Below are positions 1 to 64,000 of a DNA stretch of 64,000 bases, piece by piece. Source of the stretch: Argopecten irradians (lineage: Eukaryota > Mollusca > Bivalvia > Pectinida > Pectinidae); the NCBI RefSeq assembly GCF_041381155.1, contig NC_091144.1, positions 34,697,262 through 34,761,261 on the forward strand. Reading direction: 5' to 3'. Position 1 is the stretch's first letter. The number at the start of each line of letters is the position of its first letter. A model generated the notes under the pieces. The model made no database searches. It saw only the letters and a program-made list of their open reading frames with translations, and was not told where the DNA came from. Position numbers and translations under genes: made by a program.

Positions 1-1498
1 TGATGATTTGAAGACAATATGTGCCATGTCACCTTCTTCAGACAAATAACCATGCAACATAAGGACACAAAGGTGTACAAAATGTATGAATTGTCTTCGA
101 AATGAAAGTCGAATAGTGATGATTGTTGTCGATTTCGGTACTGCTTATGGTACAGTTGTACTTTCAAACCTGATTTCTTTTTAGAAATTAAAATTTCCAA
201 GTGCAATGCTGGACCGTCAAATTTTGTTAGGGTGACAGAAACTGCAGATAGGTTAGCTGGGCATACAAATAATTATACTGATGCATTTTAGACTGATATT
301 TCTATATGGGAAAAATATGTGTAAATACATTTTAGATAAAGTTAAACTTCATTTTAGTTGCCATGGAATTGAAATTGATAAAACACGAAAATCGGAATAA
401 CTATGAAAAAAATTATTTAATGATAAAAAACCCACAAAAAAATATCAAAATACCAACAAAAATCATTTGCATGTATATACTAGGAAAGAAAAAAATTATG
501 AAATGAGATAAACATACGTTTTGATAAAGAATAATTTACATGTGTCTTTAGAAAGACTCAGACAGGTATCCTGTTAGAGTAGCAGGTCGTATGTAAAACA
601 AGTTATCGTGATATATTACTCGCCACGAGCAAATATATTTTACTTAAACAAGTTGATTAATCAGTCGGGGTATCAATAATAGTTTAAACCTAAAAAACAA
701 GCATAGTCCATAAATGTGTGTGATTTCAAAACTATATCTGATTAATTAAAAACTGCAGAGTATAAAATTGCTAAAATATGTTTTGACTGTTAGTTGTAGT
801 AGAGAATTTTAAACGAATTGTAAAACAATAGATAAAAATAAATCATTTACCTAGCACCCTTAAAAAATATATGAGAAAGCTTCAAGATGAATTATCAAAA
901 AAAAGGTTATTTATTTTTCATATTGGATTCATTTTCCTATTGATATGAGATAATCGATCGCCGTGACATTACCGTAATAAAACTAAACCAACTAATTCAG
1001 AAACTAAAGAGATATGAATAAAAATGACAATGAGAAATGTACATAATTACAAACCATATCTAGTGAACGCTTTTGTATACAATTTATAAAATTCATATGT
1101 GCTATTATGCGTATTTCATTTCTATCCTCTCATACTTACACTTGTAATACTGACTGGTCTATGGCAATGCACCCATGTCGCCTGAAGCTGTGTTGCATGG
1201 CTACCAAAACAATAAAGCCTTGTGACATCAGAGCCTCTACAAAATTATTGTTAGTTTTTGGTACAGTTTTAACCGTGTTTTTCAGAAACTAGGCTGAATT
1301 TACTTTAAAAGATACAAACTTTTACAAACTTAATTTGCGTTGAAAATATCACGCAGTTTTCATTTATAGAGAATTGACTTGCAAGCCTCAGGTTTTACAA
1401 CATTCTTACCCCCGGGTAGAATATCCCTATCCTTAATATCCACATATGAAAGAGTCTTATATCATTATCGGAACAAACATGGAAATTGATCATTTTTT
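1..1498. other. AT-rich non-coding stretch
   Basis: Strongly AT-rich DNA with many stop codons in every frame. I see no splice-flanked open stretch, RNA gene or recognisable element. The 61-codon open frame at 1107-1292 shows no protein features and is probably chance. Confidence 0.6.
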
Positions 1499-1885
1499 GA
1501 GATGCTACAGCTGTGATGAATGATATTTTTTCTCTATCAAAAACAGAGGCAGACAAATTAGTATTTTTCTTCAGTTACAAAGGTTACTTATTTTACACCC
1601 TTAGCACTATTGATTTATCTGACTTACTTCAATATAGAAAAAATATTAAAAACAATTATTTGCGTCCTGAAGAAAATCCATGATACTATGTCCTATATGG
1701 AATGAAGTACTGACTGAGCATGGACCGAAAGCAAAAATAAATCATTTTACATTATTTTTATGTTATATAATGCTTATATTATTTTTATAATTTTTATGTT
1801 CATTAGAGCATAAATACATGTATAGACACAAATTAGTGTTTAAATGATGCGTGTCGTTATGTTCTGTCGGCGACAGGGCATCTTT
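1499..1885 (+). mobile_element. MITE family A, copy 1 (diverged)
   Basis: About 385 bp, closely related along its length to the copies at 22064-22425, 30083-30439, 40090-40382 and 54858-55030. It begins with GATGCTACAGCTGTGATG, a mutated form of the family terminus GATGCTCCACCGCTGA, and ends with GACAGGGCATCTT followed by TA. Shared internal landmarks are the 'cttcagttacaaaggttactta' block and 'atggaatgaagtactga'. There is no coding capacity. It is the most diverged copy in the window, so probably the oldest. Confidence 0.75.
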
Positions 1886-4474
1886 AACACTCTTTTTATA
1901 ATATTTGATTTTGTCTGTAGCGTACAGTGCTTGGGTCACCACGGAACTGGTCAGTGATCCTAGAAGCTAAACTACTGTATACCATCTTTCTTTCCAATAA
2001 TCTACCTTTTAGTAGTTTTTTTTATTTATTAATAATTGGGAAAAAACACTGCGAAATGATATAAATTGTAAAGGAAAACCAATTTATGTCTTAAAAGATA
2101 ATCACTGTGAGCTTGTTTTTAACGGACATCGCGAAATGAAGTCATGTTAATTATGCTGATAATGGCAACGATTTTCTTTCAAAATATTGTCTGATGTTAT
2201 GTCAAAAGAATTGGTAACAGGTCAAGCCTATAAAATCGCTCTCATTGTAGAAAATATATATTTACAATACAGTGTAAAATTACACATTCAAATGAATGAA
2301 ACGCAAATTAAATATAGAAAACTGTAGTTACTAATTACAAGCAAGTATATGATGCATTTATTCAATAAAACTGACCATAATCGCAGCCTCAAAATTTTGA
2401 TCGCCTGTTTATGGTTTCCTACCTACTGCTACTTACAGCTCTAAAAAAAATCGAGGATTGTAGTACAAATCTGGCGTTATTAGGATTTATGTGAAATAAT
2501 ATACAAAAAAAAGAGATTTTATTTTAAAAAGTATTTCATAGCAATGCTATACAACAAATAAACATATACAAGATAGAGAGTGTCATACACTAATTTTCTC
2601 ATTCACGAATGATTTTTTAACAGATAACATTGCCATATTTTAAATAAAAGGGAAAAAGGCAGATGACCAAGGGAATATATAAGATATAAGACGATAATGA
2701 ATAACATAATAAATACTCAATCAGACTCAATTCCATAATGTAGTTTTAGTATAAATTATTTAAAGGTCTTTAAAGTTCATATTTTCCTGGACGTTCCGTT
2801 TGTTGTTATATAATGCAGAAGATCTGCAATTCATTTTTCAGAAGACATCACCGAGAACAGTAAACAACATCAATGTCGGTAACTCTAGCCTGAATCGTAG
2901 AATATGGAAGTGGAGCATTTATAAATCATGGATGGTTATAGCGGATTTTATTTCTAGACGAGTAGTGAAGCCCGATGACGTCAACTCGAACCAAGTGTGT
3001 GATGAATAACGTTAAGAGAAGACCCACGGCTGCGAGTCTAATCAGGATTGGGCCTCGACTGAAACCTTTAAAGGCTGTTTTCCAGCATCAATAAGGATAC
3101 TAGCATTCTGGGGGAAATTATAAGAATACGTACAAATGGTAGGATTCGCTCGGAAAAAAATGGTTCGTTGATAGCTAGAGGTGGATTCAACTTTTAAGGT
3201 TTGGCTGTTCGGTTTGATTTTTTACGTGTAGATGATGTTTGGAAATCTGACAGAAAGGCATTAGGATATGCGTTTGGAGACGGCAAGCGGACAACATCTT
3301 CAAAAATGAAACTAGATTGTGAGATGAAAGGTTTCTAAGTAATCTTCTTCTTTAGTTCATTTTAGATAAGGCTGCTTCGTCGCTACTTGCTCTTTATAAT
3401 AAATGACTGACTTGAAATGCATTCTAAGCTATAACTGTTTATCCAAGATAGATGTTAGTGAATTTACTCAGTTCTTTTTCAAAACAGGATGTGAGTTTTT
3501 GATGATGGTTTCAAGATCGCCATTAATAGAATGATATCACTTCCACACACATAGTTCGTTGACCTGATATGTGTATACCTATATATATACCTGATCGTAT
3601 ATATTCATGTAATACTTTTTCTCCTCCGCTTTATTTAGAACGGGCTAACATCCACAAGGGGGTTGCCCCCTTAAATTTTCACAATACCTGCAAGACTTAA
3701 ATGTTTTCCCCTCATTCAATTACGAACGAAAAAAATTGTTTCATTTAATTTCAAATATAAATATTTAATTTCATATTTTTTCTTTATGGACATAAATATC
3801 TCAGCTTCCCCTTCATGCATTTATGGATGAAAAAAATTGTTTCATTTAATTTCAAGCAGAAATATTTAATTTCATACTTTTGTTCATTATGAACATTAGG
3901 TGATATATTTCGTAATTTAAGTTTCTTACTAAAACATTCTTGTAGAACATAGTGGGTTTTTTTAGCTATTAGTAAATTTTCGATTTTTGTATTCAGACCT
4001 ATTCAGAAATAATTTTGTCATTTTTACATGAAAAATATATTGAAACCAAAGCGAAATCCGAAAATGAAAAGGACATTATTTCAAAACTTTATAGCCATCA
4101 CTCACTTAATACATTACACCAGCAAAATTTGACCTAAAACACATTTACCTGAAATTGAAATTGAGATCAATTTCACACGAAGAAAACTTCATTTAATCTT
4201 CAAGTAAACTTGACACACACAAAATGTTTATATAGATTTCTGGCCAAGTTTTTTTACCTGAATTAGCTTTTTAAACTTTTAGGGTGAATGTTACCTTCAT
4301 AATTCATCTGTTCAAAATTGACTGGAATATTTCTTAATATATTTTGTTTGTGAAGTTCTTAAAACATTTTTTTCAACTTATATGTTTTCCATACGGCTTT
4401 AGACATCATCATAATTATATCTGATGGAACAGACACAGAGTATAAAACTAACAAAAATTATCTGGAAATTTGAT
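1886..4474. other. AT-rich non-coding stretch with one short tandem duplication
   Basis: No supportable gene. The 69-codon frame at 2800-3009 has no family features. A short tandem duplication lies at 3706-3900. The remainder is low-complexity AT-rich sequence. Confidence 0.55.
3706..3900. repeat. Two-copy tandem duplication (~103 bp unit)
   Basis: The block 'aattgtttcatttaatttca' followed by 'atatttaatttcat' occurs twice, about 103 bp apart, with similar flanks. It is a simple local duplication in AT-rich DNA. Confidence 0.7.
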
Positions 4475-4478
4475 TTAA

Positions 4479-5366
4479 AGCTGACAATGCAAGTTAAAAA
4501 CATGCAGTTGAAATTAAAAAAAAATATTAACGAAATATTTTTTTTCAAAAATTGTTTCTGAGACATCCCCTAGTTATGACAGTGTGGTATCTAAGGAAGT
4601 GGCAGCCATTTTTCTTTTGCTCTGCTTAGTAACCTTCACTGGCCAACCCCCTATATAAAGCACGGGACACTTGACACACGTGTATCATTCTAAACATATC
4701 TTGTCTCAGATACACATGCCCCGATATTGCAAATAACAATGTCAAATTGAAAATAAACACTGCACTCACCTGAGAATATTTCATTGAAGTAATAGATGAA
4801 TGTGTTGTCAGCTATATCCCAACATATGTCCAATACGAACTAATAAAACACTTCAATGTAAACTAATTTTTACACGTACATGTACAACGACACGTGTGTG
4901 TCCTTGATAGTTGTCGCTCGGGTCAGGTTCGGGTCAGGTACGTAGTCACGTGTATATAGTCAGTTGAGTGCGTCGGGTACGATGATATACGTGGAGATAT
5001 GTGGACGGATTATTTTTGGATTTCTATTCACTTGCGTTGGAATTTTATTTTGAGAAACATCTAAATGACAACTTAGAGGAGTTGACATGTTTTCTTGCTA
5101 AAAATAGTTCCATATAGTTTTACAGGTGAGGGTTTTGTTTACCTATTTGTAGGTGATATAACCTGTGGACTGCTAGGTGTATAGGTACATGAATGAGCGC
5201 GCGTGTGTCGATTCACGCGCTTTATATAGGGGTCGGTGAGTCGTCGGAATGTAAAACAAAAATGGCTGTCCTCAACCGGGGAATGTCTCATAAACGATTC
5301 TTGGAAAAACGAGTATACTTATTTAAAAAAAAATCATGTTAATAATTTTAACTTGCATTGTCAGCT
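4479..5366. mobile_element. 888-bp TTAA-flanked inverted-repeat element
   Basis: The two ends are inverted copies beginning AGCTGACAATGCAAGTTAA, and both are flanked by TTAA (4475-4478 and 5367-5370). Similarity between the arms continues inward for more than 150 bp: matching 'gagacatcccc', 'cagccattttt' and 'ctatataaagc' blocks occur in inverted order. TTAA target duplication is typical of piggyBac and Kolobok families, so this is probably a non-autonomous derivative of one of them. No transposase frame is present. Each arm carries a TATATAAAG box pointing inward (near 4652 on plus and near 5226 on minus). Confidence 0.8.
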
Positions 5367-5534
5367 TTAAGAAACCAAATGATTATCGAATAATAGACCG
5401 AATCATTTGTCTTAAAAATTGCCATTTTTACATATTGTTTGTTGATATTTTCATTCTAAGATTAGCAAGTCATTAAACAAAAAGTACAAGTAGCTAAAAA
5501 GACATACGACTCGGTGTAAGGTTTTTTGGTTTTA

Positions 5535-5680
5535 AGTTTTATTAGTTTAACATCCTATTAGCAGCCAGGGTTATTTAAGGACGTGCCAGGTCAATACCTG
5601 GCACCTTCTCCACTTGGAATTCAAACTCGCTTGTAGTTATATGTCGAGACATCTTAATCAGTCGGCCACCACAGCCCCCG
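5535..5680 (-). repeat. tRNA-derived SINE, internally deleted copy
   Basis: Read on the minus strand it starts with a tRNA-like head (GGGGGCTGTGGTGGCCGACT, then TTAAGATGTC) resembling an A box. A B-box-like GAATTCCAAGTGGAG follows, and it ends in the tail block CTGGCTGCTAATAGGATGTTAAACTAATAAAACTT. Compared with the fuller copy at 34606-34824 it lacks about 70 bp from the middle. It has no protein-coding role. Confidence 0.75.
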
Positions 5681-5989
5681 ATATAATAGACTATGTAAAT
5701 AACCAAAAAAGTTAAAATGTAATCCAAATCTACTATAAACAAACAAGCTACATTAACTCTCGTAGATTTGGATATTTTTGGATGTAGCATAGTTTGTGGG
5801 CTTATATGGCGTTTGGTGTCATGTGTTTATGCGTGGTGTAACATATTGGACGTGCGACACAAAATCGATAATATGTATCATGTTCGTAAACAAGTCTTAA
5901 AACTCTTGAAGGGTTAATACCGTACACATCTAACAACATTTAATGACAGAAATCTGATACAGGATAAAACATCCTCTACAACAGACTCA

Positions 5990-7722
5990 AATTCTGTACA
6001 TACTTTATGAATACAGTTATTGATTGTAATATCACCTCAGGTTGTCAATTAGCCTTGAAATCATAAAATAGATCGATATTTTTCCAATATCTATCCAGTT
6101 CATTTTTAAAACAATTTAAGTTCTTAGCACAAACAACATTCTCTGGTAAGTTGTTCCACACCGCTGCAGTACGTAGTGAAAAACTGTTGTTTTCTCTTTA
6201 CAGTGCTACATTGTTGAGGGTATACTTTTAAAGAATTTCCTCTATTTTCGGACCGCGACGAAACATCTTTCCACATCTTCAAAAATCCCATGGCTTCACG
6301 ATCGTACATTCCGTTGGTTATATTGTAAATTTCTATCATATCTCCTCGCTGTCTCCTGAACGCTAATGTTGGTAACTGTAGATATTTCAGTATGTCTATG
6401 TATGAAAGGTTTTTAATTTCAGCGACCAGCTTTGTTGCCCTTCTTTGTACTCCTTCGATTTTTTCGATGTATTTCGCTTTGTACGGAAACTAGATAGCAC
6501 ATGCGAAATCAGGATGAGTTCTCACTTATGATTTATATAATAATTGAAAGGTTTCTTTGTCCAAATTTATAATGCTCTTCTTATTATTGCCATCATCATA
6601 TTTGCTCTTTTGATTTATGGTTTTTCTAATTCGAGACTGCTATCGATCATTACTCCTAAGTCTTTTTCCACTTGTGATTTCTTTAGAGTTGTATCAGCAA
6701 GGTAGTACGTGCAATCGTTAACACTTGTCCTTCCTAAGTGCATGTGTACACATTTCCCAGGATGCAATTTCAAGAGCCATGTATCACATCATGCTACCAT
6801 ATTATGGAGATCTTCTTGTAGAATGGTTTAATCATTTTCTTCAGTGATAACTCTGAATATTTTCGTGTCATCCGCGAACAGATATGTCTCAGAGTGCATA
6901 GTATCCGGGAGGTCATTTATGTATACAACAAACAATATCGGACCTATTACAGACCCTTGTGGAACTCCAGATGTGACGGGTCTCCAAGCCGAATTATTTC
7001 CATTAATTACAACGGGCTGCTTCCTATCGTTTAAGAGGTCCTCTATCCATTTAACGACAGTGTGATGTATTCCATATGATTTTAGTTTTTTAAGTAATCT
7101 TTTGTGTGGTACGGTATCAAACGCCTTCTGAAAATCGGTATAGATACAATCAATAGAATTTCCATTATCTAGTGCTCTGGTCCATTGGTCTAGAACTGTA
7201 ACGAGTTGAAGAGTTGTTGATCTTCCCGATATAAAACCATATTGCTTGTTACTGAACAAGGAGTTGGCTTTCATATGATTTACCAAGTGTTGCCGAACAA
7301 GCGTTTCCATTATTTTGCACACAACTGACGTAAGACTGACGGGCCTGTAATTTCCAGCGAGTGATTTGTTCCCTTTTTTGTAGATTGCACATACATGCGC
7401 CTCTTTCCATCCTATTGGTACCATTCCCGTTTCTTTAGACTGATTATATAGTATTGTTAATGACAGTGCAATTGTATTTGCTAATTCCTTGAGAAGTCGT
7501 GGGTGTACTCCGTCTGGTCCCGGGAATTTATTAACATTGCGATTTAATAATGCTTTCTGTGTTTCTTCATTTGTAAATATCAAGTTTCCCATCTCTGTTC
7601 TGATACTCTTGGCTAATTCACACTCTAATTTCTTACGTAAAAACAAAATTACTAACATAAGCAAATATCGATGGCCTAAGTTGAGGTTACAATACCAAAC
7701 AAATGCAAGATTTTCTGCGTAA
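5990..7722 (-). pseudogene. Decayed non-LTR retrotransposon (CR1/Jockey-type RT), 5'-truncated
   Basis: The longest intact stretch (7664-6828, 278 codons) is a reverse transcriptase domain. Motifs in order are [29 protein letters not shown], the catalytic [31 protein letters not shown] and the active-site FADD. Downstream the thumb and C-terminal region is recognisable but broken by stops and frameshifts: GKCVHMHLGR, EKDLGVMID, IEGVQRRATKLV, and a GDMIEIYNITNGMYD segment inside an intact 71-codon piece at 6339-6124. No endonuclease or ORF1 is attached, so the copy is truncated at its 5' end, as is usual for LINE insertions. By motif pattern it belongs to the CR1/Jockey group. The exact clade and the 3' end are uncertain. 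Confidence 0.9.
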
Positions 7723-8383
7723 ACTATGTTAGCAGTGAAGATTCATTTCGCTGTTTTGTCGTCTTGCGCAATGATAGTCAACTAAAGCTCGGTAAATACA
7801 AAATGTAGGTTCCTATAGTCTCGAGAGAGAGGTCGACATTTTAAAATCCTTCTATTTCTTCAGTGGATGGGTGGTGTACGTTTTGAACTGGTCTGGAATT
7901 TTACGGTCACTTTAGTAGGATCCTTCCTAGCAAACGCCTGATTGGTCTTGTTTCGTGTGTCATTTCTTTACTACATAGGATTTTTTTTATTTATTTATTT
8001 TTTTATTTTTTTTTTATTTTTTAGTATTAAATCAAATGAGGCACATGTTCATAAAGATATATATTTTTAGTCCTTTCAGTAATAAACGTCACTAAAACCA
8101 CTTTATTTATCGCTTATATTGAGAAAATAATATCCCTCTATCACTGTAGATGGACACAGTTATAGTAAATTTACAAATAGGAATTGTTCCACTCAAAAGC
8201 ATGCTTCTACATTGATGTATGCATAAATGCTAATCATCACACGTAACACAGGCAGGATAAGTCTATGTTGCCATTGTTTATATTGGATTTGTCATTGTTG
8301 AATGCACATTGGTAGAGAAACCCGATCTCATATACAAAGGCAAACAATCTGGTTTATATTAAAAATACATTTATTAACTAAGA
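7723..8383. other. Non-coding AT-rich stretch
   Basis: T-rich low-complexity tract at about 7980-8025. Otherwise I recognise no gene or repeat between the two LINE copies. Confidence 0.5.
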
Positions 8384-8515
8384 ATTCAATTCAATTTCAA
8401 TTCAATTTCTTTATTAGTTTAAGCTTTACAACTTATTACTGGTATATAAAAACACAATTCAGTTATCATATTATGTAATAGTGTAACATGTAAACGCTCA
8501 TACACTAATACTACA

Positions 8516-8690
8516 TTGCACATTCACACACACATACACACACCCATTTTAACACGTACGGACGTACGCACGCACACACGCACCCTCACACACACGCACG
8601 CACGCACACACGCGCACCCTTACACGCCTTCTCATACATATACAGTCTCACACTCTCTCACTCATCCATATACAGCATCATGGCTTATTC
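8516..8690. repeat. CA/CG-rich microsatellite in LINE 3'UTR
   Basis: Imperfect runs of cacaca, cgcacg and cacgcacg. The open frame across it (histidine/threonine-rich) is a by-product of the repeat and not a gene. Confidence 0.85.
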
Positions 8691-8855
8691 TCTCTAGTTT
8701 CTAATTCTTAATTAATAATTATCAATGTACATGTCTGAATGAATTGTCTTCTACGAAAATCATTTAATTGGTAGGAGAGTGAAAAGGACTGTTCACTTAA
8801 ACAATTATAACAGCAATCGCAAATTAAAGTTACAAACTTTAAGATAGTATTTAAT

Positions 8856-11800
8856 CTAAACATTTTCCCGGCGCTTAAATGCTAAGTGTAAATATTTGCC
8901 AAGATTATGAAGTTCTTCGACATTATTCACGGATAATAATTGAACAAGTTTAAAAACACTAGATTTTCGCAAGTAGTATTGTTTAATATATTTTTTCCGA
9001 ATATCTGAATAAAATGGACATCTTAATATAAAATGAAACTCGTCTTCCACTTCGGTTTTGTTACAAAAAGTACATGTTCTATTTTCTCTCGGAGTGTTGA
9101 TATATCTTCCGCTTTCAATTTTTAGATTATGTGATGACATTCTTATTCTAGAAATACACTTCTTATATCGTTGTTCAATAGGTTTCTTAAGATGATACTG
9201 TAGATCAAAATTGTCTACTAAATGCTGATATAAAAAGCCCCTAGAGGAATTACTGATATCACTTGTCAGGTCTTGAAAATATATAAGATAAAATTTGTTT
9301 TCAATCATCTTGTATATTGTTTTCCCATCTAAATAACTATTATAAAGGTATCCTAAGCCTAACCTATCTAATTCTGATTTTATATTTACAATCCAATTGT
9401 CGTTGCTAGACTGTCTATTTTCGTAACAGGCTTTCAGAATGCAGTTTTCAGTGTTTTTGACTTTAACCCAATATTTCAAAATTTTTAATTTTCTTTTATT
9501 TTGTAATGATAATCTTCCTAGTTCACAATACACCATATCATGACAAGTCTTTTTACCTACACCTAAAATATTTTGCAAAAGTTCGAGTGTACCCTCTCGA
9601 CATCTTGTGCCTTGTGAAATTCCCATATTTCACTAGCATAGCCTAAAACACTGGCAACGTATGTATCAAAAACTGAGCACAATGTCTCTGCATTGAAATA
9701 ATTATTTTTCATTTTATTCATGATTCTGAAATAAGCCTTCCTTCCCTTTTCGGCTACATGCTTTTGTGTTTTATTAAATTTACCATTGAAATTAAACAGC
9801 ATTCCAAGGTAATTAAATTCATTTACAATTTCGATTTCGTTATTGTTGTAAAACCATTTCTCATTTTCTCTAACATGACCACCATTTCTAAAAATCATAA
9901 TTTTCGTTTTTTGAATATTAAGTGTAAGCTTCCATTTATCATTGTACTTCTGCAATGCATCTAACAATGATCGCAGGGCACTTGGCGATTCGGCTAACAA
10001 AACAGAATCATCCGCGTACATTAGTAAAAATATAGTAATCATGCGTAATTCAATTGATGGACAGTTTTCATTTATGAAGTTAATTTCACAATCATTTACA
10101 AAAAGACTGTACAAAATTGGTGACAATATTTCGCCTTGAAAGAGTCCGATTCTATTAGGGAAATAATCTGAAACATGACCTTCGTATCTAACACATGATT
10201 TGACATTATCATACAGCGATTTTATAATTTTTAGTAGTTTTCCTTGTATTCCCTGTTTAATTAATTTGCTCCAAAGGTGACTTCTATCAATCAAATCGAA
10301 AGCTTTTTTATAATCTACAAAACAGCAATACAGACGATTTTTATTTTTTAAAGCTCTATTAATTAATGATTGGAGAACAAAGATTGCATCCACTGTTGAA
10401 CAACCTTCTTTAAAACCGAACTGTGCGTCAGTAATGACGTTATTTTCTTTATCCCAATTTAAAAGTCGTCTATTTAAAATAGATGTAAATAGTTTACCCA
10501 TACAGCTAACCAACGTGATACCTCTATAGTTACATGTTTTATTGACATCGCCATTTTTGTAAATAGGTATTATATTACCACGTGACCACATCTCTGGGAA
10601 AAATCCAGAGTCATATATTTTTGTGAATAGGTTTGTTATATGAGGAATGAGAATGTCCTCAAAGTCTAAGAAAAGTTCATTTAAAATACCATCTTCCCCA
10701 CAGCTTTTATTCCGATTGATATTTCGAATAGCGATGTGGACTTCGTCTTCTGTAATCGGTTTATCCAATTCGTCGAAGACAGTGGATTCTACGTCATCGC
10801 CTAAGCGACCTTGGTTAACAATGCCATCGTTACCCCCTCCTAACATTTTAAAATGTTCCACAAAATCTTCCATATTGATATTTGACCGAGGTATTTGACT
10901 AGGCCCTTTTGAAAAATACTTATAAAAATGTTTCGGGTTAGATTTTCTTAAAGTTTCCATCATGTTACCTTCTTGAAGTTTGTATTTCCTTTTAAGTCTA
11001 CATTCTAATTTCTTATATCGTTTTTTCTTATCAATAAGTGTTGAGTGATTTTCAATCGATTTACATTTATTATAATCTTTTAAAGCGTTTTTGTATTCGA
11101 TGTAGTTCTTTTTACATTGATCTGAAAACCAGGGTTTGTCTTCTTTATCATTTCTGTATTTCCTTTGCCCATCATTTGGCAAAACTTTTACAGATTTTAC
11201 GTCACAATTTGGCAAGACGACTTCACTAATCATACCAGAAAAGATGTCAATACAGTTATCAACATCCTCTTTAGAGTTAAAAGACATATTACAAACTTCA
11301 TGTAAATTTGCTACTTAACAAACCATCTGCTATAACGTGATTATTTTCAATGTTCCATTTGATATTTCTGAAAACTTTCCCAGAATAGGGTTTAACATTA
11401 TCTTTTGCAACAGTATCTTTACCAACTGAAAGACTGCAATCAATCTTAAAAGAGATTGGAGAATGATCTGACAAAGTATTAAATTCACCTGAGGTAAACG
11501 ATCGTATGGACGACATACATCCACAATCTACTAGTAGGTAATCAATTAGACTTGCTCCATTAGTGGTAAAAAAATGTAAAATTTCCTTGTTTATCATCCT
11601 GATGGCGGCCATTTACAATGCGCATGCCCGCAGACTTACATAAGGCGATCAGTTTTCTACCAAATGAGTTTATAGTTTTGTCCATATTGTTACGCTCTTC
11701 TATATCATTATCATTATCGTAGTTCAAATTGTTTGTATTTTCTAACCTACCTAATCCGTCATTAACAATATAATCTGTTCGCAAACCCGTTCGGGCGTTA

Positions 11801-12249
11801 AGATCACCCATAACAAAAACGTTACCATTTGTTTTGTAACTCGCTATAGACTCTTCAAGTTGATGGAATAGATCTATTTCCCGATTCTGATAAAAAACAC
11901 TGTTTTCTGGAGGGAAGTAGCAAAAACATAGGTAAAATGGCTCAGGTAAGGCTTTGAATTTTAACCAAAAAATACAATCATTCAATTTTTCGACAATCTG
12001 TATGTTTGGACAATATTTGATTTTATAGAAAATAACCACACCGCCTCCTTTACCCGTGGTTCTTGGAAAAATATGAGAAAAATAACCAGGTAATGAGATG
12101 TCATCATTGCTGGAAATCCAGCATTCAGATAAACAAATAATATCATGCTTATACACAATTTTAAGAAAATCATTATCTTTCAATTTGTAACTGAGTCCTT
12201 TACCAATGTTCCATGAAAGGATTGATAACTCATCACTCTCCTCTGGATC
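8856..12249 (-). pseudogene. LINE ORF2: endonuclease-reverse transcriptase, three frameshifts
   Basis: About 1130 codons. The N-terminus is an APE-like endonuclease, starting with the ILSWNIGKG strand just after the ORF1 stop. It carries ICLSECW, GGGVVIFYK, the catalytic MGDLNARTG (near 11803) and the terminal SDHSPISF (near 11458). The RT domain follows (11287-9563) with YRGITLVSC, FGFKEGCSTVDAI, VDYKKAFD, GEILSPILYSLFVND, YADDSVLLAES as active site, and FNYLGMLF. The C-terminus (9626-8856) has a CTFC...H...RCPF Cys/His cluster typical of many LINE tails. Frameshifts are single-base changes: an extra base in the A-run 11568-11574, one near 11300, and a missing base near 9566-9576. All could be real decay, and two lie in homopolymers where sequencing error is possible. 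The reading frame enters directly from ORF1 with one TAG between them and no ATG. Confidence 0.92.
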
Positions 12250-14450
12250 CTATCTGTTGTCTTGTTGTCCGTGTGTGTGACGCCGTTGGTGCCATGGCCT
12301 TTGATTTCCTCTGTCAATGTTTTGCTCCGGGTATGTTGCATGGTTATGATTCTGGTGACTATGCAATACTTTCCTAGGCGAAACATGGCCATTCTGTCTG
12401 TCCGATGCCACATGCCGATTGTTTGAGGGAAGGGGTTGCTTACTTCCATTTCCGGTGGAAGTAGTGGGCCTGTCGTTTCCAGATCTGTTTGTTGTTGTGT
12501 ATGTCTTGTTAAGTTGTGAGTAATTGGTGCTGAGTCCTTCGTGGCCATTTTCGGGCGGATGATGTTCAATGTACTGTCTACCATTGATGTATAGCCTATC
12601 CCGGACTAGCTTTGCGTCGTTGCCGGCCTGCTTATTATGTTTGAGTACCGGGTACAATTTTTTCCTCCTTTCCTCAATTTCACCAGGATACTGTTCATGG
12701 ATACCAAAACTCGTGCCTTTGAGCCGAAATGACTGGCTTTTCACATACTGTAGGTCCTGTTGGTATATGAACCTGGCCACTATTGGTCGCGGTTTCCCAT
12801 TTGCACTTCTGCCAAATCTATGTACGTTAGCGAACTCGATTCTTTCCTGTATTCCAAGTTCAACGTAGATAAAGTCTCTGAGGAGAGACATGGTATTTTC
12901 ATTACGAGATTCACCAGCTAACCCTGTAAATACTAGGTTGTATTTCATGGACCTACATTGAAGATCTAAAATGGTTTGCTTCATTTCATCCCGTTCCCTT
13001 TTGAATGCGTCCACGTCCTTACCAAGGTTATAAATGGTTGTCTCGTGATCTCTTTAAAGACGTCGCGCACAATGTTCGGTCACTTTTATGTAACGTTATT
13101 GAATGTAAAAGACGTCATTATCTTATAACATGACGAGCGCAATTGACGTCATTTCCGACATTCGGCAAACCTGCAAGACAAAGAAAAAACGCAATTTTTC
13201 GAATACTTTTTTGAATTTTCAGTAGAGATTTCGCACACGTATATTTGAGCAAAAACGTATTTTTTTATTCTGAATAGAAAACATACTCCCTAATATAAAG
13301 TCATTTTTCAACGTCGTGAACTTGCGTGACAGAACAGTCAATCTAAAAATTTCATTTTGTGTCATTTCTGCAAGACAAAGGTTTTGTTCGATAAATAAAG
13401 TAGAACGACGTCGCAGTCTATATTTTCTGACGTGTTATTAAAATAGAAGAAAAACGTATTTTTGTATTAACAATTCATGTATCTATCTCATGTATTAGTA
13501 CCGTTTTGTACTGTGTATATTTGTGTTTTTTCACTTTTTTATCTTTTCTCTTCGGATCTGTCGATCGGCAAGTCTACAAACAAAGTCCACCATTTTGAAG
13601 TATGACGTCACATTTCATTATAACGAAATGACATCATGATAGTTCGTTTTCGGGGAATCTCTTTGTCAAATTTTACCGCCATGTGGTGTTCAGTATGACC
13701 ACAGTGACACTTTAACTGAAACCGCATACAGGTGCGTGTTACATCTGTCGCGCCAAAAAACGTCATATTCTCAACAAAAACACATCAATAGAAAAATAAA
13801 TATTATAAATATTTTGATAAAAAGCCTCCCGTAATTGAATAAATATATCCTTTCTGTTTTTCAATTAAAAAAAATAGTATTGCGCTTATATTATTTTACT
13901 GTTCAACGCTTTTTCCAATGAAATTCCGGCGTGACGTAAAAGTGACCGAACATTGTGCGTTATGTATAATCGTTTCTAAGAGTTCAGTATTATCGCCTCC
14001 ATTGGTGCTTATCTCCTCCAGCTTGCCTGACACGAAATTACATGTTGCTTCAAACTCATTGCACCTTTGCTCAGTGTCTCTTACTCTCTTTTCCACTTCA
14101 GTAACTCTAGTTGTCAAACGAGAAAGATGTTGTTCTATTGCATCCAACTTATTTAACTTTTGAATTTTTTCAAGTATGAAGTCAAGTTTTCGACTTGTTT
14201 CTGCGTGTTGATTCTCGCTTAGAATGACATCCGCACTTTTTGTTTCAATGTCTTTCCCACATGCTGCCCTTGCTGGGTTAGGTGTTGACGTTACCGGAGT
14301 GTTCGTTGGCTTAGGCGGGCTTCCATACAGCACACCACTTACAGCATTTAATATACTGCTTACTGTACTTGTCGAGTTATTACTACTCCCAGTAGAATCA
14401 CCGTCGTCTGTATCTTTCTTCTTTCGCTTCTTACTTTTACTCTTTGTCAT
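12250..14450 (-). pseudogene. LINE ORF1 (coiled coil + RRM-like), split by a MITE
   Basis: The N-terminal part (14450 to about 13960) is basic (MTKSKSKKRKKK), then Ser/Thr-rich, then a heptad-patterned coiled coil (IEQHLSRLTTRVTEVEKRV). The C-terminal part (about 13050 to 12250) resumes with coiled coil, then CRSMKYNLVFTGL and ANVHRFGR...RPIVARF, which resemble the RNA-binding domain of L1-type ORF1 proteins, and a His/Gln-rich tail. The two halves join logically across the inserted element (13061-13959). The insertion stops the N-terminal frame 21 codons inside the element. ORF1 proteins of this kind bind LINE RNA as trimers. The ORF1 stop is a TAG at 12252-12250. Confidence 0.85.
13061..13959. 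mobile_element. ~900-bp MITE nested in LINE ORF1
   Basis: Inverted termini CGCACAATGTTCGGTCACTT lie at 13066 onward (plus) and 13959 backward (minus), matching over about 30 bp with two mismatches. The interior has no long open frame and is rich in GACGTC palindromes (near 13059, 13109, 13134, 13407, 13604). The element separates two parts of one ORF1, so it inserted after the LINE did. I find no convincing target duplication. The superfamily is unknown. Confidence 0.8.
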
Positions 14451-14480
14451 AGTTAGTCAGATACAATAACTCACTGTTTA

Positions 14481-15516
14481 TTCACACAAAATAATCACCA
14501 AGTGGTTGGGTAAGGTGCGCGTCAATAGAGCGTGACGAATTCTCTGTCGTGACACGTGCGCAAAAACCTTGTGTCAGTACATGCGAGAATAAAGGTCATA
14601 GTTCAAATTTTAGACATACAATAGATATAGCTTCAATATTTGCTTCACTAATATCTACTAACGCGCATAATTATGTGGTCCAACTGGGATATTAAATCAT
14701 CACAGAAACGTGTATCCATCATGTAGCGCAGCGATTTCATAAAATATCGTGTAGAAATACCTTTGCTAGACCTTCTGAAAATGAGCTCGTCCGAACGAGA
14801 CATCATAGGGCGCAGCCATCTTGTCAATCTTTTTTAAAAAGAATTGCTATGTTTTAATCTCGAGATAAACCTCAAACTGTACAGAACATATGCAGGCCTC
14901 GATTCAGTTCTTTCTTTCAAATATTTCACAGTTTTCGGCTGATCTCTATAAAGTTACATAATATATATATGTATATTATGTTGTGGAAAACTTTTATTTT
15001 ATCATTTTTTTTGGAGGGGTGGGGGGGTTAGTAACTCAAATTTGTATTAAAATTGAACATCTCAAAAAATGCAAATTTTATGTTGATTAAAGTTGTATTG
15101 CTGCTAATTTCACTGTAACGATATGTAACTTTTAACATTTGATATTTAAACATTGACATGTAACTTGATGATTTAGCTCCCCAAAAACATATGTCGGCCT
15201 ATAACAGAGCCGAAATCTAGGAATCATATATTCCTGGTTTTGAATAAAGCGCCTTCAATCACCGCCATGTTCAGTGACTTCGGGTTTTTTCGGATTCCTA
15301 ATCGTATCACGTGACTGACGTTCGACACGACCTGCACGTGGTCAGCCAGGTAACTAGCGTAAGCACACATGTGTTTGTTTACGTTTTCCTTCTGGCCTAT
15401 ATGAGCAAATCATGCTAGTATATGTCCACAGATTGAGTATTTGAAACATCCAATTTACACATTACCGTAAAATGTTGTGTGTATCAAATATTGTAATGTG
15501 CGAGCATTATTTTCTT
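14481..15516. other. Non-coding stretch, possibly including the LINE 5' leader
   Basis: No supportable gene. The part nearest ORF1 probably belongs to the LINE 5'UTR, but its boundary is not visible. A G-run (ggaggggtgggggggtt) is at about 15012. Confidence 0.5.
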
Positions 15517-15539
15517 TGTAGATACAGTTGGTAGTAGAC

Positions 15540-15765
15540 TAAAGGTTACACCCTTGTGCACACGGAGTGCACGAGGTTTAGACTACAGGTAGACACGGAG
15601 TGCACAAGGTTTAGACTACAGGTAGACACGGAGTGCACAAGATTTAGACTACAGGTAGACACGGAGTGCACAAGATTTAGACTACAGGTAGACACGGAGT
15701 GCACTACGTGTGAACACGGTGTCCACTACAGGTGGACATCGTGTCCAGGTACATTGAGACCTAGA
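15540..15765 (+). repeat. Left terminal array of 33-bp units
   Basis: About four full copies of a 33-bp unit (…ACGGAGTGCACAAG…TTTAGACTACAG…), followed by a variant block with GTGAACACGGTGTCCAC. Because 33 is a multiple of three, it gives a spurious repetitive open frame (TECTRFRLQVD repeats). Confidence 0.9.
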
Positions 15766-16082
15766 CAGACAAGGTGATGTGTACAGTTAGGGATCGGGGA
15801 AGAATAAGTTCTTCAATTTGAAATAATACATAATTATAATTTTTAAGTGTTTATTTGTTTTTAATTACAACATCTACAATTTAATGTACAGTATATATAA
15901 CTATATAATACAATATTTTTTTAGTATACATGAATAAAACCTTTTCACTGCAAAAGTAATAAAGATTGATTTATATTCATTAAGTATATGTCTTTTTAAT
16001 TTTATATCTGTAGTTTCCATTTCTTATGTTAAATTGTCTATATTACGTTTTCAAAAGTAAATGTTTTATGGGTAAATTGCAT

Positions 16083-16086
<4 letters not shown>

Positions 16087-16134
<48 letters not shown>
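16087..16134. repeat. (TA)n microsatellite
   Basis: Uninterrupted alternating TA for about 48 bp inside the 3.24-kb element. Confidence 0.97.
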
Positions 16135-16137
<3 letters not shown>

Positions 16138-18484
16138 TTTACATCAAGAATTTTCACAAGTCAAAAACAACTTTGAATTGCAGCAAAAATCAGTCCTAAT
16201 GTGCTTTTGAGACACTTTTTCTTTTATAATAAGCTATCAGTAATACAATCATATACCGGGTAATACATAGCTTTTAAACAAAAAGATTTGGTGCCTATCA
16301 ATCAGTTGTCTAGCGATACCCTTGTAGATCGTCTTTCATTAAAATATATACACTTTTATAATATTTTTCTTGCTATTTTAAGTTCTAAAAGTATTGTACG
16401 TAAAAATAGCTTAATTACATATTCTTTATTAAAAACTGAACGTCTTTAAAAGATCATGCAGAATTAAATCCACTTCAAACTATATGACGTCCTCCACTAA
16501 TTGGTGGCTAGTCTACCTACAAGTACCCAATTCAGCTTGTTTTGATTCTTAATTACCGGTACACACAATAAGTTTATGATCCCAACCCCGCAAGTTATCT
16601 TGATCGTATATTGCGTCATGGTCCAATAATTATAACTTGTCAAACATACAGGTAAGCCACAGTATCCAGCTATACAGGTGCCTCAAGGTGACCATCGATA
16701 GATGGCCAGAGGGCAGAATCGTTACCTTCTGTGTTTATGAGAATAATGGGGGCAGTATCTTTATATAAGATGTGATTTTAGAATTGTTTCTATGGAAGTT
16801 TGTTAAGACAAACAAATATACTTTACCGTTAAAAAAATCATATAGGTTTAATGAGTTTGAAACACATAAGTACCATTCTTATTAGATACATGTACATGCT
16901 TGTTGTAGAGCCTGGGTAAACATGTACACCGGTTCCCGGGTGGGGGAGGGGGGTGTAGATTGGGGTGAGGGATGAGGTAAAAACTTGTTGAATACACCTC
17001 AATTATTGTCATGACAGGCAGCCGTGAAGTGGAGCTGACGGTAGCTGTACAATGCGTAAATCATGCATGTCTGTCACAACCTTGAATTTACCAATAATAC
17101 ATATATATTTTTTAATCAAATTAATGTAGATAAGGTACTTATTCAACATTGTAATATGGTATTTTATATACATAGTCATGATAATCAGGTTTCTGATATA
17201 TGTAAAAAGCCAGTGTAAAAAAATAAATTAATGAAAAGATAATGGATGAAATATGATATTCCAATAATCTTGAAATAAATGTTTTAGTTAACTATACACT
17301 TGGTATTTAGATTATTTTTAATTTTAATATATAAAGCTTCATTAACAAATAAATTAAAATGCACTACCAGTTAAAACACATATCCCTATTGACTAGCATT
17401 GTTGTATAACTGTACGTATTTGTGTGATGAATACAATGTATGCATGTAGAGGCTGCCACCTAAGTACAGCATGCTATAAAATGGACCTCCTGGGGTTGGG
17501 ATAAGGTACTACATGTATACAGGTGTTTGTATAGTCTGTGATACACTTGACTGAACATATTGAAGGGTGCCCAAAGAAGGCCCCAGGCCCCTGGCCCCAC
17601 TCTGACCAATGTTAGGTAATTTGGAACAGTATGAAGTCCAAGTGACCATGGCAACTGCAGTCCTAGCCTAGGGGTCTACCTTTCGAGCAGGCAAATTTAA
17701 TTATAAGTGAACAATATACTACATGTTTTGCTTTCTTAAGCCAGTGCTTACAGGTTCCTCAATCGGTTGAGTGTAATAAAGTGTAATTTCTAATGCCGAT
17801 TTTTAACGTCTATGGACGATTTCTCATTTTTCCAATGCTTTGCAACGCGCCAGGTTCCATGTAGCAAATGTATACGTATTATACAAACTATTTCGCGCAC
17901 CTTGCCGTTTAGAAAACTATATTCCATACATACATAGTTAAACATTTTATGAAGAATTTAATGTGTTTATGTTTATATGTCCTTGCTTTTATTATGTCCA
18001 TCAATATATTCTTTTTAATCAAAATAATTTGCCGATCAAAATATCTCTTTGGCGACGATTTGCTTATACTAAAAATCTTACTCCACGCAAGGTTCATCAC
18101 TTTATGCGTACGAAAAAGAATTTCATCTTTAAACTACTTATCACTAGCTAAGAAAGATAGTTTTTACTGGGAACTATCCATTGATGAGACATAACCAGTA
18201 TGTGGTTTACCGTACGCAGTTAATTTGCTTTTATAAATTCTATAATTAACGTCCTCATTTATAAATTAAATTGTATGATAATATATATTGATACATTTTA
18301 CTTTATATGTATCTATTCAAATAAACATTACACTACGAATGATTTCCAGTAATTAACGGCAATTTTTATGTATCAATAAATATTATGTTTCGATCTGATC
18401 GCAATAACTATTTCTATCTGTCAAAGTCCATATAGACTGCAGAATCAGTACATATTTTCTCATATTTCTGTGGCACATCATCTA

Positions 18485-18750
18485 GTCTGTCTGTGGTCTG
18501 GATGTAGTGGATATTTTACCTGGACACGATGTCCACCTGTAGTGGACACCGTGTTCACACGTAGTGCACTCCGTGTCTACCTGTAGTCTAAATCTTGTGC
18601 ACTCCGTGTCTACCTGTAGTCTAAACCTCGTGCACTCCGTGTCTACCTGTAGTCTAAACCTCGTGCACTCCGTGTCTACCTGTAGTCTAAACCTCGTGCA
18701 CTCCGTGTCCACTCGTAGTTCACACCGTGTGCACAATGTGTAACCTTTAG
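18485..18750 (-). repeat. Right terminal array of 33-bp units (inverted)
   Basis: Inverted counterpart of the array at 15540-15765, with about four full units. It has the same inner palindromic block at 18520-18560 and the same outer terminus. Confidence 0.9.
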
Positions 18751-18772
18751 TCTACTACCAACTGTATGTAGA

Positions 18773-19107
18773 GTCTGATGAGGTCGACCACATATTTTGT
18801 TTATGAAATCTCTTGGTTTCACAACTCTCGTTTTACTTCGAGATTGTCGCGACGATGTTCGGAAGAGTTCGGAATGATTCGGCATCTTTCGAGCCTATTT
18901 TTCACGTGTACACGTTAAAAAGATTTTTTACTTTTATAATTAAAGATACTTCCAGAGCTGCAACTTTATAAAAAGTGGTAAAATTAGAAAGTTTAAACCT
19001 CAGACAGACGGAGAAAAATATGTATAACACTTAAACAGTTTTCACTATGACAAAAAGAGCGAAAGTTATAGACCATACAACTTTAAAAATATATACTTTT
19101 GCTAATG
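18773..19107. other. Non-coding spacer
   Basis: I see no gene or recognisable repeat between the 3.24-kb transposon and the 51-bp satellite. Confidence 0.5.
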
Positions 19108-19860
19108 TCGTCCTAAATACTGCCTAGCATGGACCGTCACTGCCCGGCACTGCCAATGTCATTCTAAATACCACCTCGAGTGGACCGTCACTGCCCGGCA
19201 CTGCCAATGTCATTCTAAATACTGCGTTGGGTGGACCGTCACTGCCCGGCACTGCCAATGTCATCCTAAATACTGCGTTGGGTGGACCGTCACTGCCCGG
19301 CACTGCCAATGTCATTCTAAATACCACCTCGAGTGGACCGTCACTGCCCGGCACTGCCAAGTCATCCTAAATACTGCCTTGGGCAGACCGTCACCGCCCG
19401 ACACTGCCAATGTCGTCCAAAATACCGCCTAGAGTGGACCATCACTACCCAGCAACTCCATTGTCATCCTAAATACCGCCTGGAGTGGACCATCACTGTC
19501 CGGCAACTCAATGTCACTACCCAGCAACTTCATTGTCATCCTAAATACCGCCTGGAGTGGACCATCACTACCCAGCAACTCAATGTCATCCTAAATACCG
19601 CCTGGAGTGGACCATCACTGTCCGGCAACTCAATGTCACTACCCAGCAACTTCATTGTCATCCTAAATACCGCCTGGAGTGGACCATCACTGTCCGGCAA
19701 CTCAATGTCATCCTATATACCGTCTGGAGTGGACCGTCACTGCCCGGTAACTCGATGTCATTATAAATACCGCATGGAGTGCACCGTTACCGCCCGTCAC
19801 TGCCAATGTCATCCTAAATACCGCTTGGAATGCAACGTCACTGCCCGCCACTGTTTTTAT
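19108..19860. repeat. 51-bp satellite array (~14 copies)
   Basis: The unit is about 51 bp, with core TGGACCGTCACTGCCCGGCA followed by 'ctgccaatgtcatcctaaataccgcc'. Units at the left are near-identical. Those at the right carry variants (AACTCA for ACTGCC) and some partial units. Long open frames on both strands result from the 17-codon period and show no protein features. The unit core also occurs once inside each MITE at 34255-34871 (near 34435) and 43990-44392 (near 44175). Confidence 0.92.
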
Positions 19861-20514
19861 TTTTGGCTTTGGTGTAGATTGAGACTTTAATGCATTCATT
19901 AATATTGCTTTTATGTATTACTTACCCAATGAGGTAATTTTATTAAAAAGGGGTGCGCTAAAATGTTTTAGGCCATATCAAAAAAATGGACAGAGAAACA
20001 GATGGCTTATACAGCTCCTTATTAACAACAATTTAAAATTTGATATTTGAAATATGTTTATAAACAATTTTGGCTTCTGATATTCAGAGTTCAATGATAG
20101 TCATGAAGCTGTCAAAAATTATAATTACACTTGAAACGGGTTTTTTTTTCAAGTATCATTGAAGATGATTTAAAAAAAAAAATATGCTTATTTTCAAGCT
20201 TACAAATATCCTCAGTATATCTTATTTAGAAAAAATCTCACTCGGACAATGTCAAATCATGACATAATGCTTTAACTTTATATTTATGCAAAAATCACGT
20301 TTAAATGTCTGTAAACAGGATATACCGGTGATCTCTTTGCCGTCGGCAGAGAAGGTATCTCCAATCTAGACATGGATAGATTACGCAATAATGTCTGGTG
20401 TGTTTAGGCTATGAATTGAATCGTGAGGCCGAATATGTTTGATAACTTACATGTACCTCTGGTTTTTCTCCACTGCTCTATACATGTGAATAGTACATTA
20501 AATTAATGAAGACC
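19861..20514. other. Non-coding AT-rich stretch
   Basis: No supportable gene or element recognised. Confidence 0.5.
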
Positions 20515-20633
20515 AGGTTTTTTTATCGATTTTTTTTATAAAGACCCCTAACACTCATAAAATTGGTCTATGAGCATGCACTCTGGTGAGTCCATAATTA
20601 TATAAACTGTAATTAATTCTCAGATCACTGTGG
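20515..20633. mobile_element. Half copy of hairpin MITE family B
   Basis: Matches the right arm of the palindromic MITE at 42615-42884: a 'ccctaacactcataaaattggtct' equivalent, then GGTGAGTCCATAATTATATAA and TTCTCAGATCACTGTGG. The left arm is missing. Confidence 0.7.
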
Positions 20634-22063
20634 GTACTAAAGTCGACTATTTAAGTGATATTCCAATATCGCATTTTCCTATATTAAATATTTTGAGTAA
20701 TTTTTATTGAGGAGGTCCATGTTAAAATCTCCCATGATCAATGCGTCCAGGTTTTCACTTGTTGTTTTGCCTGTCATATGATCAAATATACCAATGTATG
20801 ACATTTATGGTTTCAGGAAAGAAATTGTTTACATGAATATAATTAAATTAACTTCCATGTTACAATGTCGAATTTGCACCAATTATGGATGCTGCTAAAT
20901 GCTGCTAAATGCAAAAAAAATGTAAAGGAGATATATTTGTATCATTTGCGAGATAGAAAATAATGACAATTTCAAACCATATTTAAGTAATTTTTATTGA
21001 TAGTCATACCAAATTTACATCACAATTTCTTTATTATGCATAATGTGTATGACCTCAACGGTTCATTGATACATGTACATATACAAGCTCTAGCTAATAA
21101 AAAAAATCTCATTCCTATAACGGAAAAATTAATCCTATTATTTCAGAAACCAACAAGTATTCAACCTCCACATAATGGGTTTTTTTTTGCTATTAAATTT
21201 TACCACAGGTATTCTGATATACCAAGAGTTGCCTCTCTTGATTTCATTCCGTGAAGACTAGAGAACATCTCGCGAACAAAGGGGAGTAACTCCGATAGAT
21301 TGGAATGATCACAGGGGCTTGACTTTATAAACATTGTTTAATAACCGAAATACAATAGCATATATGGTCGTAACCAAGCCCCTGATTACATTTGATGTAC
21401 ATATGTAGTAACAGATATGTAGGTCCTCAAAAGCACTTTTCAAGACAAGCTGGTGTAGTTCTTCAACAACAACAAAAATATAAACATCATTCAAAATTGG
21501 ATTTCTTTATAAATCATAAGGCACAATTAGCATATTGATTCCTTCAATAGTGTCCAAACAAAATTACTCATGTCATGATTTCCTTGATCATGCAACACAG
21601 AGCTGTAGGGAAAATAATTATCTATATAAATCTCTGTATACAGATCTTATAATCTTATGTAATACCAAGATAGAAAACCTTTAAATCAAATTTGCATTCC
21701 TCGAATAGTCCTCGATCATTTGCCAAACTGACTGCATCCATGGTCCTGTATATGCTACAATACAGAGTACTTCAATTGTATCAAAACCCTGAAAAGCTTG
21801 ATATTTGAATTATTCTATCAATGACCAACCTTAGATGAGTCTGTATTCCTCTACCTATTAGCTTTCCTGCTTTTCGAGTAAAAGAAGTCCTAATTGAAAC
21901 TAAAAATTAGCAGCTATTCCTATTAATCAATTTTAACCATAAGAATCTCAATAAACATGGGGCAAAGCACTGATTGTATGCTGGTAAATATTATTCCTAC
22001 CAATATCCAACCATAAAATGGCTGCACCAAAATGCATTTTGTACTTTTGACACATTTAATTTA
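20634..22063. other. Non-coding AT-rich stretch
   Basis: No supportable gene. Short open frames (20997-21254, 21494-21309) lack any domain or splice context. Confidence 0.5.
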
Positions 22064-22425
22064 GAAATGCTCCACCGCTGACAAATAGTATTTTTTCACT
22101 ACTGAAAAAAAAAGAGCAGATGATTTAGTTTTTTTCTTCGGTTACAAAAGTTACTTACTCTACAACATTACCACCATTGGAAAATGTGAGCTTCTAATTT
22201 AACTTAAAGTTAAAAATATAAAAAAAATAATTAATTGCATCCCGAAAAAATTCTGTGGCACTATATCGTATATACAATGAAGTACTGATTGCGCATGCAC
22301 CAAAGGCAAAATAAATTGTTTTATATTATTTTTTGTGTTAATTAGACATATATATACATGATTAAACACCAATTATTGTTCAAATGATGAATATCATTTA
22401 TGCTCTGTTGGCGGTGGAGCATTTT
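22064..22425 (+). mobile_element. MITE family A, copy 2 (best preserved plus copy)
   Basis: Flanked by TA on both sides (22062-22063 and 22426-22427). Terminal inverted repeats are GAAATGCTCCACCGCTGA and GGCGGTGGAGCATTTT. TA target duplication fits the Tc1/mariner superfamily. There is no coding capacity. Confidence 0.85.
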
Positions 22426-22831
22426 TAATTACAAAAATACAAACAACAAAATAATATTTTAAACTACTATCACAAGAAAGCTGATTTTATCATTCAGAAT
22501 CACTCAGAAGTACATTTGTACTCTAAATCAGCTTGTGATGCATGGAGTAGAGTTTTACCTATTTCACCATTTTCCTGAAGTATACCAACATTTCACATCT
22601 AACAACAAAATTCTAATGATTAAATTTCAAAACAAAATGTCAAAATCATCAGATCTTTTCCATATATAAAAATAAATGCTTTTACAAAAATTGTTAACTT
22701 TTCAACTTAAAAATCAATCAGATAAAAACATGTTTCTAGTACTTTACACAGTAACTCACAATCTCAGAAAAGAACTTCCTGTCCACAACAGCAAAATTAA
22801 ACAACTTTGTAGTAGTAACACTATATCAACA

Positions 22832-23018
22832 ATTCCGTCTTTGCATATTACAGAGTTAGCTCCCCTGCGGGCAGGTATCGATTGTTACGTCATTATTTTG
22901 TGAGCGAAAATCACGTCATTTTCTCTGAAAAGTATGACATTACGCTAGCAAAAACACAACGTCACAATCAATACCTACCAGCAAGTGCAGATAACTCTGT
23001 AATATGCAAATCCGGAAT
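22832..23018 (+). mobile_element. MITE family C, copy 1
   Basis: About 187 bp with inverted ends: ATTCCGTCTTTGCATATTAC at left, and the reverse complement of ATTCCGGATTTGCATATTAC at right. Subterminal blocks are TGCGGGCAGGTATCGATTG and its inverse. The interior carries TTACGTCAT and CACGTCATT motifs. The second copy is at 55146-55333, with a fragment at 30806-30860. Confidence 0.8.
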
Positions 23019-23616
23019 ACAGAATATCAGGTGTCAAGTATCTACCAAAAAAAATACCTGCTTTATATCTTATGTCTTGGATAATAAAACTACTATAATA
23101 TATCATCGAAAATTTTTCTTTTTGTTCACCTATACTATTATATGTGTGTATACCAGACTTATACAACGTATATTATGACGAAGACATTTTAAATTTCCGA
23201 TAAAAAGGATTAAGGATTATTCAAAAGTCAATATTCGCCATTTATTCCAACAAAGTGGTGTTGGTGATTTTTTTTTCCCGTTTAATAATTCTTCAAATGA
23301 TAAAAAACTCCTTCAAGATATTCTTACCACATTAACACACCTTTTTCTCGCAAAGTCTTTATAGATTATCATATAATTAGTACATTGTATAGAGAAACTA
23401 ATTATTAAACATGATTCCACCAGGGAACCTGTTCTTGAGCACTGAAGACATTAATTTTTCAGAAAAAATAATGATTCTCACTCCATTTAATCCAAACCCC
23501 AGGCACAACCCCAGGCACAAATATTGCATGTTAATCTCAATTCTCAAACCATAAATGCTGATTAATTAGAAGATAGATAAGCCCACCAACCAAAAGAAAT
23601 GTCATTCACCCACCAT
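23019..23616. other. Non-coding AT-rich stretch
   Basis: No supportable gene or element. Confidence 0.5.
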
Positions 23617-23935
23617 CCTCTATATTCCAGGGGTTACTATCACTGTCATTTTATCCACCCTTGGCATACAATGTGTCTCATAGTAAAACTGAAGGCAGTT
23701 CAGGAGAACAAAACTGAGAAATCACAGGCCAGCAGAAACTGCCTTTAAAGATTACAGAGAATGATTCTTAACTTCAAAGTAACAAAGCCAACCACAATGT
23801 TCCATTATTTGATTCTTTTGATGTAACAAAAGGACCAATTTAACAGCTCATCTCTTGTTGCAGACAGAACCTTCAGTTTTGATATGACAAATATTCCAGG
23901 GTTGGATATTACGACAGTGATAGTAACCCCTGGAA
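23617..23935. mobile_element. MITE family D, copy 1
   Basis: About 319 bp. Inverted ends are CAGGGGTTACTATCACTGTC at left and, inverted at right, the segment ending GACAGTGATAGTAACCCCTG. The interior block 'aaatcacaggccagcagaaac' is shared with the second copy at 53517-53815. A terminal fragment lies at 60181-60232. Non-coding. Confidence 0.82.
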
Positions 23936-24180
23936 AAACACCCCACATATTGTGTCTTTTTGTAGTACAGACTTGTCTGCCCTTCTATAGGAAGGTAATG
24001 ATTACATCATGTGTTTATGAGATATTACATCATCACTTTGTGGGTAAAATGACATGATTAAATTTTCAATCACAGACTTATGACATCATCAAAACCTGCT
24101 GTAACACAAGAGCAGGTAACTCTGCATTGCAAAACGACAGAATTCTGGAGTGAGGTCACAGGTGTTCTCTCAGTGAAGTT

Positions 24181-24344
24181 TTATACAAATTCCATGATGG
24201 TTTTCTTTATGATGCTAATGCACTCCTGCATTTGGTTCTCAGTCATGATGAGTGGCGGGGCAAATCTGATGATGTCGCCGTGGGTGGGCTTGGCGAGGAG
24301 GCCGTTGTCACGGAGACGCAAGCATACATCCATAGCATCATGCT
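24181..24344 (-). CDS. OAT: OAT coding exon 8 (C-terminus, stop)
   Basis: Encodes the terminal segment with [19 protein letters not shown] and IIRFAPPL, highly conserved in OAT, ending KKTIMEFV and TAA. The acceptor is TCCAG before 24344. Only this acceptor restores the frame from exon 7 (phase 1). Confidence 0.95.
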
Positions 24345-27300
24345 CTGGATTAAAAAATCATCTCAATTAAAAAATAATTGAAAATGTTTTTCAATTAAGA
24401 ATCAGAAAAAATCAAAATTCTAGAAGAATAATCATATGTAGTTCTATGTAAAATTGAAATCTTAAGCATTTTTAAAAAGAACATGTTGCTCTGGTAATAT
24501 CGAAATCTTGGGCATGTTTGAAAATGCAAACTTAAAATTAATTTTCTGATTATATGCATTTCAGAATCTATTGTAATAATTACTGGATCTCTTATACAGT
24601 AACACCTGTCTTAGTGACCACCTCTGTATAAAGACCACCTTCTTAATAAGACCACTTTTCTAGGGTTCCAAATGACCAATAATTTCAACAAAATTCAACC
24701 TGTGCACTTGGCTATAAAGACCATTTCCCTCAATTCCTTGTGTGGTCTTTATAGACAAGCTTGACTGCAATTTAATTTTAGATTTTGTTTATGTTCTATA
24801 AATAGCCACAGTCATTTAAGGATGTACAAAAATTTGACTTTCTAGCTTGATCAATAAATACTAATATCGTAAGCCAAATTTTCTTTCATGGCTGTTAAAT
24901 TTCGCAATTTCAATTTCAAATCATATTTGCGAAGAGCAAAATTCATGGATTTTAAATTGAAGATCGATTCCTATCAATATGAATTTTGTAGATATTAATT
25001 AATAAATAAACTTATATGAATTTACTTGGATTGTGAATTTCGGGAAAATATTTCGCACGCAAAAGAAAGTTCTGTTTACAGTACACTGACTTTAAGGCAT
25101 AACTTACTCTCATTGATTACAATGGCGTTAAGCAGGCCCTTTCCTCTCACAGTCTTCACTAGATCCTTAGGGAGCTCCGCCAGTTCCTTACGGAGAATAT
25201 TCCCCAGGTGATCAGCTCTCTCCGCCAGCTTCTCCTCCTCCAACACCTACAATATGTAACAACATCAATCATAATTCAAGATGGCCACCTTCAATTTCAT
25301 ATGATATCTGATTATGCTTGAAATTTTTCAAATTCCTTTTGTTTTTCGAACAGTCATACAATACAGATTTATGCCACACAATCCGCCAGATGTCCATTGG
25401 TTTTGTCCATGTAATATTTTTGTATGTCATTATTGTAATATGACCAGGAGCGATTTACATTGATTAGAAATTCTTCATTATGGATATTAACAATAAAAAT
25501 GTACATTTGATGCAAGATTTTCCGAAATATATGCTGTTGTAGTAAAGTGATAAAATGTATCTTAAATTTGTGTTCATTTCATATGAAATTTTATGAAACT
25601 GAAGTGATTGAGCCAGACTCACCTTCCACTAGACACGGCACGGATGTGAAAAGTTCAGAAGTCACCTGCCTGATCAAGTGGGGTTTCTCTGGGGCGTTAA
25701 TAATAATATTTATCTGAACTTGACGTATACATAATATGTCCACAACAAAATAATCAGTAGATCCAGACTAACCTGAAGGGCAGCTATCGCTACTTTACAT
25801 GCGAGAGGGTTACCCCCGTACGTGGAGCCATGTTCTCCCGGCTGTATCGTTAACATCACTGGATCATCAGCCAAAATAGCCGATACCTACAAAGAGGAAA
25901 TATTGCCAACTTATAAAATTTTGAATTAAAAGCATCAATTTAGATTTTTTTAAATATTCATTTATTGCTAAACATTTGTTTGATAAGTATTTCCGATCAT
26001 AGTATGATGGGCCGAATATTCATAGACAAGAGCTTTCTGAAAAATGTTTTGGAATTGAAATCATCCTCAATATTCCAGAGGCAAAACTGAAGACTCTGTG
26101 TGCGACAACAGATTGGACTAGTATTTTGGTCCTTAAAGATAACAGTACATTGTTTAGCTATGAAATTGGGTTTTTTCTCTCTACAAATCTTCAAACAAAG
26201 TAAGAATAAACTTAAGTCTCTGTAGGCCTGGATGTTCTTAGTTTTTTCCCTAAAAATGCCTTCTACTACTGTGCTACTAGGACATAGTCCAGATACAAAA
26301 ACAGAGATAGTAATCTGTGGAAAATCGGGGATGAGTCAGGGTGTGAACATTTTACCCTGACGATTGCTATGGAAATTTTTTAGAGTTATCAGGCCTTGCA
26401 GTTGGGTATCAATTGTGATCTCATTAGATTGTGAATGAAAATTCCATTGTTTTCTTTTAAAACAAGAGATCCCAGAGGGATCTTGGCGCATACCAAAGAA
26501 TGATCTATGTCTGATAATGGAAAGAGTGATCTTTTTCCTGCTTTTAAACTTTTTCAAATACACTACATATGAAATTTGAGACAGATCGCTATAGTACTTT
26601 CTAAGAAATAGCGGTAACAAACTTCAACAATTAAACCTAAGATGGGAACCGGTAGACCATCTTGTTGACCGATCAGTCCCAAAAGGCATTATGCACAACT
26701 AGGGTACAAGGGGAGCCTACGCATGGAATTTGAGAGAGATCCCTTCAGTACTTTCTGAGAAATAGCGGTAACTATCAAAATCCAAGATGGCGGCCGTTCA
26801 GCCATCTTGTTGACCAATCAGTTATAAAATGTAATTTGCACAAGAAGGGCCTAAGGGGAACCTACATATGAAATTTGAGACAGATGCCCTCAGTACTTTC
26901 TGAGAAATAGCGATAACAAACTTTAACTATCAAAATTGTAGGTGACTGCCAGGCGGCCATCTTGTCGACCGATCGGTCCCAAAACGCAATATGCACAACA
27001 AGGGCCCTAGGGGAACCTACATATGAAATTTAAGAACGATCCCTTCAGTACTTCCTGAGAAATAGCGATACAACTTTTAACTATCAAAATCCAAGATGGA
27101 CGCCTTATGGCCATCTTGTTGACTGATCGATCCTAAAATGTAATATGCACAACTAGGGCCCTAGGGGAACCTACATGTGAAATTTGAAAAAAATCCCTGC
27201 AGTACTTTTTGAGAAATAGTGGTAACAAACTTTAACTATCAAAATCCAAGATGGCTGCCTGTCGGCCATCTTGTTGACCGATCGGTCCCAAAATCCAATA

Positions 27301-30300
27301 TGCACAACTAGGGTCCTAGGGGAACTTACATATGAAATTAAAGAAAGATCCATTCAGATGTTAATGAGAAATAGCGGTAACAAACTTTAACTATCAAAAT
27401 CCAAGATGATCGCCTGTTGGCCAACTTGTTGACCGATTGGTCCCAAAATGCAATATGTACAACTAAGGTCCTAGGGGAAATAGCAGGAACAAGCATTGTT
27501 AACGGACGGACGGACAGAAGGATGGACGGAAGGAAGGATGGATGGACGGACGACGGACCACAGACAAAGAGGATTTGAATAGCCTACCATCTGATTATGG
27601 TGGGCTAAAATATAACATTATGCTGATGTATGAACATATGATATAACAATTAATACCTTCTAAGAAGGACAGCTACTTTAAGATATGTAAATACAAAATC
27701 ATTCAAGGGCAGATAACTCTGTAATATGTAGATACAGAATCATTCAAGGGCAGATACTCTATAATATGTAAATACAGAATCATGCAAGGAGAGATAACTC
27801 TTTGATATACTTACAGGCAGGACTCCTCCTGACAAAGCTTTACCAAGCAACACAATGTCAGGGCGGACATTTTCATGGTCCACACACAGGCGTCTATAAA
27901 TAACAGCACAAGCATCTATAAATAACAACCTAGCATCTATAGATATAAATAACAACACAGACATCTATAAATAACAACCTAGCATCTATAGATATAAATA
28001 ACAACACAGATATCTATAAATAACAACACAGGCGTCTATAAATAACAACACAGGCATCTTTAAATAACAACACAGATATCTATTAATAACAACACAGATA
28101 TCTATTAATAACACACAGACATATATAAATAATAACACAAGCGTCCATAAATAACAACACAGACATCTATAAATAACAACACAAGCGTCCATAAATAACA
28201 ACACAGACATCTATAAATAATAACACAGACATCTATAAATAACAACACAGACATCTATAAATAACAACACAGACATCTATAAATAACAACACAGACATCT
28301 ATAAATAACAACACAGACATCTATAAATAACAACCTAGCATCTATAGATATAAATAACAACACAGACATCTATAAATAACAACCTAGCATCTATAGATAT
28401 AAATAACAACACAGACATCTATAAATAACAACCTAGCATCTATAGATATAAATAACAACACAGACATCTATAAATAACAACCTAGCATCTATAGATATAA
28501 ATAACAACACAGACATCTATAAATAACAACCTAGCATCTATAGATATAAATAACAACACAGATATCTATAAATAACAACACAGGCGTCTATAAATAACAA
28601 CACAGGCATCTTTAAATAACAACACAGATATCTATTAATAACACACAGACATATATAAATAATAACACAAGCGTCCATAAATAACAACACAGACATCTAT
28701 AAATAACAACACAAGCGTCCATAAATAACAACACAGACATCTTTAAATAACAACACAGACATCTATAAATAACAACAGAGACATCTATAAATAATAACAC
28801 AAGCGTCCATAAATAACAACACAGACATCTATAAATAACAACACAGACATCTATAAATAATAACACAAGCGTCCATAAATAACAACACAGACATCTATAA
28901 ATAATAACAAAGGCATCTATAAATAACAACACAGACATCTATAAACAATAACACAGACATCTATAAATAACAACACAGACCTCTATAAATAACAACACAG
29001 ACCTCTATAAATAACAACACAGACATCTATAAATAACAACACAGACCTCTATAAATAACAACACAGACATCTATAAATAACAACACAGACATCTATAAAT
29101 AACGACACAGACATCTATAAATAATAACACAGGCGTCTATAAATAACAACACAGACATCTATAAATAATAACACAAGCGTCCATAAATAACAACACAGAC
29201 ATCTATAAACAATAACACAAGCGTCCATAAATAACAACACAGACATCTATAAATAATAACACAGGCGTCTATAAATGATAACACAGGCGTCTATAAATAA
29301 CAACACAGACATCTATAAACAATAACACAAGCGTCCATAAATAACAACACAGACATCTATAAATAATAACAAAGGCATCTATAAATAACAACACAGGCGT
29401 CTATAAATGATAACACAGGCGTCCATAAATAACAACACAGACATCTATAAATAACAACACAAGCGTCCATAAATAACAACACAGACATCTATAAATAATA
29501 ACAAAGGCATCTATAAATAACAACACAGGCGTTTATAAATGATAACACTAGCGTCTATAAATAATAACACGGACGTCTATAAATAACAACACTGACATCT
29601 ATAAATAATAACACAGACGTCTAGAAATATAAATAAAAACAGGTCGTCTATAAATAACAACACAGATTTTTTTTTTATTTTCATTTCAAAACAAGATAAG
29701 AAAGATTAATATTTTCAGATTTAAAATTGAACTGAAATTCTTATCAATATAAATGATATAGATATTAATTTGGCTCGCAGAAGAAAGTCAGTTTACTGTT
29801 TCCTCAGTCAATGATAGTAAATTGTTTTTACTTTCCCGTCCTTGCGAGCCCAGTCTGAACCTCGTCAGCAATCCAGAGGACGTTATATTTGTCGCAGAGT
29901 TGTCTGACCTTGGTGAGGTAGCCGTCGTCGGGGACGACCACACCAGCCTCTCCTTGGATGGGCTCCACCATGTAAGCACATGTGTTGGGATTCTGTAGTT
30001 CTTTCTATCAAATAGAAAACATTTTCTTACATCAATAGTCTCATGGTAACATGGTCTATCTATCAATCTCTGTAGATGTCTAAAGATGCTCCATTGCCGA
30101 CAGAGCATAAATGATATTCATCATTTGAACAATACTTGGTGTTTGATCGTGTATATATATGTCTAATTAACACAAAAATAATGCAAATTAACTGATTTTG
30201 CCTTTGGTGCATGAGCAATCAGTACTTCATTCCATATAGGATATAGTGCCACAGAATTTTTTCGGGATGCAATTAATTGTTTTTAACATTTTCAACTTGA

Positions 30301-33300
30301 AGTAAAATTAGAAGCTCAAACTTTTCAATGGCGGTAATGGTGTAAATTAAGTAACTTTTGTAACTGAAGAAAAATACTACATCGTCTGCTCCTGTTTTTA
30401 ATAGTGAAAAAATACCATTTTTCAGCGGTGGAGCATCTTTAGAGTAAATAAAATAACAAAATTTTAATTCTCTTTCAAAATCAAGTCATAGAAAACATAG
30501 AGAAACAGTTCTTTACTTACACCAATTTATTAAAACATAGTTATTATGTATGCTCACCTCCAATGCGTCTATATCATTGTAGGGAACAAGCCCGAACCCT
30601 GGCATAAAAGGGCCATACCCGGCATAGCTTGATGGATCTGTGGAACTGGATATGGCTGCCAAGGTGCGACCCCAGAAGTTGCCGTCAGCAAATATAATCC
30701 TTGCCTGGTCAGCAGGCACCTTCTTGACCTGGTAGGCCCATTTCCTGGCCAGTTTACAGGCCGTCTCTCCAGCCTCCACACCTACATCAAGTACGCTAGA
30801 GGTCTATTCCGTCTTTGCATATCATAAAATTATCTCCCGTTCAGGCAGGTACCTAATCCCCCTTCCCAAAGATGTTTCTCATTAAATTTTGTCACAATCC
30901 ATTCTGTACATTATGACTAGTAGTGATTTAAAGGAATTCTCTCTACTCACTCTATTCCTATGTAAAATCTTATCCCCTCAACTCAAAGATGTTTCTGACC
31001 AAATTTGATTAAAATCCATTATGAACTTTACAAACAATACCTGTATTCATGGGCAGTACTTTATCGTAACCAAAAAGACTGTTCATGTACTCCTCATATT
31101 CGCCAAGGACGTTGGTGTAGAATGCACGGGACGTCAGTGTAAGGATATCCGCCTGATCTTTGAGTGCCTTGATGATCTTCGGGTGACAGTGGCCCTGATT
31201 CACTGCACTGTAGGCACTGAGGAAGTCGTAGTACTGATTACCCTCTACATCCCATACATGTACACCTGGAATACACAATATCATACACACCTGTAATACA
31301 CAATATCATACACACCTGTAATATACAATATCATACACACATGTAATATACAAAATCATACACACATGTAATACACAATATCATACACACCTGTAATACA
31401 CAATATCATACACACCTGTAATACACAATATCATACACACCTGTAATACACAATATCATACACACCTGTAATATACAAAATCATACACACATGTAATATA
31501 CAAAATCATACACACCTGTAATACACAATGTCACACACACCTGTAATACACAATGTCATACACACCTGTAATACACAATATCATACACACCTCTAATACA
31601 CAATTTCATAAACACCTGTTATACACAATGTCATACCCACATGTAAAATACAATGTCATACACACCTGTACTACACAATGTCACACACATATGTAATATA
31701 CAGTGTCATACACCCCTGTAATACACAATGACATACATACCTGTAACACACAATATCATACCCACATAGAAAACACAATGTCATACACACATGTAATATA
31801 CAATGCCATACACACATGTAATACACACTGCATGCACACACAAAGTACACACTGCATACACACATTGATATGCAATGTTATATACATGTGATTACCTTCT
31901 CAACAACACAGTTATTTTTCAGTTGTTACTAATCTTCTCAGCGGCACAGGGCCTTGTGCTGTTACTATGACTAATACCTTTCCATTGAAGCAGGGCCCTG
32001 TGTTGTAAGTTACCTTCTCCATGACAAAGGGTTTTAAGTTGTTTCTTACCTTCTCTACCTTCTCTGCGACACAGGGCCTTGTGCTGTTATTTACCTTCTC
32101 CATGACACAGGGCCTTGTGTTGTCACTTACCTTTTCCGCGACACAGGGCCATGTGTTGTCACTTAACTTCTCCATAACACAGGGCTTTGTGTTGTTTCTT
32201 ATCTTCTCCATGACACAGGGTCTTTTGTTGTTACTGACCTTTTCCATGACACAGGGCCTTGTGTTGTAACCCACCTTCTCCACGACACAGGGCCGTGTGT
32301 TGTAACCCACCTTCTCCACACAGGGCCATGTGTTGTAACCCACCTTTCACATGACACAGCGTCTTGTGTTGTTTCTTACCTCCTCTATGACACAGGACAT
32401 TGTGTTGTCACTTACCTTCTCTAAAACACAGGGCTTTGTGTTGTTTCGTACCTTCTCTGTGACACAGGGCTTTGTGTATTCACTTACCTTATCCACGACA
32501 CAGGGCCTTATGTGGTTACTTCTCCATGACATAGGGCTTTGTGCTGTTATTTACCTTTTTCATGATACAAGGTCTTGTGTTGACTTGTTTCTTACCTTTT
32601 CCATGACACAGAGCCTTGTGTTGTTACCCATCTTTTCCACATCACAGGGCCTTGTGTTGTTTCTTACCTTCTCTATGACACAGGGCTTTGTGTTGTTTCT
32701 TACCTTCTCCAAGACACAGGGCCATGACACAGGGCCTTGTGTTGTAACCCACCTTCTCCACGACACAGGGCAGTGTGTTGTAGCCTACCTTTTCCATGAC
32801 ACAGGGCCTTGTGTTGTTTCTTACCTTCTCTACGACACAGGGCTTTGTGTTTTTTCTTACCTTCTCCACGACACTGGGCCTTGTGTTGTTACTTATTTTC
32901 TCTCTGACACAGGGTCTGTGTTGTTACCCATCTTTTCCACGACACAGGGCCTTGTGTTGTTTCTTACCTTCTCTACGACACAGGGCTTTGTGTTGTTTCT
33001 TACCTTCTACACGACACAGGGCCTTGTGTTGTTTCTTACCTTCTCTATGACACATGGCTTTGTGTTGTTTTTTACCTTCTCTGCGACACAGGGCTTTGAG
33101 TTGTTTTTACCTTCTCTATGACACAGGGCTTTGTGTTGTTTCTTACCTTCTACACCACACAGGGCCTTGTATTGTCACTTACCTTCTCTAAGATACAGGG
33201 CTTTGTGTTGTTTCTTACCTTCTCCATGACATAGAGCCTTGTGTTGTCACTTAACTTCTCCATGACACAGGGCCTTGTATTGTTACTTACCTTCTTTACG

Positions 33301-33702
33301 ACACAGGGCCTTGTGTTGTTACTTACCTTCTCCATGACACAGAGTCTTGTGTTGTCACTGACCTTTTCCATGACACAGGGCCTTGTGTTTTCACATACCT
33401 TCTCCATGACACAGGGTCTTGTGTTGTCACTGACCTTTTCCATGACACAGGGCCTTGTGTTTTCACTTACGTTCTCCATGACACAGGGTCTTGTGTTGTT
33501 ACTTACCTTCTGCACGACACAAGGCCACAGGAATCGGACCATAATTATGGGCACCATATTTCTGTTCCTTTGCAAATACTGCCTCCGACTTCTCTCCGAT
33601 TTTCTTGTTTGCTGTGTGGGTGGCCGCACTTGTTGACATTGTGGCTCTTCGGGCGGCACTTCTCATTGCCATGGTTACGGACTTGCTGATCACACTCATC
33701 AT
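24181..33702 (-). CDS. OAT: Ornithine aminotransferase, mitochondrial, 8 coding exons
   Basis: PLP enzyme that transfers the delta-amino group of ornithine to 2-oxoglutarate, giving glutamate semialdehyde and glutamate in the mitochondrial matrix. Coding exons (minus): 33702-33507, 31265-31041, 30781-30558, 30004-29832, 27893-27815, 25886-25773, 25246-25108, 24344-24181. They total 1314 nt, giving 437 aa plus TAA; human OAT is 439 aa. All junctions are GT/AG and in phase. The N-terminus is Arg/Ser/Thr-rich, as in mitochondrial presequences, followed by [14 protein letters not shown]. Key residues: F176/W177 (NFWGRT, stacks on PLP), E229, D262 and Q265 (ADEVQTG), K291 (GKALSGG, Schiff-base lysine), T321 (GSTYGGNPL). 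Each is one less than the human numbering. An AG before 33712 suggests a 5'UTR exon farther upstream that I cannot find. Introns carry splice-site-derived minisatellites and MITEs. Confidence 0.97.
24590..24770. repeat. Interspersed repeat in OAT intron 7
   Basis: A segment with 'cagtaacacctgtcttagtgacc', 'tctagggttccaaatgaccaat' and 'tgtggtctttatagacaagcttgactg'. The two ends are loosely inverted around 'gtctttatag/ctataaagac'. It looks like a common molluscan interspersed repeat. The family name is not known to me and there is only one copy here. Confidence 0.4.
25108..25246 (-). CDS. OAT: OAT coding exon 7
   Basis: Encodes [20 protein letters not shown] followed by the [14 protein letters not shown] segment. 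Donor is GAGA|GTAAGT and acceptor GTAG|GTGTTG. Exon length 139 carries phase 0 to phase 1. Confidence 0.95.
25628..25680 (-). other. Possible cryptic/poison exon in OAT intron 6
   Basis: On the minus strand a short segment of about 46 nt is bounded by an acceptor-like GGCAG|GTGACT and a strong donor GGAAG|GTGAGT. Inclusion between coding exons 6 and 7 would shift the frame because 46 is not a multiple of three, and it has no counterpart in OAT proteins. It may be only a chance pair of sites. Confidence 0.25.
25773..25886 (-). CDS. OAT: OAT coding exon 6
   Basis: Encodes [20 protein letters not shown] and [18 protein letters not shown], the region with Thr321 that contacts PLP from the partner subunit in this family. 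114 nt, phase 0 at both ends. Confidence 0.96.
26462..27610. repeat. ~150-bp hairpin-unit tandem array, OAT intron 5
   Basis: Starts AACAAGAGATCCCAGAGGGA, then has about six units of roughly 150 bp. Each carries 'catatgaaatttgag', 'ctgagaaatagcggtaac' and an inverted pair CCAAGATGGC...GGCCATCTTG that can fold into a hairpin. It ends in a GGACGGACGGA-type run and a closing block to about 27610. It is a dispersed tandem element, clearly related in architecture to 45049-46450. Non-coding. Confidence 0.85.
27690..27814 (-). repeat. Three-copy ~40-bp repeat abutting OAT donor 5
   Basis: Three units of about 40 bp ('tcattcaagggcagataactctgtaatatg...atacagaa'). The unit nearest the exon overlaps the 5' splice site of intron 5 (CCT|GTAAGTATATC at 27814). 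The units also resemble the terminus of MITE family C (AACTCTGTAATATGCAAA), so a MITE end may have seeded them. Confidence 0.65.
27815..27893 (-). CDS. OAT: OAT coding exon 5 (catalytic lysine)
   Basis: Encodes [20 protein letters not shown] and SGGVLP. Lys291 in LLGKALSGG is the PLP Schiff-base lysine. 79 nt takes phase 2 to phase 0. The first ten exon bases and the preceding acceptor are the template of the array at 27894-29668. Confidence 0.96.
27894..29668 (-). repeat. Acceptor-derived minisatellite, OAT intron 4 (~80 × 22 bp)
   Basis: The unit on the minus strand is TTATTTATAG|ATGTCTGTGTTG or the variant ...TATAG|ACGCCTGTGTTG. The true intron 4 acceptor reads GTTATTTATAG|ACGCCTGTGTG, so each unit contains the 3' splice site plus the first roughly ten exon bases. 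A higher-order unit of about 49 bp (with CCTAGCATCTATAGATAT) is repeated six times around 28320-28560. The array fills over 90% of the intron and ends directly on exon 5. Open frames in it ([14 protein letters not shown] repeats) are by-products. Confidence 0.93.
29832..30004 (-). CDS. OAT: OAT coding exon 4
   Basis: Encodes [20 protein letters not shown] and onward to [16 protein letters not shown]. It contains E229, D262 and Q265 of the cofactor site. Donor AAA|GTAAAA, acceptor GATAG|AAAG. 173 nt, phase 0 to 2. Confidence 0.96.
30083..30439 (-). mobile_element. MITE family A, copy 3, in OAT intron 3
   Basis: TA-flanked (30081-30082 and 30440-30441). Ends are AAGATGCTCCATTGCCGA and CAGCGGTGGAGCATCTT. 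It is in opposite orientation to the 22064 copy and highly similar to it, so probably a fairly recent insertion. Confidence 0.88.
30558..30781 (-). CDS. OAT: OAT coding exon 3
   Basis: Encodes [20 protein letters not shown] and [20 protein letters not shown], then [19 protein letters not shown]. It holds F176 and W177 of the PLP pocket. Donor GAG|GTGAGC, acceptor GTAG|GTGTGG. 224 nt, phase 1 to 0. Confidence 0.96.
30806..30860 (+). mobile_element. Terminal fragment of MITE family C beside OAT exon 3
   Basis: ATTCCGTCTTTGCATATCAT, then 'ttatctcccgttcaggcaggta', match the left end of the 22832-23018 element. It lies only about 25 bp from the exon 3 acceptor. Confidence 0.65.
31041..31265 (-). 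CDS. OAT: OAT coding exon 2
   Basis: Encodes [20 protein letters not shown], the [11 protein letters not shown] segment and [20 protein letters not shown] to VLPMNTG. Donor CAG|GTATTG, acceptor TCCAG|GTGTAC. 225 nt keeps phase 1. The acceptor is the last member of the array at 31266-31870. Confidence 0.96.
31266..31870 (-). repeat. Acceptor-derived minisatellite, OAT intron 1 (~24 × 25 bp)
   Basis: The minus-strand unit is ATTGTGTATTACAG|GTGTGTATGAT. The true acceptor is ATTGTGTATTCCAG|GTGTACATG. Each unit thus carries a full acceptor (and an AGGT proto-splice site) plus the first exon bases. The array runs directly into exon 2. Units far from the exon are more diverged. Confidence 0.92.
31905..33506 (-). 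repeat. Donor-derived minisatellite, OAT intron 1 (~44 × 36 bp)
   Basis: The minus-strand unit contains CCCTGTGTCATGGAGAAG|GT AAGT AACAACACAAGG. The true exon 1 end reads GCCTTGTGTCGTGCAGAAG|GTAAGTAACAACAC, so each unit repeats the last 19 or so exon bases plus the first 17 or so intron bases, including a consensus donor. The period of 36 gives long spurious frames on both strands ([12 protein letters not shown] and [12 protein letters not shown] repeats). Together with the acceptor array it makes up nearly the whole 2241-bp intron. Confidence 0.94.
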
Positions 33703-33712
33703 GATAAGATTT
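33507..33712 (-). CDS. OAT: OAT coding exon 1 (start codon, presequence)
   Basis: ATG at 33702-33700 (ATGATG). The sequence [20 protein letters not shown] is Ser/Thr/Arg-rich without acidic residues, as expected of a mitochondrial presequence, and is followed by [19 protein letters not shown]. The upstream TGTTTCAG before 33712 is a good acceptor, so the start lies in the second transcribed exon. The first, non-coding exon and the promoter are not identified. Confidence 0.93.
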
Positions 33713-34254
33713 CTGAAACATAATAAAAAGAATCTCGAATGTTTCCAAAGAGAAAGTTTTGCATGGCTTTAATATCAATGGATCCGTGAGATTCTGTTTG
33801 AGATATATCTCTTAAGGACAGAGAATGAAGAAATGAATTATAGTCTAACCTAGTTGTTACATAGTGAACAATTATCAAAACATACCTAGGTCACAATTCG
33901 CCAACACTGGTTTTGGCACTTCACATTACATGTATATGGGTTTAAAACAACACAAAAGTACCCAGAGGACTCAGAAATTGTTATGTATTACCGAGATTTT
34001 CGTATTATCTCATTCGTACTGAATTATGGATAATGTTGATGAATGCAATTTGTCAGAGGAGGATTTCAATTCCATTCATATGAAACGTGTGTTTGTACTA
34101 TCCAGATAGCAGATGTTACCATCGAGTATCAGTTCCAAAATAATAATACATGCATGTATCGATTGTAATTGTACGATAGATACAATCATCCCGACGTGAT
34201 CTTCTATATATGTTACCTATAATAACAGAAAACCTGGATTTTAAAAGCCGACTA

Positions 34255-34871
34255 CCTTTCCGAAACGACTTTTGATTTAAAAAATGGGAACATAAAACAA
34301 GATTGATAATGTTGTAGAGCCGGAAAAGTTATTAACTTAATGTCACTACAAACTAATTATCAATTCCTAAACAATTTAATTAAAATACATTGAATGTTAA
34401 TTTTCATAATGCAGGTCGTATTATATTTCGCATCGTCGTCCTAAATACCGCTCCTTTGTGGATTATCACTGCGACAGACAGCAAAACAGCGAAATGAATC
34501 TCCACTGTAAACATACATTACGTGGATAAAACATGCAATATTGTTTGGTGCTGTAACCTTATCTTAAGTCATCAATACGTATTTTCTCTTATTATTATCG
34601 TTTTTAGTAGTTTTATTAGTTTAACATCCTATTAACAGCCAGGGTCATTTTAGGACGTGCCAGGTTTGTTGGTGGAGGAAAGCCAGAGTATCCGGAGAAA
34701 AACCACCGACCAGCGGTCATCACCTGGCAACTGCCCCACATGGGATTCAAACCGACATCCCAGAGGTGGAGGGCTTGTGGTAATATGTTAGGACATCTTA
34801 AACACTCAGCTACCTCTGTCCCCTTACTGTTTTTAAGAAACTCATTTTTAGTTTCGTAAAAGTAGGGCGGG
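34255..34871. mobile_element. TTAA MITE family E, copy 1, interrupted by a SINE
   Basis: The left end AAGCCGACTACCTTTCCG follows TTAA (34251-34254). The right end is diverged ('gtaaaagtagggcgggg'). The interior matches 43990-44392, with blocks 'atgttaattttcataa', 'gtcctaaataccgc', 'cagcaaaacagcgaaatgaa' and 'aaccttatcttaag'. A SINE sits inside at 34606-34824. The interior carries one copy of the 51-bp satellite core near 34435. Confidence 0.85.
34606..34824 (-). repeat. tRNA-derived SINE, full copy
   Basis: On minus: GGGGACAGAGGTAGCTGAGT then GTTTAAGATGTCC (A-box-like), GGTTTGAATCCC (B-box-like, near 34745), a body with GGTGGTTTTTCTCCGGATAC and GGCTTTCCTCCACC, and a tail ending ATGTTAAACTAATAAAACT. 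It is inserted in MITE family E, with a probable short target duplication of GTTTTTA type on both sides. A and B boxes are RNA polymerase III promoter elements in this class. Confidence 0.85.
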
Positions 34872-34918
34872 GTTTTTATTGGGTCGAACAAGGTAGTCAG
34901 TAACTTATATAACAGATA

Positions 34919-35645
34919 TGGACAAGCAACTTCGCTAGCCATGGGTATTAAGTCCGATTCTCTTCCTACTACCCTTGGCATATCTCACTTCAGAACAGGT
35001 GTTTTTGCTTTCAAATTTTGATTGGATGCGGCTAGGTTCAGGCATCCAATGAAAACGCAGCTTTGATATGTCAACAAAACTAACTGAAGCGATAGTATAG
35101 TGACCTACATTTGTATATTGAGGCATCAGGCATGTCATGCCTGTCAACATCAACTCCTAGCGGAGTTATATTACTATCTATTTAATCAATTAGATGTTTT
35201 ATACCAGCTAAATGAACGTCTTGGAGACGTTGTTCTCCAAACAGATTGGAAAGTACGTGTGGATTTATGTTTCACAAATCAAACAATTAAAATATATACT
35301 GGGATCTTGTTACAAAATTGGACATTGCAGAACTTCTGCATAAAACACAAAAACTGGTGTCCGAACTTACTAATAAACAAATGACTCACACACATGTTCA
35401 TCTTTGGTATTTTGAATCTGTCGCAAACAACACGCGTGTTTCATAGGGCGCTGCCATTTTTTCAACCATACAACAATGATACAAGCTTTTTAATTGGTTG
35501 CTTATTATTACCTAAATGGAAGGGGCGCAACTGCGGTGATCCAGCAGGTGGCGCAGTGCGGGAACACCCGTTCTGAAGTGAGATATGCCAAGGGTAGTAG
35601 AAAGAGAATCGGACTAATACCCTTGGCTAGTGAAGTTGATGGACA
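34919..35645. mobile_element. ~730-bp non-autonomous transposon with ~85-bp TIRs
   Basis: The left arm (34919-35006) and right arm (35562-35645) are inverted copies sharing 'gtccgattctct', 'ctactacccttggcatatct' and 'cacttcagaac'. The interior has a 94-codon open frame (35100-35384) with no recognisable domain, so I do not call a transposase. Confidence 0.85.
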
Positions 35646-38600
35646 TGCTGCCTTTCATTAATCAAATCATTCCACAAAGTAAGTCATAAATAAATTGGCA
35701 CAAGAGATCAAATAAAGAAACCTGAAGTTTTCATATTTTCAGTATTTGAGGTCAGTGAAATTGAGGCCTTACAAAGGGGAATTAAGGGGTGCTTATAGAG
35801 ATGGTGGCAGTAGTTGGAAGGAATATGATACATCAAATGTACCTGTATGTCCTTGGTTGGTATGGAAACCCCGCCATATGATACACCAGTAGTTGTCAGA
35901 CAGGACGAGATGGATAGAAATACCTTAGTTAATGTATTCAACTTTTTTTTACAATTTACATGTGAGATGGATAGAAACACATCAGTAAATGTATTCAACT
36001 TTTTTTTAACAATTTACATTTAAAGTAATTCTGTCTACCTATATACATTGTACATATACAGTAACATGGATCACAAAATATCAAATTCCCTGACATCTGA
36101 ATGAACAATTAAGGTATCAGGTCACAAGTTGGATTTGTTCTATTTTAACAATGAAACACAAAAAAGGACTTAACGAGCTTAAAATGTGGTTAGAAATATA
36201 GGGTTTTATAAGTAAAGAGTTTGTAATTTTGAAATAAAAAAAATTCCACATAAACATAAACAATAAACACAGATTAAGTTAAAGACAACATTATGGTGTA
36301 TGTTTATTGATTATGTACCTTTGATTTTTATATTAGATATGTAGTTTCCTGTCAAATATCAAAAGGATTATCTAATGTGCATCTTAATTACAAGAAGAAT
36401 AATGGTCAAATGACTGCACCCTGAAGAATTCATCCTTTGGGAAATAGTCTCTGATGACTGTGCAGTACATTGAACTTCATGTGAACATTGATAGACACAT
36501 TGGCTTATATCTATTAGTCATACTCCATCATATTGTACAATTTATAATTGATACAGTATTTGGAATGATTTCAATTTTTTTTGTGCACTATACAAATGTA
36601 GATGTACAATTCAGGCCCTGAATGAAAGTAGGCTATTTATCACCTGTAAGAAAACTGCATCTGCAGGGCCACAACATCTTATGTTTTTTTCATTAAGAAA
36701 TAATAATATGCCTAGCTAAAATACATTTAAATTGTCCCCCTTCAAGTGATGCTGGCTGGAACAGCTAGTATAAGAAATATAAACAAATTAAACTACAATA
36801 AAGGACGTATACTTATAAATCCTAGCTACAATTAATGTATAAACTGATAATGTATAAGGAAATAAAGAAAAAAGATAAATTAGGTATTACTGTTTTATAA
36901 ATCATATTAATCAAATTAATTATTAGAAGATGCAGAAGCAATATACTTCAATTATAAATACAAATCATGATTCACAAGATCACACGCATATTGCAATCCT
37001 TTCATAAGACTACATATATACATTGTGGTTAGTGTATTGGAATTGGCAAGTATCCGTTAGTTACCCTGATTTAGCCTTCACCTTGCTAATAAAAGAATAT
37101 GTCATTGGTTTAAGCCGACACACCTCCGTGATTGTGGGGCTCTTTCTGGGGTAATTCTTAAAAAAATATTTGTGCTGTACAAAATTATACTGTGCTGTCC
37201 GCGTTTCCCATGTCAGAATGATTTGAACAACATTAAAATGTATAAAATCTATTTCACGTTGCACAAATAGTCACTTGCTTGTGTATTCTGCAAATTAAAT
37301 AACGTAAATAACCCTTGTTCAGTGTTGACGAATATACGAACTGGTACCGTTATCTAAACAGACGGACAATTAAAGCAATATTTCTACTGAATATAACTTT
37401 GCCAGTATTTGTAGCTGTGACTTAAACATGGTATTTGATATATAGAACTGTTGAAAGACAAAACATATATTGGTGACGCAAGATCTCGGTGCTTTTAGGT
37501 CAATGTACTGATCAGAAATACAGATGGCCTGATCATTGTTTGACGATTAACTATTGACGTCCATCATGCGGAATGTATCGAGCACAACTCAAAAATGAGC
37601 TCAAAATAACCTTAGTTCGAAATTCAAACCAGTTTGCTGCTCAAGATACATATATGATTGACAATTACCTACCTAAGCTCAGGACTCAGTTCGATCGCTT
37701 TCCACAACACTGGGAATACACACGTGTGGTTTTTAGTCAGAGGGGAGATAACTCGAACAACAGTACTATAACAGTTAAGCCTGCACACATAGTTCACGTC
37801 TATTTACACACATTACACGAGGAACGAGACCATGTGTATAAGCCATATGAGATAGGGATATACACAATCAAAATCTGTTTGTACCAACACTATAAATTCA
37901 ACTTTATTGCTTTCTTCCATCCATACAAAATGATCGATAGCAAAACACACATATACATACCACACAAAAACAACACATATTAAACATTTACAAGCCTGCT
38001 TTTCTGTTTTTATTTAGAAGACAAGAGTCGTATCAAATTTTCAGATGATGATTAATTACACATTTACATGTATGACTATTAACTAAAAAAAAATATTCCC
38101 GCAGAGGACAGGGAAGCTTTTTTACCCTACCCGCCTTAATATTTCTAAACTGTGGTTGCTAATTCGCAATTTTGCTAGCAATTTTCCTACTTTATATGAA
38201 ACCTACGTCAGCTACAAACAAACAAATAATGATATGAAAAATGATTATTTAACAAAAGCAACATTCTTACAGTATTCCATCTATAGTGAGTAATAGAGAA
38301 AATGTTTAAAGAAACCTTTCTACATGTATTATAAATCTTATTGTTCAATTTGCTTCATGAGACATTATTTATGAGCTTAATACCAAAAATAATTATCACA
38401 TTATCTAACTATTGAAAAACACATGATTAAGAACAAAATAGTATCAGTATCATTCATTCAGTAAGAGTGCTCTAGGAATGCTTCAAAACACGGTCAGTAA
38501 AGGAATCTAGCTAGTGTTTTGTATGTATGTACATATATTGTTCATAAAATACACTTTGCGTCTTCCAACGACCCAATTTCATGACAACATGGGATCACAC

Positions 38601-39289
38601 CAATTAGCTATAGCAACGATGGCACCAGTAGGTCCGAATGATTTAGCAAAGTACATATTTGTAGATAGACCTGACTGGGTAATTGATTGCTCAAGAATAT
38701 TGGCAACAGTTTGACTAGACCTTTGTAAGGTGCATTTAACGCAATAAACACTTGAGAGTCACATTTGTTTTGGGGTTGATGAGACTTTGTACGTCGAATA
38801 TGTACGGATCAGAATTGGGTGGTACAATTATATTAAATCCTGACTATGTGGTGTCTTTTTTGATACCACGAAATGTTATTGACAGCTAAAGATCTGTCAT
38901 CATTAAACGTCAATTGATCCTCTTTAAAAATAAACTGTTCCACAGAGAGACTCCCCGATTCAAATTTGACTACTTTCGGAGAAATATCAGAAATGTCTTA
39001 ACATGGCCACTGATATAAAGCAAGTAGTGTTAAACTTTTTGTCGTAACTGTTTGACAGATACTTTATCGTTGTGGCTCCATGGAGTGAAAAGTCTGTAGA
39101 ACGGCTCCACTGGCATAACTTTTAGAATGAGTAAAAGGTTGATAATAAGTTCCCGACTCCACGCGAGCCTGCACCAGTCTATCGATATCACGGTCATGGG
39201 CAACATTGTTGTTGTTGTTGATGATGAGATGGTTGTCTGTCCCACGAAGCTTCGGCAGAATAGGACTTTATAGTTCCGTCATTGGTGGA
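35646..39289. other. Non-coding AT-rich stretch upstream of OAT
   Basis: No supportable gene. A 57-bp tandem duplication ('gatggatagaaa...gtattcaacttttttt') lies at 35908-36020. The 136-codon open frame at 37573-37983 has no signal peptide, domain or splice context. The OAT promoter and first non-coding exon could lie here or nearer 33.8 kb but are not visible. Confidence 0.5.
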
Positions 39290-40085
39290 GGAGTTCAAGG
39301 TGACAAAGGTCAGGCAGTTACTCGTGCTGAGGGACAGTCGGGATGTCAAGGTAAGAGAGGCATTAATTAACATCAGAACAGGACGTAAATTGTCAGTAAA
39401 GAAGACTATGGAAGGGGCAGAGTCACAACTATAACATGGGGACATCGTTGGAACAGTAGCTTTGGGTAGGCAAGGGCTTGGAGTGACAACAGGGAACAAG
39501 TAGAGGACATCTAACCAGGAGCAGAGGGGACATCTTGCTCAGAAGGAAGTTCGTGCAATGGAATGGACGTCACGAATGGTTAGAGCCACAGGTATGAAGA
39601 AGCAAGGAAATTGGCTGAACTGAGAAGGCGCCCGCCAAAAGAAATTGTCATGGAATGACATTTGGTGCATGGAGCCCCAGAGGCTGCAATTTCAACCAAA
39701 GTCTGTCTGTCAGACTGTCAACAACGAGGATGGAGATTGTGGTGTCTTCCTGTAAAGGTTGGTTGTCGTGGTTTCGTTGGGCAGTTTATGTGGAGGGCCC
39801 TGCGGATCATCGGCATCACTGGCATAGAGAGAAGAAGATTGATAGGGCGACTCTGCAGAGAGGCTGAGGTGGCATCAATGTGGCTGTGGAAGAAGAGAGA
39901 GGAACAGTGGAGAGGACAACACCAGCAATATATACTAGCGGACAGCTGAGTGGTTTCGGACTGGGACCTGATCACCTAAGTCGACGGACCTCCGCAGGTT
40001 TTAGTGAACAGCGCCGAAACAACCAAGGAAGGAGAATTCACCTGACGACGGGACCATGACGCATCAGTACCATCCAAGATGTATA
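39290..40085 (+). pseudogene. Degenerate retroelement C-terminal region with internal deletion
   Basis: In shifting plus frames I read DSRDVKVREALINIRTGRKL, GDIVGTVALGRQGLG, VRAMEWTSRMVRATGMKKQG, KKLSWNDIWCMEPQRLQFQ and then PVKVGCRGFVGQFMWRALRI and EVASMWLWKKREEQW. These are consecutive landmarks of the C-terminal region of a reverse transcriptase-like retroelement protein common in mollusc and cnidarian genomes. The Cys/His segment normally between the last two blocks is missing, so there is an internal deletion, and stops interrupt the frame. No catalytic RT core is left. Confidence 0.7.
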
Positions 40086-40089
40086 TAGG

Positions 40090-40382
40090 TAACTTTCTTC
40101 AGTTAAAAAAGTTACCTACTGTACACCATTACCACCATTGAAAAGTTTGAGCTTCTAATTTGACTTCCAAATAAAAATTAAAAATTAAAAATGAAAAAAT
40201 AATTGCATGCCGAAATCGCACAATATGGAATGAAGTACTGATTGCGCATGCACCAAAGACAAAACAGATTATTTCATATATTTTTTTTTATGTTAATGAG
40301 ACATACATACACGATTAAACGCCAATTATTGTTAAAATGATGAATGTCATTTTATTATACTCTATCGGCGGTGGAGCATCTG
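40090..40382 (+). mobile_element. MITE family A, copy 4 (left end missing)
   Basis: Contains 'ttcttcagttaaaaaagttac', 'accattaccaccattgaaaa', 'atggaatgaagtactgattgcgcatgcacc' and the right terminus CGGCGGTGGAGCATCT. The left terminal repeat is absent. It directly abuts the degenerate retroelement. Confidence 0.85.
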
Positions 40383-41487
40383 TATATGCTCTTGAAAACA
40401 ATGTAATTTTCCACGTACCACATCTATAACACTAGTTTCGGGGCGATGACTGCGAGGATTGTGGCCTGATGGATGACATCGAGTGTCCCTGGTGCTTTGT
40501 AATCATTGTTTGGCAAGCGTCGTTGGGTGCAAATGTCCATCTCCGGTGTGCCGTTAAGTTATATAATTAGGAAGCTTAAGGTACATGGTTCGTTTACGAT
40601 ACGGAAATGGCGTCTGGTACGCAGTGTTGTTTCGGCATGTCGTAAATATTTCTGACGTCTTCAAGAGCATTTGTGGCAACGATCTTGGTCTTCCAATGAT
40701 GGGGTTCGCTGAGGTTTCCGGGATCTTGCACGTTACTCGACTTACAAAACTTAATCAGGCAAGTTACTCCGAATTCTCACACCAATTTTCATAGGAATAT
40801 GTCTGCTGTGTATAGTTGATTGTTTGTTTTCGGACCGTTGATATTGTGTTTAATTAGAAGGACACAAAACAGAGAGTTCGAATGGCTTGTACTCGTGTCT
40901 TGTACTGTTAATTTAAATTTTGTTTTCATGTTATAAATACACAAAATAATGGCACATTGGTTAGAAAGTAAATTTAAGTTCGCTGAAATTGGTAATACAA
41001 TGTAGACACTGTATATTATGTCCGTAGATGGTAATCCATCAGTAAGTCCAAAGTGGCACACTTATTGCTCTCTATTTGGAAATCCAAATTTGAAAATATG
41101 TTATAAATGTCTGATGGTGGACCCTCGCCCCTTGAAAATATCGACAAAAGAAACACTTTTAGTGACACGTTAAGAATTGAGCATCATAACAATTGGTAGT
41201 CATTCCACAAAGAAATTGACTTATACCGTATGGTAGATATGAATAATTAACTATCAAACTATCAATTAAATTACAAATTATGTTAGAACAATGAAAATTT
41301 TGGTTATGATAAGATAACTATATCATCAACCTGTTCACATAATAATCATTACTTGATATTTTTACAGTTCTCAAAAAGAAATGGGATTTTCGCGATGCAT
41401 TTTTTGTCTGTATGTGGCTTCAGACGATGACCAAGTTTTAGTCGCTCGCAGTAGATTGTAAGACAGAAATCAAATGAGTTCGCCATT
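40383..41487. other. Non-coding stretch
   Basis: No supportable gene. The open frames at 40585-40794 and 41061-40789 lack recognisable features. Confidence 0.5.
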
Positions 41488-41663
41488 GTACGGAAGCGTA
41501 TTAGGCTCACGTACGAAAATATTTTTCAGGATAACGAAAATGTTTTATTTGGCGGCCGCCATATAATTATCTGGTGGCCGCCATTTAGTTATTTGGCGGC
41601 CGCCACTTAATTTATCTGGCGGCCACCACTATTTTCGTACGTGAGCCTAATACACTTCCGTAC
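41488..41663. mobile_element. 176-bp MITE with NotI-like palindromic core
   Basis: Near-perfect inverted ends GTACGGAAGYGTATTAGGCT continue through 'cacgtacgaaaata' (about 34 bp each side), flanked by CATT on both sides (41484-41487 and 41664-41667). The core is four tandem units of about 24 bp with GGCGGCCGCCA, each itself a palindrome. A GC-rich island in AT-rich surroundings. Non-coding. Confidence 0.88.
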
Positions 41664-42614
41664 CATTGTCAGGCATGATTGTGTTACGATGGTAAACAAC
41701 CACATTTCAGTCAGTCAATTTTCCGTGAACTAAAGCATTTTACGATTTAACATGCTTCTGGTACGTAATTAATTATTATCTTAATTATATTTCTAGTTCA
41801 TATCATTTGTTTTTAACACGCGTACGCTGCCTTAGATGATTCTGGTGTACAATATAACTTTACCAAACCGACGATTTTCACATGTGAATTACGACGTATT
41901 GATACGTCTCATCGGATTGCATTTTACGATTGAACGTTGAATATCTGACACGTACTTATATTCAATTTCATTATATTTCCAATGTATATTATATCTTCTA
42001 AACGTTTTTTTCTGCGATTTAAAACTGTCCTAACCGACGTGAAATACATATACCTACGGTGGGTTGTTTTTTTTCAAAACATCGTCTGATTTTGATTTTG
42101 TCCACATGTTAAAATCATGGTAGCTGCAGAAAAAAGCTTGAAAAATTGTGTAATATCATGAATTTTGGTAATTAAATTCAGAAAATCTATAGAACACCTG
42201 TCTGGCGTACACTTAAAATTTTTCTATTGCCTTGCATAAATCAGTTTCAGCAGTTTTATGATTACGTAATCAAAATGTGTTGATGCAGCGGCTTTTCATG
42301 CCATACTTATATAAATCTAGTTTTTTTTTGAATTATACATTTTAAATGAAACTGCTGCAATAAAATCCATATAATACATGCATGTGCATTGAACGGAACC
42401 CCGCCTAAGATGGAATATGGCTAATTTAAATACATGTTGACAAGTTATGTAAGTTATCATATCTAGAACTATCTCAATAATGTTTGCAATTATTGTGACT
42501 CATGCACTATTTACATGTAGGTGACAAAGAGGTTACGTGCATTGTAAAAATTTAACACCTCACTGCTCTGTATCCACCAGAGCTGGTTAATTAATGCTTC
42601 TTTGCACAACTATA
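41664..42614. other. Non-coding AT-rich stretch
   Basis: No supportable gene or element. Confidence 0.5.
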
Positions 42615-42884
42615 CCACAGGGATCTGAGAATAAGTTACAGATTACATGATAATGGACCCACCATAGTGCCATAAGACCATTTTTAGGCGTTTTAGGGGT
42701 CTAGATAAAATATTGGTGAAAAAACATACTCTACATAGTACTATATACGTGTATAATACTATGTAGAGTTTGAGTTTTACCGGGTTTTTTTTTATCTAGA
42801 TCCCTAAAACGCCTAAAATGGTCTTAGGACATTCTGGTGGGTCCATAATTATATAATTTGTAACTAATTCTCAGATCCCTTTGG
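42615..42884. mobile_element. 270-bp palindromic MITE family B
   Basis: The two halves are near-complete inverted copies, from CCACAGGGATCTGAGAATAA at left to the inverse at 42884, with matching 'aagaccatttttaggcgtttt' and 'tctacatagtactatata' near the centre (about 42745). A transcript would fold into one long hairpin. A half copy is at 20515-20633. Confidence 0.88.
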
Positions 42885-43989
42885 ACTATACTGGAGATGT
42901 TGATGTTGTGAAAACGTAAAAATTAGACAAACTTTTTGAAAAACAGTTTGAGTCTGCTAGAATAATTACTGGTCTACCGTCTCATGCTAGCATACATTCA
43001 CTATATTTGGAAAGCGGTCTAAAGCCAAATACGATTTATCAATATCTCTACCATCTGGTCTGTAGCAAATTTTGTCAAAAATTACATTTCTATTTTTAGT
43101 AGATTTTTTTCACGCAGCGATTTTAAGAAATGGCCTATTTGGCGGCAATTGTTTTTTTAAATTGTGTTTTTTTTTTGTCTTTGAGTAGAGCCACCGTTTT
43201 CCCATTTTTTACTTAAATTGTTTTTACTTAAATCATCACCGCGTCAGCATTTTTAGCTGTATCGAGTTAATTTTTGCTGTGAATCTTCACTGGGTTCATG
43301 TTAATTAAAATATTGAACATCAATGTGTGAAATGATACACTTTTGTCACTTTATTTCTACCTTTAATGGTAATTTGAGCACTTTTATTTTTTAGTCAAAA
43401 ATATTGAAAAATAACAAATATTTAAACGAGGCAAAAAAGTAAGCACACGGACCCCCCCCCCCCCCCCCCCCCCCCCCCCATTTTTCTGCCTGATTTAGAA
43501 AGAACAACCCTTTCCCTATTGAAATGCAAACTATTGACAAAAGTTTAATACCAGAACTTTTTCTATAAAGGGTTAAATTTGACAAAAATGGCTGGAAATG
43601 GTGCATTTTGGAGCTCAAAATCAAGGGGTAGGGGTAGCATATGTTGTTATTTTGAGAAAAAATATGACTCTTATTAATCATATCTGGTATATCTTTAATG
43701 AAGACTACTTGAAAATGAATTCTACAACCATCCATACATATCAAACACCTCATTAGGGAATTGTGGCTTTAAATGTTATTGTATATGGTTAAAACGGCTA
43801 AATTCCAATAAAATCCACTTTTTTGTCATTTTGGTATCTTTGAGTGACAATAGCTCTAAAACGAGCACACCGACAGATGTTTTTTCTTCAATTTTCTTTC
43901 ATGGTATGAACTCCTTTTTCCAAAAATCTATATGAGAAAAAAAGTTAAATACAAGAAAATTTTGACTTCTCAGAGGAGTACATCCTTAA
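42885..43989. other. Non-coding AT-rich stretch with a C28 run
   Basis: No supportable gene. The open frame at 43753-43391 has no domain and runs through the homopolymer. Confidence 0.5.
43452..43479. repeat. C28 homopolymer
   Basis: 28 consecutive C (G-run on minus). Its true length may be uncertain because of sequencing limits. Confidence 0.95.
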
Positions 43990-44392
43990 AGGCCCGCTAC
44001 CTTTCCTAAACAGCTTTTAATTTTTAAAATGGGAATGTGAAACGAGATCGATAAGTTTATAGAGTCGCAGGAGTTATTAACTTGCCGTTAATACTACACT
44101 CATCATCATCATGGGGAAAAAAATAATCAAAAAACATAAGATGTTAATTTTCATAACGCGAGTCGTTTAATGTTTCCCGCCGTCATCCTAAATACAGCGT
44201 GGTAGTTGAATATTACCGCGCCAGCGGCAAAACAGCGAAATGAAGCTTCACATTTAGCATAGATTACGGAGGGAATCTTGCAATTATTTGGTTTTGTAAT
44301 CTTATCTTAAGCCATCAATGCACATTTTCTGTTGTTATTAGGATTAGTTGTTTTTAAGAAAATTAAAAATTGTTTTGGAAAGGTAGTGGGCG
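43990..44392. mobile_element. 403-bp TTAA MITE family E, copy 2
   Basis: TTAA at 43986-43989 and 44393-44396. Inverted ends are GGCCCGCTACCTTTCC and CGCCCACTACCTTTCC, with matching A/T-rich continuation. It is the uninterrupted relative of 34255-34871. It carries one copy of a sequence close to the 51-bp satellite unit (GTCATCCTAAATACAGCG, 44175 onward). Confidence 0.9.
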
Positions 44393-45048
44393 TTAACCCT
44401 ACAACACCCTTAAATAAATTATCGACACATCGTTGATGTTAGATTGTAACGAATATTTCTTGACTAATAAAAATTATTACATGCAATGTATTCTCCCCGT
44501 TTCAAGAGATAGTTAATTTTTCTCATGATAATGCCCACGCAGCGAACTGTGAAGTAATAAAAGCACTAAATTGGACATATCTAACATGCAATGTCAACAA
44601 ACATGTAACACTCAACAAAGAAATGTATACCGAGATAACGATAATTGGACATGAAAACATGTTATGTTAATTTTCCCAGTAGTATGCTTCAGTTGGATCG
44701 CATGTACATAGGTTTGTGTTCATTGATATGAGATTTTATGAAGCTCGTCTTTATTTCTGTTGCCAAAGCTCGCGAACAAGACTCGTTTTATAAAATCTCT
44801 TACCACACGATACGCCTGATATCCAGTGATTTCACTCATACACTATATCTGCATTTTTAAAATGTCTTAGACTAGTTACATAAAATTTCATATGAAACTT
44901 TTTGTACAATGTACACACACACACACACACACACACAACACACACATATATATATATTTCTACTGTTGAGTATAAATTCATCAATTATATAAACACTAAG
45001 AATGAAGTCACTAAATTATTTCATAATACTTTTACTAAAAGTAAATCC
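44393..45048. other. Non-coding stretch with CA and TA microsatellite
   Basis: No supportable gene. (CA)n at 44912-44946 followed by a short (TA)n. Confidence 0.55.
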
Positions 45049-46450
45049 GAACAAGAGGCCCAAGGGTCTTAACGGTCGTCTGACTTCCTTGGCAATAGTC
45101 CTATAGGAAATTAATCAGATATGGTGTCGTGGTAGCCATCTTGGATTTGGGTTCAACCAGAGATGTAACAACTGAACACTTTATCAATGTCATAACAGGA
45201 TCATTTCAGACAGAAATGTGTTTTCAAAATGGCAGCTGTGGCGGCCATCTTGGATTTCGAATCAAACCGAAAAATAACAACAACTTGTCGGGACCATGTC
45301 AGGATCATTTCAAGTCAGTTTCAGCTAAATTGCACAGGCACAGCTTGAGAAGAAATTCAAAATACATTTTCAATATGGCGGCTGTAGCGGTCATTTTTAA
45401 TTTCGGAACCATCCGAAAAATAACAACACTTTATCAGGACCATGTCAGGATCATTTCAAGTAAGTTTCCGCTAAATCGCATCAGTAGAACTGGAGAGAAG
45501 AAGTTCAAAATGCGTTTTCAAGATGGTGGCTGTGGCGGCAATTTAATATTTCGAATCCACCCGAAAAATCGTAACAATTTGTCGGGAACATGTCAGGATT
45601 ATGTCATGCAAGTTTCAGCTAAATTGCACTAGTATAGTTTGAGAAGAAGTTCAAAATGTGTTTTCAAGATGGCGGCTGGTTCGGCCATCTTGGATTTCGG
45701 ATCGACCCGAAAATTAAGAACAATTTGTCGGGAACTTGTCAGGATCATTCATCCAAGTTTCAGCTAAATCGCAGTGGTACAATCTGAAAAGAAGGTCAAA
45801 ATGTTTTATTCAAGATGGATGCTGTTTCGGCCATCTCGGATTCGGATCGACCCGAAAAAAATAACAACACTTTGTCGGGACCATGTCAGGTTCATTTTAT
45901 GCAAGTTTCAACTAAATTACATTGGTATAATTTGATAAGAAGTTCAAACTGAGTTTTTAAGATGGCGGCTGTGGCGATTATCTTCGATTTGGGACCGACC
46001 CCAAAAAAACCACTTTGTCGGGACCATATCAGGATCATTTCAGCCAACTTTCAGCTAAAGCGCACCAGTAGAACTTGAGAAGAAGTTCAAAATAGGGTTT
46101 CAAGAAGGCGGCTGTAGCGGCCATCTTTTATTTCAGATCAACCCGAAAACAACAATACTTGGTCTGTACCATATCAGACTCATTTCAGGCAAGTTTCAGC
46201 TAAATCGCACCGGTAGAACTTAAAGTTCAAAATGTGTTTTCAAGATGGTGGCTGTAGCGGCCATCTTGGATTTCGGATCGACCCGAAAAATAACAACATT
46301 TGGTCGAGACCATGTCAGGTTCATTTTAAGCAAGTTTCAACTAATTTGAGAAGATGTTCAAAATGTGAAAAGTTAACGCACGGCGTACGGCGAACGACGG
46401 ACGAAACATAATGACTATATGTCATTCTGACTCTTTAAGTCATATGACCT
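45049..46450. repeat. ~147-bp hairpin-unit tandem array
   Basis: Starts AACAAGAGGCCCAAGGGTCT, then has about eight or nine units of roughly 147 bp. Each contains CAAGATGGCGGCTG...GCCATCTTGGATTTC (an inverted pair), 'gacccgaaaaataacaac', 'ttgtcgggaccatgtcaggatcattt' and 'caagtttcagctaaatcgca'. It closes with a CGGCGTACGGCGAACGACGG block. The 167-codon frame in it (45129-45632) reads through repeats and is not a gene. A truncated inverted copy is at 54285-54510. Confidence 0.88.
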
Positions 46451-46904
46451 AAAAAACCAATAAACAGTCAAAGAAATTTGCAAGAAGCAATTAATACTGA
46501 CATCAGTGAATAGTCCTGGGAATCTTTTGATATCATACCAAGGGAGATAACTGACGATGTAAAACTATCAACTTTCAGTTCAATACATAGACTATAATAC
46601 CAATTCTAAATTGATGAAATGCAGAGTTGCAGAAACAGAGCAGAATCTATTTTCATCTACTTTGGGAATGTGATGTGCTTACACCTTTTGGTCTTTACTA
46701 ACAGAATGCTTAGAAACCACATGGTGGGATTTATGTACACACAAAAAAATCAACAGGATTTTTTATGATTCACATTAAATATTTTGAAACTAAAACGAAT
46801 AAGTTAATATTCCTTTAGATTTCACCGAAAAGAAGCCAACTCATGGGTACTCTATTTCAAAGTCGTAGCATGCAGTACCAGGAATGTTTGATTGACAGCC
46901 GAAG
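46451..46904. other. Non-coding spacer
   Basis: No recognisable feature between the hairpin array and the 21-bp promoter array. Confidence 0.5.
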
Positions 46905-47157
46905 ACCCGCCCATATAATTGTGGGACTCGCCCATATAATTGTGGGACACCCCCATATAATTGTGGGACCCGCCAATATAATTGTGGGACCCGCCCATAT
47001 AATCGTGGGACCCGCCCATATAATTGTGGGACCTGCCCATATAGTTGTGGGACCCGCCCATATAATTGTGGGACACGCCCATATAATTGTGGGACCCACC
47101 CATATAATTGTGGGACACGCCCATATAATTGTGGGACCCGCCCATATAATTTTGGGA
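46905..47157. repeat. 12 × 21-bp promoter-proximal array
   Basis: Twelve consecutive 21-bp units CCCGCCCATATAATTGTGGG(A), nearly identical. The unit core CCCATATAATTGTGGG is an imperfect dyad. Period 21 opens all frames on both strands (e.g. AHIIVGP, SHNYMGG), which I regard as by-products. It ends about 42 bp before the TATA box of the Cys-rich secreted gene. Confidence 0.93.
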
Positions 47158-47198
47158 ACTGATGCATTCATGCAGTATGATGAACATCGCCTCTACAT

Positions 47199-47206
47199 TA
47201 TAAAAG
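47199..47206 (+). promoter_or_regulatory. TATA box of the secreted Cys-rich gene
   Basis: TATAAAAG, about 124-131 bp upstream of the start codon. A transcription start near 47230 would give a 5'UTR of about 100 nt. Confidence 0.6.
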
Positions 47207-47329
47207 TATAAGCATTATGATAGGAGCGTTCATTTGCCATTTAGAATCGGTTTATGAAAGATCTGTTCTACCTGAGTTTCTGTCTACGAACACGGGATTT
47301 CATTTCGATACACCAGCAGAAGACAAATC

Positions 47330-50300
47330 ATGAAGATTTCGATGGAAACAGTGCTGTATATCGCTCTAGTTTTACTTCAGATCGGTAAGTATCTCTGTTA
47401 TAATGTCAATGTAAAAGTATCAGGCATACAGCATGTACATAGCCTCAGTCGAAATTCTTAGAATATCATTCTAAATATTAATAAGATAAAACCGTTTAAA
47501 AATAATAGTGTAGTTTATATATAAGCTTCAAAAATTTGTTGCTTTATTTTATTTCTGTTATTCAACTTGAATGACTTATTTTTTTGCCACGGTTATTATT
47601 TTCTTAAATCTTCAGTAAAAGTTATTTTTAAGTATTAGTTTAATAAAGATTTGTATCGTTTCATCAAGATCAATTAATACAACAAGCTTGAGACGGTCGG
47701 TATTCCTGTTCAATGGTCACTTCAAACAACACATTTTTACGTTTGTTTTTCAGTGCATGGGCGAATAGCTTACTTAAGGTATTTTTTAGCTTAAATTTCA
47801 TGTCAGAAGATAAATTTGATGGCTGTTGGGCTGTTTAGTTTTCGTCTTATCAACCGCCATGGTAATTTAAGGATTGAAGTTGGAGAAACACCAGAGTACC
47901 CGAAGAAAAACATAATTCTCCTATTACTACTATTCATGCATATAGTTAGGGTCTCGTTAAAGGACTTGTGCAGTCAAAACTGAAAATTTCAGATTATGCT
48001 GGGAATATTTTTTTCTACATTTTTAGTACGATCAAGTTGGACTATATGTAGAGAATACATGGTTAGTATCTTATAATACTAGTTTTATGGATTGTTTTGA
48101 AACTGAAATATAGAAAATGTATATTTATCCTGAAACTGCCCCACATACTGACAGATAGCTACTGCCTGATTTATAAACTTGTGCTTTATCCGTCAATACG
48201 AAATACCTTATCCGTCGATGCGACCACGTGAATTCGCTTCACAACTGACGAACTTTGATCTAAGTGAACCCAGAACTTTTACATTCCGGTGAATGTAACG
48301 TCATTCAGTCCCGCTAAAAAATGAAGACAAATTCACCGCAATCATGGCATTTTTACGATATCACATTGACCGGATTACCTGCCTTTGTAACATCTCTCAC
48401 CACTAGGTTACGTTACGCTCAGATCGGAGCGAAGTCTAGCGGAGAGTAGAATCAAAGTTCTGAAAGTACTAAATGGCTCGGTCTTGATGATAGAAGGAAT
48501 ATATTTTTAAGGTCAACACTGTTTTTGGACAATAAGACATGGCTAGTGTTCCTTCCAGTTTTACTTTTGAGGATTCCTTTGACATCGAGGTGGAAAATAA
48601 GAGACACATACCAAAATCTTGGGAGCCCATTCTAATGTTTCGTATGATGTTATATGCCAAATGATTTTATAGGCTCCTGGGACCACAGTATCAGTTAACA
48701 AGTATTGTTTTGCAGCAGAGACAGACAAGAGGCATGTTTATCTATGCAAAAATATCTTAGATACAGAATATTTCTGTCCTCTAGAAAACTTATCAATATA
48801 GTCATACCATTTTTGAATAAATTGGTCAATTGGTCTACTTTTAACAAGTTTTTGGTGTTGCCTGCAACGCAAGGGCGACACTTAGATATCACTATGTCGG
48901 CGTCGGCGTTGTCGCTGACGTCGGCGTCCAGGAAACGGTTTCCGTGCGATAACTTAAGTATTTATTGTCCAATTTCAACCAAATTTGGTATATTGCTTTA
49001 TATCAATGAGATGTTTTAAAAATGGGTTCGATACTGGTCAAAATCCGTCGATCTTTGCAAGAGTTATGGGATTTTAAAATCGTCAAAACAGATAAATCCA
49101 TGGTTTCCTCTCGAACACTTAAATATTTATCGTCCAATTTCAACCAAGTTTAATAAATTGTTTTTATCAATTAGATCTCGGATGAGTTCAATAATGGTCA
49201 AAATCCGTCAATATTTGTAAGAGTTACGGGACTTTAAAATCGTCAAAACATATATTCCATGGTTTCCGCTCGATAACTTTAGTATTTTATTGCCCAATTT
49301 CAACCAAATTTGGTATATTGCTTTATATCAATGAGATATTTTAAAAATGGGTTCGATACTGGTCAAATCCATCAATGTTTGCAAGAGTTACGGGACTTTA
49401 TAACTTCACCTAATTAACAATATTTTCAACTGTAAATAACTATTTTTTGTAATGCTGTGCAGGCGACACATCCACTTCCGTGGAATTCTTGTTGTGGTTA
49501 TTCTTTTGTAAAGCAGCAAGTTGATTGATATATCCAAACATAATTTAAATATGCATGTATTACAACCATTTAAAAGACACTGATCCAGTTTCATGTAAAG
49601 TATACATTAATTTATTAATGTTACTTGGTAATTTATTTGACGTTATAAGATTATGCCAAAAACTAAATCAGTCTACTTTAAATTATTATTATTATTTCAA
49701 TATCAACTGGGTATCTTGTTAGCTCGAGGATTTAGCTTAAGGATTTTCTTTTTTATATTTTATTGTAATAAAAAGTACGGCAATCCGAGAGCTGTTGCTT
49801 TATTTTAATTCCAAAAATGTAAATGGAAATATGTAACAATTAATATACAGATATAAACATATGGTATTCGTATATTCTACTATATCTATACTCTATTTTC
49901 GACCGCCACTAGAAAAAACACGGTCGCCATTACGTATAAACATTGACAGAATATTGCAAATATCAGCTTGAAACTACAAATTAAATACCAAGTTCTCCAA
50001 AATATCATACTGGCATTTTAATAAGCGATTACTGTTTTCCAAGTCTTGCTTGGTAAAACACCTTACAATGTGTGATTTTGACTAAATAAAAATTAATGTG
50101 TAGGCCTACAGATATACGGAGTTGTACATGTACCTTTGAGCGCCCGGATGTGCCTTTGTGTGACGTCATCGCCATCTTTTTTCTAAAATCTCCTATGGCG
50201 AGGTCGTAATGACCTCGCCAAAAACTACGGCAGGCAATCTAGTCTAGATATCGAAATAAATGGTGTCGTATTTTTTCTTATCTCATGGCAAAGGAATGTA

Positions 50301-51861
50301 TTGTAATGTAAATCTTCGATGAGTACTTATTGTTTTTAAGTATTTTCATATTGTTTCAGTGATATTAAACATTGAATAGAATTACTGGAACTGTTTGAGA
50401 AGGCGCTTATGTTATCCAATGGTAATGAAAAAGGAATAGACTCTCATTTAGTTTAGAGAATGAATCTTTTCCTCTGCATCAAAGAAGTGTCCCGCTTGGA
50501 GCAAAACCAACTAAATAACTGGTTATTTGCTTTCGTTTTGAATGTCGTATTGGTTGAAGGATAAATAGAATACACTGTTTATTTTGGTTGCTTGACATGG
50601 AAAGCCGAGATGACACAGCATTCCTGAGTCGCACACCAAAACAAACCTTATATTATACGATGCTATCCGTGTATTCTCTATATATCATAAAGCTATAATA
50701 GACATTTACCTGGAAATGTAAATTGTAGACCTAAGATATACATGTACGTATATACTGTATATTATATTAGGCTTACCTTGTGAAGCCGCATGCTAGAGAT
50801 GCGACACAAGACAACATGACCGCCTAGCTAATTACCTCTGAAACATAAACTGTATAGTCTACACTACCCGTAAATCACGACCAAAACCAACCAATAGCAC
50901 TAAAAGCTAGAGGATTCGTTGGGTAGGATTTCATTTTGATATTTGATTTTCATTCCCTGATGTAATGTCAGAAAAAGGCTGCATAAATCCTTTAAAGTTC
51001 ACTGTGTCGTTTTTATCAACGATAAGGTATTGTCATAAAAGAAAACACAAAAAAATAGTTCATTCTACCATAAAATTTCTTTAAATATTTAATTATCCAT
51101 TTCTATATAACTAATAATACCGTTTATTTATATATATTTTAGGTGTTGTACAGGCTCAAAGTCACTGTAACGCGGCAGCAAATGGATTTGTAACGACAGA
51201 CTATTGTGACTATGCTACGATGTTCTGCATCGGCTGTTTCAAGGTTTTCCCGATAACGACCGAATCTTACCTATCTATGATTTGCATGGCGCAAGATGCG
51301 TTAACTGAACATAATCTTGAGTGTCCAAATCCATGCGATGATTACTGCTGGGTTTCTTATGAAATCATTCAATACTACGATTTATATAATGTGGAAGGGC
51401 TAACAAATGAGTGTGTCCCCCATACAGGGGGAGATAGGTACGGTGTTATACCTATCTGGTGCCACGCCCCTCAGGGACAATTGGAATTCTTCACGATGTG
51501 TAATGACATTAGCAATACCTATACTTGCAATGTAACCCAATATTTATTCATCAATAACTTCGAAATACTGAGATTCATTCATGATAGTCGAAGCTTGTTT
51601 TCTTGTGACGGAGTCGAGACCGAGGAAACCCTTAGGAGATGTCTCAGCAGTTGGTTTGCCTTATTTGTCAGGGACGTCACAACACCATGTACTGATGTTA
51701 GAGTAGATGAATGTTATCATGATTTTGCAATCGCCCTGTCGGGAAATTGTCCTGAACTTATTGACGGGATAATGCAGTTATCCGCAGACTCTCAATATGA
51801 TTCCTTCAACATCGATCCAAATCTTCTTGAAAATATAAACAACTGCCTCGGAACACTGTAA
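47330..51861 (+). CDS. Secreted cysteine-rich protein, 257 aa, two exons, unknown family
   Basis: Exon 1, 47330-47384, encodes MKISMETVLYIALVLLQIG. Exon 2, 51143-51861, continues VVQA|QSHCNAAANG. The junction is ATCG|GTAAGT and TTTTAG|GTGTT, phase 1. The two exons sum to 774 nt with TAA. The hydrophobic N-terminus with a VQA cleavage site is a clear signal peptide. The mature part of about 235 aa has roughly 18 cysteines (e.g. MFCIGCF, CPNPCDDYCW, WCHAP, CNDISNTYTCN) and an NVT glycosylation site, so an extracellular disulfide-bonded protein is likely. There is no membrane helix after the signal. I do not recognise the family. An AATAAA follows at 52323. The 3.76-kb intron holds repeats. The gene model is well supported; function is unknown. 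Confidence 0.88.
47865..47920 (-). repeat. SINE relic in intron
   Basis: 'ggagaaacaccagagtacccgaagaaaaaca' matches the body of the SINE at 34606-34824. Head and tail are lost. Confidence 0.5.
48855..49500. repeat. ~163-bp tandem array, three units, in intron
   Basis: Three copies of a unit with 'ccaatttcaaccaaatttggtatattg', 'atgggttcgatactggtcaaa' and 'gcaagagttatggga', at 48976, 49141 and 49301. The unit is bounded by 'gttgcctgcaacgcaagggcgacac' at left and 'gctgtgcaggcgacacatcc' at right. It is a dispersed tandem element of the type seen in molluscs. Non-coding. Confidence 0.8.
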
Positions 51862-53516
51862 ATTGGGATATTTTGGCGCCGGAGAATTTCGGCACTCTTT
51901 CGTGTAATTGGCGCATAACTTTTATCAGACCGGAAGATAAAAATTCTGAAGATTTACTTATTTCACCAATTCTTTCGTAGCATAGATGCTTAACTATGAA
52001 AAACTGACGTGATTTGATTGAAGCCATATCGATCTTGAAATATTGTTCTTCAGTAGAAGTTCTTAATGATCACAAACAATGTACCTTTATACTTATAAAA
52101 GTACAACTCTTGATTATTTTGAGAGCAATTAATGGGAACGTCGATACTCACAGAATCTAACATATTTCTACGACAATGTATTCAGTAAATGTCATTAAAA
52201 CTAAGATTCAATCTTGCTGACAACAAGCATTTCTTTTAAAAATACGTTAAAGGAAACATTTGCATCATTGTTCAGAAAAATTAATAAGTTTGGAAGAGAT
52301 TATGTATAAAAAATTTAACTACAATAAAATAATAATATATGTACAAGGATTGATTTGAATATTTTTTATGTTATTATTATAGCACAGAATACTGAATGTA
52401 ATCTATGATAAACCATTTCGAGGTGTATTTAGAGTATATAACATTGTGTTATATATGCATTACATAAAATGTAAAATTCTTCAATAACACAAAATGTATA
52501 ATTCATTTTTTATTTTTGTCAAAATATAAACAAAAGTATAACACAAATATTCTCAATATCATAAAGTAATACCAAATTAATTATGCCAAGTAATGCTTAT
52601 GTTATATCATAATATTTCATATATTTGATTTTCTGGTTTCTCTGTGCTACAACTTTACCTCTTGTGTATATGCAGAGGCGATCTGAATAACTCGCCCACT
52701 TCTGCGAACATAGGCTTTTAGTTTCAGAGAAACTGAAGACGTGATCCGATTGATGCAGAGGTTGCCGCGCTCCCACCGGAACACTGACTTCCGCAAGTAG
52801 TGAGAATGCGCATTAGACGGTATCTGTATTGTAATTTGACAGATGTTCAATATAAACACGAGTTTGAAAGTAACGGAAATCTAAAATTGTGTATTAGTAA
52901 ATAATATATTTAAGAAATATGTTCAGCTGTTCAGGGATTCCATCTGGCTGTCACATAAATCATATAACGTTGATAAACCATAGGTTATCGAAACTCAACA
53001 GCCTCTTGTTAAAGACCATGAGACTTCCCGATGAAACAAATAAAACAATAGTTTGCGACTGACTGAACCTTTATCGTTATTTTTGAAAGTTCAACAATAT
53101 ATTTTACAAACAATATTATCGTATCATTCCATCAGAGCAATTCTCACAAAACATATATTGTATACTTATATGTTTTTGGTCTCATATACACTAGCAGGGT
53201 TATACATTTTTGTAGTCTATTGTTTTGTCAAATTAATACTGAAAAGAATACATTGTACATGTTGAGGGTTTAATACATGTAAAAGCATCTATCATGTTAT
53301 TTTTTTCTATTTTTTCCTCTCTCTCCAATATACTTAGCAACCACAAGGAACACATGTTTCCAAGGCAATCTATGAATAAAATCTATATCTGTATAAAACT
53401 TGCTAGATTTGTTATTTTTTAAAACATCTACAACAACAAAACTCCTTCTCATACTATACCTTTGTCCGAGATGCACATTATCATATGAGGACAAATCCAT
53501 CAGTGTGATGTCTACC
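51862..53516. other. 3' region of the Cys-rich gene and AT-rich spacer
   Basis: Probable 3'UTR to about 52350 (AATAAA at 52323-52328). After that I see no gene or repeat. Confidence 0.55.
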
Positions 53517-53815
53517 ATCCTCGATACTCAAGGGGTTACTTTCACTATCGTTATATCCACCCCTGAACTATATCATAGTAAAACTGAAGGAAATGCGGGA
53601 GAAAAAAAACCTTACGAGTCACAGGCCAGCAGAAACAGAGAGCGACGCCTAACTTAAAAGCCACAATGTACCGTTATTCGATTCTTTTGATGTATATCAA
53701 AGGACCAAATTAACTGTTTTTTCATTGTCGCAAAAAATGGCCTTTAGGTTTACTATGACTAGCCTAGGGATGAATATTAACGACAGTGATAGTAACCCCC
53801 GGAATATCAAGGATG
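53517..53815. mobile_element. MITE family D, copy 2
   Basis: Ends CATCCTCGATACTCAAGGGG and the inverse at 53815, with subterminal GTTACTTTCACTATCG and GACAGTGATAGTAAC. The interior 'gagtcacaggccagcagaaac' is shared with 23617-23935. Confidence 0.85.
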
Positions 53816-54284
53816 TCTGTCTGTCTGACAGGAACTTTGTGTCTGGAAGTCTTTTTTTTACAGTAAGATCGGTCATTTCACACAAAGATACTTATGAGGA
53901 TTAAAAGTTCTTGGATCGACCTACCATTTATGATAATAAAATATAAACAAACATCGCAAGCAGTTGTATTTCCATTACATATGGAGTTGTACCTCTGTAA
54001 TCTCGATATAAAATTTCTTGTTGTTACTGTTTTCAAGAAACGTTTATTTTTTGCTTCGAAAAAGGTAATGGGCTTTTATTACTAATAGTATTAGGGACAT
54101 CACGAACTATTTTAGCAAATTGTTCCAAAACCAAAATAAAAAAGAGATGGAAAAGACTACAGCTTTGCCTTATACCAAGAATGATGGGAAACGGGCCAGA
54201 AATAAACCCGTTTACAATAACCGAAGAACATTAGTTTTAGGTCATCTAAACCGAAGGGTCAGAATAAATTACATCGTTCTTCAA
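53816..54284. other. Non-coding spacer
   Basis: No supportable gene. Confidence 0.5.
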
Positions 54285-54510
54285 TTCCATCCGTCGTTGT
54301 GCGCCGTCCGCCGTCTGTAAACTTTTTCACATCTTAAATTTCTCAAGTTCCAGAGGCATGATTGAGTTAAGACTTGCCTAAAATGATTCTTCCATGGTCC
54401 CGACAAAATATTGTTTTTCGGCCGATCTGAAATTCAAAATGGTCGCAACAGTCCTGTCATCCTGAATTTTTTTAACTTCTTCTCAAGTTCTACTAGTACC
54501 AGAAACATAA
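54285..54510 (-). repeat. Truncated inverted copy of the ~147-bp hairpin-unit repeat
   Basis: On minus it carries 'cttctcaagttc'-type, GTCGGGACCATGGAAGAATC-like and GACGGCGGACGGCGCACAAC blocks matching the 3' part of 45049-46450, including the terminal CGG-rich run. Only one to two units remain. Confidence 0.7.
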
Positions 54511-54857
54511 AACAAAGAGCTTGGAAACTCCTTCTTTGTCTTTGTTGACAGGCAGCGGGACATCCGGTTTATAGGCATTTTGCCTTGGCTAACTACTTTC
54601 AAGTATATTCTTTTACACATGATGTTTTTGCATCAACACAAAGTTTAAACATGAAATCATGGTTTGGTGTTACCAATGTTCCCGATTGATGTTATTTAAT
54701 ATGATTTTTGAAAGCATGAAAATGAGCCAAGTGTTTAGCTAAAAAAAACCTTTTAAAAAGCAAATACAGAGGTACATCTGCCGATCGTAAAAACGGCGGA
54801 GATGTATATATGTTTCTGCTAGTACAATTTAGCCTGAAATGATCCAAACGATCTCTC
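54511..54857. other. Non-coding spacer
   Basis: Nothing recognised. Confidence 0.45.
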
Positions 54858-55030
54858 GATGCACTTAATTATTTCTAATATTTTCATCTTGAAGTAAAAT
54901 TAGAAGATTAAACTTTCCAATGGTGGTAATGGTGTAAAGTAAGTAACTTTTGTAACTGAAGAAAAATACTTATTTGTCTGCTCCTGTTTTTGGTAAAAAA
55001 TCATACCAAATGTCAGCGGTGGAGCATCTT
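54858..55030 (-). mobile_element. MITE family A, copy 5 (half)
   Basis: Retains 'cttgaagtaaaattagaag', 'aatggtggtaatggtgtaaa', 'gtaacttttgtaactgaagaaaaatac' and the terminus CAGCGGTGGAGCATCTT. The other half is lost. Confidence 0.85.
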
Positions 55031-55145
55031 TAATGTTTAATTGCTTGATTGCCACTTGATCTGCCTGTGATGTTACCCCTAATGCTGTCCACCTCATCAC
55101 GATGCTGCATTTCAAGACATACCTGCATGTCCTCCACTAGAACGA

Positions 55146-55333
55146 ATATTCTGAATTTGCACATTACAGAGTTATCTGCCCTTGCGGGTAGGTATTGATT
55201 GTGACGTCATTTGTTTAGGAGCGTAACGTCATACGTTTCGGAGAAAACGACGTGATTTGCGCTCACAAAAAATGACGTAACAATTGATACCTACCCGCAT
55301 GGGAGCTAACTCTGTGATATGCAAAGACGGAAT
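55146..55333 (-). mobile_element. MITE family C, copy 2
   Basis: About 188 bp with inverted ends 'attctgaatttgcacattac' and the inverse of ATTCCGTCTTTGCATATCAC. Subterminal GCGGGTAGGTATTGATTG blocks lie on both sides. The interior has GTGACGTCATT, AACGTCATACG and ATGACGTAAC. Confidence 0.82.
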
Positions 55334-57185
55334 AGTTCTGGTGTAGATAGTCCTGCACTAAGCCATTCTCAGTGGCAGTATCTCCTCTCACTAAGTGCGG
55401 AACCCTTCCCAACCTGATGGTGATAAATACTGTTTGATGCTGGACCAATGCTGTCTTTGCCAGAATAATATCAACACACATTGTGAAAATAGACAAGTAG
55501 TTATCAAAGTTACACTAAGTATATTCTCATAGTCAAAATGTAATAGACCTCTTGTCACACACGTAAATGTGTCAGAACGTAATAAAGAAATCTGAAATCT
55601 GAAAGCATAGTCATCCGGTTTTATTGGATCAACAATAAAACAAATAAAATCGGCAGACTGTGTCAAGTTTAAATCATACATTCTATTTTTTTTTATACAT
55701 TAACAGATATTTAACACAAAAACCTCTTAAAATTAACATTCAAGTACTTAAAAAGGATACATTTTGTAGTCAATTCAATTTTGACAATCGGTAAAAAAAG
55801 CTTATCACAACAAAATCGTAAGCTACGTTTTTATTTCCCAAACAATATCTTAAGTTATCGTTTAATTTCTCACAAAAATCTTATTTATGCCGTAACTGGT
55901 AAAAAAAATATTAAAATGTTATTGTTTTCTACAGTAATGTATCGACAACCATAAGGTTTGATGAACTAAGCTGTAAAAGACATACCTACATGATGCCTTA
56001 TTAATGTTAGTTAACACACAGATGTTATGCACTGTAAAATCCTTGTTTGTTGTGCCTGAAAAAACTACCTTCAGAAATCACTTTACATATAAAAAAATGG
56101 ATCGAAAATATGAAATGAAACTGTAGACAAACTGTATTCATTTCACTGTACTGTAGGTGTAATTAATGTAATGTTAAAATCATTTTCCGTTCTTATTTAT
56201 ACTTGAATGTAAAATTTAAAAAATTATTTATGTATTAAAAATATTGTAATTCTGAAAATGTAACTTTTGGCGGTGAAATAACATATTAAAAGCTCTTCTT
56301 GAATAGTGAGTATGAAAAATACGACATATATAACTTTCAGCTACATTTTGATTTCTCATAAAAAAAATCTTAATTGGTACCTTTTATGTTGTTGAATATT
56401 GTTATAAAAATAGTTGCAATTACATGTCTTATGATGTTTTGCTGTGAAATATTGTTATAACTGTTTTGCTCAATTCATGTTACCTTCTCCGTACAGCATT
56501 GTGGTGATAAGATAAAAACTACATCGCGCTGTCGAGGATAACAACATGGTTTTAATTTGTTTTTTAAATAATCATACATCTGCAGACAGTTTACATAAAT
56601 GTTTAATATAATATACAATTATATCAATGAGATTGGCGGAAAAACCGAGAAAAGTGATAATAAATAATATCTTCATCATCACATATATATATAGTATTAT
56701 TGTAAAAGTGTATAAGGATTGCTAGCTGTTAATGTTATATAAGACGTAACTGGGCGATTACGACAAATTATGACATATTATTTTTTCTTCATCTATTGAA
56801 AACAGGTTTGATGAATTAAGCTGTGAAAGCATTCAGGTGGACAGACAAACATGTATGATGCCATATATACGTTAGTTACTACACCGAATATATGCACTGT
56901 AAAATTCATGTATTTTATGCCTTATGTTTTTTCTTTTTACATGGAAACATACCTGCTGAAATCCTTTTACAATTACAAATAACACTGTACAAACGTGAAA
57001 TGAAATTGAAGCCTACCACTTCGTTTCATGAAGAACGAATATACGTACCCGGCCTACTACACCTTTCGGCCGGGTACGAATCGGTCTCTATGTGTCGTAG
57101 TGGAGCACTGCCTCCGAAAATCACTCAGGCGCAGTTTTCTATACTTTTTTTGTAGGTTTCCAACTATTTTATACGTATACCTGCA
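55334..57185. other. Non-coding AT-rich stretch with a diverged internal duplication
   Basis: A segment near 55936-56110 ('aggtttgatgaactaagctgtaaaag', 'atgatgcc', 'gttagtta', 'tgcactgtaaaat') recurs near 56806-56990 in the same order, diverged. Also, 'attaaaagctcttcttga' (56287) recurs at 58786. No supportable gene. A short palindrome GTACCCGGCC...GGCCGGGTAC is at 57045-57078. Confidence 0.55.
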
Positions 57186-58260
57186 TTTACTCGGGCAAGC
57201 GAGCACTATTGAAGTGGCGCGAAATTAAAAGTGAATGTATTATGACGTCACCATGACATAACGTCATTATAACGTTGCGCTTCGACAAAGACGTCAAGAT
57301 GGCGGACAGGCTGTTGTGTGCGGGGATGGAAGCAAATGTTGCTTTTTTTCAGAAGACAGTTCACTCATGTGCTATATTAAACTACCTTTAATCTTCATGA
57401 AGCCGAATCCCGTTTTATAGAAACACAGATTTCTGCAACAATTCATATGTTGTACTTTTAATTAACAACGTGGTGTGGAAATGTGTAGCGTTGCGAGGTG
57501 TCGCTTGACGTGCTTCTGTTACGAATGCATGAAAACGAGTCCCATGTGAGGGTGATGTACTAAACCCATTATGGCCTGTTTGAGAGGGCACTATTGCCTC
57601 ATAGTATTGTCTCGTGATAGGATAGTGTCCTCGCCTTCGGCTCGGGCACTATTCCATCCCTCAAAAATACTATGAGGCAATAGTGCAATATCAACCAGGC
57701 CATAATAGATAATTAGTACATCACACATGGCTACTATTTGCAATAGTGCCCGGGCAAGCGGGCATTATTGAAGTGGCGCGAAATTGAACGTGAATGTATT
57801 GTGACGTCACCATTACATGACGTCTTTATAACACTGCGCTTCGACCAAGACGTCAAGATGGCGGACAGGCTGTTGTGTGCGGGGATGGAAGCAAATGTTG
57901 CTGTTCTACAAAAGACAGTTCACTCATGTTCTATATTGATATACTTTTAATCTTCATGAAGCTGAATCCCGTTTTATAGAAACACAGATTTCCGCTACAA
58001 TTCATGTGCTGTACTTTTAACGTAATAATATGGTTTGGAAATGAAGATAGTTACGATAACATAACAAACAAGTCCCATCTGAGAGTGATGTACTAAACCC
58101 ATTATGGCCTGTTTGAGAGGGCACTATTGCCTCATAGTATTGTCTCGTGATGGGATAGTGTCCTCGCCTTCGGCTCGGGCACTATTCCATCCCTCGACAA
58201 TACTATGAGGCAATAGTGCCCTCTTAAACAGGCCATAATAGATAAATATAATGCTTCGAT
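57186..58260. repeat. Two-copy ~559-bp duplication with long hairpins
   Basis: Two direct copies (57186-57735 and 57745-58260) share 'gaagtggcgcgaaatt', GTCAAGATGGCGGACAGGCT and 'ggggatggaagcaaatgttgct'. Each ends in a hairpin: ATTATGGCCTGTTTGAGAGG with 'gcactattgcctcatagtatt', then the inverse, around a CCTTCGGCTCGGG loop region. The sequence resembles a foldback transposon. No coding frame is supported. Confidence 0.85.
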
Positions 58261-58455
58261 GAGAATTTTATATTTTATGTGGTTCAGTTTTATTGCCTAG
58301 TAGGTAAGCGTTCGGCTCGGGCACTATCCCATCCCTCGACAATACTATGAGGCAATAGTGCCCTCTCAAACAGGCCATAATAGATAAATATAATGCTCCG
58401 ATGAGAATTTTATATTTTATGTGGTTCAGTTTTATTGCCTAGTAGGTAAGCGATA
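58171..58455 (+). repeat. 142-bp tandem duplication of the hairpin 3' arm
   Basis: CGGCTCGGGCACTATTCCAT through 'gcctagtaggtaagcg' occurs twice, at 58171 and 58313, nearly identical, so the duplication is recent. Confidence 0.85.
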
Positions 58456-59366
58456 TCAAACAAGTACGATAAAATGCAAACAAATGTTTTATAATGGTTT
58501 GCATAATCATTACTTTGCTCCATTAGCAGTAATAGGCACCAATTGTAGCTCTAAAGACGACACCATTTTCTGTCTAAAAGTCTTTTGAGCTACAATATTG
58601 CAGCTACGTTTCATGGTGTGACCTTATGAACTCATTTCACTAGTACTATAAATGTAAATACAATAATTATTAGCAGTACTGCCAAAAATATTTCAGCTTT
58701 TAATTGTAATTGTAAAATCAAAACCAATGCATTTTAAGAAATTAAATTCTCAAAATAATGGTAAGTTTTGGTGTTGAATAAAATATTAAAAGCTCCTCTT
58801 GATATGTGAGTATGGCTTTCTGATTGGCCTATTCATTTTTTCATTCCACGATGAAAAAAAATCGAGAATGGAGCAGAAACCCGACGTTATCGTGACGTCA
58901 CAATAAAAACATTGACGTTGCGTATTGATTTGGAACAAAAAATCAATGGAATCGTACGTGTTAACGTATTTCATTTTATAAAGTAGCATGGAAAATTAAT
59001 TATAAGCTTTGAAGTCACTATTTTTTAATTTCATTGGTTTATGAAATAATTTTTTTGCAAACTTTTGTGAGAATCCGCTACGCTAACGCTTAATTGATTT
59101 ATTTGCAATATTTTTTATTACTATTTTATTTTATTCAATTTAGATAAAAATAATCCGGTCATTTCCGAAACAGTTTTTATCTCAATAATATACATCACTA
59201 CCGATAACACATCATAGATCCTACGTTAATTCATTCACACCTGAAAACATATTTAGACTCTTCTAAATCAAAGAATAGACCAGTCCATTATGAAATATCA
59301 GGGGGGAATGAGTAAAGCAAACATTTAGAGGGCTGTCTGGGTTGATCTAAGGGGATGTGCTCAATA
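58456..59366. other. Non-coding AT-rich stretch
   Basis: No supportable gene. It includes a TGACGTCACAA motif near 58893. Confidence 0.5.
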
Positions 59367-59374
59367 TTACGTCA
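59367..59374 (+). promoter_or_regulatory. CRE-like site upstream of the Gly/Tyr peptide gene
   Basis: TTACGTCA, about 80 bp before the TATA box. It matches a CREB/ATF half-palindrome and its position is plausible for a proximal element. No functional evidence. Confidence 0.35.
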
Positions 59375-59453
59375 CGGCGGTGTGGCAGAAAAAGGCGGAA
59401 GTGCTGCTGGACAAATAGGGACGGTCTGGTCACGGAGCGTCTAGTCTAACCAG

Positions 59454-59460
59454 TATAAAT
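59454..59460 (+). promoter_or_regulatory. TATA box of the Gly/Tyr peptide gene
   Basis: TATAAAT, 48 bp before a clear splice donor (GCAAG|GTAAGT at 59508/59509). The implied non-coding exon 1 starts near 59485. Confidence 0.65.
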
Positions 59461-59912
59461 GGCCAAAATAGAACCTTACGGACCATTCACCTGTTATTAC
59501 AGTGCAAGGTAAGTCTGCTCTACTAACATTTTTTCTTGTGTTTTTATTTGTTGTATAGTGACAACGAGTACAGTAATACAATGGACAAATCTTATGAATA
59601 AATAATAAAACTTATAAATCACTGCTTGGATTTTTACATACATGTACATGTACCTATAGCAGTAAAGAAGAATAGATTTATTTTGGTCTAGGATCAACTA
59701 TTTATGTCAACGTACCAAGAGAATAATGATTACTAAATTCTTACAAACTCATGATTTCGATATACATGGATGTTTTTGTTCACACCTTGCTATTTCGATT
59801 TAATGTATTTTTATTTGTTGACATAGCATGACAATTCGTAGAGAATCACATTTACAATTAACATGTTATATAATGTTTTACTTTCTATAAAGAATCCATC
59901 AAACCAGTCAAG

Positions 59913-60086
59913 ATGAACAAGACTTTGATGCTTATCCTTATCCCCTGTCTGGTGGCCTTCGTGGCGGCCCAGTATTACCAGCCAGGATACGGTGTGGGAG
60001 GATATGGAGGACCTGGGTATTACTATAACTACGCCCTACAGAGCGCACAGGGAGCCAAGACCAGCAACCTTCTCAACTTCGGTTAG
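59913..60086 (+). CDS. Small secreted Gly/Tyr-rich peptide, 57 aa
   Basis: MNKTLMLILIPCLVAFVAAQ is a strong signal peptide, probably cleaved before QYY. The mature part of about 38 aa is Tyr/Gly-rich (QYYQPGYGVGGYGGPGYYYN) and then polar (ALQSAQGAKTSNLLNFG), ending TAG at 60084. A 5'UTR intron is visible: donor GCAAG|GTAAGT at 59508 and acceptor CTATAAAG| at 59892. Gly/Tyr-rich secreted peptides in molluscs include shell-matrix, adhesive and some antimicrobial proteins. Composition alone cannot choose among these. The final codon and stop (TTCGGTTAGT) also look like a donor, so the protein could continue in another exon. An AATAAA at 60427 fits the short version. Confidence 0.75.
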   Translation: MNKTLMLILIPCLVAFVAAQYYQPGYGVGGYGGPGYYYNYALQSAQGAKTSNLLNFG

Positions 60087-60180
60087 TTTTGCAACATTTC
60101 ATAACATTTACAATTCAATGACACGAATATATTTCGTTTGCTTTATTATGTATCACACTTATCAACAACCAGGTTCATTT

Positions 60181-60232
60181 ACATCCTCGATACTCCAAGG
60201 GTTCCGATCACGGTCCGTCTTCCGGTTTCCAG
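60181..60232 (+). mobile_element. Terminal fragment of MITE family D
   Basis: CATCCTCGATACTCCAAGGG, then 'ttccgatcacggtccgt', match the left end of 53517-53815. Confidence 0.6.
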
Positions 60233-60325
60233 GATAGTTCGTTTAAGGCACGAATATAAAATGATTTTCTACATATAATGTTTACTATCTACATAAAAAG
60301 ACCAAATTTGTCTCTTCAGACCACA

Positions 60326-60368
60326 GGTTTACGACGCACATTTTTTTTTCTCGCGCGTCGTAAACCTA
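60326..60368. other. Short perfect hairpin
   Basis: AGGTTTACGACGC and GCGTCGTAAACCT, a 13-bp perfect stem, with a T-rich loop between them. It lies in the probable 3'UTR of the Gly/Tyr peptide gene. Confidence 0.7.
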
Positions 60369-61253
60369 TGTTCAGACATTTCATACCCGGTAGAGCTAAC
60401 GTTAAGTTAGCGGAATTATAATTGTGAATAAAGACGGAGTTTAATATGAAATTATTCATAAAAACCATGATAATTGTAAAGGAAATAAATAAAATGGCAA
60501 ACGGAAAATCTTGTAACAATGTACTTAAACCGTAATTATATATGACGTATTGTTTTTAATTATTATAAATCCTTATTAAATCAGTTAATAAAAACAGACA
60601 GACGTGAAAAACAGACATGCATTTATAAGCATTTGAATGTATTTAAAATGATATTTAAAATGTCATGATTAGAAAACTGTATTAAAACCTATATGCTGTG
60701 ACTTGGCTGAGGAGCGCTCTAAATCTATCGCCAATTGAGTATTGGAATTTTAATTTCTGCTATGGGGATAACGCCCAACTAAATAAAAAAAGACCTTCGA
60801 ACAGCCCCTAGTGTATACAAGATTGAGCCCAGGATAGAATTTTAATCCGGCCGCCGATTGGCTGGCTAATTATGAATTTCAAAAGTAAAAATGTTTTCTG
60901 ACAGGTAATTATTCCTATATAACCATGATATGAATTTGGAAATTCACATTGAGATTTAGGTTCAAAATATCAACTTTGATAATGAATAGGTAAAAACATT
61001 AGAATTTCAGTATTTTTAGTGCAAAATGCGCCTGATTTCAATAAAGCTACCCTGGTTGGAGTTTGAGCAGAAGGACCCAAACTTTTTTTTTCTATTTAGT
61101 GTTATATGAGAACCTAAACTTTAATTATAGAACACCATAGCTAACTAATATTCCTTTGTTTTAATAATACAGTACAAAACTTTAACAAAGTTTAACACTG
61201 TGGTCTATGTAAAATTATTTAGTTGGTTGCTCTCTATAGCGAACGCAACCGGA

Positions 61254-62268
61254 AGTATAAGAGTCAGTCACTGGAGCCGAGTAAGTTCATAGATACAAAG
61301 GTAAGTCGCCAAGTTTTAGAATAATACTTGTCACTGTGACCATTCCGTTTTATTTAGAATTGGCCAGTAAGTTAATGGTACATATAACGTAGATGCAGGT
61401 AATTAGCACGGCTATAAACGTGTGGCATGTGCGTTTCACATCAGATGGGTACGATCACATGGGTGCGCGGTGCAAGGTCTCCTCAGTTGTCAGAATTTAG
61501 TTCACGGAACTGTATGCATGTTCCGGTTTAGGTGAACCAGGAATTAGGTATTAGGTGGGGGGGAGTACAATTGGTGGAAGGGGTGGGGGGGGTGTTCATC
61601 GCAGGTAAGCCAATTTAACTAATTGTACTGATTAATTGTAATATTAGGGCTAATAAGTTTATTAAAAGTATGCATTTTATGTTATAATGATGAAAAATAC
61701 CATGTTGTGAATATTTTTTTCTGTTAATGAAACATATTAATGGTGTTTCAGGGTCATTCAAGATTTCCGGAAATATATGTTGGTTGCACAGATTCCAGTC
61801 ACGGACAAAGACATGCATCTTTTGTGCTCATTACAGGTTTGATCTTTGTTTAATTTGTTTTATTTTAAACAGAAAAGGCTCTGGAACCATGTTCCTGGTA
61901 AATTTGAATATGTAAAAGGTTTGGTATATCTGGTTTTCTTCCAAAATCTTGACATTTTCTATATTATGGGGTACTTGGATATGTAATGGATTATCTCCCC
62001 TTGGCTGGGGACTTTTCCTATTTTTTCATTATATTCAGAAAGTTTAATGATGTAACCAATAATTAACTTAAACAACATTAATACTATTTCAATATTTAAT
62101 ACATAATTTGCAATTAATCAACACAGTGTGTAAGTTCAATATTTCATGTTTTCAGAATTACTCCGCGGGTGACTGTCCGAAGGTGAAGCCCTGTCCTGGA
62201 CAAACCACTTGACCGATTAAGTTCATATTACAGATTTGACATACAGCCGAAATACACTTTACATCATA
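61254..62268 (+). other. Possible transcription unit in repeat copy 1
   Basis: In order: TATAAGAG (61257); a donor ACAAAG|GTAAGT (about 61301); an acceptor GTTTCAG|GGTCATTC (about 61750); a donor-like TTACAG|GTTTGA (about 61845); an acceptor TGTTTTCAG|AATTACTCC (about 62155); and a donor CATAG|GTGAGT (62268). The last exon-like segment can read NYSAGDCPKVKPCPGQTT then stop, in phase with a short frame starting MLVAQIPVTDKD in the middle one, giving only 38 codons. The coding claim is weak. A non-coding RNA, or no transcript, is equally possible. The layout (TATA, short leader, donor) echoes the peptide gene at 59454-59509. Confidence 0.3.
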
Positions 62269-62790
62269 GGTGAGTATTGGAATTTTAATTTCTGCTATGG
62301 GGATAAACCAACTAAATAAAAAAAGACCTTCGAAATGGCCCCTGTGTATACAAGATTGAGCCCAGGATAGAATTTTAATCCGGCCGCCGATTGGCTGGCT
62401 AATTATGAATTTCAAAAGTAAAAATGTTTTCTGACAGGTAATTATTCCTAGATAACCATGATATGAATTTGGAAATTCACATTGAGATTTAGGTTCAAAA
62501 TATCAACTTTGATAATGAATAGGTAAAAACATTAGAATTTCAGTATTTTTTAGTGCAAAAAAATGCGCCTGATTTCAATATAGCTACCCTGGTTAGAGTT
62601 TGAGCAGAAGGACCCAAACTTATTTTTCTATCTAGTATTATATGAGAACCTAAACTTTAATTAAAGAACACAATAGCTAACTAATATTCCTTTGTTTTAA
62701 TAATACAGTACAAAACTTTAACAAAGTTTTAACACTGTGGTCTATGTAAAATTATTTAGTTGGTTGCTCTCTATAGCGAACGCAACCGGA

Positions 62791-63805
62791 AGTATAAGAG
62801 TCAGTCACTGGAGCCGAGTAAGTTCATAGATACAAAGGTAAGTCGCCAAGTTTTAGAATAATACTTGTCACTGTGACCATGCATGCAGTTTATTTAGAAT
62901 TGGCCAGTAAGTTAATGGTACATATAACGTAGATGCAGGTAATTAGCACGGCTATAAACGTGTGGCATGTGCGTTTCACATCAGATGGGTACGATCACAT
63001 GGGTGCGCGGTGCAAGGTCTCCTCAGTTGTCAGAATTTAGTTCACGGAACTGTATGCATGTTCCGGTTTAGGTGAACCAGGAATTAGGTGGGGGGGGGGG
63101 AGTACAATTGGTGGAAGGGGTGGGGGGGGTGTTCATCGCAGGTAAGCCAATTTAACTAATTGTACTGATTAATTGTAATATTAGGGCTAATAAGTTTATT
63201 AAAAGTATGCATTTTATGTTATAATGATGAAAAATACCATGTTGTGAATATTTTTTTCTGTTAATGAAACATATTAATGGTGTTTTAGGGTCATTCAAGA
63301 TTTCCGGAAATATATGTTGGTTGCACAGATTCCAGTCACGGACAAAGACATGCATCTTTTGTGCTCATTACAGGTTTGATCTTTGTTTAATTTGTTTATT
63401 TTAAACAGAAAAGGCTCTGGAACCATGTTCCTGGTAAATTTGAATATGTAAAAGGTTTGGTATATCTGGTTTTCTTCCAAAATCTTGACATTTTCTATAT
63501 TATGGGGTACTTGGATATGTAATGGATTATCTCCCCTTGGCTGGGGACTTTTTCCTATTTTTTCATTATATTCAGAAAGTTTAATGATGTAACCAATAAT
63601 TAACTTAAACAACATTAATACTATTTCAATATTTAATACATAATTTGCAATTAATCAACACAGTGTGTAAGTTCAATATTTCATGTTTTCAGAATTACTC
63701 CGCGGGTGACTGTCCGAAGGTGAAGCCCTGTCCTGGACAAACCACTTGACCGATTAAGTTCATATTACAGATTTGACATACAGCCGAAATACACTTTACA
63801 TCATA
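62791..63805 (+). other. Possible transcription unit in repeat copy 2
   Basis: Same signals as copy 1, shifted by about 1537 bp: TATAAGAG near 62793, donor near 62837, acceptor near 63286, donor-like near 63374, acceptor near 63692, donor 63805. All splice-like dinucleotides are conserved between copies, but the copies are so similar overall that this is not evidence of selection. Confidence 0.3.
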
Positions 63806-64000
63806 GGTGAGTATTGGAATTTTAATTTCTGCTATGGGGATAAACCAACTAAATAAAAAAAGACCTTCGAAATGGCCCCTGTGTATACAAGATTGAGCCC
63901 AGGATAGAATTTTAATCCGGCCGCCGATTGGCTGGCTAATTATGAATTTCAAAAGTAAAAATGTTTTCTGACAGGTAATTATTCCTAGATAACCATGATA

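What the first reader, a model, noticed from the sequence alone, without database searches (positions are those of the whole stretch)
31266..33506. An intron made of its own splice sites: donor array followed by acceptor array in OAT intron 1
Seen: the 2241-bp intron between OAT coding exons 1 and 2 starts with about 44 copies of a 36-bp unit that reproduces the last 19 or so exon bases plus the consensus donor (AGAAG|GTAAGTAACAACAC). It ends with about 24 copies of a 25-bp unit that reproduces the acceptor plus the first exon bases (GTATTACAG|GTGTGTATG). Only about 40 bp in the middle is neither. Inference: the intron grew outward from both exon edges by repeated duplication of its own junctions, leaving dozens of near-consensus 5' and 3' splice sites in correct order. 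The spliceosome must choose the outermost pair to make the intact enzyme, or all pairs may be equivalent if exon bases in each unit are tolerated. I know of no described class of 'splice-junction minisatellites'.
Basis: partly seen in the sequence, partly recalled or inferred. Interest (0 to 1): 0.9.

Follow-up and report, generated by a model that had tools for sequence, protein, structure and literature searches.

The report
Splice-site repeats fill a scallop intron
In a bay-scallop metabolic gene, one intron consists almost entirely of repeated copies of its own two edges, a kind of repeat already described in lancelets, and similar repeats at other scallop genes offer natural tests of how cells choose the right cutting site among dozens of look-alikes.

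Summary
Intron 1 of the bay-scallop OAT gene (31266-33506, minus strand) starts with 44 intronic copies of a 36-bp unit spanning the donor junction and ends with about 25 copies of a 25-bp unit ending at the acceptor. About 60 bp between them fits neither unit well.

The kind is known: lancelet "mirages", and a human minisatellite supplying many splice donors. New here: a mollusc, arrays at both ends of one intron, tens of copies, and recurrence in this genome. Of 9 donor-type arrays examined, 7 span an exon-like edge. Of 15 acceptor-type arrays, 2 span one and 2 more stop at one. None of 40 surveyed P450 exon fragments has one.

Most likely the arrays are neutral: tandem duplication caught a junction, selection kept the exon-edge copy, and spare copies piled up in the intron. 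Each of 106 intact OAT decoy sites, tried singly, would truncate the enzyme; the database protein fits the outermost pair. In 3 of 7 other donor arrays the outermost donor is weaker than most decoys, so position may matter more than strength. No RNA data were seen.

The parts
24181..33702 (-). Ornithine aminotransferase (OAT) gene, coding part: 8 exons, 7 introns
   Evidence: tblastn; exact model translates to P0001, 437 aa
33507..33702 (-). Coding exon 1; its last ~20 bases are the exonic part of the donor-array unit
31882..33528 (-). Donor array: 45 copies of a 36-bp unit (exon edge + GTAAGTAACAACAC); the outermost copy is the real junction
   Evidence: TRF (31975-33526); unit alignment; 36 of 45 keep GT
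33501..33512 (-). Real donor of intron 1, CAGAAG|GTAAGT
31855..31917 (-). Middle of intron 1, weak match to either unit (overlaps the innermost rows of both arrays)
31262..31878 (-). Acceptor array 1: ~25 copies of a 25-bp unit (ATATTGTGTATTACAG|GTGTGTATG)
31041..31265 (-). Coding exon 2
27884..29665 (-). Acceptor array 2 in intron 4: ~79 copies of a 22-bp unit (TGTTATTTATAG|A[CT]G[CT]CTGTGT); the last copy is the real acceptor and the start of exon 5
27815..27893 (-). Coding exon 5

Best explanation
These are mirage-type splice-junction minisatellites. Step 1 (inferred): a short tandem duplication, of the kind that seeds minisatellites, happened to straddle a splice junction. Step 2 (inferred from anatomy): later copies accumulated on the intron side only, because the exon-edge copy is held by selection on the protein. 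Step 3 (supported by column conservation): intronic copies drift freely. Step 4 (annotation-level support only): the spliceosome uses the copy nearest the exon, so mature mRNA is normal; use of an inner copy would truncate the enzyme and would be lost to decay or re-splicing. Selection of the outer copy is by position or exon definition at least as much as by donor strength. This happened three times in OAT and repeatedly elsewhere in the genome.
For: Units span the junction: donor 17/20 exon bases, intron-4 acceptor 10/10, acceptor 1 only 4/4 or 7/9. 40 of 44 donor units keep the base that exon 1 has changed relative to its nearest relatives. Donor columns -3..+6 in the decoys are no better conserved than the rest (0.856 vs 0.875; rank 24 of 36 cyclic windows), so decoy sites show no sign of selection. 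Every intact decoy, tried singly, truncates: 35 of 35 GT donors, 14 of 14 and 57 of 57 AG acceptors. The database protein P0001 equals the outermost splice product. Generality: 7 of 9 donor-word arrays examined span an exon-like open stretch with 10-23 matched positions, best supported for 5-oxoprolinase-like and sepiapterin reductase; acceptor arrays span exon edges in a P450 and a TMEM131-like gene. In sepiapterin reductase the annotated P0121 is consistent with the outermost donor GTTAGT although 6 of 8 GT decoys in the fetched stretch pair better with U1; for L041 it is 70 of 71 and for L042 10 of 16.
Against: No RNA reads were seen; junction usage rests on database protein models. Acceptor array 1 has very short exon homology. 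Enrichment at splice sites was not established: match counts favour the donor word over its reversed control (5571 vs 795, 1176 vs 333, 8834 vs 1171) but long arrays dominate them, array counts on C1 and C2 are only 5 vs 2, and the acceptor word goes the other way (67 vs 613). 0 of 40 P450 exon fragments carry one. Copy-number instability was not seen in the one array with a second haplotype (about 3 vs 3 copies). Three of the seven donor-array exons have no homology support. In OAT itself, and in L044, no decoy pairs better with U1 than the real donor, so strength alone could suffice there.
Confidence: 0.75

Rival explanations
1. The arrays are a regulatory device: decoy donors and acceptors divert part of the transcript into unproductive splicing and so tune OAT output.
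For: All 106 intact decoys, tried singly, lead to premature stops, which is what unproductive splicing needs; many decoys are near-consensus.
Against: Donor columns are not conserved above the rest of the unit; 9 of 44 decoys have lost GT; 10 of 24 counted acceptor-1 units have lost the G of AG.
Confidence: 0.1
2. Inner copies take part in stepwise removal: inner pairs are cut first and the remaining outer donor and acceptor are re-spliced to the correct product (nested or recursive splicing).
For: Any inner excision in intron 1 leaves an outer donor and an outer acceptor in correct order (sequence); many acceptor-1 units read AG|GT, the form of a ratchet point (the comparison is from general knowledge).
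Against: No RNA evidence. The second 'donor' would be GTGTGT, weak. Not needed to explain the protein.
Confidence: 0.1
3. The intron itself was created by AGGT-type tandem duplication of exon sequence.
For: This is a published route to intron gain (PMC4974935, passages read), and mirages were proposed as raw material for new introns (PMC3087553).
Against: Donor and acceptor units of intron 1 are unrelated, so two separate events in an existing intron fit better. Intron age in relatives could not be checked.
Confidence: 0.05
4. Assembly artefact.
For: Tandem arrays are hard to assemble; no raw reads were seen.
Against: Units differ from their consensus by 9-13% on average in a patterned way. 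A second contig carries the macoilin array with about the same copy number. Exact copy numbers could still be wrong.
Confidence: 0.03

Closest known systems
'Mirage' minisatellites of lancelets (Adh3, globins Gb6 and Gb9, troponin C; similar repeats in PGBD5)
   Same: Minisatellite-like tandem duplications of 5' or 3' intron-exon boundaries; many but not all copies carry AG/GT; regular splicing reported undisturbed (PMC3087553, PMC3902484; passages read).
   Different: Different phylum; far more copies than the 3 and 6 reported for the two Gb6 haplotypes; both ends of one intron; three arrays in one gene. No RT-PCR here.
Human IFI6 (6-16/G1P3) minisatellite
   [quoted passage not shown] details recalled).
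   Different: By recollection several copies are used as donors there; here inner copies would truncate the protein. Paper itself not read.
[quoted passage not shown]
   Same: Short tandem duplications supply ready splice sites (PMC4974935, passages read).
   Different: There the duplication makes a new intron; here it lengthens an existing one.
Variable intronic minisatellite of abalone TSSK1-like
   Same: A 27-bp minisatellite in a mollusc intron whose copy number differs among individuals (PMC6905558, passages read).
   Different: The passages seen do not say that the unit spans a splice junction.

Membership tests
Mirage minisatellite | Tandem repeat unit spans an exon-intron boundary | tested here: met
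   Donor array 17/20 exon bases, acceptor array 2 10/10; acceptor array 1 only 4/4 or 7/9
Mirage minisatellite | Many copies retain AG/GT splice signals | tested here: met
   35 of 44 intronic donor copies keep GT; 14 acceptor-1 and 57 acceptor-2 decoys keep AG
Mirage minisatellite | Regular splicing not disturbed (RT-PCR) | not testable with these tools
   Only the database protein P0001, which fits the outermost pair
Mirage minisatellite | Length instability between haplotypes or cells | tested here: inconclusive
   Among the listed matches OAT exon 2 lies at one place only (list cut); the macoilin array has about 3 copies on both contigs
IFI6-type multiple-donor minisatellite | Several repeat copies are used as functional donors | not testable with these tools
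   No RNA; inner donors would truncate OAT in 35 of 35 cases
AGGT tandem-duplication intron gain | Donor and acceptor of the intron come from copies of one duplicated segment | tested here: not met
   Donor and acceptor-1 units are unrelated: 556 of 2000 shuffles align as well

The most novel reading that the evidence does not exclude
Splice-junction minisatellites are a widespread way in which scallop introns grow, by rough extrapolation hundreds of loci, and they show that the 5' splice site in these genes is chosen by position (first transcribed or exon-defined) even against tens of stronger copies immediately downstream.
Probability: 0.35. Interest if true: 0.8.

Novelty: new member of a known kind. 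Interest (0 to 1): 0.52.

Why it matters
How a spliceosome picks one donor among many equal ones is an old question, usually studied with a few engineered copies (general knowledge). This genome holds natural arrays of tens of donor or acceptor copies, including three where the presumed real donor pairs worse with U1 than most decoys. The arrays can also preserve older exon edges, and they show one concrete way introns may lengthen from their ends. The same structures were proposed in lancelets as raw material for new introns.

Tried and rejected
Strength rule: in OAT the real donor is the strongest (2 of 35 GT decoys tie, none is stronger), which first suggested that strength selects it. The seven other donor arrays do not support this as a general rule: decoys stronger than the real site 70 of 71 (L041), 10 of 16 (L042; many units not scored), 5 of 36 (L043), 0 of 38 (L044), 1 of 11 (L045), 6 of 8 (L088, fetched part only), 0 of 11 (L086, fetched part only). 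Age gradient: units nearer the exon resemble the true copy more in acceptor 1 (rho -0.78) and weakly in the donor array (-0.33), not in acceptor 2, so no single growth direction is claimed. Enrichment: not claimed; the reversed-word control for the long-gap pattern did not complete by the server. P450 survey: 40 regions hand-chosen from the 100 rows, full-length intronless matches and many clustered genes left out; 0 of 40 have a spanning array (L078 has an array 66 bp upstream of an acceptor, not counted). Acceptor arrays: 15 of about 21 clusters fetched, one flank each, judged by eye on about 260 bp: L099 and L105 span an exon edge, L094 and L100 stop at the acceptor with 2 matched exon bases, L101 is unclear, 9 show no exon, and in L104 the array fills the stretch so its flank was not reached. 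Donor arrays: all 9 distinct arrays in the first listed places (lists cut at about 100 places) were fetched; L039/L040 and L087 are unresolved; L041, L042 and L086 rest on open frame and splice signals alone; L043 (joined pieces 2e-6, just under the cut-off; the exon alone gave no family), L044 (0.0029, under the cut-off) and L099 (5e-5, under the cut-off) are weak. Reversed-word control arrays: 2 of the 8 in the first listed places were read; no exon abuts, one flank is hidden by another array, and an exon-like stretch lies about 230 bp from L092's array. Papers: listings showed no mollusc case; passages opened in three listed papers (PMC6905558, PMC12783039, PMC3862624) describe intronic minisatellites in abalone and earthworm or only cite one, and none says that a unit spans a splice junction. 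Other listed papers were not opened, and subscription papers are not held. The original mirage paper (PMC117041) is not held.
Full report
What it is in. The window lies in contig C11 of an 846-Mb assembly. The best protein match of the gene is ornithine aminotransferase, mitochondrial-like, of Argopecten irradians, the bay scallop, at 100% after rounding. The contig length listed for that protein, 43,197,688, equals the length of C11. The gene is on the minus strand. With exon 1 ending at 33507 and the other ends sought within 20 bp of the tblastn matches, one exon chain translates exactly to that 437-aa protein. Its introns are 31266-33506 (2241 bp), 30782-31040, 30005-30557, 27894-29831 (1938 bp), 25887-27814, 25247-25772 and 24345-25107.

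The arrays. In transcript order, intron 1 begins with 44 intronic copies of a 36-bp unit AAGGCCCTGTGTCATGGAGAAG|GTAAGTAACAACAC. It ends with about 25 copies of the 25-bp unit ATATTGTGTATTACAG|GTGTGTATG. About 60 bp between them (31855-31917) match either unit only weakly and may be decayed units. Intron 4 is mostly a third array, about 79 copies of a 22-bp unit TGTTATTTATAG|A(C/T)G(C/T)CTGTGT, ending in the real acceptor and the first ten bases of exon 5. Units agree with their consensus at 87% (donor), 89% (acceptor 1) and 91% (acceptor 2) on average. Donor and acceptor-1 units are unrelated: 556 of 2000 shuffles align as well.

Exon homology. The last exon-1 bases match the donor unit at 17 of 20 places, and none of 200,000 random strings did as well. 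The exon-5 start matches a common variant of its unit at 10 of 10 (5 in a million) and the consensus at 8 of 10. The exon-2 start matches only 7 of 9, or 4 of 4 before the first mismatch (p about 0.001 and 0.009). The donor array seems to keep an older exon. Exon 1 ends in codons for ALCRAEG; the nearest relatives Mizuhopecten and Ylistrum, and Patella and Lottia, have Gly in place of Ala, and 40 of 44 units carry G at that base (GGA in 25, AGA in 12). Against a simple reading, 8 of the 25 proteins in which the motif was found (39 looked at, the scallop included) also have Ala.

Are the decoy sites maintained? There is no sign of it. Counting 44 of 47 aligned donor rows (partial rows and the exon copy dropped), columns -3 to +6 average 0.856 identity against 0.875 elsewhere, rank 24 of 36 cyclic windows. 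In acceptor array 1, 10 of 24 counted units (of 27 rows) have lost the G of AG. GT survives in 35 of 44 intronic donors.

What would the decoys do? Each intact decoy, put in place of the real site one at a time, brings in a stop codon: 35 of 35 donors, 14 of 14 acceptors in intron 1 and 57 of 57 in intron 4. With the real donor's GTAAGTAA retained, translation stops after codon 67. The database protein therefore fits the outermost pair. That is annotation, not RNA.

The same thing elsewhere in the genome. A search for three AGGTAAGT words 8 to 38 bases apart gave 5571 matches against 795 for the word read backwards; gaps of 8-20 gave 1176 against 333 and 42-72 gave 8834 against 1171. These are matches, not arrays, and long arrays dominate; for gaps of 8-20 the arrays listed on C1 and C2 are 5 against 2. 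The first listed places of the three donor searches held nine distinct arrays, and I fetched flanks of all nine. Seven continue into an open, exon-like stretch with an upstream acceptor, and the unit shares exon sequence over 10 to 23 positions at 90% identity or better; none of 5000 shuffles did as well in any of the seven. One exon is 5-oxoprolinase-like (Hydantoinase_A, E 1.9e-11). One is sepiapterin reductase, matching a solved structure to within a few residues of the array. One lies in a cadherin-repeat gene (neighbouring exon 4.3e-7; joined pieces with this exon 2e-6, just under the cut-off). One is weakly Med14-like (0.0029). Three are supported by open frame and splice signals only. 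Two arrays stayed unresolved.

For acceptors, the word TTTTGCAG gave 67 matches against 613 for its reverse, so there is no excess. Of 15 array flanks fetched out of about 21 clusters, two arrays span an exon edge: a P450 exon (E 3.6e-12, 23 of 26 exon bases) and a TMEM131-like exon (E 5e-5, under the curated cut-off; 17 of 17). Two stop at an acceptor with 2 matched exon bases: a macoilin exon (E 1.1e-21) and an unnamed open frame. One is unclear, nine show no exon by eye, and one flank was not reached. A direct survey of 40 P450 exon fragments found no spanning array. Such arrays are therefore uncommon per junction but recur across the genome.

Position against strength. In OAT the outermost donor is also the strongest by pairing with U1. 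Elsewhere that varies: for the L041 array 70 of 71 GT decoys pair better than the presumed real GTTAGT, for sepiapterin reductase 6 of 8 in the fetched part, for L042 10 of 16 scored; in the other four arrays few or none do. The annotated scallop sepiapterin reductase reads ..LSNRIK-AAYTDGRV.., which fits use of the outermost, weak donor, and Pecten and Ylistrum continue in a similar way. If RNA confirms this, position or exon definition overrides strength here.

Comparison with the known. Passages read from PMC3087553 and PMC3902484 describe 'mirages' in lancelets: minisatellite-like tandem duplications of 5' or 3' exon-intron boundaries that do not disturb splicing and may seed new introns. 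The scallop arrays meet the structural definition. [quoted passage not shown] Passages of an abalone paper describe a variable intronic minisatellite without saying that it spans a junction (PMC6905558). The scallop case is therefore a new member of a known kind, in a new phylum as far as the listings show, with tens of copies and both ends of one intron taken over.

How it most likely works. Tandem duplications arise throughout this repeat-rich genome. When one straddles a junction, the exon-edge copy is kept by selection on the protein, and extra copies can pile up only on the intron side. They drift, and splicing keeps using the exon-edge copy. Shown: anatomy, exon homology (weak for acceptor 1), lack of decoy conservation, truncation by decoys, recurrence. 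Inferred: the duplication process, the direction of growth and the real splice-site use.

Noticed in passing
window 31882-33528 and 27884-29665: The donor unit (..GTAACAACACAAGGCC) is nearly the reverse complement of the intron-4 acceptor unit (GCCTGTGTTGTTAT..), so introns 1 and 4 of the transcript could pair many times over. 2 of 1000 single-base shuffles pair as well (6 of 1000 for the variant unit); five pairings were tested, the others unremarkable.
   Followed up: partly
window 15560-15747 and 18521-18734: The same 33-bp minisatellite occurs twice in opposite orientation about 2.8 kb apart, like the repeat-bearing ends of a transposon.
   Followed up: no
window 6124-7742 and 8856-12605 (minus): Long open frames resembling endonuclease and reverse-transcriptase parts of non-LTR retrotransposons (by eye).
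   Followed up: no
window 26563-27479 and 45214-46344; also L044: About 150-bp tandem repeats sharing a palindrome-like AAGATGGC..GGCCATCTT motif recur in and outside the window.
   Followed up: no
window 27665-27808, near 22830 and 30800: A dispersed motif (TTTGCATAT..AGTTATCTCCC) recurs; next to the exon-5 donor a related 41-bp tandem array does not include the splice site (by eye).
   Followed up: no
L039/L040 (G000:C1:2890630-2897590): A roughly 7-kb array of a 41-bp unit; most listed copies carry both an acceptor-like TTCTACTTCCATAG and a donor-like GAG|GTAAGT about nine bases later; flanking exon not resolved.
   Followed up: partly
L086 (G000:C1:493000-495500): A putative 62-bp exon lies between a 39-bp array ending at its acceptor side and a 49-bp array starting at its donor.
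   Followed up: partly
P0123 (Mizuhopecten sepiapterin reductase): The annotated protein ends in an unrelated tail right after the junction that carries the array in bay scallop (KIKGGWNYYFYG..); possibly a read-through model.
   Followed up: no
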